Source of the DNA: an uncultured Candidatus Entotheonella sp.
GTDB lineage: Bacteria > Tectomicrobia > Entotheonellia > Entotheonellales > Entotheonellaceae
Length of the DNA: 64,000 nucleotides
Direction: 5' to 3'
Assembly (NCBI GenBank): GCA_951828535.1
Contig: OX639990.1
Span: 3,087,300-3,151,299 of the forward strand
Shown here: piece by piece, positions 1 through 64,000 of the stretch
Numbering within the stretch: position 1 is the first letter of the stretch
Layout: every line of letters starts with the position of its first letter
The notes under the pieces: generated by a model
The model's input: the letters and a program-made list of their open reading frames with translations, nothing else
Database searches by the model: none
Told to the model about the DNA's origin: nothing
Made by a program: the position numbers and the translations under genes

Positions 1-3
1 GCC

Positions 4-1278
4 ATGCCATCAAGCCATACCCTGAACGCCTGGGAAGCCGCCGAGGCCATCGCCTCGGGCAACCTGACGAGCGAGGCGCTGGTGCGCGCCTGCCTGGAAC
101 GCATCGACGAGCGCGACCCGGCGATTGCAGCCTGGACCCATCTCGACCCGGAGCAGGCGTTGGCCCAAGCCCGCGACCGTGATCGTGCGCCTGCGAGTGG
201 GCCGCTGCACGGCGTGCCGGTGGGCATCAAGGACATCATCGATACCGCGGATATGCCGACGACCTACGGATCGCCGATTTACGCCGCTCATCAAACGGCC
301 TGGGATGCCGCCTGCGTGGCGCTGCTGCGGCAGGCCGGGGCGGTGGTCATGGGCAAGACCGTGAGCACCGAGTTCGCCATGTACGAGCCCGGCAAGACGG
401 CCAATCCGCACAACCCGGCGCACACGCCGGGCGGTTCGTCCAGCGGCTCGGCGGCGGCGGTGGCGGCGGAGATGGTGCCGCTGGCGCTGGGCAGCCAGAC
501 GGCCGGTTCCATCGTGCGCCCGGCGTCGTTCTGCGGCGTGGTGGGTTACAAGCCGACGCACAGCGATTTCTCACTGGCCGGCATCAAGCTGCTGTCGCAG
601 ACGCTGGATACGCTTGGCGGCTTCGCCCGCTGCGTGCAGGACTTGGCGCTGCTGCGGGCGGCGCTGATGGGCAGTCCGCCACAGTTGACGGCGCTGACGG
701 AGCCGCCGCGCATCGGCCTGTGCCGCACGCCGCAATGGCCGCAGGCAACGGCCGCCACGCAGGAGGCAGTGGAAATGGCCGCACGGCGCTTCGCCGACGC
801 CGGGGCGCAAGTGGAAGAGGTGACGCTGCCCGCCGAGTTCGACGGATTGGTGGAGGCGCAGACGACGGTGCAAATTTTCGAAGGCGTGCGTTGTTGCGCC
901 TATGAGCTGACGCAGCGCCGCGATCAGTTGAGCCCCAGCACGCAGCAACTGCTGAAGCCGGGGGAAAGGCTGTCGTACACCGAATACAAGGCGGCTCTGC
1001 AACTGGCCGAAACCTGCCGCCGTGCGCTGCCCGCCGCGTTCGCCGCGCACGATGTCCTGCTGGTGCCTAGCGCCCCCGGCGAAGCGCCCGCCGGCTTGGG
1101 GGCCACCGGCAATCCGCTGTTCAACCGCATGTGGACGTTGCTGCACACCCCGGTCATCAGTCTGCCCGGCCTCAGCGGGCCGCAGGGGTTGCCCGTCGGC
1201 GTGCAGGCCGTCGGGCCGCTTGGCGCCGACGATCATCTGCTGGCCGTGGCCGCCTGGATGCACCCGCAGCTGGGTTAG
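4..1278 (+). CDS. Amidase (amidase signature family)
   Basis: A 424-residue amidase-signature enzyme that hydrolyses an amide bond in the cytoplasm; the substrate is unknown. The Ser-cisSer-Lys triad is visible: Lys76 in VPVGIKD, Ser146 in PGGSSSGS and the nucleophile Ser169 in AGSIVRPAS. The family is usually 440-490 residues, so this is a slightly short but complete member. The start lies three bases into the window and gives a natural N-terminus, although a start further upstream cannot be excluded. It is not coupled to a GatC- or GatB-like partner here, so a role as GatA is unlikely. A second amidase lies at 23931-25349 but is clearly a different subfamily. Confidence 0.9.
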   Translation: MPSSHTLNAWEAAEAIASGNLTSEALVRACLERIDERDPAIAAWTHLDPEQALAQARDRDRAPASGPLHGVPVGIKDIIDTADMPTTYGSPIYAAHQTAWDAACVALLRQAGAVVMGKTVSTEFAMYEPGKTANPHNPAHTPGGSSSGSAAAVAAEMVPLALGSQTAGSIVRPASFCGVVGYKPTHSDFSLAGIKLLSQTLDTLGGFARCVQDLALLRAALMGSPPQLTALTEPPRIGLCRTPQWPQATAATQEAVEMAARRFADAGAQVEEVTLPAEFDGLVEAQTTVQIFEGVRCCAYELTQRRDQLSPSTQQLLKPGERLSYTEYKAALQLAETCRRALPAAFAAHDVLLVPSAPGEAPAGLGATGNPLFNRMWTLLHTPVISLPGLSGPQGLPVGVQAVGPLGADDHLLAVAAWMHPQLG

Positions 1279-1320
1279 ACGTTTCGGCGCAAGCTGGGAC
1301 TTTCCTCCCTCCCTGCCCTC

Positions 1321-1485
1321 TCACAACCCCCCAACCCCCCTTGTCAGGGGGGCTTGGAAGCGCGGTCTTGAAGGTGCGAGGGCTTCGCGATTCGCCCCGG
1401 GCGAGTAGGGCTCCGGGTTGCCGTCCTGACGGTTTGAAGTCCTCAGGATTCCCCCCTGAGAAGAGGGGCAAGGGGGATTACACCG
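1321..1485. repeat. MITE-like inverted-repeat element
   Basis: The gap between the amidase and the MFS gene holds an imperfect inverted repeat. The left arm (about 1330-1352) reads CCCCCCTTG-TCAGGGGGG. The right arm (about 1449-1480) is its imperfect reverse complement, with an extra block of Gs. About 100 bp with no convincing gene lies between the arms. Ends of this kind are common in small non-autonomous interspersed elements, but no target duplication is clear and no second copy was noticed in the window. Confidence 0.4.
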
Positions 1486-1548
1486 CACGCCGCGTCCGTG
1501 GGCTATTGGCATCCTGTCCCTGATTCCTCAAGGCGAGTGGAGCGAGCC

Positions 1549-2787
1549 ATGGCCCTGTTCGTAACCGAGTCCGCAGGCTACTGGGCGCTACTGCGCGACA
1601 ACCCCCGCTTTCGGCGCTTGTGGCTGGGGCTGGCCGCCAGCATGATCGGCGACTGGTTCCGCACCATGGCGCTGTATCACTTGGTGCTGAAGCTCACCGG
1701 CGCCTCCGGCTTGGCGCTGGGCGGCGTCATGATCGCGCAGACGGTGTCGCTGTTCGTGCTCAGCCCCGTGGCCGGCGTGGCGGCCGACCGCTTCAACCGT
1801 AAGTGGATCATGGTCGGGACCGACTTGGTGCGGGCGGTGCTGGCGCTCGGCTTCCTGTTCATCACCTCGGCAGAGCGGCTGTGGCTGGCGTACGTGCTGA
1901 CCGCGGTCCTGATGTCGGTCTCGGCCTTCTTCCATCCCGCCTACGCAGCTACCATCCCCAACATCACCACGCGCCGGGAGCTGGTGGCGGCCAACGCCTT
2001 GGGCAGCGCCAGTTGGGCCGCCATGCTGGCCATCGGCACGGCGCTCGGCGGCATTGTAACCGCCTGGTTGGGCACCACCGAGGCGTTTCTGCTCGACGCC
2101 GCCAGTTATGTGGTGTCGGCAGCCTGCATCATGCGGGTGGCCGTTCCGTCCGCCGCCTCACCGGACGCCGGCCATACCGGCTGGCAGACGTTCCGCCGCG
2201 GCCTGCGCTACATGACGGCCCGGCCCTACGTCCTGCGCCTGCTTTCCGTGAAGGCGTGCAGCGTCGGGCTAACCGGCGGCATGGTGATTCTCATCGCGTT
2301 GTTTGCCGAGAACATTTTCGCGGCGGGTCCCACTGGCATGGGAACCTTGTTCATGGCCCGCGGCCTCGGCGCGCTGCTCGGACCACTGCTGGCCCGGCGG
2401 CTGGTCGGCGAGGAGCCGCAAACGATGGTCGGGGCCATCGGCGCCGCCTTTGTGATGACCGGTGGCTTTTACATGCTGTTTGGCGCCACCCCGACCTTGG
2501 CCTGGGCCGCGCTGGCGCTCTTCATGGGGACGATGGCGTCCAACGTGCTGTGGGTGTTCAGTTCAACGCTGCTGCAGATCAGCGTTCCGGATACCTATCG
2601 CGGGCGGGTATTCGCGGCCGATTTCATGCTCTTCACCGTCATCATGACGCTGTCCATCCTGGCCACCGCCTGGGGGCTGGATTACGCCGCACTGACGCCC
2701 CGCATCCTGGCCGTCATAAGCGGCAGCCTGCTGGTGCTGACGGGGCTCTTCTGGCTCGCCCGACCGCAGCAGCACGTTACGGAATGA
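1549..2787 (+). CDS. MFS transporter, EntS-like exporter
   Basis: A 412-residue integral inner-membrane protein of the major facilitator superfamily, probably a proton-driven exporter. It has about twelve hydrophobic helices and the loop 2-3 signature in VAADRFNRKWIM. The opening WALLRDNPRFRRLWLG with GDWFRTMALYHL is typical of the enterobactin-exporter-like branch (EntS/MFS_3). The ATG at 1549 is preferred over an in-frame GTG at 1498 because a GGCGAGTGGAGCG stretch precedes it and the hydrophobic core then starts at a normal distance. Substrate unknown; drug or siderophore export is only family-level inference. Confidence 0.85.
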   Translation: MALFVTESAGYWALLRDNPRFRRLWLGLAASMIGDWFRTMALYHLVLKLTGASGLALGGVMIAQTVSLFVLSPVAGVAADRFNRKWIMVGTDLVRAVLALGFLFITSAERLWLAYVLTAVLMSVSAFFHPAYAATIPNITTRRELVAANALGSASWAAMLAIGTALGGIVTAWLGTTEAFLLDAASYVVSAACIMRVAVPSAASPDAGHTGWQTFRRGLRYMTARPYVLRLLSVKACSVGLTGGMVILIALFAENIFAAGPTGMGTLFMARGLGALLGPLLARRLVGEEPQTMVGAIGAAFVMTGGFYMLFGATPTLAWAALALFMGTMASNVLWVFSSTLLQISVPDTYRGRVFAADFMLFTVIMTLSILATAWGLDYAALTPRILAVISGSLLVLTGLFWLARPQQHVTE

Positions 2788-2804
2788 CTTCCCCGTTGCG
2801 CCTC

Positions 2805-4166
2805 TTACTCGGCCGACGGCAAATACTCCAGTTGTTCCTGGAGGCTGACGTTGGCATCCCGATTCAGCCTGTCCAAAGTCTTCTCCACGTCACGGCCCTG
2901 CGCAAAGATGGCGGCCAGGGCTTCCTCGGCCATAGCCCGCACGAAGTCGTAGCCCGGCACCGGCGGCTCGTGGCGGCCGTACTGCAGCAGGTCAAAGGCG
3001 GTTTTGTAGGCGTCGTGGCGTTCAAAGTAGTCCCCCAGGCGCTGCTCGGCGCTCTGTCGCACCGGGAAGTAATTGGCCGCCTGCGCCCACCCCGCCTGCA
3101 CCTCCGGGCTGGTGAAATAGCGGATGAACAGCCACGTCGCCAGCTCGCGCTGCGGCGTGCTCTTGGGCATGCTGACGCTGGCGCCGTAAACGTTCATGAC
3201 GGGCGCCGGCGTGATGTGCGGCAGCGGCGCGACACTCCAGTTGAACTTGGCGCCGGCGCCGACGGCTGCCCTGACGAACGGCAGGCCGGAACTGGACGCC
3301 GAGCTGAACAGCAGACGTCCGGTGCTGAAATCGGCAATGGCGCCGCCGCGTTCGCTGACCGGCCGCGCGCAGCCCTCGGCATACAGGTCCTGCAGGAACG
3401 CCATGGCTTGTTGGGCACCGTCGCTGTCGTAGGTGTACAGGCTGGTTTCATAATCGAAGATGCCGCCGCCGAAGGCAAAAGTCCAACTGGCCAGGCGCGA
3501 GGCGTCGAGGTTGAGCTGATAGCCCATCGCGCCGCCGCCGTCGGCCTTGCTGAAGGGCGTCCGGGTCGCTTTGCAAGCGATCTCCTTGAACGCCTCCGGC
3601 GTGCTCGGCGGCTCGTCGTAGCCGAGTTCGGCCAGCCAGTCGCGGTTGTAGTACAGGACCTCCATCGAGCGGTTCGGCGCCAGACCCAGGCGGGCGTTTT
3701 CGAAGAGCGGGAAGACGTCCTGCTGGAAGAAGGCGGGGAAAAAGTCGGCCTGCTGCTCCGCCGACATCCCCCACTTCGGGCTCTGCAGCAGCGAGGTCAT
3801 GTCCACCAGGGCGTCGCTCAGTTGGTAGGTGGCCGCCTGGTTCTGATAGGCCACCACCAAGTCGGGAACCTCGGACGTGCCGAGCAGGCCCAGCATCTTG
3901 CGAAAAATGTCGGCGTAGGAACCCTGGGTTTCCTGGGTAACGGTGATGCCGTATGGGTTGCTCTCGTTGAAGGTCTCCACGATGGCTTGCAGGGCATCCT
4001 GACGGCTGCGGGTGTGGTTGTGCCAGAACACCAGGCTCTGGTTGCTCGGATCGATCTTGGCCCACGGGTCGGACTGCGCGCCGGCCGGCATAACGAGAAA
4101 GCTGACGGTGAGCGCAATAGCGGCTGTCAGGGACAGTACGATGCGGTGTGGCATGGGGTACGGCAC
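2805..4166 (-). CDS. ABC sugar-type solute-binding protein
   Basis: A 453-residue periplasmic solute-binding protein of the family 1 (UgpB/MalE-like) type. It captures a carbohydrate or polyol and delivers it to the two membrane subunits encoded just upstream on the same strand. An N-terminal Sec signal peptide is visible (a hydrophobic stretch within the first 31 residues, then PAGAQS). The body carries the usual VFWHNHTRS, ETQGSYADIF and FFQQDVFPLFENARLG segments. It is the last gene of a MalF-MalG-SBP order, 23 bp after the MalG-like gene. No ATPase gene is present, so a shared MsmK/UgpC-type ATPase encoded elsewhere is likely. Ligand not predictable. Confidence 0.88.
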   Translation of the reverse strand: MPYPMPHRIVLSLTAAIALTVSFLVMPAGAQSDPWAKIDPSNQSLVFWHNHTRSRQDALQAIVETFNESNPYGITVTQETQGSYADIFRKMLGLLGTSEVPDLVVAYQNQAATYQLSDALVDMTSLLQSPKWGMSAEQQADFFPAFFQQDVFPLFENARLGLAPNRSMEVLYYNRDWLAELGYDEPPSTPEAFKEIACKATRTPFSKADGGGAMGYQLNLDASRLASWTFAFGGGIFDYETSLYTYDSDGAQQAMAFLQDLYAEGCARPVSERGGAIADFSTGRLLFSSASSSGLPFVRAAVGAGAKFNWSVAPLPHITPAPVMNVYGASVSMPKSTPQRELATWLFIRYFTSPEVQAGWAQAANYFPVRQSAEQRLGDYFERHDAYKTAFDLLQYGRHEPPVPGYDFVRAMAEEALAAIFAQGRDVEKTLDRLNRDANVSLQEQLEYLPSAE

Positions 4167-4189
4167 TCCTTCGATTGAACGTTGTCAGG

Positions 4190-5071
4190 TCATCCCTTGA
4201 GTCCCGAGGTCATGATGCCCTCGGTGAATTGCCGCTGCACCAGGAAGTAGATCACCAGGATCGGCAATAGGGTGATGGTGGCGCCGGCCATGAAAAGATG
4301 GGTTTCGGCGCCCGCTTCGGTGACCAGCGACCACAGGCCCACCATGAGGGGGCGCCAGGTTTCGCGGGTGGTGACGAGCAGCGGCCACAGCAGGGAATCC
4401 CACGAGGCGATGAAGCCGAACAGCGACACCGTCAGCAACGGCGCCTTGCTAAGCGGCAACACGATGGTGGTGAGAAAGCGCAGGTGGCCGCAGCCGTCGA
4501 TGCAGGCGGCGTCCCACAACTCCACGGGCAGGCGCCTGAAGAACTGCCGCAGCAGGAAAATGCTGAAGGCGCTGGCCATGAACGGCACCGTCAGCCCTTG
4601 CAGGGTGTTCAGCCACGAGCCGCCCGGCAGCGGAATCACGTCGCCGCGGATGATCAGAAAACTGGGCAGCAGGGTCATGGCTTCGGGGATCATCATGGTG
4701 CTCAGCAGGCCGAAGAAAATGATCTCGCGGCCGGCGAATTGCAGGCGCGCGAAGGCGTAGGCGGCCAGGATGGAGGTCGTCAGCAATCCCGCCAGCGAGG
4801 TGGCCGTGATGATGACGCTGTTCATGAAGTAGACGGCGAAGCGCGCCTCCATCCAGGCCGTCTGGTAGTTCTGCCAGCGCGGCGTGCCGGGCAGCCATTG
4901 CCGGTTGATCGTCTCGCCCAGGCTCATCAGCGAGGTGGAAACCATCCAGCAAAACGGCAGCGCCACCACCGCGGCGCCCGCGGCCAGCACGAGGTACAGG
5001 CTGAGGCGCCCGATACGCAGCACCGTTTTAGGTTGCAGGACGGCCTGCCGTTGCACGGCGCTCTCAATCAT
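4190..5071 (-). CDS. ABC sugar permease, MalG-like
   Basis: A 293-residue inner-membrane permease with six predicted helices. The cytoplasmic EAA loop that docks the ATPase is present as LWDAACIDGCGHLRFLTTI followed by VLPLSKAPLL. Length and topology match MalG/UgpE-type subunits. It overlaps the end of the MalF-like gene by 8 bp, indicating translational coupling, and is followed by the solute-binding gene. It forms the translocation pore with the MalF-like partner. Substrate follows the binding protein and is unknown. Confidence 0.9.
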   Translation of the reverse strand: MIESAVQRQAVLQPKTVLRIGRLSLYLVLAAGAAVVALPFCWMVSTSLMSLGETINRQWLPGTPRWQNYQTAWMEARFAVYFMNSVIITATSLAGLLTTSILAAYAFARLQFAGREIIFFGLLSTMMIPEAMTLLPSFLIIRGDVIPLPGGSWLNTLQGLTVPFMASAFSIFLLRQFFRRLPVELWDAACIDGCGHLRFLTTIVLPLSKAPLLTVSLFGFIASWDSLLWPLLVTTRETWRPLMVGLWSLVTEAGAETHLFMAGATITLLPILVIYFLVQRQFTEGIMTSGLKG

Positions 5072-6230
5072 AGATCACGCTCCTTCCGAAAACGCGGTTC
5101 TGCGCGTACGTCACGCCCAGGATCATCAGAAACAGCAGGACGACCTGCGCCGCCGCGTAGCCGTACTGGTTGGCCAGGTAAAAGGTGTCGAAAATGACCA
5201 TGCTGGCGGTGTTGACCGTGCCCTGCGCCAGCGGCGAGCGCATCACGAAGATGTGGTTGAAGGCTTTGAGAGCGCCGATGAAGCCGATGAGCGCCAAGTA
5301 GAAAGTGACCGGTGAGAGCAAGGGAAAGGTGATGTGGCGGAACACGTCCCAGCGGTTGGCGCCGTCGAGCTCGGCGGCTTCGTACAGTTCGCCCGAGATG
5401 GAGCCGAGACCGGCGAGGAAGATGACGACGTTGTAGCCCACGAAGGTCCAGACGCCAAACAGGATGATGGACGCCAGGGCCAGGCTGGGGCCGCCCCAGA
5501 AGTCGGGGAGTTGCCAGCCGAAGAGGACTTCGAGGACTGGGCGGGACTCGGCCAGCCACTGCTGCGGCTCGAGGCCGAACAGCGCCAGAAACTGGTTGGC
5601 CATCGACGTGTCGCGCGAACTGAAAATGCTGCGAAAGACGGTGGCGGTAGCGACGGTCGGCATGACGTACGGCAGGAAGAAGACCATGCGGAAAAAGGCG
5701 CTGCCGCGCAGGTTCTGAAACAGCACGCAAGCCAACGCCAGGGCGATGGCGAGTTGCAGGGGGATGCTGCCGAGGGCGTAGTAGACGGTGACGGGCAGGG
5801 CGTTGAGGAACTTCACGTCGCCCGTTTCCAGCATGCGGCCCCAGCCCGTGACCGCTGCCGTAATCGCCAGGACCAGCAGCGCTACGGCGGCCAGCAGGCC
5901 AAGCAGTCGACGTTCCGGAACTGTCTGGCGAGCCCGCCTCCACATCCACGCGGCCAGCACCAGCAGGGCGACGGCGCCGGCAAAAATGAGAACGCCGTCC
6001 GGCTCGCCCAGCGCCTTGCCGTAGTTGCGCAACCCCCGGAATGGCCCCTGCCGCACCCGCCAGGCGAAAAAGCTCATGTAGAAGGCGTAGCCCAAGGGGA
6101 ACAGGCCGAACAGCGCGATGACCGCCACCGCCGGCGCCGTGAACAGGTAGCCGATGAGCTGCTCTCTCGCCTCCCGGCGCCGCAGACGCCGGCCAAGAGC
6201 CTCGGGAAGCCGGAAGGCGCGGCTGGGCAT
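5064..6230 (-). CDS. ABC sugar permease, MalF-like, with insert
   Basis: A 388-residue inner-membrane permease, first gene of the MalF-MalG-binding-protein operon. The EAA loop is clear (YEAAELDGANRWDVFRHITF, then PLLSPV). It is about 90 residues longer than most MalF/UgpA-like subunits. The extra length lies after the first helix, roughly residues 80-140, and includes two more hydrophobic stretches around an RRARQTVPERR turn. This recalls the extra segment of true MalF but is membrane-embedded rather than a large periplasmic loop. The start at 6230 is followed by a basic stretch (RRLRRREAREQ) and a first helix, consistent with a cytoplasmic N-terminus. Confidence 0.88.
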   Translation of the reverse strand: MPSRAFRLPEALGRRLRRREAREQLIGYLFTAPAVAVIALFGLFPLGYAFYMSFFAWRVRQGPFRGLRNYGKALGEPDGVLIFAGAVALLVLAAWMWRRARQTVPERRLLGLLAAVALLVLAITAAVTGWGRMLETGDVKFLNALPVTVYYALGSIPLQLAIALALACVLFQNLRGSAFFRMVFFLPYVMPTVATATVFRSIFSSRDTSMANQFLALFGLEPQQWLAESRPVLEVLFGWQLPDFWGGPSLALASIILFGVWTFVGYNVVIFLAGLGSISGELYEAAELDGANRWDVFRHITFPLLSPVTFYLALIGFIGALKAFNHIFVMRSPLAQGTVNTASMVIFDTFYLANQYGYAAAQVVLLFLMILGVTYAQNRVFGRSVIYD

Positions 6231-6301
6231 GGACCGGCAACTCCTCAGTGATCAGGGGTTAGTGGCAAATGGCTAGAAAGGCAAGAACTGACCACTGGCC
6301 G

Positions 6302-7924
6302 CTAGCCACTGTCTTTCAGCCACGCGGTGCGAAAGCCGCCGTGGTTGTAGGTAATGTTGCCGGCGACGTTCGGGCTGTAGCCCTGCAGGCCGTTTTGCCA
6401 GGCGGACAGGTTGTGGGCGGTGATCGAGCGCACCTTGGGCACTTCCGCCTGGATGAGACCCTCGGCCTTGGCGTACAGCGCCTTGCGGGCCTCGCGATCC
6501 GCGGTGCGCCGCGCCTCGTCGATCAGCGCGTCATAGTCCGGATTCGACCAGCCGCTGTAGAACTGGTTGTGCACCGGGCTCTTGGAGCTGAGTTCCTTGA
6601 AGTAATACTCGTGCGGGTCCATGCGGTGTTCGCTGCCCAAGCCGGAGATGTCGAACTCGCGGCTCTTCAGGGCGACGCGCAGGGGGCCGGCATCGAGGAT
6701 CTTCAGGTCCACGAACAAGCCAAGCTGGCGCAGGTTCTGCTGGAAAATCTGGGCACCCTCCTTGATGTAGTTGTAGCGCGCGAAGGTGACCATAGTGATC
6801 TTGGTGCCCGGCCTGATGCCCGCCTCCTTGATGAGTTCTTTGGCCTTGTCGACGTCGTGCTCCCAGGGCGACGTGCCCGACAGGCGCCACGGCGACGCCT
6901 GCGGGTAATACTGGTGCATGATCTCGCCGTGCCCGAACAGGGTCTTGTTGAGGATGGCGCGCTTGTCCAGCGCCAGGGCGGCGGCGCGCCGCACCCGCAC
7001 GTCGTTGAAGGGTGGCTTCTCGGCGTTGAAGTAATACCAGATGGTGCCGAGCGCCTTGATCAGATAGGAGTCAAATTGGTCGGTCCACCCCTGCGTGAAG
7101 CGGGACTGATCGCGGTAGCTGACCGCGTCGATCATGTCCACCTCGCCGGTGCGCAGGGCGGTGAGCCGTACGGTGTCGTCGGCCAGCGGCTTGCCAATGA
7201 TCTCGTCGAGATACGGCAGGGCGTTGCCGTCGGCGTCCCGTTCCCAGTACCCCTCGTGACGAGCCATGACGGTCTCGTGCAGGCGCTTCCAGGAGACGTA
7301 CTTGAACGGTCCGGTGGCGATGGGGTGCTTCTTGGCGGTCTCGAAAGTCTGCGGGTCGAGAATGGGCAGCCAGCGGTTGGTCAGCATGGCCGGAAGGGGG
7401 TAGTACTTGTCCTTCAGGGTTATGCGCAGGGTGTAATCATCGAGCATGTCCATGCGGTCGATGATTTCCAGCTCGCCGCGAATGACGGAGCCGACCTTGG
7501 GATCGAGCACCCGTTCGATATTGGCCTTGGCGTCGGCACCCGTCATCGGGCGGCCGTTGTGGAACGTCACGTCCTTGCGGATATGCCAGGTCCACGTCAG
7601 GCCATCCTTGGAGGTTTCCCAGGCGTGTGCCAAGGCGGGGACGATGTTGGTGTTCGCATCCGCCTCGGTAAGGCCGTTGTAAAGCAGCGCCATGGCGTTG
7701 GACGTGGGATACGGCGGAAAGAGGGGGTGCGGGTCGAGGCGGCTGATGTCGCTCCGCAAGCCGATCTTGATCGAGCCGCCATAGTTCGGCGCCGCCGCTT
7801 CGGCGCTGCCGACAGGCAGTCCCAGCGCCGACATCCCAACCACGGCGCCGCCGGCGCCAGCCACGAATTCACGCCGACTGAACTCAGTTCCTGGCACGCG
7901 TGTCTCGGACAGGTCCTTCATCAT
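6302..7924 (-). CDS. Peptide-type ABC binding protein, Tat signal
   Basis: A 540-residue family 5 (DppA/OppA-like) solute-binding protein for oligopeptides, nickel-type complexes or other small ligands. The N-terminus has a twin-arginine signal (SRREFVAGAGGAVVGMSALG), so it is exported folded by Tat. The family 5 core is present: HIRKDVTFHNGRPMTGADAK and TGPFKYVSWKRLHE. It is closely similar to the next gene, 8022-9632, and is separated from it by 97 bp, which indicates a tandem duplication. No Dpp/Opp permeases or ATPases are adjacent. The next genes downstream are MalF/MalG-type, so the partner transporter must lie elsewhere. Confidence 0.9.
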   Translation of the reverse strand: MMKDLSETRVPGTEFSRREFVAGAGGAVVGMSALGLPVGSAEAAAPNYGGSIKIGLRSDISRLDPHPLFPPYPTSNAMALLYNGLTEADANTNIVPALAHAWETSKDGLTWTWHIRKDVTFHNGRPMTGADAKANIERVLDPKVGSVIRGELEIIDRMDMLDDYTLRITLKDKYYPLPAMLTNRWLPILDPQTFETAKKHPIATGPFKYVSWKRLHETVMARHEGYWERDADGNALPYLDEIIGKPLADDTVRLTALRTGEVDMIDAVSYRDQSRFTQGWTDQFDSYLIKALGTIWYYFNAEKPPFNDVRVRRAAALALDKRAILNKTLFGHGEIMHQYYPQASPWRLSGTSPWEHDVDKAKELIKEAGIRPGTKITMVTFARYNYIKEGAQIFQQNLRQLGLFVDLKILDAGPLRVALKSREFDISGLGSEHRMDPHEYYFKELSSKSPVHNQFYSGWSNPDYDALIDEARRTADREARKALYAKAEGLIQAEVPKVRSITAHNLSAWQNGLQGYSPNVAGNITYNHGGFRTAWLKDSG

Positions 7925-8021
7925 GATTCTCCTCTGCGGTCACGTTCGGGTCGAGTGCAGGGTGGCAGCGACGGCGCGCTCCGACCTGCAAGTTTGCTGG
8001 AAACATGGGTCGAGGGTGTCC

Positions 8022-9632
8022 TTAGCCGCTTTTGAGCCAAGCGGTTCGCAGCCCTCCGCGGTTGTAGGTCATGTTGCCGGCGACATTGGGGCTGTAGCCT
8101 TGCAGTCCGTTCTGCCAGGCAGACAGGGTGTGGGCGCTGATCACCCGCACGGTAGGCGCGTCCGCCTGGATGAGTTTTTCGGCCTCGGCGTAGAGTTGCA
8201 TGCGCGCCTCACGGTCGGCGGTGCGCCGGGCTTCGTAGATCAGCTTGTCATAGTCCGAGTTCACCCAGGCGCTGAAGAACCGTTTTTGTATCGGGCTCTT
8301 GGAGCTTAATTCCCTGAAGTAATACTCGTGCGGGTCCATGCGGTGCTCGGTGCCAAGGCCCGAAATGTGGAATCGGCGGCTCGACAGGGCCGTGCGCAGG
8401 GGGCCGGCATCGAGGATTTTCAGGTCTACGGAGAAGCCGAGCTTGCGCAGGTTCTGCTGGAAAATCTGGCTGGACTCCTTGACGTAGTTATAGCGCGCGT
8501 AGGTGACCATGGTGAGATGCGTACCCGGTTGGACGCCGGCTTCGTCAAGCAGACGCTTGGCCTCTTCGACGTTTTGCTCCTGCGTTGTTGTGCCCGACAG
8601 ATGCCACGGCGAGGCTTGCGGGTAGTACTGGTTCATGATCTCGCCGTGCCCAAACAGGGTCTTGTCCAGAATGGCCTGCTTGTCCAGCGCCAGGGCGGCG
8701 GCGCGGCGCACCCGCACGTCGTTGAAGGGCGGATTCTGGGTATTGAAGCAGTACCAGGTGGTACCGATGGCCCTGATCAGGTAGGTGTCGAACCGGTCGG
8801 TCCACTCCTGCATGAAGCGCGACAAGTCGCGGTAACTGACCGCGTCAACCACGTCCACCTCGCCGGTGCGCAGGGCGGTGAGGCGCACCGTGTCGTCGGC
8901 CAGGGGCTTGCCGATAAGCTCATCGAGGTAGGGTAGAGTATTGCCGTCGGCGTCCTTTTCCCAATACCCCTCGTGCCGAACCATCTCGGTGGTGTGCAGG
9001 CGCTTCCAGGAGACGAGCTTGAACGGCCCGGTGCCGACGGGGTGCTTCTTGGCGGTGTCGAAGGTTTGCGGATCGAGAATCGGTAGCCAGCGGTTGGACA
9101 GGACGGAGGGGAGGGGATAGTACTGGTACTTCAGGGTCATGCGCAGGGTGTAGTCATCAAGCATGTCCATGCGGTCGATGATGTCCAACTCACCGCGAAT
9201 GATCGCCCCGACCCTGGGGTTCAGCACTCGCTCGAGGTTGGCCTTGACATCGGCGCCGGTCATCGGGCGGCCGTTGTGAAACGTCACGTCCTTGCGGATG
9301 TGCCAGGTCCACGTCAGGCCGTCCTCGGAGACCTCCCAGGCATGCGCCAGGGCGGGAACGATGTTGGCGTCGGCATCCACCTCGGTGATGCCGTTGTAGA
9401 GCAGCGCCACGGCGTTGGACGTAGGGTAAGGGGGAAAGAGGGGATGCGGATCGAGGCGGCTAACGTCGCTCCGCAAGCCAACTTTGATCGAGCCCCCATA
9501 CTGCGGCGTGGCCGCTTCAGCGGCGGGCAGCCCCAGGGCCGCCATTCCAGCCACCGCGCCACCGGCGCCGGCTATGAATTCCCGCCGACTTAATTCCGCC
9601 CCTGGTACATGTGTCTCGGGTACGTCTTGCAT
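8022..9632 (-). CDS. Peptide-type ABC binding protein, paralogue 2
   Basis: A 536-residue family 5 solute-binding protein, a close paralogue of 6302-7924 along its whole length. It has the same Tat signal pattern (SRREFIAGAGGAVAGM) and the same core (HIRKDVTFHNGRPMTGADVK, TGPFKLVSWKRLHT). Substitutions are scattered, with local change near the hinge (IGTTWYCFNTQNPPF versus LGTIWYYFNAEKPPF), so the two may bind different ligands. It is the first gene of the run of minus-strand transporter genes, and its upstream region contains a perfect 16-bp palindrome that could be an operator. Confidence 0.9.
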   Translation of the reverse strand: MQDVPETHVPGAELSRREFIAGAGGAVAGMAALGLPAAEAATPQYGGSIKVGLRSDVSRLDPHPLFPPYPTSNAVALLYNGITEVDADANIVPALAHAWEVSEDGLTWTWHIRKDVTFHNGRPMTGADVKANLERVLNPRVGAIIRGELDIIDRMDMLDDYTLRMTLKYQYYPLPSVLSNRWLPILDPQTFDTAKKHPVGTGPFKLVSWKRLHTTEMVRHEGYWEKDADGNTLPYLDELIGKPLADDTVRLTALRTGEVDVVDAVSYRDLSRFMQEWTDRFDTYLIRAIGTTWYCFNTQNPPFNDVRVRRAAALALDKQAILDKTLFGHGEIMNQYYPQASPWHLSGTTTQEQNVEEAKRLLDEAGVQPGTHLTMVTYARYNYVKESSQIFQQNLRKLGFSVDLKILDAGPLRTALSSRRFHISGLGTEHRMDPHEYYFRELSSKSPIQKRFFSAWVNSDYDKLIYEARRTADREARMQLYAEAEKLIQADAPTVRVISAHTLSAWQNGLQGYSPNVAGNMTYNRGGLRTAWLKSG

Positions 9633-10040
9633 CGTTCGTTACCTCTCGGCTCAGCAGCAATGGGCCTTCCCGCTGCCAGCCGGCTGCTGCCTGTAGATTA
9701 CCTTGCGGCCTATAGGCCGCCGTGTTGTCGTGAAGCCCACCTATTAAGCCATCGGTGTTTTGATGTCAAGGCAGCGGCGCGGCTAGCGGCAGCGGGCTCG
9801 CCGCCTGGACAAGGCAGGGGGGTATGGGGTACAAAACATGGCGTCATTATGAGAGAGTCCGGCCCATGGACGATTACGGACAAAAACACCGAATTGCATC
9901 TTGACCCTGTTAGGCCGAGATCTCGGAGTGCGGTGAGGACGGAGGAGAAAAGAGATGGTCGCACAGGCTGAATCAGGTCGAACCGTGAACATGGCAAAGT
10001 TCTGAGGAATGGCTGACGATGGCAAGCCTCGCTGTGGTCG
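9633..10040. other. Intergenic region, no gene seen
   Basis: About 408 bp between the divergently oriented peptide-binding gene and the small coiled-coil gene. Apart from the palindrome at 9705-9720 I see no conserved gene. A 44-codon reading frame at 10009 overlaps the next gene in another frame and resembles nothing recognised. The promoter of the minus-strand transporter run is presumably here. Confidence 0.5.
9705..9720. promoter_or_regulatory. Perfect 16-bp palindrome, possible operator
   Basis: GCGGCCTATAGGCCGC is a perfect palindrome centred about 80 bp upstream of the start of the minus-strand binding-protein gene that begins at 9632. Its position suits a repressor or activator site, but no matching second copy or known motif was recognised. 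A small hairpin is the alternative. Confidence 0.3.
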
Positions 10041-10346
10041 TTGTCGGCGGTATGGCAGGCCGCATTCAATGGGTCGTGTCAAGCACTCGCACCCCTGCGA
10101 TCGGACATCCAGGGAATCAATGGGCGTCTTGATGGGCGCTTAGACCGGATGGATGGACGCTTGGACCGCATGGACGAGCGCCTAGACCGGAAGGATGTTC
10201 GTATGGATCGAATGGAAACGAGCATTGCGGCGGTTCACGAGGATATGAACGAGGGGTTCAGGACGTTTGGCGAGCGCCTGGCGCGGGTGGAAACCCTGCT
10301 CGAACGGGACGCGGGTGAGTCTGGCGCCTCGGATGCGCCCCAGTAG
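10041..10346 (+). CDS. Small coiled-coil protein, hypothetical
   Basis: A short, highly charged protein of about 101 residues built on a heptad-like repeat (GRLDRMDGRLDRMDERLDRK), ending in a second coiled coil (MNEGFRTFGERLARVETLL). The frame opens only just upstream, so the TTG at 10041 is the furthest usable start and the true start is uncertain. A later in-frame ATG would give a shorter protein that is still a coiled coil. Proteins of this kind are often membrane- or DNA-associated accessory factors, but no function can be assigned. A protein with a comparable repeat, plus a membrane helix, is encoded at 57831-58163. It directly precedes the sulfur-gene island. Confidence 0.45.
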   Translation: MSAVWQAAFNGSCQALAPLRSDIQGINGRLDGRLDRMDGRLDRMDERLDRKDVRMDRMETSIAAVHEDMNEGFRTFGERLARVETLLERDAGESGASDAPQ

Positions 10347-10403
10347 CAGAATGTTTAGTGGGAGTAAGTATGAGTGGGCTCTGTCCAAAATTGAGGTGTC
10401 ACT

Positions 10404-11753
10404 ATGACTAAATTGGCAGTCAGGGAAAGTCAGAATCTCAGAGCTGTTCAGGAACTGAACATGATTGAAGCTCCTTATTCAGACAAAATGCGAGCCCTTT
10501 GTTATGAGGTCAGCGGGCATGATGAACTGCCTCACGTGGTCAAGTTTTCGGGCGGGAAATCAAGTGGCTTGCTTCTCTTCATCCTTCTTGAAGCAGGTCT
10601 ACTCAAAGCTGAACGTGGCGATGTAGTGGTGTTCAACAATACGTCGGCCGAGCACCCGGCGACTTATGATTTTGTCGGACGCTGCAAGGAACTCACCGAA
10701 GCCGGATATGGTATTCCGTTTTTCCTGACTGAATTTCAGACATACGAGGACGCCCGCAACAGAGAGTGGTCACGGCTTCCGACATATCGCCTCGTGCATC
10801 CGACTCCGTGGTCCGAGACGAATCTGGATGGCTACCATTGGCGAGGCGAAGTGTTTGAGGAAATGCTGTCATGGAAGGGATACACGCCAAATCAATTCAA
10901 GCGCACGTGCACCTCAAATTTGAAACTGGGGCCAACTCGAGCATTTCTGAAGGACTGGTTCGCATGCAAGCAACACACTGAGCGTCTCGGTCATTTTGGC
11001 AAGAGTAGCCGACTGGATGACGATGAACTATACGAACGCCATATACGAAGTAGGGGCAATGTGCCCAGGGATATATTTCTGTGGAAAAAAGCCTATGTTC
11101 GTTCAAGACCCGCGTTTCGTCCGCCACAACGTTTTGCGGACTATTCGCAGGCTGCCAGTCCCATTAGCAACCCGCATCTTGAAGGCAAGTGTTTCGGGGA
11201 CGTCGCGTTCTTTGGCGTCGGAGGTGTTGACTACCTGGCATTCGTGGGGCTACGAAACGATGAGAAGCGCCGGGTGATGAGGGTTCGACAGCGCAACGCC
11301 GGTGGCCCGGATTCCGTTGGCTACGAGGGTGAACACGTCTACCTTCCTCTGAGCGATATTGGTGTGACAAAAGAGGAGGTAGATGCTTTTTGGGAGAAAC
11401 AGACGTGGGGTTTGAGTCTCCACGCCGAGGATGGGCTTTCCAATTGTACGTACTGCTTTCTCAAGGGTGCCCGCGGGTTGCACAGAGTCCATGCGGCTCT
11501 TGAATCCGGTTTTCAAAAAAGCTTCGAGAACACGCCCTGTGATCTTCAATGGTGGGTAGAAATTGAAGAGAAATATGGTCGCGACTTAGAGGCCGAAAAG
11601 CGCGACATCCGAAGTCCGGTTGCAGATAATTTCATCGGCTTTTTTGGCACGCAAAGCGGATTCTCATATCAACGACTGGCGCAGTCGCATGGCGACGAGG
11701 CCGAGTTGTCCCGCTTTGCCAACAGCGTCTTGCCCTGCGATTGTACGGATTGA
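10404..11753 (+). CDS. PAPS-reductase-like ATP pyrophosphatase
   Basis: A 449-residue protein of the PP-loop ATP pyrophosphatase (PAPS reductase-like) superfamily. The PP-loop motif is FSGGKSSG at residues 48-55, followed by a VVVFNNTSAEHP strand-turn typical of the fold. Cys169 (FKRTCTSN), the pair Cys348/Cys351 (NCTYCF) and C-terminal Cys446/Cys448 could bind a metal or iron-sulfur cluster. In DndC and SspD such enzymes activate nucleic acid for sulfur insertion. The partner cysteine desulfurase gene follows after 5 bp, which argues for sulfur transfer to DNA or RNA rather than sulfate assimilation. The start has a GAGGTG ribosome site 5 nt upstream. The motif differs from the SGGKDS of classical DndC. 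Confidence 0.75.
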   Translation: MTKLAVRESQNLRAVQELNMIEAPYSDKMRALCYEVSGHDELPHVVKFSGGKSSGLLLFILLEAGLLKAERGDVVVFNNTSAEHPATYDFVGRCKELTEAGYGIPFFLTEFQTYEDARNREWSRLPTYRLVHPTPWSETNLDGYHWRGEVFEEMLSWKGYTPNQFKRTCTSNLKLGPTRAFLKDWFACKQHTERLGHFGKSSRLDDDELYERHIRSRGNVPRDIFLWKKAYVRSRPAFRPPQRFADYSQAASPISNPHLEGKCFGDVAFFGVGGVDYLAFVGLRNDEKRRVMRVRQRNAGGPDSVGYEGEHVYLPLSDIGVTKEEVDAFWEKQTWGLSLHAEDGLSNCTYCFLKGARGLHRVHAALESGFQKSFENTPCDLQWWVEIEEKYGRDLEAEKRDIRSPVADNFIGFFGTQSGFSYQRLAQSHGDEAELSRFANSVLPCDCTD

Positions 11754-11758
11754 TTGTC

Positions 11759-12901
11759 GTGAAAGAACGACCGATTTATCTCGACAACCAAGCAACTACC
11801 CCCGTTGATCCTCGCGTGCTACAAGCCATGATTCCCTATTTTGTAGAAGACTTCGGTAATCCACATTCTGATAGCCACTCTTTTGGCTGGGAGGCCAACG
11901 GCGCTCTTGAGCAAAGCCGGGCTTTGGTGGCGAACCTTGTCGGGGCAGATGCGCGAGAGGTCGTGTTTACTTCTGGCGCAACTGAATCTTGCAATATGGT
12001 ATTACGTGGTGTCGCTGGTAAAAATCCCAATAGGCGCCAGCGGATTGTAACCGTTGCTACTGAGCACGCGTGTATCTTGGAAACCTGCGCGGCACTTGAG
12101 GATGACGGATTTGAGGTTGTTATATTGCCGGTGCAAAGTGATGGCACCGTCGACCTTGACAGCGTGCGAGGGGCTGTAAACCCGCAGACACTTATCGTAT
12201 CCGTGATGCTTGCCAACAATGAAATTGGTGTCCTCCAGCCGATCCGGGACATTGCGGAAATCTGCCGGCAAGTCGGGGCGTATATGCACACAGATGCGAC
12301 CCAGGCAGTAGGGAAAATTCCGGTTGATGTGCGGTCTTTGAACGTCGATTTTATGAGCTTCTCGGCACACAAGTTTTATGGGCCGAAGGGAATTGGCGCC
12401 CTCTACATACGCTGGAGCCAAGCTGCGGCTTTACACCCACTTACATCGGGCGGTGGCCAGGAAGGCGGGTTGCGGCCAGGAACAGTGGCGGTGCCGTTGG
12501 CAGTGGGATTCGGCGAGGCCAGCCGTATCGCTCAATGTGAGATGCACAAAGATATGGCGCATACTGGCCACCTAACTGGAATTCTGTACGACATGCTCAG
12601 GAAAAGATTTCCTGGCGTGCAACTCTTTGGGCACCCGTCTCAGCGATTACCAGGTAATCTCAACATCGGTTTCCCCGGCATTAGAGGAGATGACATTGTC
12701 GAGCAGGTTGGCGACCGTCTTGCCATCTCGACCGGTTCCGCCTGTTCCTCCGCGAGCGCAAGAGCTTCGCATGTGCTAGAGGCCCTCAACCTTGGTCACG
12801 AGACTGTTCAATCCGGCATTCGGATCAGTATCGGGCGTTTTAATCAGAAAAAAGAGATTCGGAAGGCGGCGGATATTCTTATCGACGTTGCGAGACAATA
12901 A
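11759..12901 (+). CDS. Cysteine desulfurase, IscS/DndA/SspA-like
   Basis: A PLP-dependent class V aminotransferase of about 380 residues that removes sulfur from L-cysteine and carries it as persulfide. Family marks: IYLDNQATTPVDPRVL at the N-terminus, PLP-binding TSGATESCNM, Schiff-base lysine in SFSAHKFYGPKGIGALY, and active-site loop cysteine in STGSACSSASAR. The start is probably GTG 11759, because the sequence aligns with the family from that point; TTG codons at 11741 and 11750 are alternatives. It lies between the PP-loop ATPase and the DUF262 gene, the same pairing seen in phosphorothioate systems (DndA-DndC, SspA-SspD). A housekeeping IscS role is less likely because no iscU or hscBA genes are nearby. 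Confidence 0.88.
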   Translation: MKERPIYLDNQATTPVDPRVLQAMIPYFVEDFGNPHSDSHSFGWEANGALEQSRALVANLVGADAREVVFTSGATESCNMVLRGVAGKNPNRRQRIVTVATEHACILETCAALEDDGFEVVILPVQSDGTVDLDSVRGAVNPQTLIVSVMLANNEIGVLQPIRDIAEICRQVGAYMHTDATQAVGKIPVDVRSLNVDFMSFSAHKFYGPKGIGALYIRWSQAAALHPLTSGGGQEGGLRPGTVAVPLAVGFGEASRIAQCEMHKDMAHTGHLTGILYDMLRKRFPGVQLFGHPSQRLPGNLNIGFPGIRGDDIVEQVGDRLAISTGSACSSASARASHVLEALNLGHETVQSGIRISIGRFNQKKEIRKAADILIDVARQ

Positions 12902-13426
12902 GAAAAAGGAAACAAACGTATGGATACCCGTTCAAGGAGGATTGGGGACTGGATCAACGAAGTGCGGCGTGGGATCGTTCGTCTACCCAGATTTCAGCGT
13001 GAAGAGGTATGGACTCCGAATCATATTGAGAATTTTCTCTGGGCTATTTTGAAGGAGCGACCTTTAGGTGTTTTTCTCGTGCTTGAAGTGGATTCGAGTA
13101 ATCAACCATTTGAAACCCGTCCGCTTGCGGATGCCCAGAACAATGGTGAGAGATGCAGAGAGCATCTGTTGGATGGCCAGCAACGCTTGGTGGCCTTGTG
13201 GAGAAGCTTCAATGACAATCATGAAAGCCACAGCTTCTATGTAACCTTTGACAAAGCCGCGGATGGCTTGGAAGAAACTGGTGTGTTAGCAGTATCAAAG
13301 CGAGGCCGGGATAAGAACAAAATTGGCAATGCAGTGGAAGAGTTTCGCAAAGGATGGATACCAATAAGAATTCTGAGTCCGGGAGAACCCGGATCAAAGC
13401 AAGCGACCGCTTGGCGTACCTGTACC

Positions 13427-13430
13427 TCAG
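13427..13430. repeat. Left target-site duplication TCAG
   Basis: TCAG directly before the left end of the IS3-family element; the same four bases follow the right end at 14698-14701. Four-base duplications are typical of the IS407-type branch of IS3. Confidence 0.8.
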
Positions 13431-13493
13431 TGACCTAGCCCCTTGAATCCGGGCCACGGGGATGTAGAGTCCATTGTAGGGAGGATGGGCTCT

Positions 13494-13757
13494 ATGAAGC
13501 GCAGATTAACGGACCAGCAGATCATCGGTATGATCCGGGAGCAGGAGGCGGGGCTGAAGACTTCCGAGGTCTGCCGCAAATACGGCATCAGCGACGCCAC
13601 CTTCTACAAGTACAAGGCCAAGTACGGGGGCATGAGCGTCTCCGATGCGAGGAGGCTGCGCGCCCTGGAGGCGGAAAACGCCAGGCTCAAGCGCCTTCTG
13701 GCCGATGCCATGCTCGACAATGCCGCTCTGAGGGATCTCACGACAAAAAACTTCTGA
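13494..13757 (+). CDS. IS3-family transposase OrfA
   Basis: An 87-residue helix-turn-helix protein with a C-terminal leucine-zipper-like helix ([20 protein letters not shown]). ATG 13494 follows a GGGAGGATGG ribosome site. The last sense codons contain the canonical slippery heptamer A-AAA-AAC at 13745-13751, in the zero frame just before the stop. A -1 slip there would join OrfA to OrfB as the active transposase. It binds the element ends. Confidence 0.9.
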
Positions 13758-13789
13758 CGCCCGACGCCAAGCGGGTAGCCGTTCGGCAG

Positions 13790-14668
13790 GTGATGACTGT
13801 ACACGGCTTGAGCGAGCGGCGGGCGTGTCAACTGGTTGGGCTGGATCGCTCCACGTTCCAGTATTACAAGAAGACGGGTACGGACGCAGTCCTGAGGGAG
13901 CGGCTCAAGACGATGGCCGGCGAACGCCGCCGCTTCGGCTACCGGCGCCTGGGCATCCTGTTACACCGCGAGGGCTTCGTGGTTAATCACAAGAAGCTCT
14001 TTCGCCTTTACCGTGAAGAGGATCTGGCGGTGCGGCGCCGGCGGGGCCGCAAGCGGGCTTTGGGGACGCGCAGGCCCACAATCGTACCGAGTCGCCCCAA
14101 TGAACGCTGGAGCCTGGATTTCGTCTCTGACAGCCTTGCCGAAGGGCGAAAGTTCCGAGCCTTGTGCATCGTCGATGACTTCTCGCGCGAAGCGCTGGCC
14201 ATCGTGGCGGACTTCTCGCTATCAGGCGTTCGAGTGGTACGAGAGTTGGACCGACTTGTCTCGGTGCATGGCAGGCCTGTCCTGATTGTCTCGGACAACG
14301 GTACCGAGTTGACCAGTCACGCTGTTCTCAAGTGGTCGAAGGACACCCGGATCGACTGGCATTACATTGCGCCCGGCAAGCCGACGCAGAATGCTTTTGT
14401 GGAGAGCTTCAACGGCCGGTTTCGGGACGAATGCCTGAACGAGCATCTGTTCAGCACGTTGTCTGAGGCGCGCCATCTGATTGAAGACTGGAGGCGGGAC
14501 TACAACACTCTTCGGCCGCACAGCTCGTTAGGCGGCCTGTCGCCAAGCATCTACGCCGACCTCAGGCGCGTGCCTCGACCTGCCTTGGCTGAACTGTATC
14601 AGGGCACTGGCGAGAAGGCTCGGATCGCAATGTCGAAAGAAGCAGCAACCATGAACAGACTCTACTGA
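13790..14668 (+). CDS. IS3-family transposase OrfB (DDE)
   Basis: A 292-residue rve-type integrase core, normally made as the OrfAB fusion through the -1 frameshift at 13745-13751; its frame is open back to that site. The DDE residues lie in [20 protein letters not shown] and [17 protein letters not shown]. An N-terminal HTH_21-like region ([16 protein letters not shown]) precedes the core. The frame is uninterrupted, so the element is probably still able to transpose. Confidence 0.92.
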
Positions 14669-14697
14669 CCGGTGGCGGGAATCAGGGGGCAGGGTCA

Positions 14698-14701
14698 TCA
14701 G
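14698..14701. repeat. Right target-site duplication TCAG
   Basis: Second copy of the 4-bp duplication, directly after the right end of the element. The interrupted gene resumes in frame at 14702. Confidence 0.8.
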
Positions 14702-15864
14702 CTGCGAGTCCGACAGACGAAGAAGCTATATCAGTCATAATCGATAGGCTTAGAAGTGCTATAAGCGGAACTGTAATTCCCTATCTGTCCTTGCCTTTAG
14801 ATACCCCGCCAGAAGATGCAATAGACATCTTTATTGAGACCAACAGATCGTCGGTACGTTTGTCGCCTTATGACCTTGCAGTTGCCCAAATGGAAGTAAA
14901 AACATCCGAGTCCCTGACGGAAAAAATTGAGGAATTGATACAAGCTGTTCCGGCGGTCAACGATCTGGAAAGCAATGTAGGCGAACTTGTTCTCAAGGTG
15001 CAATGCCTTTTGGAGGGGAAGAAGCCGACCTACGGCAATTATGCCGAGATTGATTTTCAGAAATTGAACGATGATTGGCAGAAGATCACCGCTGGGATGA
15101 AATGGATGACTGAGACATTGGGAGACCTGAATATCTGGACCAGTCAGAGATTGCCAACCGCGGTGCCTCTACGGGTTCTGCCTCCACTTCACGGCTTTAT
15201 TCCTCGGTCGGGTACCGGCTATGAAAACGCCATGCGGCTTGTCAAGAAATATCTATGGCGGTCGTTCTTAACGACTCGCTATGAACGGCAGGCCAATGAT
15301 CGGCTCAAGGAAGACTTCGATGCATTAGTTGAGGTATTGCAACGGAAGCGCTCTGAATCAGATATACCAGCGTTTCAACATGATAAGCCAAGCGGGGATG
15401 ACATTAAGAACGCAGGATGGCCCACAGCAGGAGGGATTTTGAGTCGAGCCATACTTGTGGCGTGTTCCTTACAGGGAGCCAACGATGTTGCATCCAATCG
15501 ACCGTTGAGAAAATGGAAAAAGGTAGATCATCATCATATTTTTCCCAGAGCTGTGTTAAAGGAAATAAATAAAGAACCTAATCTTGCATTGAATTGCATG
15601 ATGTTAGAATCATTCACAAATAAAGAATGGGCGAAGAAATGGCCCGGCGACTATCTTATGGAAATGGTTGAAGCTTCCAATCCAGAAGAAGAGATAGTGA
15701 AACGCTTAAATACTCACTTGCTTAATGCGAAGAAGCTAATTTCTATTAAAGCTTCTTCAGGATCGGATTTGGGAAGTGTTTATGATGAATTTCTCAGAAA
15801 ACGAGCAAGTCTGGTCATGGAACGGATAGATAAACTACTGACCAAAGGGGATAAGGAGTAATTA

Positions 15865-17841
15865 ATGGTATGGAGGAGAAAGCATGCGCCTGATCTCCAA
15901 TTTGGATCTGGAGATTTGTCTGGTTTTACTTCTGCCGGCATGGCTGGCTTTCATGACCTTAACCCGACTGCGGTCGTGAGAGAACTGTTGCAAAACTCAC
16001 TAGACGCAGCCCGGGAAGCAAAGCGGGACGTGGCCATTATCCGGTTTGAAATCGTGAAGCATGACATGACTCAGATCCCCGGCCTCAAAGCTTATCGATC
16101 AGCGTTTCAACTGGCCGAGCGCAGTCAGAGAGAACTATCGGATGGAAAGCTGCCGGATCAGGCGATCGGGATTGTGGATGCCATGCGAGGCTGCCTGGAA
16201 TTAAACGAATGCGAAACGCTCTTCGTGTTGGATAATGGTATCGGTCTGGAAAAGAACAGGATGCGGAGTTTGTTGGCCGACGGCCACAGTCATAAAAGTA
16301 CTGAAGGTACCGGGGCTGTCGGCAATGGCCATCTGGTAGTCATTCCGGCGTCTGACCTGCGTTACGTCCTCTATGGTGGCCGAACAGAGAATGGCAACAT
16401 GATTGGTGCAGGACATGCTGTTCTGGCTTCGCATGAACGGAAAGGTAAACATAAAAGCAAAGACGGATTCTATCTCAAGGAGCTCAGAGAATCTGAATTC
16501 TTCGATCCCTTCATATTCCCTGAGAACGAGGAAATACCCAGCTACATAAGACACAAGCTGGAATGTCTTTCGGGCTGGGAGCCTGGTGCCGGTAGTGTTG
16601 TAGCTGTGCCGGCATTCAATCGCTTCCGTCAATCTCACAAAAAGGCGTTGTGGGATGTTGTGTCGAAAGCCGCTGCGTGCAACTTTTTCGCAGTTTTTGC
16701 GGAAGGCAAATTGCGACTTGAGGTCGTGGAAGGCGATCGCACGGATATTCTCGATCAATCAAATATTGACGCGATACTAAGAGCATTTGCTGGGGAAAAG
16801 AGAACCCGCAGCAAGTTCTTATCGGGTTCAAGAGCATGGTCGGCTTTTGAAACGATGCGTGCCGGACAGGAAATCACGGTCAATACGGACATTGGCAAAA
16901 TCCCCGTATGGCTGCGGGAAACTTCTGAAGGGAGGACGCGCATTGACCTTTGCCGCAACGGCATGTGGATCACTGACGACTTGCCCAAACTTCAATGGCA
17001 TCGGTTTACAGATTTTAAGCCGTTTCATGGCGTTGTTCTTTTGGAAGCTGGCACTGGCGAAATCCATCGGATTGTTCGCAAGGCGGAAGGTCCGTTGCAC
17101 AATTCCCTAACGAGAAAATGGCTTTCTCGTGACGAAAAACAGAAGCTTGAAGCGGCGATGGAAGTCGTGTTTTCGGGGATAAAGGAAAGGGTTCCGAAGT
17201 ACGAAAACGAACAATTTCAGATAACCGATGTTTTGCCTATCACGTCATACGGATTTTCCTCTGGTGGACGTCGGCCAGGGCTGGTAGGTCAGTTTAGAGA
17301 GGTACGAAAGCCGCCACGCTTTCCAAACGTATCCGACACAGAAGATACGGAGGTAGGTCCTGGGGCCAGTAACCGTGAGAACAATGGAAACAGAAAAAGT
17401 GTCAATAACAACAGGCGAGGACGCGGTACGTTTCGTCGATCGGGCAATGCCATCCGTTTCGCTGCTCTTCCAGTTCCCATGGGTAAGCGTTCCTATCGGA
17501 TTGATCTAACACCTGCCGAAAAAACTTCCAGAAGTGAGGTTCGGTTCGCTCTCGACGAGAGCCTGGACGAGAGTTGCGACCGTTTCGGATCAGAGACATT
17601 TGTAGAACTGAAGGCCGTCAAGATAGATGGCCGACCGGCACCTGAAACGATATTGACTTGCGATGAGGAGGATCGGGTGCGCGGCATCAGGCTTGGCGTA
17701 ATACATCCAGAGAAAACACTCCGTATTGAGTTTGATTATGAATTGCCGAAAGACATCGACACGGTGGAAGACATGCCTGTTGTTTTGAAGACGCAATTAA
17801 TTCGCCGCGCTGCTAATGCGGAAAAACAGGGGGCATCGTGA
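15865..17841 (+). CDS. GHKL (HSP90-like) ATPase, island protein
   Basis: A 658-residue protein with a Bergerat-fold ATPase at its N-terminus: N-box VVRELLQNSLDAAR (Glu40/Asn44), G1 box VLDNGIGL (Asp123) and G2 box STEGTGAVGNGH (148-156). The rest is unlike MutL, gyrase or histidine kinases. It includes a basic, low-complexity linker near residues 495-525 (NRRGRGTFRRSG) and a C-terminal beta-rich part. Start ATG 15865 follows an AAGGAG site, 3 bp after the DUF262/HNH gene. It is probably an ATP-driven sensor or clamp in the same defence operon. Stand-alone GHKL ATPases are recurrent in defence islands, but this combination is not one I can name. Confidence 0.7.
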   Translation: MVWRRKHAPDLQFGSGDLSGFTSAGMAGFHDLNPTAVVRELLQNSLDAAREAKRDVAIIRFEIVKHDMTQIPGLKAYRSAFQLAERSQRELSDGKLPDQAIGIVDAMRGCLELNECETLFVLDNGIGLEKNRMRSLLADGHSHKSTEGTGAVGNGHLVVIPASDLRYVLYGGRTENGNMIGAGHAVLASHERKGKHKSKDGFYLKELRESEFFDPFIFPENEEIPSYIRHKLECLSGWEPGAGSVVAVPAFNRFRQSHKKALWDVVSKAAACNFFAVFAEGKLRLEVVEGDRTDILDQSNIDAILRAFAGEKRTRSKFLSGSRAWSAFETMRAGQEITVNTDIGKIPVWLRETSEGRTRIDLCRNGMWITDDLPKLQWHRFTDFKPFHGVVLLEAGTGEIHRIVRKAEGPLHNSLTRKWLSRDEKQKLEAAMEVVFSGIKERVPKYENEQFQITDVLPITSYGFSSGGRRPGLVGQFREVRKPPRFPNVSDTEDTEVGPGASNRENNGNRKSVNNNRRGRGTFRRSGNAIRFAALPVPMGKRSYRIDLTPAEKTSRSEVRFALDESLDESCDRFGSETFVELKAVKIDGRPAPETILTCDEEDRVRGIRLGVIHPEKTLRIEFDYELPKDIDTVEDMPVVLKTQLIRRAANAEKQGAS

Positions 17842-18683
17842 TGGCGCAGGCTGGGGAGATGGTCCGGTCACTTCCCTATCCGGCAATTGAGGATGGCAAT
17901 TCGTCCTACCCAAATGGGGCGTATATGGTTGAGATAACCCCACAGCCGGACCAAGTTTCCGTCATCCTGAATCATGCGCTCAAAGGGGCAGCCTTCCTTG
18001 AGCGTGTAATTTCTGAAGGTAAAGCCAGATACGGTTGTGTGGTTGCCGTGCCATTGACGGGCTATAGACGATTGCACCTATCGAATGAGGCCAGTCAAAA
18101 GGTGGAATGGGAGAGTGACGTGCTTGGCGAGCCGCCTATGCTACGTCCTGTTGTCGTTTCTGTTGCGGAAATTTCCTGCACACTGGGTCCAGATGATGGC
18201 GTGGCGGAAGCATGGCAGGGTCGAGAACTCTATATTCCCAAAGGTGCACGCCTTGCCCTGAAAAGCTATTTGAGACCTGCTTCTTCCCTCCAGCATCTGC
18301 TCCATGTCGTGCGCGATCAAGAGCTACCCAACGGCTGCTTTGAGGTCAAACCGTGCGATGAGGAAGGGTTTTACTTCAGAATCCATGTCGCAGACGATTT
18401 GTTTCCCTTCCTGCAACATGCAGGTGAGAGTAAAGCGCACCGTAGGAGCGTGCTGACCCATGTTGCCAGCAGATGTTTCGAGATATTGGCACGGGATTAT
18501 GGCAAGCCGGATGAGGAAGGAGAAGAGGGCTCGAATTGGGAATCGTACCGCAATCTTGTCGCTTTGGCAGGCGAACTGCAAAGGCAAGGACTTCCGATTT
18601 GGGATGACGAAAGTTTTGCTGCCGACAAGGTCTCAACCCAATTGTATCCCCATAGCCCTCCCACGGAATCTGAATCGGAGTAG
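17841..18683 (+). CDS. Unrecognised island protein A
   Basis: A 280-residue protein of unknown family. The ATG at 17841 overlaps the stop of the GHKL ATPase gene (TGATG), so the two are translationally coupled and probably form one complex. It looks soluble, with mixed alpha/beta character, no signal peptide, and an acidic C-terminus (TESESE). Visible segments include VISEGKARYGCVVAVPLTGY and a His/Arg-rich helix (GESKAHRRSVLTHVASRCFE). I could not assign a domain. Its function is inferred only from its place at the end of the sulfur/DUF262/GHKL operon. Confidence 0.65.
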   Translation: MAQAGEMVRSLPYPAIEDGNSSYPNGAYMVEITPQPDQVSVILNHALKGAAFLERVISEGKARYGCVVAVPLTGYRRLHLSNEASQKVEWESDVLGEPPMLRPVVVSVAEISCTLGPDDGVAEAWQGRELYIPKGARLALKSYLRPASSLQHLLHVVRDQELPNGCFEVKPCDEEGFYFRIHVADDLFPFLQHAGESKAHRRSVLTHVASRCFEILARDYGKPDEEGEEGSNWESYRNLVALAGELQRQGLPIWDDESFAADKVSTQLYPHSPPTESESE

Positions 18684-18686
18684 CCC

Positions 18687-19562
18687 ATGCCTTGCGAAGC
18701 ATTTGAAGATGCCTCCTATACCGCGCTGCGTAAAAGGCTTCTCCGGTCCAAAGGCTCTGAGGATCAACGAAAGTTTCTGTCCGTCCTTCGGTCTAGCAGC
18801 GATTTTTCAGAATGGGTGAGGAAACAGGTCAGCATTGAGCAGGGGGAAAGTCTACCGGTGCTGGAGGAGCCGCTTACGGAAGCGGAATTCCAGGAACCCC
18901 CCAAAAGCACCGAGAAACAGATATTTGACACCTGGAGATCAATCGCCCCGGCTGATGCGTGCCGGGTAACATTCTGGGGATTAATGACTCTGCGACATGT
19001 TGAAAGCGGGATCATTCAGTCGAGTTTTTTGGCAGTAAATGGAGGGCCATCGCCCGCCGGTCTCGAACGGATTGATCGGGTTTTGAAAGAAGGGAACGAA
19101 AAAGACGTAGACAGCGTTGTGCGGAGAGCCTTACGGCTCATGAGCGGCTTGCCTGAAGCACGGGGCAACAGAAGCGTCTATGTCAACTGTCCGCTCGCTC
19201 GTGCTTGGTGGCGCAGATATTTGGCCAATGAGATTTGTGAAAGCACAGGGGCGGTGCTGACAGACGTCCTCAAGGTGTTGGGACATTCTCAGCAGTATTG
19301 GGAAGAGTTGATCAATCTTGTCGTATCAAGAAATTCTGTTTTGGGTGACGTAAAAATTCGTACCGCTCTCATATGGGCCTTGTCAGAATTTGTCAACGAG
19401 GAAGGATCGAAGCATCTATTTCAAGGGAAAGCGATAAAGTGGCTCCAGCGTCTCATAGGTATCCGCTTGGCATGGCAAGAGCTGGGTGTTTTTTCAACTG
19501 TTGAACTCAAACAACTTAGTAAGACTTGGTTGGAGCATAGCCTTCGCTCTCAAGACACGTGA
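18687..19562 (+). CDS. Unrecognised island protein B
   Basis: A 291-residue protein of unknown family, starting 3 bp after protein A and closing the defence-like operon. It is mainly helical and tryptophan-rich, with segments such as DTWRSIAPADACRVTFWGLM and NCPLARAWWRRYLANEI. No catalytic motif, signal peptide or membrane helix is apparent. The tight spacing with two upstream genes indicates co-expression. It could be an adaptor or a regulatory partner of the GHKL ATPase; this is inference from context only. Confidence 0.65.
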   Translation: MPCEAFEDASYTALRKRLLRSKGSEDQRKFLSVLRSSSDFSEWVRKQVSIEQGESLPVLEEPLTEAEFQEPPKSTEKQIFDTWRSIAPADACRVTFWGLMTLRHVESGIIQSSFLAVNGGPSPAGLERIDRVLKEGNEKDVDSVVRRALRLMSGLPEARGNRSVYVNCPLARAWWRRYLANEICESTGAVLTDVLKVLGHSQQYWEELINLVVSRNSVLGDVKIRTALIWALSEFVNEEGSKHLFQGKAIKWLQRLIGIRLAWQELGVFSTVELKQLSKTWLEHSLRSQDT

Positions 19563-19696
19563 TAAATTGGGAGTTAACATTCCAGGCTGGATGTCTTTTC
19601 CCCCTACCGTTTGCGTCGTGTCGCATCCTATTCAGACGTCAAAAAAATGCTCGAAGTCGTCAATAGTTAACGTAAACCAATTCAAGGTGCCGTCAC

Positions 19697-20545
19697 ATGC
19701 CACGAAAAGTTTCCCTCCACGACCTCCAGCGCAAACGGGACAAGGGCCAGCCGATTACCATGCTTACCGCCTACGATTACCCGGCGGCCAAGCTGGTCGA
19801 CGAGGCCGGTGTGGATGCCATTCTGGTGGGCGACACGCTGGCCATGACCGTGCTGGGTCACCGCGACACGGTGTCGGTGACGGTGGACGACATGCTGCAT
19901 CACTGCAAGGCCGTGGCTCGCGGGGCTGCGCGCGCCTTGCTGGTGGGCGACATGCCGTTCATGTCCTACCAGGTCAGCCGCCGCGAGGCGGTCCGCAATG
20001 CGGGGCGCTACATGAAGGAGGCGCACATGGACGCGGTGAAGCTGGAGGGGGGAAGTGAAGTGGCGGAAACCGTGCGGGCCATCGTCGCAGCCGGGGTGCC
20101 GGTGATGGGGCACGTGGGTCTGACGCCGCAAACGGCCACCAAGCTGGGCGGCTACAAGGTACAGGCGACCAGCGCGGAGGCGGCGCTGAAGCTGTGCGAC
20201 GATGCCCTGGCTCTTCAGGACGCGGGTTGTTTCGCCGTCGTGCTGGAAGCCGTTCCAGCCCCGGTAGCACAGGCAGTAACCGAGAAACTGACCATCCCCA
20301 CCATCGGCATCGGCGCCGGTGCGGGCTGCGCCGGTCAGGTGCTGGTGTTCCACGACGTGCTGGGGCTTTTCGACGACTTTGTGCCCAAATTCGTCAAGCA
20401 ATTCGCCCAGTTGCGCGAGCCAATGCTACAAGCCTTGGAGGCGTTCAGGTGCGAGGTGGAGTCGGGGGAGTTTCCGGGAGACGCGCATAGTTACGCCATG
20501 GATGCCTCCGAATTACGCCGCTTTCTGCAAGCAGACAAATCCTGA
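19697..20545 (+). CDS. panB: Ketopantoate hydroxymethyltransferase PanB
   Basis: A 282-residue enzyme for the first step of pantothenate synthesis: it adds a hydroxymethyl group from methylene-tetrahydrofolate to 2-oxoisovalerate, making ketopantoate. Family motifs: ITMLTAYDYPAAKLVDEAGV, the metal-binding ILVGDTLAMTVLGH, LLVGDMPFMSYQ, VKLEGG and the catalytic-Glu strand VLEAVPA. It is slightly longer than the E. coli enzyme, mainly at the C-terminus. panC is not adjacent. It marks the return to core genome after the defence island, with higher GC than the genes before it. Confidence 0.96.
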   Translation: MPRKVSLHDLQRKRDKGQPITMLTAYDYPAAKLVDEAGVDAILVGDTLAMTVLGHRDTVSVTVDDMLHHCKAVARGAARALLVGDMPFMSYQVSRREAVRNAGRYMKEAHMDAVKLEGGSEVAETVRAIVAAGVPVMGHVGLTPQTATKLGGYKVQATSAEAALKLCDDALALQDAGCFAVVLEAVPAPVAQAVTEKLTIPTIGIGAGAGCAGQVLVFHDVLGLFDDFVPKFVKQFAQLREPMLQALEAFRCEVESGEFPGDAHSYAMDASELRRFLQADKS

Positions 20546-20575
20546 GGGTAGTGGTATCCAACCTGATCTTGCGGG

Positions 20576-20821
20576 CTATACGACAGCCTTCTTAGGCTCA
20601 TTTCGGATGATGATCGTCGGGGCAGCGTTCATATCAGGGACAGGCATTTCTTGTTCGCGCAGCAACTCAACATGCTCTTCCATGCCCCATCTGGCCTTAT
20701 AAAGGCAATCCTCTATCGAGTGTCCCACCCCGGTAAACCCTTCCAAATCCGGAGAATAAAACCCGAAAAAGTTCGGGTCGGCAGTTGCCTCGATGACCAG
20801 GTCGTATTTCAAGTCGCTCAC
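20576..20821 (-). CDS. HicB-like antitoxin, orphan
   Basis: An 81-residue HicB-fold protein (YDLVIEATADPNFFGFYSPD, then GFTGVGHSIEDCLYKARWGM). It is the kind that neutralises a HicA RNase or regulates as a solo protein. The GTG at 20821 has a CAGGAG site 7 nt upstream and fits the family start. A longer frame reaching 20917 has no family-like N-terminus. Directly upstream, a short frame ends in a TGA that overlaps this GTG start, but it encodes no recognisable HicA. The toxin therefore seems absent or decayed. Confidence 0.75.
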   Translation of the reverse strand: MSDLKYDLVIEATADPNFFGFYSPDLEGFTGVGHSIEDCLYKARWGMEEHVELLREQEMPVPDMNAAPTIIIRNEPKKAVV

Positions 20822-21045
20822 GGGATTGCTCCTGCCTCCAGTACCAGCGGCGCAAGCATTCGGTTGGCCGTCCAAATTTTCAAGCGATGGGCCCCGTAGG
20901 GGCGTGCTGCGCGTCAAGCGCTCGCAGGACCTGCGCGCGTACCACGTGGCTATAACACCGGTAAAACGGATGGGCCAGTCCCGGACAACCGACGGTTCTT
21001 CTTAGGGAGAATTGACGATCAACTGGTCGATAGTCGCGCGGGCCA

Positions 21046-21387
21046 CTATTCGCTCTCCGGCGGTACGAGTAATTCAATAATCTGAATGAGGTGCGGAATA
21101 TCGCGCTCGACCGTATCCCACACGATATCCATGTCAACGTCGTCGTATCCGTGGAGCATCCGGTTTCGCATTCCCCTTATCTCGGACCACTGAATTTCCG
21201 GATGCGTGTCGCGAAATCCTGGTGAGATGCGTCCCGCTGCCTCGCCGATGATCTCCAGGCGACGAATGACGGAATCCTGGATTTGCGTATCCCGCAGAAA
21301 ATCTTGGTGCGTCATGCCCGCGACATAGGCCATAATCGTCCGTGCCGATTCGAGAATATCGAGAATAGATCCGGTATCACGATCCAT
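21046..21387 (-). CDS. hepT: HepT-like toxin (HEPN, DUF86)
   Basis: A 113-residue HEPN-domain protein, the toxin of the MntA-HepT system. The HEPN RNase motif Rx4HxY is present as RNRMLHGYDD. The N-terminal helix (DILESARTIMAYVAGMTHQDF) and the central RRLEIIGEAAGRIS match the family. In characterised pairs the MntA partner blocks HepT by adding AMP to the Tyr of this motif. The gene overlaps the end of mntA by 11 bp, the usual order. Third gene of a TIR-MntA-HepT operon. Confidence 0.88.
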   Translation of the reverse strand: MDRDTGSILDILESARTIMAYVAGMTHQDFLRDTQIQDSVIRRLEIIGEAAGRISPGFRDTHPEIQWSEIRGMRNRMLHGYDDVDMDIVWDTVERDIPHLIQIIELLVPPESE

Positions 21388-21688
21388 AGACGAGTTCCGC
21401 GGATTCCAATATCGCTTTCCGGCGAAGGTAATTGCGGCTCCTCTCTATACCGCGCTGGCTGACGAGATCGACCTCGCGCCCCAGAATCGCCTTCAACTCC
21501 GCTTCCATTCGGCTCATGTCGAACAGTGTGGGGTGCGCCTTGTCATCGAATTTGACGAGAATATCGATATCGCTGTCTGGACCGAAGTCATCGCGCAGAA
21601 TCGATCCGAACAACGCAAGGCGCGTAATCTGCCAACGCTGACAGAAGGCGGCAATTTTGTCCGGTGGTATGTCGATGCGTACATTCAT
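21377..21688 (-). CDS. mntA: MntA-like nucleotidyltransferase antitoxin
   Basis: A 103-residue minimal nucleotidyltransferase. The catalytic signature is LFGSILRDDFGPDSDIDILV, with GS...DSDID and the later Asp in the strand after it. It is the antidote to HepT, probably by AMPylating the HepT active-site tyrosine. Its ATG overlaps the stop codon of the upstream TIR-domain gene (ATGA at 21685-21688), so translation of TIR, MntA and HepT is coupled. Confidence 0.88.
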   Translation of the reverse strand: MNVRIDIPPDKIAAFCQRWQITRLALFGSILRDDFGPDSDIDILVKFDDKAHPTLFDMSRMEAELKAILGREVDLVSQRGIERSRNYLRRKAILESAELVYGS

Positions 21689-22470
21689 TTCATTAACCGG
21701 TTCAAGTCAATATCGTATCCAGCTTTCTTCAACACCTGGGCAAGTTTTAACTTCCAGTCCTCGGAAGGTTCTAAAGGAATGTACTCTACCCCTGAGTAAT
21801 CCGACGGTATCTCCACTTCTCCCTTGCTCAAGGCACGAACCCGTTCCCGGCCCAAACGGCCAATGAAGAACCCCAGCTCGAAAATGACGTTCTGCCTAGC
21901 GCGAGGATTGAGATTGTGTTCATCCCCTTGCAGGGAACCGGAATCGTCCGGTGTCAACAGAACTATGGCGAAATTGACTCGCGCATGCCGCTCAAATTTC
22001 TCGATGATTGCGAGACCCTGGCTGGGCTGCTCGTCCAGAATCACTGGTTCAAGATCCAATCTCTCAAGGAATCTCGCCACCGTGTTTTTGGTACCTTCGT
22101 CCCTGCCGTGGACAACAAAGATTTCTTTCGTGTTTGTCTGTTCGTTCCTGTAGCTGTCCGAAGGCCGTGACGCCCCGCCTTCGTCTTCCCAATACTTGTT
22201 GATCTCATCAATCATGGATTCGAGTATCGCCTTGGCTGATTCGCAAACCTCTGGAACGGATGCGCCATTAACGTACGACAAGAATTGACTTTCGAAATCC
22301 TCGACGTGGCTGGATTCGCTGCCAAACGTATGGGAGATGGCGACCCGCGCATCTCTTCGCCATCTTTCGAATGCCGGCGAGTGCAACTGTAATTGTTTCA
22401 CTTCAGCCATTTCATCCAGCACTTTCCGCAACCCTTCAAGCGCTCTGCATTTCTTCGTTTGCACCATCAC
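21685..22470 (-). CDS. TIR-like nucleotide-binding protein (PF10137)
   Basis: A 261-residue protein with a helical N-terminal region (about 1-110) and a C-terminal TIR-like domain of the type seen in CBASS/Pycsar effectors. Key segments: EIFVVHGRDEGTKNTVARFL, VILDEQPSQGLAIIEKFE, FAIVLLTPDD and ARQNVIFELGFFIGRLGR. Such domains bind or degrade NAD-type nucleotides when activated. No cyclase gene is adjacent; instead it is coupled by a 4-bp overlap to mntA and hepT. A stand-alone TIR abortive effector or a three-part toxin module is possible. The initiator Met is at 22470, with a second Met directly after it. Confidence 0.82.
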   Translation of the reverse strand: MMVQTKKCRALEGLRKVLDEMAEVKQLQLHSPAFERWRRDARVAISHTFGSESSHVEDFESQFLSYVNGASVPEVCESAKAILESMIDEINKYWEDEGGASRPSDSYRNEQTNTKEIFVVHGRDEGTKNTVARFLERLDLEPVILDEQPSQGLAIIEKFERHARVNFAIVLLTPDDSGSLQGDEHNLNPRARQNVIFELGFFIGRLGRERVRALSKGEVEIPSDYSGVEYIPLEPSEDWKLKLAQVLKKAGYDIDLNRLMK

Positions 22471-22892
22471 CCTAACTCCACAATCTTCAGACTCTCAACC
22501 CTCCGGTCGTCCACAATCTCAATTGCCGCCCGTCCATGCTCTTCCACCTCGAACGGTAGCGAGACAGTGCCGCGGTGTGCTTCCATTCGGCTCCCGTCAA
22601 TCTCGGCCCTAAGGGGGCGGACCGTTTTCGCCCAGCCGGCACTGGCCCCGGCCATGGCGAAGAACACCTGGCGCGGAAACAAGCTACGATCGTCATAGTC
22701 TGGGTCCAGCATCCACAGGGCGATGCGGTCCGAGCCGCCGGATTCGACGTTGTCGGTCACGGTGCCGCAGTAGTCGGGCCCCTGGATGGAGATTCTGCAT
22801 TAGCCTTCGTTATCACCTTCCGCAATCCGCTTGAACTCTACGTCCGGCTGGCCGACATTCCAGAAGCTACCCTGGCCCGAGTTCTTCTTCAT
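22467..22892 (-). pseudogene. C-terminal remnant of Type III DNA methyltransferase
   Basis: An open stretch resembling the end of adenine-specific Mod-type methyltransferases: NVGQPDVEFKRIAEGDNEG, then an in-frame TAA (22802-22800), then ISIQGPDYCGTVTDNVESGG, RIALWMLDPDYDDRSLFPRQ and SLPFEVEEHGRAAIEIVDD. All pieces are in one frame with one stop, and nothing encoding the catalytic DPPY or FxGxG motifs remains upstream. A GTG at 22760 could give a 97-residue peptide, but it would be only a fragment. It suggests a restriction-modification locus once stood here. Confidence 0.65.
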
Positions 22893-22964
22893 GGACCTTC
22901 ATTCGAGAAGTCGCCGTTCGTCCGCACCCTGAGCATAGGCCGATAAAGACGGCCCAGCAGCACG

Positions 22965-23912
22965 TCACGCCGGGTTGAGAACCACCTTGCCGAAAAACGT
23001 CGAGCTTTCCAGCAGACTGTGCGCCGCCGCGGCGTCCCGCAAGGGAAAGCGCTGGTGAATGACCGAGCGCACGCGGCCCAGGTCGACCAGCCGCAGCAGT
23101 TCGCGCATGTCGCCGGGTGAGCCGCGTCCCACCCCCATGATGTTCAGGGCGCGCGTGAACACCTGTCCCAGATGCAAATCGACGCGATGACCGGCGGTGA
23201 CGCCGCAGGTCACCAGGCGCCCGTTTACGGCGAGACTGCGGAAACAGGCCGGCCATACCGCGGCGCCGACGTGCTCGATGATCACGTCCACCCCCTCGCC
23301 GCCGGTCAATTCCCGTACCCGGTCGCTGACGTCCTCGGTGTAGTGATTGATGACAGCCTCGGCACCGATCAGACGCGCCTGGCTCAGCTTGTCGTCGCTC
23401 CCCGCGGTGGCGATAACACGCGCGCCGACGGCCTTGGCGATCTGCACGGCAAAGCTGCTGACGCCGCTGCCGGCAGCCATCACCAGCACTGTTTCCCCCG
23501 GTCGAACGCGGGCGCGGTTGATCAGCATCTGATACGCCGTCAGCCCGGCCGTAGGCAACGCCCCGGCCTCGTCGTACGAACAGTTTTGCGTGAGATGAAA
23601 GGTGCGCTCGGCGGGCGCCACGGCGTATTCCGCGTAACTGCCGGCGCCGCTGGCGACGACGCGGTCGCCGACCTGGAAGCCCTGCACCTCGGAGCCGAGC
23701 CCCGCCACCTCGCCGGCGATGTCGCGCCCCAGGATATGCGGCGGGCTGATGCGGGTGCCGTGCGACCCTTCCCGCATGAAGATGTCCAGGCGGTTCAGCG
23801 ACGTGGCGGCGACGCGGATCAGCACGTCGTTCGGCCCCGGCCGCGGCTCCGGCAAGTCGCCGTAGATCAGCACCTCCGGCGGGCCCGTTTGCTCGACGTA
23901 GACAGCTTTCAT
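22965..23912 (-). CDS. Zinc-free quinone oxidoreductase (MDR family)
   Basis: A 315-residue medium-chain dehydrogenase/reductase of the quinone oxidoreductase type, probably reducing quinones or enones with NADPH. N-terminal GroES-like domain: VLIRVAATSLNRLDIFMREG and PHILGRDIAGEV. The Rossmann fold begins at VLVMAAGSGVSSFAVQIAKA. The zinc ligands of alcohol dehydrogenases are absent. It lies 18 bp after the amidase gene on the same strand, so the two are probably co-transcribed. Confidence 0.9.
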   Translation of the reverse strand: MKAVYVEQTGPPEVLIYGDLPEPRPGPNDVLIRVAATSLNRLDIFMREGSHGTRISPPHILGRDIAGEVAGLGSEVQGFQVGDRVVASGAGSYAEYAVAPAERTFHLTQNCSYDEAGALPTAGLTAYQMLINRARVRPGETVLVMAAGSGVSSFAVQIAKAVGARVIATAGSDDKLSQARLIGAEAVINHYTEDVSDRVRELTGGEGVDVIIEHVGAAVWPACFRSLAVNGRLVTCGVTAGHRVDLHLGQVFTRALNIMGVGRGSPGDMRELLRLVDLGRVRSVIHQRFPLRDAAAAHSLLESSTFFGKVVLNPA

Positions 23913-23930
23913 GACGCCTGTCTCCTTGCC

Positions 23931-25349
23931 TCAGTCCGACAGAACCGGCACCCGCTGATGCCACGGGGTGTGCTGCTCATAGGCGTGCGCCAGGCGCAAC
24001 ACGGTACCCTCATCGAACGGCCGCCCGACGATCTGCAGGCCGATGGGCAGGCCCCTGTCATCGAATCCACAGGGCAGCGACAGCGCCGGCGAACCGGTCA
24101 TGTTGAACGCGCGGGTGAAGCGCGCGAGGTTGGCGGCAACCACGACATCCTCTCCGTCGATGCGCACCACGGGCTCATCGACGCGGGCGGCGGTCATCAG
24201 GGTCGTGGGGGTAACGAGGGCGTCCACCGACTGCAAGGCTTGCGAGACCTCCTGGGTCAGGAGCGAGCGGAAGCATTGCGCCTTGAGGTATTGCGCGCCA
24301 GTGACCGTGGCCCCGAGCGCCAGGCGGACGCGGACATCGGAGCCGTATGCCTGCGAGTGGTTGCGCAGCAGGGTTTCGTGCACCGCGTATGCTTCCACGA
24401 CCATCAACGTCAGCGAGGCGGTCGGCACGTGGCGCATGAGCGGCAGGTCCACGTCCACGCAGGCGACGCCGAGGCCGTCCAATGCGGCTATGGCCGCTTC
24501 GACTGCCGCGGCCACCTGTGGGTCGATCTGATCAAAGAACAGCGCACGGGGCACGCCGACGCGCAGGCCGCGCACGTCTCCCGTGAGTTGCTGCGCATAA
24601 TCCGGCACGGGCAGGCGGCTGGTGGTAGGGTCGTTGGCATCGTGTCCGGCGATGGCCTGCAGCATGAGGGCGGCGTCGGCGACACTGCGAGTTAGCGGCC
24701 CAGGGTGATCCAGCGACCAGCACAGCGGGTAAACGCCGTGGCGGCTCACCCGTCCGTAAGTCGGTTTCAGGCCCACAACGCCGCTCAACGAGGCCGGAAT
24801 GCGTATCGAGCCGCCGGTGTCCGAACCCAGCGTGCCCATGGCCAATCCGGTGCCGGTGGCCACCCCCGAGCCGCCGCTGGAGCCGCCCGGCATGCGCTCG
24901 CCGTCCCACGGGTTGCGCGGCGTGCCGTAGTGCGGATTGATCGAGGTGCCGCCCCAGGCGAATTCGTGCATGTTCAGCGTGCCGAGCAGAACGGCGCCGG
25001 CGTCCTCCAACCGCTGATTCACGGTTGCTTGCTGCTCGGCGACGTGCGACGCCATGATGGTCGAGCCGCAGGTCATGCGTTCTCCCTTGATAGCGAACAA
25101 GTCCTTCACCGCCACCGGCACGCCGTGCAATGGCCCCCGGTACTGGCCGCCCCGTATCTCCGCCTCAGCCAGGCGCGCCGCGGCCATGGCGCGCTCCGGC
25201 AACACCGTCAGGTAAGCCTTCAGCGTCTCGTTCAGCCGCTCGATGCGCGCCAAATGCGCGGCGGTCACTTCCACCGGCGACACCTCGCCCTGGCGCAGGC
25301 GCGCCGCCATGCCCGCAATCGTCCCGCTGGTCAATTCTTCATTCGCCAT
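23931..25349 (-). CDS. Amidase, GatA/AtzE-like
   Basis: A 472-residue amidase-signature hydrolase with the full triad Lys82 (VPVAVKD), Ser158 (MPGGSSGGS) and Ser181 (SDTGGSIRIPAS). ATG 25349 is preferred over an in-frame start at 25406: it has a GAGGGAG site upstream and the family N-terminus begins there. The preceding gene, a small GatC/AtzG-like protein, overlaps it by 11 bp. This pairing is established for AtzE-AtzG hydrolases, in which the small subunit stabilises the amidase. gatB is not present nearby, so a tRNA amidotransferase role is unlikely. Substrate unknown. Confidence 0.9.
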   Translation of the reverse strand: MANEELTSGTIAGMAARLRQGEVSPVEVTAAHLARIERLNETLKAYLTVLPERAMAAARLAEAEIRGGQYRGPLHGVPVAVKDLFAIKGERMTCGSTIMASHVAEQQATVNQRLEDAGAVLLGTLNMHEFAWGGTSINPHYGTPRNPWDGERMPGGSSGGSGVATGTGLAMGTLGSDTGGSIRIPASLSGVVGLKPTYGRVSRHGVYPLCWSLDHPGPLTRSVADAALMLQAIAGHDANDPTTSRLPVPDYAQQLTGDVRGLRVGVPRALFFDQIDPQVAAAVEAAIAALDGLGVACVDVDLPLMRHVPTASLTLMVVEAYAVHETLLRNHSQAYGSDVRVRLALGATVTGAQYLKAQCFRSLLTQEVSQALQSVDALVTPTTLMTAARVDEPVVRIDGEDVVVAANLARFTRAFNMTGSPALSLPCGFDDRGLPIGLQIVGRPFDEGTVLRLAHAYEQHTPWHQRVPVLSD

Positions 25350-25536
25350 GGCCGTCTCCCTCAGAGCAGTCAAACTCGACCGCCGGTTCGGCTGCGCCCA
25401 GATCAAGGGCGTCCAGTGCCTGAAGCCCGGCTTGCAACCCCTCTGCCTGCGCCTCCACTTGCGCCCATTCCGCTTCCGACAGCGTCGCGCCGGCCATTTC
25501 CGTCACCAGGTACCGCAGGGTTTCCTTGTTGGTCAT
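25339..25536 (-). CDS. AtzG-like (DUF4089/GatC-fold) amidase subunit
   Basis: A 65-residue protein: MTNKETLRYLVTEMAGATLS, then a helix rich in Ala, Glu and Leu. The size, the opening 'x-TLRYLVTEMAG' and the position directly before an amidase with an 11-bp overlap fit the small AtzG/DUF4089 partner type. ATG 25536 is chosen because a GAGGTG site lies 6 nt upstream. It probably forms a heterotetramer with the amidase. Confidence 0.65.
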   Translation of the reverse strand: MTNKETLRYLVTEMAGATLSEAEWAQVEAQAEGLQAGLQALDALDLGAAEPAVEFDCSEGDGHGE

Positions 25537-25546
25537 GACGATCACC

Positions 25547-25723
25547 TCAGCGTGTTACGTCCTTGTTTTGGCAAGCCTCGCCGTCTGCCACCGGAATCAC
25601 GTCGTCCACAGTGACCCCGAGCGTATCGGCCAGCTTACGAAGAATGTGAACCGAGCTGCTGTTGCGGCCTGCCTCGAATTCTACGATCTGAACCCGGTTA
25701 ACGCCGGAGGCGCGGGCGAGCGC
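25547..25723 (-). pseudogene. XRE-type HTH regulator, C-terminal fragment
   Basis: In the gap upstream of the AtzG-like gene the minus strand encodes ALARASGVNRVQIVEFEAGR, then HILRKLADTLGVTVDDVIPV and a natural stop. This is the recognition half of a Cro/CI-type helix-turn-helix followed by a short tail. The N-terminal part is missing: upstream in this frame is a stop, and the adjoining sequence belongs to a recombinase fragment in another frame. Probably the scar of a deletion joining two mobile-element genes. Confidence 0.65.
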
Positions 25724-25860
25724 GGCTGGTCACGGTCAGACCGTGGTCGGTATCGATGTGATCGGGAGAAACGCCAAGGTCCCACAGGGCCCGCCGCTGG
25801 GCACTGAGGTCCCGCTTGTCGGCGGAGCAGCGGGTGTTGCCGAAGAGGGTCTGTGTCGCG
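25714..25860 (-). pseudogene. Serine recombinase, N-terminal fragment
   Basis: The minus strand encodes a resolvase-like piece: ADKRDLSAQRRALWDLGV, then SPDHIDTDHGLTVTSRARP. This matches the segment of serine recombinases between the catalytic serine strand and the 'GLTGTNRxRPGL' turn. The expected YARVST motif is degenerate (GNTRCSA). The fragment ends where the XRE fragment begins, in a different frame. It is evidence that an integrative or transposon element once occupied this spot. Confidence 0.6.
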
Positions 25861-25947
25861 CCCGCAGTGTACGATCAAGGCCCCATTGCTGCAAAACAAA
25901 TCGTGCCCCTGAACGGACACACAGAGGGGTCAGGAAATGTGGCTGAC

Positions 25948-26745
25948 TCACCGTACCACGCCCGCCAGGCTCGTTTCCCGGATGAAGCGCTGCAGCAGCG
26001 CGCTGAGCAGCAGCACCGGGACTGTCATGATCACGGCGGCGACAGCAGTGACGAAGGCGTTGCCCTGGTATAGGTAGTAGTAGACCTGCAGCGGCATGGT
26101 TTTATCGCCGAGGGTAAGGTAGGTGGCCAGCACGAACTCCTCCCACGACAGCAGCCAGACGAGCAGGGCGGCGACGATGACACCGGGCAGGGCGAGGGGG
26201 ATGATGACGTACGCCAGGGTGCGCCACAGGTTGCAGCCGTCCAAGGCGGCGGCCTCTTCCACGTCGCGCGGGATGTTCCCGAAGGCGGTGGTGAGAACCC
26301 AGGCGGCCACCGGCAGCGCCATCGGCAGGTGGGCCAGCGTGAGGCCGAGGGCGGTGTCCATCAGACCCCAGCGCAAGAACACCACGGCGATGGGCATGGC
26401 GACGCTGACCTCCGGCAGCATGCGGCAGAGAAACAGGCCGATCAGAACCCCGTAGCGCCAGCGCAGCGGCAACTGCACCAGGCTGTACGCCGCCGGGCCG
26501 GCCAGAAGCAGCGCTAGCGCAGTGGTGCCGCTGGCCACCAGCAGGCTTTTGCGCAGCGGCGCGCCGATCTGGCCGCTCTCAATGACGCGCTGCCAGTGGC
26601 GCCACGTGATGCCGTGCGGCACCAGCGTCGGGTGCGCGGTCATCACCTCGCCCGGCGGGCTCAGCGAGATTTTCAGCAACCCGTAGAGCGGCGCGGCGGC
26701 AAACAGCACCATCACCAGCAGGAACGGCACCCGCAAGCTCCTCAC
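25948..26745 (-). CDS. ABC permease, MalG-like (second importer)
   Basis: A 265-residue six-helix permease with the EAA loop EEAAALDGCNLWRTLAYVI followed by IPLALPG. Last gene of a binding protein-permease-permease operon. Its ATG overlaps the end of the partner permease by 4 bp (ATGA). It pairs with the 26742-27644 product to form the membrane channel of a carbohydrate-type importer. No ATPase gene is adjacent. Confidence 0.9.
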   Translation of the reverse strand: MRSLRVPFLLVMVLFAAAPLYGLLKISLSPPGEVMTAHPTLVPHGITWRHWQRVIESGQIGAPLRKSLLVASGTTALALLLAGPAAYSLVQLPLRWRYGVLIGLFLCRMLPEVSVAMPIAVVFLRWGLMDTALGLTLAHLPMALPVAAWVLTTAFGNIPRDVEEAAALDGCNLWRTLAYVIIPLALPGVIVAALLVWLLSWEEFVLATYLTLGDKTMPLQVYYYLYQGNAFVTAVAAVIMTVPVLLLSALLQRFIRETSLAGVVR

Positions 26746-27644
26746 CGCAGCGCCTCCTCGCGCCCGGCGAGCTTCAGATAGGCAGCCACGGCCACCAGGA
26801 TCATCAGCAATAGCAGGGTACTGCTCGCCGCCGCGGTGTGCGGGTTGCCGTATTCCAGGTATTCAACGTAGGCGTAGGTGGACAGCACCGGCAGGTTGCG
26901 CCCGGTCAGCGCCAGCGGCAGGGCGAAGATGCGGAAGGCATCCACGCCGCGCACGATCAGCGCCATGGTGATGGCAGGCCGCAGCAGGGGTAGGGTGATG
27001 CGGCGAAATTGCTGCCACGGCGTGGCGCCGTCGGTGCGGGCGGCTTCGTAGAGCTGGCGGGGGATGGCTTGCAGGCCGGCGAGCAGGATGAGCATGACCA
27101 GGGGCGTGACCTTCCAGGCGTCTGCTACGGCCACCGTGACCACCGCCAGCCAGCGGCTGCCGGTCCAGTCGATGGGCAGGTCGATCACCCCCAGGCGGTA
27201 CAGCACCTCATTGAGATAGCCGACGGTGCCGAAAATGTAGCGCATCGCTGAGGCGGCGACGATCGTTGGCACCCCCAGCGGCACCAGCAGCGCGATGCGC
27301 ACCCATCCCAGGGCGCGCCGGCGTTCCGTCAAAGCCAGCGCCGCGGCCAGGCCGAGGGCCAGTTCCAGGCCGAGGCCGAGGGCCGTCACCAGCAGCGTGT
27401 TGGCAACGGCCTCGCCGAACTGGTAGTGCGAGATGATAGCGCGGTAGGCCGCCAGCCCCCAGTCGCCTTGCGGCGTTTGCAGGCTGAGCAGCAGGGTGGA
27501 GCTAACGGGAACAAGGGTCAGAGCAGCGAGGTACAGGGTGAGGGGCGCCAGGCCGAGGCACAGCCCCGCGTAGCGAGTCAACGAGCGTAGACGGGGCGTA
27601 TTGAATGCCGGCACGAGCGTCAGCGAGTGATGACGCCATTTCAC
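26742..27644 (-). CDS. ABC permease, MalF-like (second importer)
   Basis: A 300-residue inner-membrane permease with a clear EAA loop (YEAARTDGATPWQQFRRITL, then PLLRP). It overlaps the upstream binding-protein gene and the downstream permease gene by 4 bp each, a tightly coupled operon. Length is standard for the family, unlike the enlarged MalF-like protein at 5064-6230. Substrate determined by the 27641-28843 binding protein. Confidence 0.9.
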   Translation of the reverse strand: MKWRHHSLTLVPAFNTPRLRSLTRYAGLCLGLAPLTLYLAALTLVPVSSTLLLSLQTPQGDWGLAAYRAIISHYQFGEAVANTLLVTALGLGLELALGLAAALALTERRRALGWVRIALLVPLGVPTIVAASAMRYIFGTVGYLNEVLYRLGVIDLPIDWTGSRWLAVVTVAVADAWKVTPLVMLILLAGLQAIPRQLYEAARTDGATPWQQFRRITLPLLRPAITMALIVRGVDAFRIFALPLALTGRNLPVLSTYAYVEYLEYGNPHTAAASSTLLLLMILVAVAAYLKLAGREEALR

Positions 27645-28843
27645 TCACGCTTCCTCAGAGCGTCAAGGCGTGCGGCGAGGGGCGGCAGCACCGTTGCGGG
27701 GGCCTCGGCGCGCCACAGGATGCGCTGTACGGCCTCATTAGCGAGTCGTTCGTAATCGGCCCAGTAGCCAACGTTGGCGCGAAAAACGCCGTGGCTCAGG
27801 GCTTCCTGGACGGACTCGGCGTGCGGGCGCATCCACGCCTCGCTGGTGGAGTCACCAATGTCCGACCGCAGGCTGGGCCAGCCAAGCCGCTCGGTCAGCG
27901 CTTCCTGCACCATGTGGCTCTGCAGAAATTGGATCATCGCCAGGGCCAGCCGCCGGTTGCGGGCGCCGACCGGAATGCCGAGCACATCGCCGCCGATGAC
28001 GTGCGCCTGCCGCGCCGGGCCAGCCCATCCGCTGTAGGTGCGGATGGCCGTCTTGCCGTAGTCCTTGACCAGCAGCGGCACGCCGAAGGGCCAATTCTGC
28101 GCCAGAAACGCGGCGTCCTGCGCCAGGGCGTCATTGGTCGTGTCCCACTTGGCGCGGCGCGATTCGGGCGACAGGTAGGGGCGCAAGGAAGCCAGAAACT
28201 CGAACGTGGCAACGGTGCCGGAGTCGGCAAAATCGAACGGGTCTCCGCCGCCGGCGACGATCCATTCGTAGAGCTGGGTGGTCGTCGGCGCCCCGCCGGC
28301 GCCCTTGAACAGCACCCTGCCGATTCCGTCCCGCTCCGCGAAGGCACGCGCCACGGCAAGGAGTTCCGGCCAGGTGCGCGGCGGCTGCAGGTCGTATTCG
28401 GTGAACTTGTCGGCGTTGTAGTAGGCGATCTGCACGTTGGGCCGAAAGGGGACGAAGTAACGCTGCTTGTCGATGACGCCGGCGACCCGCAGGGCCGGGT
28501 ACACCGAATCGGACATCTCGGATTCCTGAGCCGTCAGGGGGGAAACCAGCCCGGCGTCCACCAGTTCCTGCAGCCGCATGTTGTCCTGGGCGAAGAGGTC
28601 GATGTCCATGCGTCCGGCCTGCTGCATGGCCCGCAGCCGCTGCACCAAGGCTTCCGGCGGCACGTCGATGGCGCGCACCTTGCAAGCGCAAAGGATTTCA
28701 AACGTCGGAAGGATGTCTCGCCGCATCACCTCCCACTCGGCCTCCGCCAGCCGCATCGTCACGGTCAACGCCGGCTCCTCGGCCGCCGCCCAGGTTGGCA
28801 GCACCGCCAGGATACCGAGCACCACAAGCAACCATCGCATCAT
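27641..28843 (-). CDS. ABC sugar-type solute-binding protein (second)
   Basis: A 400-residue periplasmic binding protein of family 1, first gene of the second importer operon. The ATG at 28843 has a GGGAGAGGTGG site and opens directly into a Sec signal peptide (MMRWLLVVLGILAVLPTWAA); a start at 28924 would add 27 unlikely residues. Family segments include VPFRPNVQIAYYNADKFTEY and AFAERDGIGRVLFKGAGG. It differs greatly from the binding protein at 2805-4166, so the two importers probably have different ligands. Confidence 0.87.
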   Translation of the reverse strand: MMRWLLVVLGILAVLPTWAAAEEPALTVTMRLAEAEWEVMRRDILPTFEILCACKVRAIDVPPEALVQRLRAMQQAGRMDIDLFAQDNMRLQELVDAGLVSPLTAQESEMSDSVYPALRVAGVIDKQRYFVPFRPNVQIAYYNADKFTEYDLQPPRTWPELLAVARAFAERDGIGRVLFKGAGGAPTTTQLYEWIVAGGGDPFDFADSGTVATFEFLASLRPYLSPESRRAKWDTTNDALAQDAAFLAQNWPFGVPLLVKDYGKTAIRTYSGWAGPARQAHVIGGDVLGIPVGARNRRLALAMIQFLQSHMVQEALTERLGWPSLRSDIGDSTSEAWMRPHAESVQEALSHGVFRANVGYWADYERLANEAVQRILWRAEAPATVLPPLAARLDALRKRE

Positions 28844-28931
28844 TCCACCTCTCCCTTGGTCAAATGGTCTCAGTAACCGCCAAAGCGCCTCCCATGCCCG
28901 CACCGACCGGGCATGGTAGCACAAAGTCCGG

Positions 28932-31249
<2,318 letters not shown>

Positions 31250-31250
<1 letters not shown>

Positions 31251-33184
31251 TACACCTCCGCCAGGTTGCCGTTGTGCTCCAGCCACGCCTTGCGGTCGGC
31301 GGCGCGTTTCTTGGCGAGGAGCATGTCCATGAGGGAAGAGGTGTCGTCGCCCGGCTCGATGGTGAGCTGCACCAGGCGGCGGGTGTCGGGGTTCAGGGTG
31401 GTGTGACGCAATTGCAGGGGGTTCATCTCGCCAAGGCCCTTGAAGCGCAGCACGGTTGGCTTGCCCTTGGGGCGTTCGGCGGCGATGCGGTTGAGAATGC
31501 CGTCACGCTCGGCGTCGTCGAGGGCGTAGAAGACATCCTGCCCCACGTCGACACGGTACAGCGGCGGCATGGCGACATAGACGTGGCCGGCACTGACCAG
31601 CGGCCGGAAATGACGCACGAACAGGGCGCACAGCAGGGTGGCGATGTGGGCGCCGTCGGAGTCGGCGTCGGCGAGGATGCAGATCTTGCCGTAGCGCAGC
31701 TCGTCGAGGTTGTGCGAACCCGGCTCGACGCCGATGGCCAGGGCGATATCATGCACCTCCTGCGAGCCGAGCACCTGGGCGGGATCGACCTCCCAGGTGT
31801 TGAGGATTTTGCCGCGCAGGGGCATGACGGCCTGGAATTCCTTGTTGCGCGCCTGCTTGGTGGAGCCGCCGGCGGAATCGCCCTCGACCAGGAACAACTC
31901 GGTGCGCGCCAGGTCCTGCGCCGTGCAGTCGGTCAGCTTGCCGGGCAGGGTGGGACCGGTGGTGATGCGCTTGCGCACCACCTTTTTGCTGCTTTGCAGG
32001 CGCTGCTGGGCGTTCCGAATGACCAGCAGCGCCACCTGCTCGCCGACCTCGGTGTGCTGGTGCAGCCACAGGCTGAGGGCGTCCTTGACGGCGCCGGAAA
32101 CGAAGGCGGCGCACTGGCGTGAGGCGAGGCGTTCCTTGGTCTGGCCGGTGAACTGCGGATCGTGCAGCTTGACCGACAGCAGGTAGCTGCACGATTCCCA
32201 CACGTCCTCGGGGGCCAGGCGCACGCCGCGCGGCAGCAGGTTGCGAAACTCGCAAAACTCGCGGATGGCTTCGGTGAGCCCCGTGCGCAGGCCGTTGACG
32301 TGCGTGCCGCCCTGCGGGGTGGGAATCAGGTTGACGTAGCTCTCCGTCGCCGCTCGCTGCGCTTGCCCTGATTCATCTAATACGCTCGCCGGCGCTCGCT
32401 GTGGGACGCCGCCCTCCGGCAGCCACGCGACAGCCCAATCGGCCGTCTCCTGCGCGCCTGCCATGCGGCCCACGAAGGCATTCTCCGGCAGGCAGGGCGA
32501 GCCTTCCAGGGTGTCGAGCAGGTACGCCCGGAGGCCGTCCTGGTAATGCCACGCCATCTGCTCGCCGGTCTTGGCGTTGCGAAATTTTACCTGCAGGCCG
32601 GGGCACAGGACGGCCTTGGCGCGCAGGATGTGCAGCAGGTGCGGCAGGGAGAAGTTGACGGTTTCGAAGTACGCGGCGTCGGGCCAGAAGCGCACGGTGG
32701 TGCCGGTGCGGCGGCCGCAAGGTCCCACCCCTTCCAGTGCCGACGTCTTTTCCCCATTGGCGAATGTCATGCGGTATTCCTGACCGTCGCGCCGCACGCC
32801 GACTTCCAGGCGTAGCGAAAGGGCATTGACCACCGACACGCCGACGCCGTGCAGGCCGCCCGAGAAGCGGTAGTTCTTGTTGGAGAATTTGCCGCCGGCG
32901 TGCAGGCGCGTCAGGATGACTTCCACGCCCGGCACCTGCTCTTCCGGGTGCAGATCCACGGGCATGCCGCGCCCGTCGTCGCGCACCTCCAGGGAGTCGT
33001 CTTCGTACAGGGTGACGTCGAGGCGCCTGGCGTAGCCGGCAATGGCTTCGTCGACGCTGTTGTCGATGACTTCGTGGGCCATGTGGTTGGGGCGGGTGGT
33101 GTCGGTGAACATGCCGGGGCGTCTGCGAACGGGGTCGAGGCCGCTGAGGACTTCAATAGCTGCGGCATCATAAGATTCAGGCAT
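31250..33184 (-). CDS. parE: Topoisomerase IV subunit B
   Basis: A 644-residue ATPase subunit of topoisomerase IV. ATP-binding region: [13 protein letters not shown] and [19 protein letters not shown] metal-binding motifs: [14 protein letters not shown] and DADSDGAHI. The start at 33184 ([19 protein letters not shown]) fits the family; an upstream frame to 33283 adds unlike sequence. It is translated just ahead of parC with a 1-bp TAATG overlap, an equimolar two-gene operon. The lack of the roughly 170-residue insert of GyrB and the linkage to parC support ParE over GyrB. Confidence 0.95.
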
Positions 33185-33245
33185 CGGAGAGACCTTCTGC
33201 TGGAGCCTGGGAATGACCGATAGGCGGGTCCGAGATTGCCGCCAT

Positions 33246-34421
33246 TTACCTGGATGCGGTTTGACGCGCCTCGTACTGGGCATGGGCTTTTTCGATGGCT
33301 TCCTGGCGTTGGGTGTGCAACTCCTCGCGGACGCTGCGAGCCCAGGCGTTGGAGCCGATCATGCCGGCCAGGGAGCCGTGGTAGCGGGGCATGACGTAGC
33401 GAGCCAGCAGCTCATAGCTGTGGAGAATCTTTTCACGCGGCGCCCACTCGTGCGCCAGACCCAGCAGGCCGCCAAAGCCGCCGCTGATGTTGGCGAGGCG
33501 TTCGATGGTGGCGATGGCGTCGTCCGGCGTGCCGACCAGCCAGGCGCCGTTTTCGCTCATGACGTCGATGAGGTCGTCCGGCGCGGTGTCGGGCGGCAGG
33601 GCATGCCCCAAGGTGGCTTGGAAGTACTCCTGGAGCCACGCGGCGGCCCCCTGCCGTGCCTCATCGAAGGCTTGCTGGCGCGATTCGGCCAGATAGATCG
33701 GCATTACCAGCCGCCACTCTTGGCGATCCACGGTGTTGCCGTGCAGCGCCGCGCTTTCCTCGGCGATCTTCCATTGCTCGGGCAGCGCCACGACGCCCCG
33801 TACACCCGCATAGGCGCTCAGGGACAGGACGCCGGCGCCGTGCTTGCCGGCCAGCTCGACGCCGGCAGGCGACTGGACGCTGGCCACGGCGATGGGGAAA
33901 TGCGGCTGCGTGTACGGCCGCAGGTGCAGGAGCGCGTCGCGCAACTCGAACCAGTCGCTCTTGTAGGTAATGGGTTCGGTCTCGGCGAGAAGGCGTTTGA
34001 TGATGGTCAGCGACTCGTCCATCATCTCGCGCTGCCGGGCGGGGTTGAGACCCAGCATGTGGGCGTCGGTAACCAAGGCGCCGGGGCCGACGCCGAGCAT
34101 CACACGTCCGCGCGTCAGGTGATCGAGCAGGACGAGGCGGTTGGCGACCATCAGCGGGTGGTGGTACGGCAGGCTGACGACACCGGTGCCGAGGCGGATA
34201 TGGCGGGTGCGTTCGGCCGCCGTGGCCATGAACACCTCGGGCGAGGCGATGGTTTCCCATCCGGCGCTGTGGTGCTCGCCGATCCAGGCTTCGTCGTAGC
34301 CGAGGCGGTCGAGCCATTGAAGCAATTCGAGATCGCGTTCCAGAGCCAGGGTGGGATTCTCGCCAAGCTGGTGGAAGGGAGCCAGGAAGATTCCGAACGT
34401 CAACCGCTCCACGAGCGCCAT
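33246..34421 (-). CDS. Luciferase-like flavin monooxygenase
   Basis: A 391-residue luciferase-like (LLM) FMN-dependent oxidoreductase with a TIM-barrel fold. N-terminal FGIFLAPFHQLGENP, then DRLGYDEAWIGEHHSAGW and RGRVMLGVGPGAL are characteristic. Alkane- and limonene-type monooxygenases share this length and opening. It needs reduced flavin from a partner reductase not seen here. Transcribed toward parE with a 61-bp gap. Substrate unknown. Confidence 0.88.
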   Translation of the reverse strand: MALVERLTFGIFLAPFHQLGENPTLALERDLELLQWLDRLGYDEAWIGEHHSAGWETIASPEVFMATAAERTRHIRLGTGVVSLPYHHPLMVANRLVLLDHLTRGRVMLGVGPGALVTDAHMLGLNPARQREMMDESLTIIKRLLAETEPITYKSDWFELRDALLHLRPYTQPHFPIAVASVQSPAGVELAGKHGAGVLSLSAYAGVRGVVALPEQWKIAEESAALHGNTVDRQEWRLVMPIYLAESRQQAFDEARQGAAAWLQEYFQATLGHALPPDTAPDDLIDVMSENGAWLVGTPDDAIATIERLANISGGFGGLLGLAHEWAPREKILHSYELLARYVMPRYHGSLAGMIGSNAWARSVREELHTQRQEAIEKAHAQYEARQTASR

Positions 34422-34633
34422 GACAACTTCCTCATGTAAGGGATTGCTTCGTGAGCCGCATGTGAATCAGCGGCGCGGTAGGGCGTAAAACCTTAGCACG
34501 CCCCCCGGGAAGGTACAAGGCGGGGCGCCAGCGGACCCAGGTGACATGTCCGGCGCCTTCATGGTAGGCTGCCCAAAGCATGGCCGCTTGGCACCGAGGC
34601 ACCGAACAGGACCCGTGAAGGGGATTGTGACAG

Positions 34634-34918
34634 ATGATTACCGTGGGCATGAATTACAAAGTTTTGCAGGGCAAAGAGGTTCAGTTTGAGAAGGTCTTCG
34701 CGAATGTTCTGGAAAGCTTGCAAACGATGGAAGGACACGCGAAGTCGGCCCTCTACAAAGACGTCCAGGACGGCCAATCCTACCTCATCGTCTCCGAGTG
34801 GTCTTCGGAAGACGCCTTCCGGTTATTTATCCAGTCGGATCAGTTCAAAAAAGTGGTCAACTGGGGTGCGGAGCAAATTCTGAGCGACCGGCCCGTTCAC
34901 ACCGTCTACCGGCAGTAG
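34634..34918 (+). CDS. ABM-fold (antibiotic monooxygenase-like) protein
   Basis: A 94-residue dimeric alpha/beta-barrel protein (MITVGMNYKVLQGKEVQFEK; YLIVSEWSSEDAFRLFIQSD). The family covers cofactor-free monooxygenases, heme-degrading enzymes and unknown proteins; typical catalytic residues cannot be called from sequence alone. It is divergent from the luciferase-like gene across a 212-bp region. Confidence 0.75.
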   Translation: MITVGMNYKVLQGKEVQFEKVFANVLESLQTMEGHAKSALYKDVQDGQSYLIVSEWSSEDAFRLFIQSDQFKKVVNWGAEQILSDRPVHTVYRQ

Positions 34919-35320
34919 CCGTTCCCCGTTTCCAAAGCAGCCCAGAACCTGCGCTGAGCTTGATTCAGGGCTTAAGGCCGTCAATTTGGCGGCTATCCGG
35001 TTTTGCAGACCCCCAAGCTGCGGGTACCAGGAAAGTGCCAACCAAAAGACCTGTTCCAGATGCCCGTTGATGGTCTCCACAAGTTGCTGCCAGCCGGCGT
35101 GTCGGCGGCGCGCTGTGGGATTTCCTCCTCGTACTTGCCGGGTTCCTCGTTCCGATGGAAGAGCAGATCAACGCTTGTCGGCAACTCTGACGATTACATT
35201 TCTGCATATTGGCGCTGATGACGCGCCTTATCCTGTTTGTTGCCGTACCGGACGGGTGTTACCATGCCGACCCTCGGGCGCGCAGGGCTGGACTGCGTTC
35301 GAGGACATCCCCGTTTATTG
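34919..35320. other. Intergenic region left of the CRISPR island
   Basis: About 400 bp with no intact gene. The only recognisable piece is a degraded C-terminal tail at 35137-35190 that is homologous to the tail of the ATPase pseudogene at 48168-48654. From there to 35320 the sequence still aligns with the region left of the second direct repeat, but much less well than the repeat itself. Confidence 0.5.
35137..35190 (+). pseudogene. Tail of AAA-ATPase remnant, left copy
   Basis: Eighteen codons ending in a stop read AGFLVPMEEQINACRQL. The equivalent place beside the right direct repeat (48601-48654) reads AEFLVPLGKRINAWRQF and ends at the matching stop. Nothing upstream in this copy is recognisable. 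It shows that the duplicated block once began within the ATPase gene. Confidence 0.55.
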
Positions 35321-35360
35321 CAAGTAAATCAAACCTTTCAGGTCAGATCATGGAGGCGCT

Positions 35361-35672
35361 ATGGCGGACTACGTTTATCTCGTGCAGATGGATATCCCGA
35401 CGGCGATGGAGGCCGAGTTCAACCGGGTGTATGACGAAGAACACGTGCCCAATATCCTGAAAGCGCCGGGGGTGCACGGCTGCGACCGGTATCGGCTGGA
35501 GTCGAGCAATGCCGAGGGCATGGCCAGGTATGCCGCCGTTTACCATATCGACTCGCCGCAGACACCGAGCAGCGAGGCGTGGATGGCGGAGTCGGAGAAG
35601 GGGGAGTGGCCGACGAAGATTCGGCCACACACGTCCAACCGGTCACACAGTATTTTCAAGCGTGTTGGGTAG
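35361..35672 (+). CDS. EthD/DUF-type small barrel protein, copy 1
   Basis: A 103-residue protein with the look of a dimeric alpha/beta-barrel (EthD- or NIPSNAP-like): YLVQMDIPTAMEAEFNRVYD, then EHVPNILKAPGVHG. The protein is identical to that at 48794-49105; the four base differences are all silent. GATCATGGAGG gives a ribosome site upstream of ATG 35361. It is part of the left direct repeat. Family members act in degradation pathways or are of unknown function; no role can be set here. Confidence 0.8.
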   Translation: MADYVYLVQMDIPTAMEAEFNRVYDEEHVPNILKAPGVHGCDRYRLESSNAEGMARYAAVYHIDSPQTPSSEAWMAESEKGEWPTKIRPHTSNRSHSIFKRVG

Positions 35673-35678
35673 CGCCCA

Positions 35679-35863
35679 CTACGGCGCCAGCGCGGTGAGC
35701 ATCGCTTTGGCGCCGGCGAGGTCGCCTTGGGGATGGACGGGTTGGAGACAGACCTGCGTGGCACCGGCGTCGAAGTGCTCCCGGACGCGGGTGCGAACGG
35801 CCGCCTCGTCGCCCCACACGACCATGGCGTTCAGGAAGCGGGCATTGCCGCCGTCCTGCAGGT
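35679..35863 (-). pseudogene. C-terminal fragment of F420/flavin oxidoreductase
   Basis: The last 60 codons of the luciferase-like gene that is intact at 49112-49969 (GGNARFLNAMVVWGDEAAVR onward). The frame runs on upstream into sequence antisense to cas3 that is unrelated, so no functional product is expected. Relative to the intact gene this piece has five changes in its coding part, three of them amino-acid replacements, consistent with relaxed selection after truncation. Confidence 0.85.
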
Positions 35864-35906
35864 GTCCAATTTCCGCTGCAAGCGCCGCGAGGGGAGTGAC
35901 ACGACC

Positions 35907-38630
35907 ATGAATGAGCTCTCGTTCTGGGGCAAGGCGCAGCCCCTCGACCCCGACCGCGGCCCGCAATGGCACCCATTGCCATACCATTGTCTTGATGTCG
36001 CAGCGGTCGGGGAGGCGCTGCTGACCCGGCATAGCGGTCTGCGGCAAAGCCTGCTCGACTTACTGGGCCTACCCAGTGAAGACTTCATTCCCGTCCTTTG
36101 CTTCCTTCTGTGCCTGCACGACATCGGCAAGTTTGCCAAGAAATTTCAGGCAAAGGTGCCGACGCTGTACCCCAACTGTTTCAGCGACGATCCCTCCCGT
36201 GTCCCGGATCGCTACGATCACGGCGCTGGCGGGCTGCGCCTGTTCGATGCAGATGACGGCCTCTTCCATTTGCCTAGCGGACCGAGACACCGTGTCTGGC
36301 GACTCTTGGTCTCGGCGGTCGTCGGGCATCACGGTGCCCCACCACTGCCGGTTATCGGCGAGAACCGTGTCACCTTACGGCCCGACTTCGGCAAGGCAGG
36401 CATTGAGGCTGCCGATATGTTCGTCAAACAGACTCGCGACCTGCTCGCCTTGCCGCAGGCGTTGCCGCCGCTCGAACGCGAAGGCGTACGGCGTACGTCT
36501 TTCGCCCTCGCTGGCCTTGCCGTGCTGGCGGACTGGATCGGCTCCAAGCAGGGATGGTTTCCGTACTGTGAGCCGGTTCAAGACCTGGAGGCGTACTGGC
36601 GCTATACCCGCAAGCAAGCGGAGCGTGCCGTTCAAGAAGCCGGCGTTCTGCCGTCCACAAGCGTCGGCCATTTCGATTACGGCGCCTTGATCGGCGCGGA
36701 TGCGTCACCGACCCCGATGCAGAATTGGGCCAGGTCCGTCGAGTTGCCGGACGGTTCGGCGCTGTTCATGATCGAAGACGAAACCGGCAGCGGCAAAACG
36801 GAGGCGGCCCTGATGCTCGCCCAGCGGCTGATGGCCTGCGGCCGGGCAGACGGCCTCTACGTCGCGCTGCCCACCATGGCCACGGCCAACGCCATGTTCG
36901 ACCGGCTTGCCGCCGCGTATCGGCAATTGTTCGCAGCCGACGCTTTGCCCTCGATTGCCCTGGCTCACGGCGCCCGCGACCTGCACGACGGCTTCCGCTC
37001 GGCGGTGCTGGCGGCCGGGCGCGACGAGGCTCTCTATTCACAGACTGGAAACTGGCAAGAGGAATCCGAAACGACCGCTTCAGCGGCCTGCGCGGCCTGG
37101 ATTGCCGACGACCGGCGGCGCGCCTTCCTGGCCGACGCGGGCGCTGGCACGGTGGACCAGGCGCTGTTGTCGATCCTGCCCTCCCGGCACCAATCGCTGC
37201 GGCTGCTGGGCCTCATGCGCCGCGTTCTCATTCTCGACGAGGTGCATGCCTATGACGCCTACATGCAGCGCGAAATCGAAAGGCTGCTCGAATTCCAGGC
37301 AGGGCTGGGCAGTTCTGCCATCCTGCTGTCGGCCACCTTGCCCCTGTCGGTCCGCAAACGGCTGGCTGACGCCTTCTCGAAAGGACTGGGAAACGAAGAG
37401 GTAACACACCACTCGGTCAGTGGCGACATGGACTACCCATTGGCCACGGTCTGTGGAGCCAACGTCCGCACATCCATGAAGGTTCTTGGACAGTCCGGGC
37501 GGGCGCGCAGGCTTCCGATGCGATTCCTCGGCACCCCGGAGGAGGCGCTGACCGCAGTCGAACAGGCAACTCACAGCGGCCAAGCCGTGCTCTACATTCG
37601 CAACACGGTCGATGACACCCTCGAAGCCCATGCCGCGTTGACGGCCAGAGGGCTCGCTGCGAAGGTCTTCCACGCTCGCTTTGCGCTTGTCGACCGCCTG
37701 CAAATCGAGAAACGGGTGGTTGCGACGTTCGGCAAGTTCAGCACACCCGCACAGCGAGCCGGCAAGGTGCTGATCGCCACGCAGGTGGTTGAGCAATCGC
37801 TGGACCTGGACTTTGATGCCCTGATCACCGATCTCGCGCCGATCGATCTGCTGATCCAACGTGCGGGCAGGCTGTGGCGGCACCACCGCTCCGAACGTGA
37901 AGGCCAGCCGGAATTACTCGTGGTGGGGCCGGAACCCATCGCCGACGCGGACGAAAATTGGTTCAGCCGGGCTTTTCCACGCGCCGCGTATGTCTACAAG
38001 GACCACGCCCGCCTCTGGCTGACAGCCAAAGCGTTGGCTGACGCCGGTAGCATCGAAAGCCCTGGCGGTTTGCGGGCGCTCATTGAGGCCGTATACGGCG
38101 ATGATGCCGAACTGGCCGTCCCAGAGGCATTGCAAGGCAGCTTCTTCGATGCAGAGGGCAGAGCGGGCGCCGAGCGTGGGGTGGCTAACACCAACGTACT
38201 TGATCTTACCAAGGGCTATGTGAGAGACGGCGGTGCCTGGGACAGCGACGTACGCACGCCAACCCGGCTCATTGACGACCCGCAAGTCACGCTACGGCTC
38301 GCACGGGTCCGCGGTGACCGTATCGAGCCTTACGCGCCCCATGTCGAACCGAGCGAGCCGTGGCGGGCTTGGCGGCTCAGCGAGGTGAACATTTCTGCGC
38401 GGCGTGTCGGTGGCGAGGCCGTGCCGTCTGAACATGCCGATGCTGTCCGCGCGGCAAAGATGGACTGGACGCGCTTCGATATGGACAAAATTCTGGTGGT
38501 GCTTGAGGAGTCCGAGGCCGGGGATCAAACCTGGTCTGGAACGGCAATGTCGGGGGGCGAGACGCCGACGGACGTCCGGCTCAGCTATAATCTGCAGCGC
38601 GGTTTGACGACCGACAAGAAAGAACGATGA
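35907..38630 (+). CDS. cas3: Cas3 nuclease-helicase, type I-E
   Basis: A 907-residue Cas3 that is recruited by Cascade to unwind and shred target DNA. The HD nuclease comes first: His71-Asp72 in LCLHDIGKFAKKF, then YDHGAGG and VVGHHGAP. The SF2 helicase follows: Walker A ETGSGKTEA near residue 291, ILDEVHAYDAY near 442, LLSATLP, and QRAGRLWRH (motif VI). ATG 35907 (MNELSFWGKAQPLD) is chosen over a longer frame from 35727 because that extension lies in the direct repeat, antisense to the oxidoreductase fragment. Separated from cas8e by a 668-bp gap carrying an antisense toxin-antitoxin remnant. Confidence 0.96.
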   Translation: MNELSFWGKAQPLDPDRGPQWHPLPYHCLDVAAVGEALLTRHSGLRQSLLDLLGLPSEDFIPVLCFLLCLHDIGKFAKKFQAKVPTLYPNCFSDDPSRVPDRYDHGAGGLRLFDADDGLFHLPSGPRHRVWRLLVSAVVGHHGAPPLPVIGENRVTLRPDFGKAGIEAADMFVKQTRDLLALPQALPPLEREGVRRTSFALAGLAVLADWIGSKQGWFPYCEPVQDLEAYWRYTRKQAERAVQEAGVLPSTSVGHFDYGALIGADASPTPMQNWARSVELPDGSALFMIEDETGSGKTEAALMLAQRLMACGRADGLYVALPTMATANAMFDRLAAAYRQLFAADALPSIALAHGARDLHDGFRSAVLAAGRDEALYSQTGNWQEESETTASAACAAWIADDRRRAFLADAGAGTVDQALLSILPSRHQSLRLLGLMRRVLILDEVHAYDAYMQREIERLLEFQAGLGSSAILLSATLPLSVRKRLADAFSKGLGNEEVTHHSVSGDMDYPLATVCGANVRTSMKVLGQSGRARRLPMRFLGTPEEALTAVEQATHSGQAVLYIRNTVDDTLEAHAALTARGLAAKVFHARFALVDRLQIEKRVVATFGKFSTPAQRAGKVLIATQVVEQSLDLDFDALITDLAPIDLLIQRAGRLWRHHRSEREGQPELLVVGPEPIADADENWFSRAFPRAAYVYKDHARLWLTAKALADAGSIESPGGLRALIEAVYGDDAELAVPEALQGSFFDAEGRAGAERGVANTNVLDLTKGYVRDGGAWDSDVRTPTRLIDDPQVTLRLARVRGDRIEPYAPHVEPSEPWRAWRLSEVNISARRVGGEAVPSEHADAVRAAKMDWTRFDMDKILVVLEESEAGDQTWSGTAMSGGETPTDVRLSYNLQRGLTTDKKER

Positions 38631-38688
38631 GGGGTAAGGCAAGCCATGTCCGGAAGACTACTTCCCGTCGGCAGCTTCAAGGAGCCGT

Positions 38689-38898
38689 TCACGCACGGTC
38701 GAATTCCTGGCGGGTGACACCCAAGTCGCGTAGGATCGCTCTGACGGTTCCTGTTTTCAGTTCACGGGCGCCCCAATTTGGAATGGTGGTTCTGTCGCCC
38801 GTCGATGGACGAATCCAGATCTCGTGATCACCACGGGCGCGTCTGTCCAGGACGCATCCGAGTCAATGCAGCTTGCGTGTGAGTTCGCTGTATCTCAA
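38689..38898 (-). pseudogene. HicA-like mRNA interferase with nonsense codon
   Basis: Read on the minus strand from TTG 38898 the frame gives LRYSELTRKLH, an in-frame TGA (38865-38863), then LGCVLDRRARGDHEIWIRPS, TTIPNWGARELKTGTVRAIL and RDLGVTRQEF before a natural stop. This is a full HicA, including the catalytic-His segment GDHEIW. The TGA stands where relatives commonly have Arg, so a CGA-to-TGA change is likely. The toxin is probably inactive. It overlaps the hicB stop by 4 bp and lies antisense inside the cas3-cas8e gap. Confidence 0.75.
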
Positions 38899-39158
38899 AC
38901 CGCGACCATGACTTCACTGAAACCTTGATGCTCGCTGGCGTCAACGACAGCGGCGGCCACTTGAGGCGGAAGAGGATCGCCGCGATTGCGGTATGACTCG
39001 ATGAACGCTGCCGCAACGCATTGCAGGCTTGCCAAAGCCTGTGCAGCGGTGTCGCCCCACGCCCGGCAACCGGGCAAATCGGGTATCTCGGCCAGGTACT
39101 TGCCCTCAGTTTCGTCCGACGGTTCCCGCAGAACGGATCGTAAGCGGTACAGATTCAT
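38895..39158 (-). CDS. hicB: HicB-like antitoxin inside the cas operon
   Basis: An 87-residue HicB-type protein (KYLAEIPDLPGCRAWGDTAA, then VAAAFIESYRNRGDPLPP). ATG 39158 is used, with GGGGTG upstream; ATG 39173 is an alternative start. It is antisense to the cas genes, between cas3 and cas8e, and directly upstream of a hicA copy that carries a nonsense codon. HicB proteins also repress their own promoters, so it might still act as a regulator at this spot. Confidence 0.8.
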   Translation of the reverse strand: MNLYRLRSVLREPSDETEGKYLAEIPDLPGCRAWGDTAAQALASLQCVAAAFIESYRNRGDPLPPQVAAAVVDASEHQGFSEVMVAV

Positions 39159-39298
39159 GTCATCACCCCCCAACGAATCGTCTAGTGCAGTATATAGGGC
39201 TTGACTCGTTCGGGAGTTTGTCGGATTTTCCCTGTTGAGGCAAGATCGACGGACGGTCTTGCTACCTGTCCAGCACTATGCATCCATCAAGGCCCATC

Positions 39299-40972
39299 AT
39301 GTCCGAACCCGCTGTCTTCAATCTGATCTACGCCGCTTGGCTGCCCGTCCGCCGCCGAAGCGGTGCCGTTGAGCATATTCAGCCCTGGCGTGTTACCGAC
39401 GGTATTGGAGAGGACCCGTTTGTGGCCTTTGCCTGGCCGCGGCCGGATTTCAATGGCGCGGCGCATGAGTTTTTGATCGGTCTGCTGTCCACAGCCGCTG
39501 CGCCAAGGGATGATGAGGAATGGGAGGATTGGTGGTCGAATCCGCCGGAACCGAACATTCTCGAAGAACGGTTCCTGACGGTTGCCGAAGCCTTCGATTT
39601 GGACGGCCCCGGCCCGCGATTTCTGCAGGACCTTGATCCGCTGGAAAGTGCAGAGGATAAGGAGATTGCAGCGCTTCTGATTGACGCCCCAGGCGCACAG
39701 ACATTGCGTCATAACGCTGACCTTTTTGTTAAACGGGGCGGCGTGCTGGTTCTGAGCCGTGCCGCAGCAGCGATGGCCCTATTTACCTTGAATGCTTACG
39801 CTCCGTCCGGTGGTGCCGGCCACCGCACATCGTTGCGCGGAGGTGGCCCGATGACGACTTTGATCGTCAATGACCACGAGGCGTACGGTGCCACTCTCTG
39901 GGGTCGGATTTGGCCCAACATTGAGAGCAAAAGGCAGATCAGTAGGCGCGCCGTCGAGGCGAAGGAACCCGACGACCTCGGGTCGATCTTTCCCTGGTTC
40001 GTTCCCACGCGGTCATCCAATTCCAAGGAAGGCGGCAGATTGACGACGCCGTCGGATGTTCACCCCCTTCAGGTCTACTGGGGCATGCCTCGGCGCATTC
40101 GGCTCCTGTTTGAAACCGCACGGAGCCGACCTTGCTCTCTCATTGATTCCCAGGATTCCGTCGTCGTGACGTCGTACCGCACCAGAAACTACGGCATAAA
40201 CTACTCGGAAGGGTTTGAGCACCCACTGTCTCCGTATTACCAGCAGAAGGTGGGGACTGCGAAATTGCCTGTTCATCCCAGACCTGGTGGCATTAGTTAC
40301 CGCCTTTGGCCCGGCCTTGTTGTTCCGAGCGGTGATAAGCTTCGGGATCCCGCCCAAGTGCTCCGCCAATGGCCAGAGCGCGCCACGCGGAGGGAACAAA
40401 CGCGATTCACCGCGTTTGGCTATGACATGGACAACATGAAGGCCCGTGCATGGATTGAGAGCGAAATGCCTTTCCGGTTCCTGACCGATGCGGCGTCACG
40501 GGAGTGGCTCGATCAATTTATCGTACGCGCAACAGCAGGCGCCGACGGAGTTTGCCGGCTACTCACCGGTGCTGTGAAATCGGCTCTCTGTAGCCGACCC
40601 TCCGACGCGAAAGGCGATTATGGCTTCATAGCAGAGCGTTTCTACCGCGATACGGAAGGACTATTTTACGCGGCGATGAGGGATGCGGTAACGTCAATCC
40701 AGAACAATTCGGATGTCGATGATCTCTCCATCAAGGCGCGTGAGAACTGGGCGCCGACCATGGCCAGAGCAGCGCTGCGCCTATTCGACGAATATGCGCC
40801 AGCGGATGGATTGGAGGGCCGGGACATGTACCGGCACGTCAAGGCGAGATTCTTCCTGGCGTTGGCCTTGGGCGGGCGTGGCAAGTCCGGGCGTGCTCTG
40901 TTCGAGCGTGACCTCGGCATCGCCTCGCCAGAACCTGTGAGGGCGGGCAAGATCAAGAGAGGGAATCAATGA
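39299..40972 (+). CDS. cas8e: Cas8e (Cse1/CasA), Cascade large subunit
   Basis: A 557-residue large subunit of type I-E Cascade, which recognises the PAM and recruits Cas3. The opening FNLIYAAWLPVRRRSGAVEH and the segment VLVLSRAAAAMALFTLNAYA are family-like, as are length and gene position. ATG 39299 (MSEPAVFNL) is preferred over 39278 because the conserved opening begins there. Its stop overlaps the cse2 start (ATGA). Confidence 0.92.
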   Translation: MSEPAVFNLIYAAWLPVRRRSGAVEHIQPWRVTDGIGEDPFVAFAWPRPDFNGAAHEFLIGLLSTAAAPRDDEEWEDWWSNPPEPNILEERFLTVAEAFDLDGPGPRFLQDLDPLESAEDKEIAALLIDAPGAQTLRHNADLFVKRGGVLVLSRAAAAMALFTLNAYAPSGGAGHRTSLRGGGPMTTLIVNDHEAYGATLWGRIWPNIESKRQISRRAVEAKEPDDLGSIFPWFVPTRSSNSKEGGRLTTPSDVHPLQVYWGMPRRIRLLFETARSRPCSLIDSQDSVVVTSYRTRNYGINYSEGFEHPLSPYYQQKVGTAKLPVHPRPGGISYRLWPGLVVPSGDKLRDPAQVLRQWPERATRREQTRFTAFGYDMDNMKARAWIESEMPFRFLTDAASREWLDQFIVRATAGADGVCRLLTGAVKSALCSRPSDAKGDYGFIAERFYRDTEGLFYAAMRDAVTSIQNNSDVDDLSIKARENWAPTMARAALRLFDEYAPADGLEGRDMYRHVKARFFLALALGGRGKSGRALFERDLGIASPEPVRAGKIKRGNQ

Positions 40973-41493
40973 CGGAGTTGTCACAGTGGAACGGCAACGC
41001 CATTGCCGAGGCATGGTGGCAGGATCTCACATCCCACGGCACAGGGGGGCACGCAACTCGAGGGGCTCGACGAGCGGCGCTGGCTGGCCTGCGTCGTGCT
41101 GGCACGCCGCTTGAAATCATCCAGGAGCCCGAAGCGCTCCGACTGATTACAAGACTTCCTCACGAGAATCCAGACCGGGTAGCCATCCTCGCGGGCATCC
41201 TGGCGTTTGTCCGAGAATCCGATGATCGTCGAGTTGCTCGCGCTATTGGCCGCACTTCACTTGACGATGGCGAGTCGGCCATCATGTCCGAGAGTCGTTT
41301 CCGCCGTTTGATGCAAGTTTCGGGGGATGAATTAATGGGGGCAATGCGCCGTTTGGTCCGTCTGACCAAGGGAAAAGCCAATGTGGGTGATTTGTCTTTT
41401 GCCGTTTTGCGCTGGGGCGACGGCGTGAAGAAACGCTGGATATTCGAGTATTACGGTGTTCACGAGGTCGAACCGTCACGGCAGGCTCCGTAA
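40969..41493 (+). CDS. cse2: Cse2 (CasB), Cascade small subunit
   Basis: A 174-residue helical small subunit, two copies of which line the Cascade belly and hold the displaced DNA strand. Family features: an N-terminal WWQDLTSHGTGGHATRGARR basic helix and SRFRRLMQVSGDELMGAMRR. It overlaps cas8e by 4 bp and is followed by cas7. Confidence 0.9.
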   Translation: MTELSQWNGNAIAEAWWQDLTSHGTGGHATRGARRAALAGLRRAGTPLEIIQEPEALRLITRLPHENPDRVAILAGILAFVRESDDRRVARAIGRTSLDDGESAIMSESRFRRLMQVSGDELMGAMRRLVRLTKGKANVGDLSFAVLRWGDGVKKRWIFEYYGVHEVEPSRQAP

Positions 41494-41539
41494 ATTCCTC
41501 CGCCACTTCGCCAATAACCCGACGAAAGGAGCCGGTTAC

Positions 41540-42592
41540 ATGGCTGATTTCCTGCAACTACACCTGCTAACGGCCTACGGCCCGTCGAATCTCAACCGGG
41601 ACGATACCGGCCGACCCAAAAGCGTCGTATTTGGCGGCGTGCACCGTTTGCGTGTGTCGTCGCAAAGTTTGAAGCGCGCTTGGCGCACGTCGGAGATTTT
41701 TGCATCCAGGCTTGACGGACATCTTGCGAGCCGTACCCAACGGCTTGGCAAGGACGTGTATGGTCACCTGATCAACAGCGGAATGCCTGAAGGACGAGCT
41801 CTTACCACCGCACGCACTATTGCAGGCATCTTCGGTAAGATTCGCAAAGAAGGCGATGACGAACCTACCTTTATCGAGCAACTTGCTTTTGTCTCGCCCG
41901 AGGAGCGGAGCAAAGCATTTGAACTCGCCGACCGTCTTTTGGCTGGGGGAATTGTCGATGGGCTGAAGGCTGACGAACTGCTTCAGAAGGTGGACACGGG
42001 CGCGGATATCGCCATGTTCGGTCGAATGCTGGCTGACGACCCAAAATTCAACCGGGAGGCCGCGGTGCAAGTTGCGCATGCCGTCACGACACACCGCGCC
42101 ATCGCCGAGGACGATTACTACACTGCCGTCGACGACCTGAAATCTCGGGATGAGCCGGACGACGCCGGAGCCGGCTTTGTTGGCGTCCAGGAATTCGGTG
42201 CTGGCGTTTTCTACCTCTACGTCTGTGTGAACCGAGGCCTGCTGCTGCAAAATCTCGATCAGAATCGCGCTGTCCGTGACGCCAGCCTGGCAGCCCTCTG
42301 CGAGGCCGCCTCAACTGTCGCGCCGCGAGGCAAACAGGCGAGCTTCGCGAGCCGTGCCCGCGCCTTCTATGCCCTTGGCGAAAAAGGCTCGGCTCAGCCG
42401 CGCAGCCTTGCCGCTGCCTTTCTCAAACCCATTACGGGCAACGACCAAGGCGCGCAATCCATCGCGGCGCTGGAGGATTTTCGGGACCGGCTCGATACCG
42501 CCTATGGGCCGTGTGCCAATGAACGCTGCACCATGAACGTGGCAGCGGGTGAGGGAACATTGCGGGACCTGATCACTTTTTCCACGAGTTGA
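41540..42592 (+). CDS. cas7e: Cas7e (Cse4/CasC), Cascade backbone
   Basis: A 350-residue backbone subunit that polymerises along crRNA. FLQLHLLTAYGPSNLNRDDT and VHRLRVSSQSLKRAWRTSEI are typical. ATG 41540 has an AAGGAG site 10 nt upstream; the longer frame from 41456 overlaps cse2 and lacks homology. It is part of the tight cse2-cas7-cas5-cas6e run. Confidence 0.95.
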   Translation: MADFLQLHLLTAYGPSNLNRDDTGRPKSVVFGGVHRLRVSSQSLKRAWRTSEIFASRLDGHLASRTQRLGKDVYGHLINSGMPEGRALTTARTIAGIFGKIRKEGDDEPTFIEQLAFVSPEERSKAFELADRLLAGGIVDGLKADELLQKVDTGADIAMFGRMLADDPKFNREAAVQVAHAVTTHRAIAEDDYYTAVDDLKSRDEPDDAGAGFVGVQEFGAGVFYLYVCVNRGLLLQNLDQNRAVRDASLAALCEAASTVAPRGKQASFASRARAFYALGEKGSAQPRSLAAAFLKPITGNDQGAQSIAALEDFRDRLDTAYGPCANERCTMNVAAGEGTLRDLITFSTS

Positions 42593-42596
42593 CGCC

Positions 42597-43328
42597 ATGC
42601 AATTCCTACTATTCACCCTTTACGCCCCGATGGGATCGTTCGGCGAAATTGCCGTCGGCGAACGCCGCATGAGCTGGGCCAGGCCCGGCCGCTCCGCCGT
42701 CCTCGGGCTGGTCGCAGCCGCGCAGGGAATCGAGCGCACGGACGAAGCCGCCCACCGCGAGCTTGAAGCCGGCCTTTATTACGCCGTCAGGACGGACGCG
42801 CCGGGTCGGCCGCTCATGGATTATCACACCGCTCAGACGCCAAAGGCGCGTAGGGGCCGCACCTTTGCAACCCGGCGGCAGGAGTTGGAGGCGGACGATC
42901 TCAATACCGTGCTCTCCAGCCGGGAATGGCGGGCAGACGCCTGTTTTACCGTCGCTCTGTGGCCGCGCCTTGGTGAGGCTGTTGACCTCAACGAGATGGC
43001 CGGCGCCTTACGGCATCCGCGCTTCACGCTCTACGTCGGGCGCAAGTCGGCGCCGCTCGGTTTGCCCCTCAACCCCGAGATTATTGACGCCGAAACCTTC
43101 ATGGCTGCCTTTCACGCTCGCCAACCGAACGACGAGGAACGAAAGGTTTTGCAAAGCATTCACGTCGACGGCACGTCAAGAGGAGAGATCGCTTTCGACC
43201 ACGACGCGCCCGGCGCCCCTACCAGCGTGCGTATCGAACGCCGGCGTGATGCGGCGCTCAGCCGCGCCCGCTGGCAATTCACGGACCGACTGGAGGCCAT
43301 CGTCATGCCTGAAAGCGGCCAGGAATGA
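42597..43328 (+). CDS. cas5e: Cas5e (CasD), Cascade subunit
   Basis: A 243-residue RAMP-fold subunit that caps the 5' handle of the crRNA. The opening LLFTLYAPMGSFGEIAVGER with RPGRSAVLGLVAAAQGI is the Cas5e signature. It starts 4 bp after cas7 and its stop overlaps the cas6e start (ATGA). Confidence 0.95.
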   Translation: MQFLLFTLYAPMGSFGEIAVGERRMSWARPGRSAVLGLVAAAQGIERTDEAAHRELEAGLYYAVRTDAPGRPLMDYHTAQTPKARRGRTFATRRQELEADDLNTVLSSREWRADACFTVALWPRLGEAVDLNEMAGALRHPRFTLYVGRKSAPLGLPLNPEIIDAETFMAAFHARQPNDEERKVLQSIHVDGTSRGEIAFDHDAPGAPTSVRIERRRDAALSRARWQFTDRLEAIVMPESGQE

Positions 43329-44014
43329 CAACGGAACTCCATTTCTCCCGTGCCCGACTTCGGCGCGACGCCACAGTGCAGGCGTTATTACCGCTATTGC
43401 AGAGCGGGAATAACGGGAGCCGTCATCCGGGCCATCACCTCGTCTGGTCGCTCTTTGCTGACGCTCCTGACCGTCGCCGTGATTTCCTGTGGCGCGAGAT
43501 GGACCGGGGTACCTTCCTGATTCTGTCGGCCCGTCGGCCGGTGGATCATCACCCATTGTTCGATATCGACGCACCAAAACCGTTCGCGCCAGTACTTAAG
43601 GCGGGAGACCGGCTGCAATTCTCGCTGCGAGCCAATCCGGTAGTCCGCCGTTACGACCCCCGTCGGGGTCGTTCTGTCAAGCACGATGTGGTGATGGACG
43701 TCCTGCGTTCACACCCCGGCGGCGAGCGCACCGATCACCGCTTTGCTGTTATGCGTGCACGGGGCTTTGCATGGCTTGAACGGCAAGCCGAAAGAGCCGG
43801 TTTCACCGTTCGGACGGATAGAGTGCGCGTGGACGGTTATGAGCAACATCGCGTCACTCGCAAAGGGCCAGCGCCCGCCATGTCATTTTCAACGCTGGAG
43901 TTCGACGGCTTGCTGACGGTAAACGATCCCGACGTTTTCCTGGCAGCCATCGAGGGCGGCTTTGGTGCAGCCAAAGCTTATGGCTGCGGCCTGATGCTCA
44001 TTCGTCGCGTCTGA
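43325..44014 (+). CDS. cas6e: Cas6e (CasE) crRNA endonuclease
   Basis: A 229-residue repeat-specific RNase that cuts at the base of each repeat hairpin and stays bound to the crRNA 3' end. The likely catalytic histidine is in HPGHHLVWSLF (His37 or His38). The glycine-rich C-terminal loop reads GGFGAAKAYGCGLMLI. The repeats of the adjacent array have the matching hairpin. Confidence 0.95.
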   Translation: MTTELHFSRARLRRDATVQALLPLLQSGNNGSRHPGHHLVWSLFADAPDRRRDFLWREMDRGTFLILSARRPVDHHPLFDIDAPKPFAPVLKAGDRLQFSLRANPVVRRYDPRRGRSVKHDVVMDVLRSHPGGERTDHRFAVMRARGFAWLERQAERAGFTVRTDRVRVDGYEQHRVTRKGPAPAMSFSTLEFDGLLTVNDPDVFLAAIEGGFGAAKAYGCGLMLIRRV

Positions 44015-44064
44015 CAGACGGATTGGCGGCATGACTTTCTCTTCACTTGGAGGTCCTGACCTTC

Positions 44065-45295
<1,231 letters not shown>

Positions 45296-45408
45296 CCGGC
45301 GGATAAGCAAGTTTGGAACCCCTCACCAACGTGCAAAACGTAAGAAGAAAAGCTGGTACGCATTTGTTGATCTCGAAAGTCTTTATTTTTTAGTATCTTG
45401 CGAGAAGA
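45296..45408 (+). promoter_or_regulatory. CRISPR leader
   Basis: 113 bp between cas2 and the first repeat, more AT-rich than its surroundings at the repeat-proximal end (CTTTATTTTTTAGTATCTTG). Its position and orientation mark the promoter-proximal end of the array, so the newest spacers are on the left. A weak IHF-like ATCAA sequence is readable on the minus strand near 45365-45377, but it is too poor a match to call. The promoter elements are not clear by eye. Confidence 0.7.
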
Positions 45409-47906
45409 GTGTTCCCCGCACAGGCGGGGATGAACCGGTTCCGCAGCCATTCAGCAGCATATAGGTCAAGTGTTCCCCGCACAGGCGGGGATGAACCGCC
45501 GGATTAAGGCTGGCTCATATGCTTAGCATGGTGTTCCCCGCACAGGCGGGGATGAACCGTCCAGATGGATCGAGTGCCGGGTGTAGCCCACGTGTTCCCC
45601 GCACAGGCGGGGATGAACCGGCACAGGAGGTGACTGTGTGGTGCGTGCCTTGGTGTTCCCCGCACAGGCGGGGATGAACCGCCCCACACTTCCGCAGGTA
45701 TTGCGCTCATCCCGTGTTCCCCGCACAGGCGGGGATGAACCGGCATAATTGTACCTCCATGCCTTATAAAATATGTGTTCCCCGCACAGGCGGGGATGAA
45801 CCGGATGGTGTCGAGGGCCGCGATTGCGCTGTTGAGTGTTCCCCGCACAGGCGGGGATGAACCGGTGTGTTCCGTGCCGCCGTAAGTCTTGAGCATGTGT
45901 TCCCCGCACAGGCGGGGATGAACCGAACCGCGTTTCGTTGATCCGGCCTAGTACCCAGTGTTCCCCGCACAGGCGGGGATGAACCGGCTACAACGACCCC
46001 GACCTTTGTGAAGATGAAGTGTTCCCCGCACAGGCGGGGATGAACCGGTAGCGAGTACGGTTCCTTTGAAGTGTTCTACGTGTTCCCCGCACAGGCGGGG
46101 ATGAACCGTGTTGGCGTCGTTGGCGGAGGAGGACGGCGCCGTGTTCCCCGCACAGGCGGGGATGAACCGTGGTGGGGTTTCGATGGGTTGGATTGTGGGT
46201 TGTGTTCCCCGCACAGGCGGGGATGAACCGGTCGTTTGCGGCAGGAGACATGGGAGAAAGACGTGTTCCCCGCACAGGCGGGGATGAACCGTCGTAAGCC
46301 CCTCTTACCCCTTCGATCTGCACGTGTTCCCCGCACAGGCGGGGATGAACCGATCTGAGTACGCAGTTGTCGATTCGCAATACGGTGTTCCCCGCACAGG
46401 CGGGGATGAACCGGTGTGGCGAGTCTTCCTGGTCTGCGTGCTGGCGTGTTCCCCGCACAGGCGGGGATGAACCGCCCTGGCGCACTTCCACCTGCCCGCT
46501 CGGTCCGTGTTCCCCGCACAGGCGGGGATGAACCGATATACGTGGTCATGGCGTCTCCTGTGTAGGCGTGTTCCCCGCACAGGCGGGGATGAACCGCCCG
46601 CGGGTGCGCATGAGTCTTGAAATGCAGCGTGTTCCCCGCACAGGCGGGGATGAACCGTGGGCCGTCCGCGCAACGGCAAGACGGGCCGGGTGTTCCCCGC
46701 ACAGGCGGGGATGAACCGACCACCGTGGCGGTGAACCTCGCCTACGGCCTGTGTTCCCCGCACAGGCGGGGATGAACCGAGGATGAGCGAATGCTCAGGC
46801 ATTGCACAGGCGTGTTCCCCGCACAGGCGGGGATGAACCGTAGCAGAGACGCTTCGAGCCACCGTTCTGGATGTGTTCCCCGCACAGGCGGGGATGAACC
46901 GGGGAGTTGTAACTCCTCGGCGAGCAGGCCGTAGTGTTCCCCGCACAGGCGGGGATGAACCGAACAGAATCTTGGCGGCAGCGGCAGCAGCCTGGTGTTC
47001 CCCGCACAGGCGGGGATGAACCGTACGAATCCTGCCCTGCCGGCGTCCTGATCTTGTGTTCCCCGCACAGGCGGGGATGAACCGCTCAAGGTGGCGACAA
47101 TCGCGGCGGCTAGCCGGTGTTCCCCGCACAGGCGGGGATGAACCGGACGCGCTCAGGAAAGACCTGCAAACCAACCCGTGTTCCCCGCACAGGCGGGGAT
47201 GAACCGCCGAATTAAGTCTGGCACATATACTTAACATGGTGTTCCCCGCACAGGCGGGGATGAACCGTGTTGAGCAACACTGGGCATCATGTTCACATAG
47301 TGTTCCCCGCACAGGCGGGGATGAACCGGTCAGACCATCACCGCGCCGTTCACGTTTCAGGTGTTCCCCGCACAGGCGGGGATGAACCGGCGCGGCACAA
47401 CCCAGATAGGAGACACACAATGCGTAAGCAACTAGCAGTAGCGGTAGCGCTGGCCGCGACAGTGGGCGCTACGCCCGCGAGTAGCCAGACAACAGAACGC
47501 GACCTCCTGACACTAGAGCAGCAACTAGAGCGGACGGCGGTACGCACAGCACAGAAAGCAAGGACACTACTCCGGCGGGCGCAACGGGTGGAGTTAATAC
47601 TCAAGAAATGGAAAGCGGGCAGGCCAAAAATCAGCGACCAGCGGCACCTTGCCCGCCTTGTCTCATCAGTCACCAGAACACGCGACTCGCTTACAGCCAT
47701 CTTAGTGGCCGTCGAGCAGGACGTGCGTCGCACCGCGGCGGACCTGAATCAGTTGATTGCGGGGTACGAGGCACACTATGGGGTAGATGACGATTACTTA
47801 CAGTAGCGCACAGGACGACGTGTTCCCCGCACAGGCGAGGATGAACCGAGCAGAAGGCAATCATGGGGCAGTACGACGCAGTGTTCCCCGCACAGGCGGG
47901 GATGAA
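45409..47906 (+). CRISPR. Type I-E CRISPR array, 35 repeats
   Basis: Repeats are 29 bp, begin GTGTTCCCCGC and end GGGGATGAACCG; the CCCCGC/GCGGGG arms form the Cas6e hairpin. Repeats 1-33 start at 45409 and recur every 61 bp to 47361, giving 32 spacers of 32 bp. Repeat 34 (47820-47848) has one G-to-A change and repeat 35 (47881-47906) is truncated at its 3' end, the usual decay at the distal end. One 32-bp spacer separates repeats 34 and 35. Repeats 33 and 34 are separated by a 430-bp interval with a gene. Spacers 2 and 30 are related. The direction follows the cas genes. Confidence 0.97.
47420..47806 (+). CDS. Small secreted helical protein inside CRISPR array
   Basis: A 128-residue gene occupying nearly all of the 430-bp interval between repeats 33 and 34: 30 bp before it and 13 bp after. 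ATG 47420 has an AGGAG site with a 7-nt spacer. The N-terminus is a classical signal peptide (MRKQLAVAVALAATVGATPA, then SSQ). The mature part is helical and charged (TLEQQLERTAVRTAQKARTL; ILVAVEQDVRRTAADLNQLI). Codon use is rich in CTA, ACA and AGG, unlike neighbouring genes and suggestive of phage or plasmid origin. A phage spanin or tail-type helical protein is conceivable, but no family was recognised. It lies sense to the pre-crRNA. Confidence 0.75.
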   Translation: MRKQLAVAVALAATVGATPASSQTTERDLLTLEQQLERTAVRTAQKARTLLRRAQRVELILKKWKAGRPKISDQRHLARLVSSVTRTRDSLTAILVAVEQDVRRTAADLNQLIAGYEAHYGVDDDYLQ

Positions 47907-48167
47907 GTCAGGCGGTCTTCCTCAATTCGTCTCGGCGGATGCTCTCCCAAGTCCAAGTCAGAACAATTTCGGTTTAGGATCCTCACCATCAAGCGAACGC
48001 TTTCCCAATCCTTGAATCAGGCCATAAACGCGGGTCGCATGCTACTTACCGGGACGAGGCTTACCTACGCCGGCCCGGTGGGGGAGGATGCCAAGCATGT
48101 CACTGATCGCCAGAGAACTGCAGAAGGTATGGGAGGCGATGCGGCCAGCATGCCGCAGCGTCGCGAC

Positions 48168-48654
48168 ATGCTACAGGAAGTCCATATTCGGAATTTCCGG
48201 GGCATCAGGGACTTGCGTGTGCCGTTCGGCTGTCCGGTATCCGTGCTGGCGGGGCCAAACGGCTGCGGCAAATCCACGGTGCTGTTCGCTTGTGCCTGCG
48301 CGTACCGGGTACCGGGCAGGGGATCGCGGGAGCTTGTCCCCAGCAGCCTGTTTCCCAATTTCACAGACCGGCAAGGAGGCTTGCTCTCCGATACCACAGC
48401 GTGCAGCCGTTGTTCCTGCTGGGTAACGAGCCGCCAGAAGGCTGGATCTGGCAAACGCTGAGGCGTCAGATGACGGCAGGCATGGTTCGACAAGGCGATC
48501 ACTCAAAGGCCGCGCTCGAGGCATTCGCCGCAGAGTTGAGTCAAACCGGCCCTGGAATTGCCAAAATCGCCGGGAAACCCAAGACAGCCAGCCCGAGCGT
48601 GCCGAGTTCCTCGTCCCACTGGGAAAACGGATCAACGCCTGGCGGCAATTCTGA
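48168..48654 (+). pseudogene. Broken AAA (OLD/RecF-like) ATPase
   Basis: Begins like an SMC/RecF-type ATPase: LQEVHIRNFRGIRDLRVPFG and Walker A VLAGPNGCGKST, in the frame of ATG 48168. Near 48405 homology moves to another frame (QPLFLLGNEPPEGWIWQTLR) and then to the third (DSQPERAEFLVPLGKRINAW) before the stop. At least two frameshifts and a large internal deletion are needed to explain this. It sits between the array end and the right direct repeat. Its tail is also found at 35137-35190. Confidence 0.75.
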
Positions 48655-48753
48655 CAGTTACGCTCCTGGACATTGACGCTGAACCTTGCCCCTCACGCTG
48701 TTGTTGCCATGTCGGACGGGTGCTACGATACTGACCTCAGTGCCCGTTTAATG

Positions 48754-49296
48754 CAAGTAAATCAAACCTTTCAGGTCAGATCATGGAGGCGCTATGGCGG
48801 ACTACGTTTATCTCGTGCAGATGGATATCCCGACGGCGATGGAGGCCGAGTTCAATCGGGTGTATGACGAAGAACACGTGCCCAATATCCTGAAAGCGCC
48901 GGGGGTGCACGGCTGCGACCGGTATCGGCTGGAGTCGAGCAATGCCGAGGGCATGGCCAGGTATGCCGCCGTTTACCACATCGACTCGCCGCAGACGCCG
49001 AGCAGCGAGGCGTGGATGGCGGAGTCGGAGAAGGGGGAGTGGCCGACGAAGATTCGGCCCCACACGTCCAACCGGTCACACAGTATTTTCAAGCGTGTTG
49101 GGTAGCGCCCACTACGGCGCCAGCGCGGTGAGCATCGCTTTGGCGCTGGCGAGGTCGCCTTGGGGATGGACGGGTTGGAGACAGACCTGCGTGGCACCGG
49201 CGTCGAAGTGCTCCCGGACGCGGGCGCGCACGGCAGCCTCGTCGCCCCACACGACCATGGCGTTCAGGAAGCGGGCATTGCTGCCGTCCTGCAGGT
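48754..49296. repeat. Right 543-bp direct repeat flanking CRISPR-Cas
   Basis: Second copy of 35321-35863 at offset 13433, with nine mismatches and no gaps. In this copy the oxidoreductase gene continues intact past the repeat boundary. This side therefore keeps the ancestral arrangement. Confidence 0.95.
48794..49105 (+). CDS. EthD/DUF-type small barrel protein, copy 2
   Basis: Encodes exactly the same 103-residue protein as 35361-35672. All four nucleotide differences are at third positions and silent. The gene converges on the intact oxidoreductase gene with a 6-bp gap. Identical product in both copies suggests recent duplication with continuing purifying selection, or ongoing gene conversion. 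Confidence 0.82.
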   Translation: MADYVYLVQMDIPTAMEAEFNRVYDEEHVPNILKAPGVHGCDRYRLESSNAEGMARYAAVYHIDSPQTPSSEAWMAESEKGEWPTKIRPHTSNRSHSIFKRVG

Positions 49297-49969
49297 CCGA
49301 TTCGCTGAAGCCGAGGCGCCGCCAGTTGTTGGTATAGTTGGGCAGCACCATGTAGCGCGACAATTCGGTGCGCGCCAGTTCCAGCGCCTTGGCGGAATCG
49401 CTCTCCAGGCAGAATTTCTGTTCCACGGCCAGCCATTTGTCCGGGCCGAGGATCGAGCGCGCCTGCGCGGTATGCTCGGGCGTCACGTTGTAGGGAATGG
49501 CGCCCTGGGTCAGTTCGGCAGCCAGTTCCAGCATGCGCGGCCCCAGAGCCGCGATAACCACCGGCCAAGCATCGGCGTCGGGCTGCTCGGCGCGCATCTG
49601 TTCGAGGTAATGGCGCATGGCCGCCACCGGTTTGCCATACGTGTGGCCGCGAAAGCGCTCCACCAGCGGCACGTGCGAGACGCCCAGACCCAGCACGTAG
49701 CGGTCATTCGAAATGCGCCCCAGCGTTTTCAGCCCGTTGCGCGAGGCCACGGCGTCGCGGGCATAGATGTTGGCAATCGAGCTGCCGACATTCAGGCGCT
49801 GCGTGTTAGCCAGCAGAAAGCTCCCGAACGCCATGGATTCGAACCCCATCGCCTCGGAATACCACTGCGTATCGTAGCCCAGCCGCTCCACCGTCGTTAC
49901 CAAGTCGATCCACTGCGCCGGTTCCAGCTTGTCGGCGCCGTACCAAACACCCAGGGTTTCGGCCTGCAT
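49112..49969 (-). CDS. Luciferase-like F420/FMN oxidoreductase
   Basis: A 285-residue luciferase-like oxidoreductase of the probable F420-dependent type (LVTTVERLGYDTQWYSEAMG; RISNDRYVLGLGVSHVPLVE). The TIM-barrel core is complete. Its C-terminal 60 codons are duplicated beside cas3 at 35679-35863. ATG 49969 overlaps the stop of the Uma2-family gene (TAATG). Whether F420 or FMN is used cannot be decided from sequence. Confidence 0.87.
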   Translation of the reverse strand: MQAETLGVWYGADKLEPAQWIDLVTTVERLGYDTQWYSEAMGFESMAFGSFLLANTQRLNVGSSIANIYARDAVASRNGLKTLGRISNDRYVLGLGVSHVPLVERFRGHTYGKPVAAMRHYLEQMRAEQPDADAWPVVIAALGPRMLELAAELTQGAIPYNVTPEHTAQARSILGPDKWLAVEQKFCLESDSAKALELARTELSRYMVLPNYTNNWRRLGFSESDLQDGSNARFLNAMVVWGDEAAVRARVREHFDAGATQVCLQPVHPQGDLASAKAMLTALAP

Positions 49970-50607
49970 TACCTATCCTCCGATTCTTCAAACAGCCGCC
50001 GCAGCGGCAGCGCAAACCCCGGCAGCACGTCGCCGCCGGAAAGTTCCTCGTCAATCATCACAACGTCATGCCGCTCAGCCGTGTACGCGTGGGCCTCACG
50101 AGGCTCCGGCAGCACGTACCACACCAGCCGTACGCCGGCGGCCAGGAAGTCTTGGAGTTTCCGCTCCATTTCGCGGCTTGTATTACTCGGACTGATTACT
50201 TCTACGGCCAAATCCGGCACCAGGTCGGCGACCGGTACGCGCGGAACACGGCGCCCGGGAAGTTGGTGCCACGAGATGAACGAAACGTCAGGAATGCGGA
50301 CCAGACCCGCTGCCAAACGCATCATGCCGTCCGGAGCAGTGACAATGCCCAAATCACGCCTCAGGACGAATTCGTTGAGGAAATAAATTAGCCGCGAGGC
50401 CAGATACGATTCGTAGACACCCACCGTTTTCTCCACCAAAACGCCGTCCACTAGCTCGTACAAGCGAGATTCCCGCGCCTCAATCTCGATCACGTCCTGC
50501 TCGGTGGCGGTGCCCGGCGGCGGATTCGTGCGGATACGCCCGGCAGGCATGGGGCCCAAAAGCTCCAGCAGATCGGCAACCGTCATGTCGCTCGTTGACA
50601 CGGCCAT
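49969..50607 (-). CDS. Uma2-family (DUF820) putative endonuclease
   Basis: A 212-residue protein of the Uma2/DUF820 family, which has a PD-(D/E)xK nuclease-like fold. Visible marks: RLYELVDGVLVEK, RIPDVSFISWHQLP and DLAVEVISPSNTSREMERK. ATG 50607 follows an AAGGAG site; a longer frame to 50799 overlaps the DsbA-like gene and is unsupported. Function of most members is unknown. Coupled to the oxidoreductase gene by a 1-bp TAATG overlap. Confidence 0.85.
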   Translation of the reverse strand: MAVSTSDMTVADLLELLGPMPAGRIRTNPPPGTATEQDVIEIEARESRLYELVDGVLVEKTVGVYESYLASRLIYFLNEFVLRRDLGIVTAPDGMMRLAAGLVRIPDVSFISWHQLPGRRVPRVPVADLVPDLAVEVISPSNTSREMERKLQDFLAAGVRLVWYVLPEPREAHAYTAERHDVVMIDEELSGGDVLPGFALPLRRLFEESEDR

Positions 50608-50624
50608 GTCGTTACTCCTTATCC

Positions 50625-51365
50625 TTAGCCCTCGTTCCCCGCGCCCGGCAGGGCCTCCGCGCGGCGGCCGCCTTGCCAGTCCTGCTGCTCTGGGGTGTCG
50701 CTGAGAGCGCCGAGCAGGCGCAGTTGCGGCACCTCGCGCAGGCTGCGCTTGAGTTCGGCAAAGCCGGGAAACCGCGCCAGCGTGATGACCGCATTCCATA
50801 GCGTCACGGCGTCCGCATCGCTGGGCACACGCGAGATCACCGGGCCGAAGAACGACAGCCCGTCGGGCGGCTCGAAGGTGATAATGGGGGTGCCAACGTC
50901 GCGCCCGGTGCGGCTGAGCGCCAGTTCGGTCTCGGTCTCAAGCTCTGCGTCCCAGCCGGTGTCGTCGGCGGCAGCGGCGAACGTCGTGGGCAGCCCGGCG
51001 GCCGCCAGCGTGTCGCTGATATGCGCCGCCGTGCCCAGCCGCTGGCGCATGCCCGAGCCCTTCTCCTGCTCCCAATAGGCTTGGCCATACGCCGCGTACA
51101 ACGGCCCCATCGGCTCACGGCCCAACTCGGCCCGCACCTTGGCGGCGACCCGCAGCATGCGCAGCCCGGAGCCGTGAAAATGCTCATAATCGGGCGGGAA
51201 CTCGGTTGCATAGTCCTTGTGCTTGTTCAGCAGCCGCAGCGAGATGAAACGCCAATCCACCTTGTAGCCCGTCTGCGCCGCCACCTTCTCCACCCACCGC
51301 GAGGTGACCCATGCGAAGGGGCACACCGGGTCCCAGAAAAACTCGATATCGTAGCCATCACTCAT
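50625..51365 (-). CDS. DsbA-fold protein, Rv2466c-like
   Basis: A 246-residue thioredoxin/DsbA-fold protein resembling the mycothiol-dependent nitroreductase Rv2466c family (FFWDPVCPFAWVTSRWVEKV). The redox motif is CPFA at residues 15-18 instead of CPxC, so it has a single thiol. A helical lid and the cis-Pro loop segment (GTPIITFEPPDG) are present. No signal peptide, so it is cytoplasmic. It starts divergently from the methyltransferase gene across a 220-bp region. Confidence 0.82.
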   Translation of the reverse strand: MSDGYDIEFFWDPVCPFAWVTSRWVEKVAAQTGYKVDWRFISLRLLNKHKDYATEFPPDYEHFHGSGLRMLRVAAKVRAELGREPMGPLYAAYGQAYWEQEKGSGMRQRLGTAAHISDTLAAAGLPTTFAAAADDTGWDAELETETELALSRTGRDVGTPIITFEPPDGLSFFGPVISRVPSDADAVTLWNAVITLARFPGFAELKRSLREVPQLRLLGALSDTPEQQDWQGGRRAEALPGAGNEG

Positions 51366-51585
51366 TTCTTAATTCCTCTTTTGATTCCTCAGTATGGATA
51401 TGAAAACAGGTCGGATTCGCGCAGCGTAATCCAGCATGCCAGGCAGCAAGACATTATCACCGCACCCGGCGCCCCGCGCAACGGTCCAGGGGCGTGACTT
51501 TGCCTTGTCTTCCGCCCGGCAATCGTCGATACTCGCCCTTTAACCAACAGGCTTTGAGCGGTACGACAACCAGGGGAGACAGGCA

Positions 51586-52641
51586 ATGGCGGCGAACCTC
51601 GATCAACAAAAGCGACGCACCTTTCGGCACACCTTGGCGGGCATCAACAACGGCGGCATGCTCAACCTGATGCTGAAGATCGGCGACGACCTCGGTCTCT
51701 TCGACGCCGCCGCTCAGGGTCCGGCCAGCAGCCAGCAGCTTGCCGAGCGCGCCGGCCTGCAGGAACGCTACGTGCGCGAATGGCTTGGCGCCATGGTCAC
51801 CGGCGGCATCTTCGAATATGACGCCGATACCCTCACTTACACCCTGCCGCCCGAACACGCCGGCCTGCTCACCGGCATCGACAACGTGACCGCCTTCGCC
51901 CACCGCACCGTGCTGTTCACCAAGCACCTGCCGGGCGTCACCGAAGCCTTCAAGAACGGCGGCGGCGTGCCGTATACCGCCTTTCGGCCCGATTTCACCA
52001 CCTTCCAGAACCTCGGCAGCCGCCGACGGCACGACCGCTTTCTGATCAACAATTACCTGCCGGCGGTGCCTGGCCTGACGGAGCGACTCAGCCAGGGCTT
52101 GCGCGCCTGTGACGTCGGCTGTGGCACCGGCCACGCCGCCAACCTGATGGCGCAAGCCTTCCCCGCCTCCACCTTCGTCGGCTACGACATCGGCCAGGAC
52201 GCCATCGAAAGCGCCCGCGACGAGGCCCAGGCAGGCGGCCTGAACAACGCCAGCTTCGAGGTGCAGGACGTGCGGCACTTCCCAACGGAGCCGAAGTTCG
52301 ACCTGATCACCGCTTTCGACGCCATCCACGACCAGGTCGATCCCCAAGGCGTGCTGAACCAGATCCGCGACGCTCTTTCCCCCGACGGCACGTTTCTGAT
52401 GCTCGACATCAGAGCCTCCAGCGATCTCGCCGACAACATCGGCATGTCCGTCGCGCCGGCGCTCTACTCCGTCAGCGTGATGCACTGCATGACCGTCTCG
52501 CTGGCCCACGACGGCGCCGGGCTCGGCACCGTGTGGGGCGAGCAACTGGCCCGCCGCATGCTCGCCGAGGCGGGATTCAGCCGTGTTGAGGTGGCCGACC
52601 CGCACGACCAGATGAACCTCGTGTACGCCTGCCACCCGTAG
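51586..52641 (+). CDS. Class I SAM-dependent methyltransferase
   Basis: A 351-residue methyltransferase with an N-terminal winged-helix-like region (QQLAERAGLQERYVREWLGA) and a Rossmann methyltransferase core (ACDVGCGTGHAANLMAQAFP; FDLITAFDAIHDQVDPQG). This layout is the Rv2258c-like type. ATG 51586 follows a GGGGAGA site. Substrate unknown. It may be co-transcribed with the ABC genes that begin 20 bp later. Confidence 0.88.
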   Translation: MAANLDQQKRRTFRHTLAGINNGGMLNLMLKIGDDLGLFDAAAQGPASSQQLAERAGLQERYVREWLGAMVTGGIFEYDADTLTYTLPPEHAGLLTGIDNVTAFAHRTVLFTKHLPGVTEAFKNGGGVPYTAFRPDFTTFQNLGSRRRHDRFLINNYLPAVPGLTERLSQGLRACDVGCGTGHAANLMAQAFPASTFVGYDIGQDAIESARDEAQAGGLNNASFEVQDVRHFPTEPKFDLITAFDAIHDQVDPQGVLNQIRDALSPDGTFLMLDIRASSDLADNIGMSVAPALYSVSVMHCMTVSLAHDGAGLGTVWGEQLARRMLAEAGFSRVEVADPHDQMNLVYACHP

Positions 52642-52660
52642 CCCGAGCGCCCACCCTCCC

Positions 52661-53404
52661 ATGGAAAGCCAGCAGATAGCAGACAACGCGGCGGCGGTCC
52701 TTGCATTCGACGCCGTGGGCAAGGCTTACGCGGCCCCCAGCGGCGAGCAGCGGCACGTTCTGCACGACGTGTCGTTCGCGGCGCCGGCGGGCCGCCGCAT
52801 CGCCATCGTGGGCCGCAGCGGCAGCGGCAAATCCACCCTGTTGCACCTCGCCGCCGGCATCGACGTGCCCACCCGCGGCGACGTCCGGGTGATGGGCCGC
52901 TCCCTGGCCGAAATGTCCGAAACCGCCCGCACCACCCTGCGGCGCGACCACGTCGGCCTCGTCTTTCAATTCTTCTACCTCATGCCCCACTTGTCGGTAC
53001 ACGATAACGTCGCCCTGCCGGCCCTCATCGCCGGCGACAAGCCGCGTCAGTTCGAGCCCCGCGTGGCGCAGCTTCTGGACCGCGTCGGCCTGAGCGACCG
53101 CGCCCATGAGCGGGTGCAAAAGCTCTCCGGCGGTGAGATGCAGCGCGTCGCCATCTGCCGCGCTCTGTTACGCCGGCCCCATTTGCTGCTCGCCGACGAG
53201 CCCACCGGCAACCTCGACGACGAGAACGGCTGGCGCGTCATGGAATTGATGCTGTCGCTGGTCGCCGAGGAAGGCGGTACCCTCATCTTTGTGACCCACA
53301 GCCGCGAGGTATCCGGCTTGGCGGACGAAGTCTGGCGCCTGCACAGCGGCGTCTTGAGTCCGCACGCCGAGGCCGAGGCGCCCGCCGCCCCTCAGCCGTC
53401 ATGA
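52661..53404 (+). CDS. ABC ATPase, LolD/MacB/AttE-like
   Basis: A 247-residue ATPase for a MacB-type (FtsX-fold) transporter. Walker A GRSGSGKSTLLH, signature KLSGGEMQRVAICRALLRRP, Walker B LLLADEPTGNLDD. Its stop overlaps the start of the large permease gene (ATGA). With the permease and the lipocalin-like protein it forms an Att-like export or lipoprotein-handling set. Confidence 0.92.
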   Translation: MESQQIADNAAAVLAFDAVGKAYAAPSGEQRHVLHDVSFAAPAGRRIAIVGRSGSGKSTLLHLAAGIDVPTRGDVRVMGRSLAEMSETARTTLRRDHVGLVFQFFYLMPHLSVHDNVALPALIAGDKPRQFEPRVAQLLDRVGLSDRAHERVQKLSGGEMQRVAICRALLRRPHLLLADEPTGNLDDENGWRVMELMLSLVAEEGGTLIFVTHSREVSGLADEVWRLHSGVLSPHAEAEAPAAPQPS

Positions 53405-55929
53405 TGCGGCGCTATTTCGTCACCGCCATGGCGGCCCATCTGCGAACCGGCGGCAGCCTGTACCTGCTCACCATTCTCGGTGTGGCCCTCGGCGTGGCCG
53501 CGGTGCTGTCGATCCAGATCATCAACCGCAACGCCATCGCCGCCTTCGCGGGCAGCGTCAAGGCGGTCAGCGGCGAGGCCGCCCTCAGCGTGCTCGGCTA
53601 CACACCGAGCTTCCCCGAGGACCTCTACCCGCGCGTCCTGTCCACACCCGGCGTGCAGGCGGCCTGGCCGTTGTGGCGCGCCGCCGTGGCCTTATCCGGC
53701 CGCGATGACGGCATGCTCGACCTCATCGGCGTCGATTTCTTCACGCCGGTCGACATCCCCTGGCAAGGCGAGCCGGGGGACCCGGCGGCGGCCCTCAGCC
53801 AACCGGGCTGGGTGGCCCTGACACCGCTCCTGGCCGAGCAAATGGGCTGGCGCGTCGGCGACGCCTTCACGGTGTCGCGGGGTTCGCGGCTGGTGCGTCT
53901 GACGGTCGGCGCGTTGGTCGATTTTCACGCCCTCAATCCGCTGGCCAGTCCCAAACTGGCGGTCATGGACATCGCCCAGGCACAGAGTCTTTTCGGCGAT
54001 GCCGGCGCCATTCATCAGATCGACATCAAGCTCGCCGCCGGCGCCGACACCGCCGCCATGCGGACGCGCCTGCAGGAGCATCTCGGCCCGGCCGTGCGGG
54101 TGGTAACGCCGGAACAGCGGGAAGCGCAGGCCAAGGGCTTGCTGTCGGCGTTTCAGCTCAATCTCACCGCGCTCAGCCTTATCAGCCTGTTTGTCGGCGT
54201 GTTTCTCGTCTACAGCAGCACCCAGGCGGCCCTGGTGCGGCGCCGTGAGGAATTCGGTCTGCTGCGCTCGCTGGGCGCCACGCGCCGGCAGGTGTTTGCG
54301 CTCATCATCACCGAGGTCGGCCTGCTGGGCGGCCTCGGCGCCGCCCTCGGCCTGCCGCTGGGCTACGGCGTGGCGCAGGCCAACGTGCGTGTGGTCAGCG
54401 CCACCCTCAGCAACCTCTACCTGCTGGAAGAGATCGCCCGCCTGGAGATGACGACGTGGCTGTACGCCCTCGGCATCGTCATCGGCGTCGGCGGCGCCGT
54501 GGTCGGGGCGCTGCTGCCCGCCCTCGACATGGCGCGCCGCGATACCCGGGCGCTGCTGTCGGCCTTCACGCTGCACGAAACCGTCGGCAGCCTGGCGCTG
54601 CGCCTGTTCGCCCTCGGCGTGGCCCTGCCGCTGACGGCCGCCGTCTGGTACGGTCTGCACGGCCGCCACTGGCAGCACGCCGGCTTCGTGCTCGCCGTGG
54701 TGCTGCTGTTCACCCTGCCGCTGCTGACCCCGCTGCTGGTGCGCGAGCTGTGCGCCCGCATTCGGGTGCGGGGCTTCGGTCTCGGCTATAGCCTGAAGGG
54801 GCTCGGCGTGCGGCTGCAAACGACCTCGGTGGCGGTGGCGTCGCTGGCGGTGGCGGTCAGCATGCTGATCGGCATCACCCTGATGATCGGCAGCTTTCGC
54901 CAGACCCTCAGCGTGTGGATCGGCACCTCGATTCAGGCGGACGTGTACATCGCCCCGGCATCGTGGCGCGGCACCGGCAGCGACGGCGGCCTGGAGCCGC
55001 ACGTCATGGCCACCGCCACAAGCCACCCGGCGGTGCAGGCTGTCGACCGCTTGCGGCGTTTTCACGGCTACACGGGGGGCCGACGGATCAGCATTTCCGG
55101 CGTCGAGATGGATCTGGCGCCAGGGCGCAGCCGCTTCCCCTTTCTGCCCGGCGCGCTGCCGAACCCGTACGGGGCGATGCGCGAGCGCCGGGGCGTTTTC
55201 GTCGGTGAGACCCTGGCCCGCAAGGCCGGCGTGTGGGTGGGCGATACCCTGCCTATTCATACGCCCATCGGCGTGCAGCGCTTTCCCATCGCGGCCGTGT
55301 ATTACGATTACAGCGCCGGCGACGGTGCCGCGGCCATGGACCTGCGCACCATGACGCAGGCGTTCGGCCCGGGTCCTGTGAGCAGCACCGCCCTGTATTT
55401 GCGACCCGGCACCGACGTGGCCGCCGTGGTGGAGGAGTTACAGGCCGCGCTGCCGGACGCCCCGCTGGAGATACGGAGCAACCGTCGCCTACGCGAAGAG
55501 GTGCTGGCCATCTTCGACCAGACGTTCGCCATCACACGCCTGCTGCAGTTCATGAGCCTACTCATCGCCGTCTGCGGCATCGCCCTCATGCTGCTGGTGC
55601 TAGCGCGCGAGCAGGTCTCGGAGCTGGCACTGTGCCGCTCGCTCGGCGCCAGAGGGCGGCAACTCTTCGGCGTCTTCGTGGGTAAGGGCTTGAGCATGGG
55701 CGTCATGGGCCTGGCGTTGGGCAGTGTCGGCGGGGTGCTGCTGGCCGGGCTGCTGATCTACGTCATCAACCGCGCGTATTTCGGCTGGACGATCCAACCG
55801 TACGTGGACTGGGGCCTGATCGCTCAGCAGGCGGCGACCATTCTCGGTGCAGCCGTGCTGGCGAGCCTGTATCCGGCGTTGCGCGCCCGCCAGACCAGCG
55901 CGGTGGCGTTGAGCCGGGACGACCTGTAG
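53401..55929 (+). CDS. FtsX-like ABC permease (AttFG-like)
   Basis: An 842-residue inner-membrane protein with two FtsX-type domains, each holding a large periplasmic MacB-like part and several helices. Helices are visible near the N-terminus (LTILGVALGVAAVLSIQI), around residues 260-380 (VGVFLVYSSTQAALVRRREE) and at the C-terminus (MSLLIAVCGIALMLLVLARE). Such fused permeases act with LolD-like ATPases in moving lipids or lipoproteins or in mechanotransmission. It overlaps the ATPase gene by 4 bp and is followed by a secreted lipocalin-like protein. Confidence 0.9.
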   Translation: MMRRYFVTAMAAHLRTGGSLYLLTILGVALGVAAVLSIQIINRNAIAAFAGSVKAVSGEAALSVLGYTPSFPEDLYPRVLSTPGVQAAWPLWRAAVALSGRDDGMLDLIGVDFFTPVDIPWQGEPGDPAAALSQPGWVALTPLLAEQMGWRVGDAFTVSRGSRLVRLTVGALVDFHALNPLASPKLAVMDIAQAQSLFGDAGAIHQIDIKLAAGADTAAMRTRLQEHLGPAVRVVTPEQREAQAKGLLSAFQLNLTALSLISLFVGVFLVYSSTQAALVRRREEFGLLRSLGATRRQVFALIITEVGLLGGLGAALGLPLGYGVAQANVRVVSATLSNLYLLEEIARLEMTTWLYALGIVIGVGGAVVGALLPALDMARRDTRALLSAFTLHETVGSLALRLFALGVALPLTAAVWYGLHGRHWQHAGFVLAVVLLFTLPLLTPLLVRELCARIRVRGFGLGYSLKGLGVRLQTTSVAVASLAVAVSMLIGITLMIGSFRQTLSVWIGTSIQADVYIAPASWRGTGSDGGLEPHVMATATSHPAVQAVDRLRRFHGYTGGRRISISGVEMDLAPGRSRFPFLPGALPNPYGAMRERRGVFVGETLARKAGVWVGDTLPIHTPIGVQRFPIAAVYYDYSAGDGAAAMDLRTMTQAFGPGPVSSTALYLRPGTDVAAVVEELQAALPDAPLEIRSNRRLREEVLAIFDQTFAITRLLQFMSLLIAVCGIALMLLVLAREQVSELALCRSLGARGRQLFGVFVGKGLSMGVMGLALGSVGGVLLAGLLIYVINRAYFGWTIQPYVDWGLIAQQAATILGAAVLASLYPALRARQTSAVALSRDDL

Positions 55930-55943
55930 GGAGGAGATTGACG

Positions 55944-57074
55944 ATGAAACGAGCGGCCATTGCGCTGCTGATCCTCGCGGTCCTCAATCCGGCGGCGGCG
56001 AACGACTGGAAACGAGCGCAGCCGGACTATGCCTGGTCGTTCCCCCGCGACCACTGGGCGCACGCAGGTTACAAAACGGAATGGTGGTACTTCACCGGCC
56101 ACTTGCAGGCCGAGGACGGGCGGCGCTTCGGCTACCAGTTCACGTTCTTCCGCGTCGGCGTGCTGCCGGCGGCGCCGCACACGGATTCCGCCTGGACCGC
56201 CCGCGACCTGATCATGGGCCACGCCGCGGTCAGCGACCTGGACCGCAACGATCACCGTTTCAGCGAGGTGATCTACCGCGCCATCCCGCTGCTGGGCGGC
56301 TTCGGCGCCTGGTCACAGCGAGCGAGCGAAGCGAGTCTGCCGCTGATCGCCTGGAGCCGGGCGCCGGCCGGCACGCCCGGCAAATGGCGGCTGGCGTGGA
56401 ACGGCAGCGGCTTCGATTTCGACATGCGCGACGACGCGCAAGCCCTGTCCTTCTCGCTGTCCACACGGCCCGGCAAGCCGCTCATCTTCCAGGGTCCCAA
56501 CGGCTTCAGCCGCAAAACGCAGTCCGGCAGCGGTGCCAGCCTGTACTACAGCTTCACCCGATTGCAAACCAGCGGCCAACTGAGCCTTGACGGCCAGACG
56601 TGGCAGGTCAGCGGCGAAAGCTGGATGGACAAGGAATTCTTCACCAGCGTCCTGTCGCCGCACCAGCTCGGCTGGGACTGGTTCAGCCTGCAACTCGACG
56701 ACCGACGAGAGGTCATGCTCTTCCTCCTGCGCCGTGAGGATGGCATCATCGACTTCGCCAGCGGTACGGTCGTGCACCCGGACGGCAGCACCACGTACCT
56801 CGATGGCAGCGCCTTCACCGTCACCAGCCAAGCGCGCTGGCAAAGCCCGCACACCGAAGGCGTTTACCCGTCGCGCTGGCGCCTGACCATTCCACGGGAA
56901 CAACTTGATCTGGAAATAGTGGTCGAGATGGCCGACCAGGAGAACCGCAGCCGCCTGATTGGCACGCTGCACTATTGGGAAGGGGCGGTGAGGCTATTAC
57001 AGAACAGGCTGCCGGTCGGCAAGGGCTATGTGGAACTCACCGGCTATGGGACTTCCAGCCGACCGGCTCTGTAG
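55944..57074 (+). CDS. AttH/CrtC-like lipocalin-fold protein
   Basis: A 376-residue exported protein of the AttH/carotenoid 1,2-hydratase-like family. Sec signal peptide MKRAAIALLILAVLNPAAAN; mature part opens FPRDHWAHAGYKTEWWYFTG, the family hallmark, and later has SWMDKEFFTSVLSPHQLGWD. ATG 55944 has a GGAGGAG site. Located directly after an ABC ATPase and FtsX-type permease, as in att-type clusters; it probably binds or modifies the exported hydrophobic molecule in the periplasm. Carotenoid chemistry is not implied. Confidence 0.85.
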   Translation: MKRAAIALLILAVLNPAAANDWKRAQPDYAWSFPRDHWAHAGYKTEWWYFTGHLQAEDGRRFGYQFTFFRVGVLPAAPHTDSAWTARDLIMGHAAVSDLDRNDHRFSEVIYRAIPLLGGFGAWSQRASEASLPLIAWSRAPAGTPGKWRLAWNGSGFDFDMRDDAQALSFSLSTRPGKPLIFQGPNGFSRKTQSGSGASLYYSFTRLQTSGQLSLDGQTWQVSGESWMDKEFFTSVLSPHQLGWDWFSLQLDDRREVMLFLLRREDGIIDFASGTVVHPDGSTTYLDGSAFTVTSQARWQSPHTEGVYPSRWRLTIPREQLDLEIVVEMADQENRSRLIGTLHYWEGAVRLLQNRLPVGKGYVELTGYGTSSRPAL

Positions 57075-57116
57075 TGGAGTCGCCGGTAAGATAATCAAAT
57101 CCCAGGCGTTAATCGT

Positions 57117-57716
57117 ATGAACTTTCTTGCTCATTGCCTGTTGGCCTGGCCCGGCCAGGGTTGGATCGCCGGCGGGGTGCTCGGCGATTTCGTGAAAGGC
57201 CGGGTGCCCGAGTCGCTGCCGACCGAGCTGCGCGCCGGCGTTCGTCTGCACCGGCGTATTGATACGTTTACCAACCGCCTAGCCGACCTGAAGCCCAGCA
57301 TCGTGAGGTTCGATGCCGACCTGCGACGGGCCGCGCCGGTGCTGCTCGATATCGTGGCGGATCACTGTCTGGCGCTGACGTGGCCGCGCTACGCCGATGT
57401 CGCGCTCGCCGACTTTACCGCCCAGGTCTACGCCGCGCTGCGCCGGTTCGATGCGTGCGTGCCCGTTAGAGGCAGGCCGTTCATCGAGCGCATGATCGAC
57501 ACCGACCTGCTAGCGCGATATGCCGAGCCGGCCGTGCGCGACCGCGCGCTGCAGTATGTCCTGAGCCGCTTGCGGATCGCCCATCTCAGCCCCAAGCTCG
57601 CTGCGCTCCTCGACGCCCAACTCCCCGCCTTTGTCGAGGACTTCCATGGTTACTTTCCCAAACTGCAAGCCTTCGCCGCCGTCGAGCGGCCGCGTTGCCT
57701 AGACGGCGGTGCGTAG
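57117..57716 (+). CDS. acpH: ACP phosphodiesterase, AcpH-like (DUF479)
   Basis: A 199-residue member of the AcpH family, which removes the phosphopantetheine arm from acyl carrier protein. Opening MNFLAHCLLAWPGQGWIAGG, then VLGDFVKGR and LHRRIDTFTN match, as does DIVADHCLALTW, with conserved His and Asp residues of an HD-type metal site. Length is normal for the family. Confidence 0.88.
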   Translation: MNFLAHCLLAWPGQGWIAGGVLGDFVKGRVPESLPTELRAGVRLHRRIDTFTNRLADLKPSIVRFDADLRRAAPVLLDIVADHCLALTWPRYADVALADFTAQVYAALRRFDACVPVRGRPFIERMIDTDLLARYAEPAVRDRALQYVLSRLRIAHLSPKLAALLDAQLPAFVEDFHGYFPKLQAFAAVERPRCLDGGA

Positions 57717-57830
57717 GGCAACTCTGTGTGGCTTCGACAGCGAGGCTGAGAATGTCCGCCGCGAGCGGTTTGCATCGGCGATTTGAGCAGGTTCGCGGAT
57801 GCCTCCTTCACGTTCTGAACACAGCGGCAA

Positions 57831-58163
57831 TCACTTGGAGAAAAAAAGCACCTTTATTGCCGCTCCGAGAATGGCAAGCGCGATGGGGGTGTACATGATG
57901 ACCAGCATCGTACGCAGGTCATCAAATCGCTTCTCCAGGCTATCAAAACGCTGGTTCACGCTCCGGTTCATGTCATCGAAGCGCTGGTTCACGCCCTGAT
58001 TCAAGTCGCCGAAGCGTTGGTTCACATGCGCAAAACCCTCCTCCATACGCTTCTCGAGGCTGTAAAACCGCTCGTCGGCGCGCTCGATCACATGGTCAAA
58101 CCGCTCGTCCATGCGCTTGGCGTACTCGTCGAAATGCGCTTTGTTGACGTATTCTTCAGCCAC
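57831..58163 (-). CDS. Coiled-coil protein with C-terminal membrane helix
   Basis: A 110-residue protein made of repeating coiled-coil units (NQRFGDLNQGVNQRFDDMNR) followed by one hydrophobic helix (MLVIMYTPIALAILGAAIKV) and a basic tail. It is probably a tail-anchored inner-membrane protein. Function unknown; similar small proteins often sit in toxin-antitoxin or membrane-stress contexts. It resembles, in style only, the coiled coil at 10041-10346. Confidence 0.7.
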   Translation of the reverse strand: MAEEYVNKAHFDEYAKRMDERFDHVIERADERFYSLEKRMEEGFAHVNQRFGDLNQGVNQRFDDMNRSVNQRFDSLEKRFDDLRTMLVIMYTPIALAILGAAIKVLFFSK

Positions 58164-58265
58164 GTCACTTCTCCTTCACGACCGCTCCCGGATGCTCAAA
58201 TCCCTTAGCGTTGCTGTCGGATTACGCTGCGCTAAATCCGACCTACAGCTTGATACGAGAAACCG

Positions 58266-59117
58266 CTAATCCAGCACCAGGGGCGTGTCGTCGCGGTTGG
58301 CCCACTCGTTCATCGAGCCGTCGTAGTTGCGAACATGCGGGTAGCCGAGAAGCCTCAACACAAACATTCCGTGCGCCGCACGGATGCCACCTTGTCAATA
58401 CGTAATGATTCTCTTGTCCGGCGTCACGCCGCGCTCCGCCAGGATGGCCCGCATTTTGTCGGCGGGCAGGAAGCTGCGAGCGCGGTCGGTGTCCATCAGG
58501 TCCGTCCATTCCAGGTGAACGGCGCCGGGGATGCGTCCGGCCCGGCTGTTGCCGCGGTCGTTGCTGCCATCCCATTCCGCCGCCGAGCGCACGTCCAGGA
58601 ATAGGGTGCCCGGGTCGCCAACCGCGGCTAGCCCGTCCTCAAGGGTGCAGACCCAATCCGCCTGGCGTTGCGGCGCCCACCTGGTGTCCCGAGCCGGCGG
58701 CGGATCGATGGACAGCGGCCGCCCTTCGTCGAACCACTTGCGCCAGCCGCCGTTGAGCACCTTGACGTTGGTGTGGCCGTAGAGGCCCAGCACCCACCAG
58801 AAACGCGCGGCGTACAGGCTGGCCGACTGGTCGTAGGTGACGACGGTCGTGTTGTCGTCAATGCCCATGCGCATCATCAGGTCGGTGAACGGTTCTTGCG
58901 GCATGACCAGCGGATGCGCCTTCGGGGCCCGCTCGTAGCCGGATTCCTTGACGTAGTGATGCGGGGCCATGATGGCCGCGGCGTTGCGGACATGCGCGCG
59001 ACGGTACTCCATGAACTGGTCGCAGTCCACGACGCGCACGTTGGGGTCGTCCAGATGGTCCCCCAGCCACTCCGTGTCGCAAAGGAGCTCGGGGTGGGCG
59101 TAGCCTTCTGTGGTCAT
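58266..59117 (-). CDS. Two-domain sulfurtransferase with UGA at active-site Cys
   Basis: A 283-codon rhodanese/3-mercaptopyruvate-type sulfurtransferase (SseA/Rv0815c-like). Domain 1: [20 protein letters not shown]; domain 2: [20 protein letters not shown] and [11 protein letters not shown]. The active-site loop should read CQGGIRA. Codon 241 (58397-58395) at this very Cys is [29 protein letters not shown]. After it the frame stays perfectly conserved to [14 protein letters not shown] and a natural TAG. A hairpin with a G-rich triloop follows 17 nt later. Read-through as selenocysteine would restore a whole enzyme. A nonsense mutation or base error is the alternative; without read-through the product stops at residue 240 and is inactive. 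Confidence 0.8.
58368..58384 (-). promoter_or_regulatory. SECIS-like hairpin after in-frame UGA
   Basis: On the coding strand TCCGTGC-GGC-GCACGGA forms a perfect 7-bp stem with a GGC triloop. The loop starts 17 nt after the UGA, inside the 16-37 nt window known for bacterial SECIS elements, and has G in its first loop positions. The same bases encode the conserved IRAAHG region in a GC-rich gene, so the stem could be chance. Confidence 0.4.
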
Positions 59118-59204
59118 CTCCTTACCTCCGTGTGAATGTTTGTTTCAATCCGCTCCCCCGACGGTGCTGGGGGAGATTCCTGGTTGCCAGCTCCGCGGCT
59201 CGGA

Positions 59205-62804
<3,600 letters not shown>

Positions 62805-62895
62805 GGGGTCGGGTTCTCCGTTTGGGGCGTGGGGGGAGGTTGCAAAAAAGGGACGCCAGTATAAGCGCCTCAGGCTATCAGGTCCAGACGGCCCG

Positions 62896-64000
62896 TCACA
62901 CCGGGCTTCCGAATCGCTCCGGCCGAAACGGCGCCAGCACCTCCACCCGCGCCCCGTGCACGATTTCAATCGCCGCGAAGGCGCCGATCAACGGCGTCAG
63001 CGTCACCCCACTGTGGGTGGTGGCGACGTACACGTTGGCCACCTCCGGCGCGAATCCGACGATGGACCTGCCGTCCTGAGGAATCGGGCGTCGGCCCCGC
63101 CGAACCTCGGCGATCTCGATGTCCCGCAGCATCGGCAGCACGGCCCTTGCGTCCGCGGCAATCTGCGCCGCCTCCGCGTCCGTGGCGCCGCGGTCGCCCT
63201 CCTGGGTGTTATCCAGTGAGCCGCTTTGTATCATGACCGCCCCGTTGGGCAGCTGGCGCACGTTGATCAGGGGCTGCCGCTCGCGCGGCGAATGCAGCAG
63301 GGCGATGGTCTTGAACAGCGGCGGCAGCGGCTGCGTCAGCAGCGTAGCCCCGAACGTGTGGTAGTGCGGCACCTGTATCCCGGCCATTTCCGCCAGCGCC
63401 GGCATGTCGGCCCCGCCGACCAGCGCGACGGCGTCGCAGGACACCACGTCGTCGCCGATCCGCACCGCTTCGGCCCGTGGCAGGCCCGCGCGGCTACGGC
63501 CGATCTCCACACCCGTCACCGCCGACCCTGCCCGCACCACTGCGCCCCGCTCGCACGCCGCCGCCAGGCATGCCCGCATCACCGCGGCGGTATCGACGTG
63601 CCCATCGCTGTAGGTGTACGAGGCCGCGGTGAACGCATCGAACCGCAGATCCGGCTCCAACTGCCCTACCTGGTCGGCGTCCAGAATGCGCGTCGGATAG
63701 CCCCACGCTTGCAGCGCTTCCGCCTGTTCGGCCAGCGCCGCCGCCCCAGCATCCGTCGCCGCCCAGCGCAATTCGCCGCCCCAGGTGACGTCGATCCCCA
63801 AACGGCGTGCGAAACCGGCCCACATGTCGATCGACCGGCGGTTGAGATCGTGGTACGAAAATGGCGTCTTGCCATAGGCGTTCAGCCATGCGAACGCCAC
63901 ACGCGTCGCCCCCTCGCCGGGCTGGCCGGCATCGACAATGGTCACCTGCGCCCCGTGCAGGGTGAGGTGATAAGCGATCGAGGCGCCCAGAATTCCCGCT
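62896..64000 (-). CDS. FAD-dependent amino-acid oxidase-like enzyme, partial
   Basis: The C-terminal part of a DAO-family FAD oxidoreductase; the 5' end lies beyond the window. The frame is open to the edge and begins within the dinucleotide-binding turn (AGILGASIAYHLTLHGAQVT, IVDA). Further on are GEGATRVAFAWLNAYGKTPF and the C-terminal FAD contact RRPIPQDGRSIVGFAPE with GVTLTPLIGAFAA. It probably oxidises an amine or amino acid; substrate unknown. Confidence 0.85.
   Translation of the reverse strand, partial: AGILGASIAYHLTLHGAQVTIVDAGQPGEGATRVAFAWLNAYGKTPFSYHDLNRRSIDMWAGFARRLGIDVTWGGELRWAATDAGAAALAEQAEALQAWGYPTRILDADQVGQLEPDLRFDAFTAASYTYSDGHVDTAAVMRACLAAACERGAVVRAGSAVTGVEIGRSRAGLPRAEAVRIGDDVVSCDAVALVGGADMPALAEMAGIQVPHYHTFGATLLTQPLPPLFKTIALLHSPRERQPLINVRQLPNGAVMIQSGSLDNTQEGDRGATDAEAAQIAADARAVLPMLRDIEIAEVRRGRRPIPQDGRSIVGFAPEVANVYVATTHSGVTLTPLIGAFAAIEIVHGARVEVLAPFRPERFGSPV

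Follow-up and report, generated by a model that had tools for sequence, protein, structure and literature searches.

How does a type I-E CRISPR array come to carry what looks like a complete small gene in the place of a spacer? The 64,000-nt stretch of DNA that we analysed, referred to here as the window, contains an array of this kind, and the interval in question could in principle be a captured piece of foreign DNA, a selected cargo gene, an inserted mobile element or a fault of assembly. We have examined the locus, the interval and its open reading frame (ORF), the corresponding array of the closest relative, and long intervals in other type I-E arrays.

Architecture of the locus and of the array

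The window is part of a single 3.62-Mb contig. By comparison with NCBIfam models, its type I-E locus is complete, with cas3, cse1, cse2, cas7, cas5e, cas6e, cas1e and cas2e located beside the array, all on the + strand. The cas3 gene (helicase/nuclease; 35871..38630) matched NF007248 with an E value of 6e-143, which is below the cut-off of that model, and TIGR01587 (cas3_core) over the cut-off. The cse1, cse2, cas7, cas5e and cas6e genes (39278..44014) matched TIGR02547, TIGR02548, TIGR01869, TIGR01868 and TIGR01907, respectively, and cas1e and cas2e, directly upstream of the leader (44047..45295), matched TIGR03638 and TIGR01873, in all cases over cut-off. The segment from cas2 to the first repeat (45296..45408, + strand) is presumed, from its position and sequence only, to be the leader.

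The array (45409..47906, + strand) comprises 35 repeats, including a truncated terminal one, and 34 intervals, 33 of which are exactly 32 nt long and one of which is 430 bp. Thirty-three repeats are identical to GTGTTCCCCGCACAGGCGGGGATGAACCG, one carries a G>A change, and the terminal copy is without the final CCG. The 430-bp interval (47390..47819, + strand) occupies the 33rd of the 34 slots, counted from the leader. On its leader side is a perfect repeat (47361..47389, + strand), and on its other side is the repeat with the G>A change, which falls in the 3' arm of the hairpin (47820..47848, + strand; predicted -8.3 versus -14.3 kcal/mol). One further 32-nt spacer, the last at the trailer end (47849..47880, + strand), and the terminal repeat, truncated after GATGAA (47881..47906, + strand), complete the array. 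These observations agree in every coordinate with a preliminary description of this DNA, which had claimed that 430 bp replaced 32 bp between a perfect and a one-mismatch repeat; the two repeats abut the interval exactly.

Repeats are a classic site for misjoins, and foreign reads joined into the repeat array by the assembler might give such a structure. However, the array lies within a single 3.6-Mb contig, both joins are exact, the flanking repeat has a private G>A change, and similar structures are present in other genomes and in the literature. We consider an assembly artefact to be highly improbable.

Two further features of the region were observed. The spacers at 45499-45530 (CCGGATTAAGGCTGGCTCATATGCTTAGCATG) and 47207-47238 (CCGAATTAAGTCTGGCACATATACTTAACATG) are identical at 27 of 32 positions. 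Translated in one frame they give RIKAGSYA* and RIKSGTYT*, which would fit acquisition, at different times, from the end of one gene in two related elements; a degenerate scan of IMG/VR gave no match to this pair. Downstream of the array, at approximately 48160-48680, is a degraded ATP-binding (AAA/SMC-like) frame with a P-loop-like GPNGCGKST motif.

The array of the congener

G001, the closest genome and the sole congener, has the same repeat and an orthologous cas operon, with Cas proteins 82-94% identical to those of the window. Its orthologous array contains 73 repeats, all of its spacers are 32 nt long, and the 430-bp interval is absent; the interval is therefore either lineage-specific here or lost in G001. 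A look for the same gene between the repeats of related arrays, which had been proposed at the outset, revealed neither a copy in the G001 array nor a relative in the genomes searched.

The two array ends of G001 are truncated at the same base as the terminal repeat of the window array. The GATGAA end, with the final CCG missing, is common to the terminal repeats at window 47881-47906, L011 reverse 7007-7032 and L013 reverse 6241-6266, and this shared truncation suggests a conserved ancestral terminal repeat. The sequence at L013 reverse 6180-6269 (G001 near 421.7 kb) is an orphan unit of repeat, spacer and repeat. Its downstream flank shows homology to the trailer of the window array (47907 onward), and transposase-like sequence and a half repeat lie ahead of it; the unit is apparently the old array end, which stayed in place after a rearrangement.

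The ORF and its predicted product

The gene layout originally claimed for the interval was confirmed: 30 nt, with a Shine-Dalgarno-like AGGAG (47408..47412, + strand) 7 nt before an ATG, are followed by 128 codons and then by 13 nt. The ORF, designated P0001 (47420..47806, + strand), is sense relative to the array, as had been stated, and fills 90% of the interval. An ORF of at least 128 codons in any frame was found in 24 of 3,000 Markov shuffles (about 0.8%), and ORF length alone is therefore weak to modest evidence. Taken together, the start context, the Shine-Dalgarno motif, the export-type N terminus and the codon-position composition point to a real gene. GC2 of the ORF is low (0.46), and its GC3 is 0.63 versus 0.74 for the host. 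The codon use is clearly unlike that of the cas and other host genes, as the preliminary description had maintained; CTA (4/17), TTA (3/17), ACA (8/12) and GTA (4/11) compare with host fractions of 0.03, 0.02, 0.11 and 0.06, respectively.

The predicted product has a signal-peptide-like N terminus followed by a putative two-helix hairpin. A single-sequence AlphaFold model gave an overall pLDDT of 73, with values mostly of 75-92 in the two long helices and low confidence in the N terminus that precedes them. Fold and structure searches with this model returned only generic helical hairpins and coiled coils.

We observed no match to P0001 that was convincing or over a curated cut-off in Pfam, PHROGs, NCBIfam or PADLOC; the Pfam CENP-H match and the PADLOC matches were weak and consistent with coiled-coil noise. 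A tblastn search against phages and plasmids (E<=10) gave no match, peptide-pattern scans of IMG/VR and GTDB gave none, and a comparison with approximately 760 whole genomes gave two matches, both at noise level. The search of phage and metagenome databases that had been recommended for the 128-residue protein therefore produced no relative in the phage and plasmid collections or through the IMG/VR and GTDB patterns, and the suggestions that it is a spanin, a guard or a regulatory protein are left without basis. As to a spanin or other phage lysis protein in particular, no convincing match to a lysis family was present in PHROG or Pfam. Because neither a source phage or plasmid nor a homologue of the ORF was found, the case for a foreign origin rests on composition and analogy.

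Absence of internal repeats and transposon features

Decayed repeats could be ruled out as the content of the interval, in that its best internal match to the repeat is 16/29, within the range of shuffled sequences (mean 15.5, maximum 20). A small mobile element (IS, MITE or cassette) inserted in a spacer or a repeat would have a parallel in L070, where an IS-like transposase ORF occupies a slot of 1194 bp. In the window, however, no transposase family was matched by the ORF, direct or inverted words at the ends of the interval do not exceed 5 nt, neither a target-site duplication nor a TIR is visible there, and the 430 bp are present as a single copy in the genome; the IS or transposon explanation is, by these observations, largely refuted.

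On inspection, the first and last 32 nt of the interval are not copies of each other, and simple (Campbell) integration at one spacer, with duplication, is therefore unsupported. The spacers of the window array and of G001 were also compared with the interval, and none matched it above shuffled controls.

Long intervals in other type I-E arrays

We surveyed 47 type I-E arrays with 1,567 intervals, from relatives of the window Cas1 and from Cas2e-bearing genomes that are in the same class as, or related to, three of these. The sample is non-random and several of its members are fragmented assemblies, so that frequencies derived from it are indicative only. In this survey, 1,508 intervals were 32 or 33 nt long, and 13, located in 9 arrays, exceeded 150 bp: that of the window and 12 others in 8 arrays. 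These 12 were assigned as one IS, three unclassified, and eight with phage or plasmid sequence, some of the assignments being weak. The phage- or plasmid-bearing intervals range from 181 to 2722 bp, have exact repeat boundaries and carry genes on either strand, which are typically cut mid-gene exactly at the repeat.

In L025, an interval of 1491 bp encodes a phage major tail protein (1e-21) and a tail assembly chaperone (5e-11), and another of 1326 bp contains phrog_12453 and small phage-type genes, the last of which is cut by the repeat. A minor head protein is partly encoded by the 950-bp interval of L077 (phrog_220, 4e-10; 36% to Rhodobacter phage RC1), for which a search for the source found only distant phages. 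L064 has phage-type pieces of 889 and 940 bp, with a weak tape-measure match and a match to phrog_2266 (2e-26), and the 2722-bp interval of L022 encodes a ParA-like partition protein and an AAA ATPase. The two long intervals of L109 (316 and 181 bp), which are 79% alike and on opposite strands, show homology to an internal part of a 1,108-aa ORF that lies in a prophage-like setting in G894; an LPD3 match was below cut-off. No source phage for the intervals of L025, L064 or L109 was found in the viral and phage collections. The IS, that of L070, was recognized by the transposase-like ORF filling its slot, and the unclassified intervals are those of 499 bp in L070, 906 bp in L061 and 618 bp in L108.

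Some additional observations were made on these sequences. The two long intervals of L109 (1408-1723 and 2056-2236) derive, in opposite orientation, from one and the same part of a large phage-type gene, and in G894 a similar segment directly adjoins a lone I-E-like repeat (GGTCGATCCCCGCGTGCGGGGAGCC); the sequences concerned also include L147 5668-5954 and L146 9497-9690. The 499-bp interval of L070 (7705-8203) is an internally repeated sequence, and its flanking repeats share the same private first-base change.

Each of the 13 intervals longer than 150 bp is found in the trailer (distal) half of its array or at the border of that half, with slot fractions from about 0.47 to 1, and the slot is often the last or the penultimate one. 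This distal bias gave a KS p of 2e-5 for 11 intervals, with L070 excluded, and of 0.003 with one interval per array. Either age or selection could account for it, the latter acting against long inserts that would cut many spacers off from the leader promoter.

Probable capture of an oversized fragment

Oversized pieces like that of the window are thus present in the arrays of several bacteria, and the most likely explanation is therefore a capture accident of a rare but described kind, and not a new system. We favour the view, to which we assign a probability of about 0.75, that the interval is a pseudo-spacer: 430 bp of phage or plasmid DNA that were captured in the place of a spacer and that include a whole gene by chance. 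The preliminary description had named capture of an oversized phage fragment, or recombination between a spacer and its source, among the possible origins, and both the parallels in other type I-E arrays and the published precedents lend support to this. Further points in its favour are the exact junctions with the repeats, the lack of transposon ends and of decayed repeats inside the interval, the host-unlike codons and the absence from the G001 array. It is from the codon use and by analogy with those parallels that we infer an origin of the window interval in a mobile element.

According to this scheme, a single event would have placed a contiguous piece of phage or plasmid DNA in a slot of an ordinary type I-E array, probably early in the history of that array, and 32 spacers acquired later would now separate the pseudo-spacer from the leader. 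The insert would have been tolerated because its slot is near the trailer and only one further spacer is interrupted. We infer also the route of capture and the chance nature of the whole gene, which would reflect where the fragment happened to be cut. Against this view, a single intact sense gene filling 90% of the interval is less expected by chance (at a rough guess, about 1%) than are the cut genes of most of the parallels.

Since the junctions with the repeats are exact, a process that acts through repeats or spacers is favoured. The route is most likely a faulty, over-long integration by Cas1-Cas2, which in type I-E systems normally enforces a length of 32-33 nt; we know of no demonstration that type I-E Cas1-Cas2 can capture 0.4 kb. 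Alternatively, spacers may have recombined with the element from which they came; the product would still be a pseudo-spacer, and would differ from one formed by over-long integration in route only. Two same-strand spacers derived from positions 430 bp apart in one element would have served as templates, and the spacer-repeat-spacer unit would have been replaced by the continuous stretch between them. Such recombination would explain why the repeats adjoin the interval exactly on either side. For the S. islandicus element SiL-E1, the authors who described it put forward two routes, namely recombination with existing spacers and faulty Cas processing (PMC3718332).

The two routes differ in what they predict about PAMs. 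Over-long integration would leave a PAM only outside the leader-side end, and recombination through two spacers of one element predicts a second one, immediately ahead of the final 32 nt. In L064 (1484-3341), each of two adjacent phage-like intervals has AAG exactly before its last 32 nt, which is the position expected if the distal end had been a normal protospacer; the chance probability of finding AAG there in at least 2 of 11 intervals is about 0.012. On the other hand, the trinucleotide at this position in the window is AGA, AAG does not occur there outside the L064 intervals, and, as described above, no other spacer of the window array matches the interval. Both long intervals of L109 begin with C, as do most spacers in that array (19/25), which fits, weakly, with PAM-directed integration. 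For the window we favour over-long integration, and regard spacer-templated recombination as possible but rather doubtful.

Possible release by Cas6e and the cargo-gene explanation

Processing of the type I-E kind would give a 459-nt fragment with an 8-nt 5' handle (ATGAACCG) and a 3' hairpin. The interval might be a selected cargo, the product of which helps the cell, with array transcription and Cas6e cleavage freeing a translatable RNA. The intact sense ORF with its Shine-Dalgarno motif and its tight fit to the interval would suit such a role, as would the exported-type N terminus and the fairly confidently predicted two-helix core. But we found no homologue and no conserved placement in arrays among the genomes searched, the gene is absent from the G001 array, its codon use is not adapted to the host, and no promoter is recognizable in or near the interval; moreover, the other long intervals contain phage genes that are cut and lie in either orientation, and the hairpin of the 3' repeat is weakened. 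The earlier suggestion of a selected cargo gene is thus unsupported, and we judge it to be quite improbable. Very improbable, too, is the more specific proposal of the array as an expression cassette, in which a captured phage or plasmid gene, maintained in a spacer slot by selection, has its transcription from the leader and is freed by Cas6e as a translatable RNA for an exported helical protein. Expression would then require transcription from the leader over about 2 kb, in an RNA that Cas6e cuts at every repeat. On the favoured pseudo-spacer reading, Cas6e would, if the interval is transcribed, be expected to yield a long crRNA-like RNA, of which the first ~32 nt could act as a guide, and any translation of the ORF would be incidental.

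Relation to known systems

Pseudo-spacers were previously curiosities in two Sulfolobus species, and are now documented in bacterial type I-E arrays, with a bias for the trailer end; recognizable phage or plasmid content was present in five arrays, to which the window array is added, of the 47. Should oversized capture be real, the length ruler of Cas1-Cas2 would leak at a measurable rate, and whole genes could enter arrays. If spacer-templated recombination is responsible, arrays would be recombination targets for their own prey. The feature in the window is real, and most likely a passive pseudo-spacer of mobile-element origin, belonging to a kind that is known but rare and little studied.

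It had been stated that no named system of this type exists. For a system this holds, but such structures had already been described under the name of pseudo-spacer. In CRISPR_2 of S. islandicus LAL14/1, SiL-E1 is a plasmid stretch of ~1.9-2 kb located precisely between repeats, and was so named in 2013; it contains five ORFs and is collinear with known conjugative plasmids at 82% identity (PMC3718332). SiL-E1 and the window interval are alike in that a gene-sized stretch lies precisely between repeats, which in SiL-E1 are identical, is followed by further spacer-repeat units, and is absent from related strains or arrays. They differ in that SiL-E1 is archaeal, whereas the window interval is of 430 bp, has one gene, and is in a bacterial type I-E array, with no source found. 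In CRISPR locus F of S. solfataricus, an 899-bp fragment like plasmid pNOB8 lies between two repeats (reviewed in PMC4390879). That fragment shares its position between two repeats with the window interval, although it is archaeal, twice the size, and only partially matched to a plasmid. We found no paper on bacterial type I-E pseudo-spacers in the open-licence literature.

CreTA lies between the cas genes and the array, and has a degenerate repeat and a crRNA-like antitoxin. The likeness of CreTA-type genes to the window consists in the presence of a small gene near or in CRISPR-controlled sequence, but no arrangement of the CreTA kind was identified in the window. The IS of L070 is, like the window interval, a gene-sized interruption of an array, but it has a transposase-like ORF, whereas the window interval is without transposon features. 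The long intervals of L025, L022, L064, L077 and L109 are of the same subtype as that of the window and, like it, have exact repeat boundaries and lie mostly near the trailer end; they contain mostly cut or opposite-strand genes, whereas that of the window contains a single complete gene, sense to the array, that belongs to no recognizable family.
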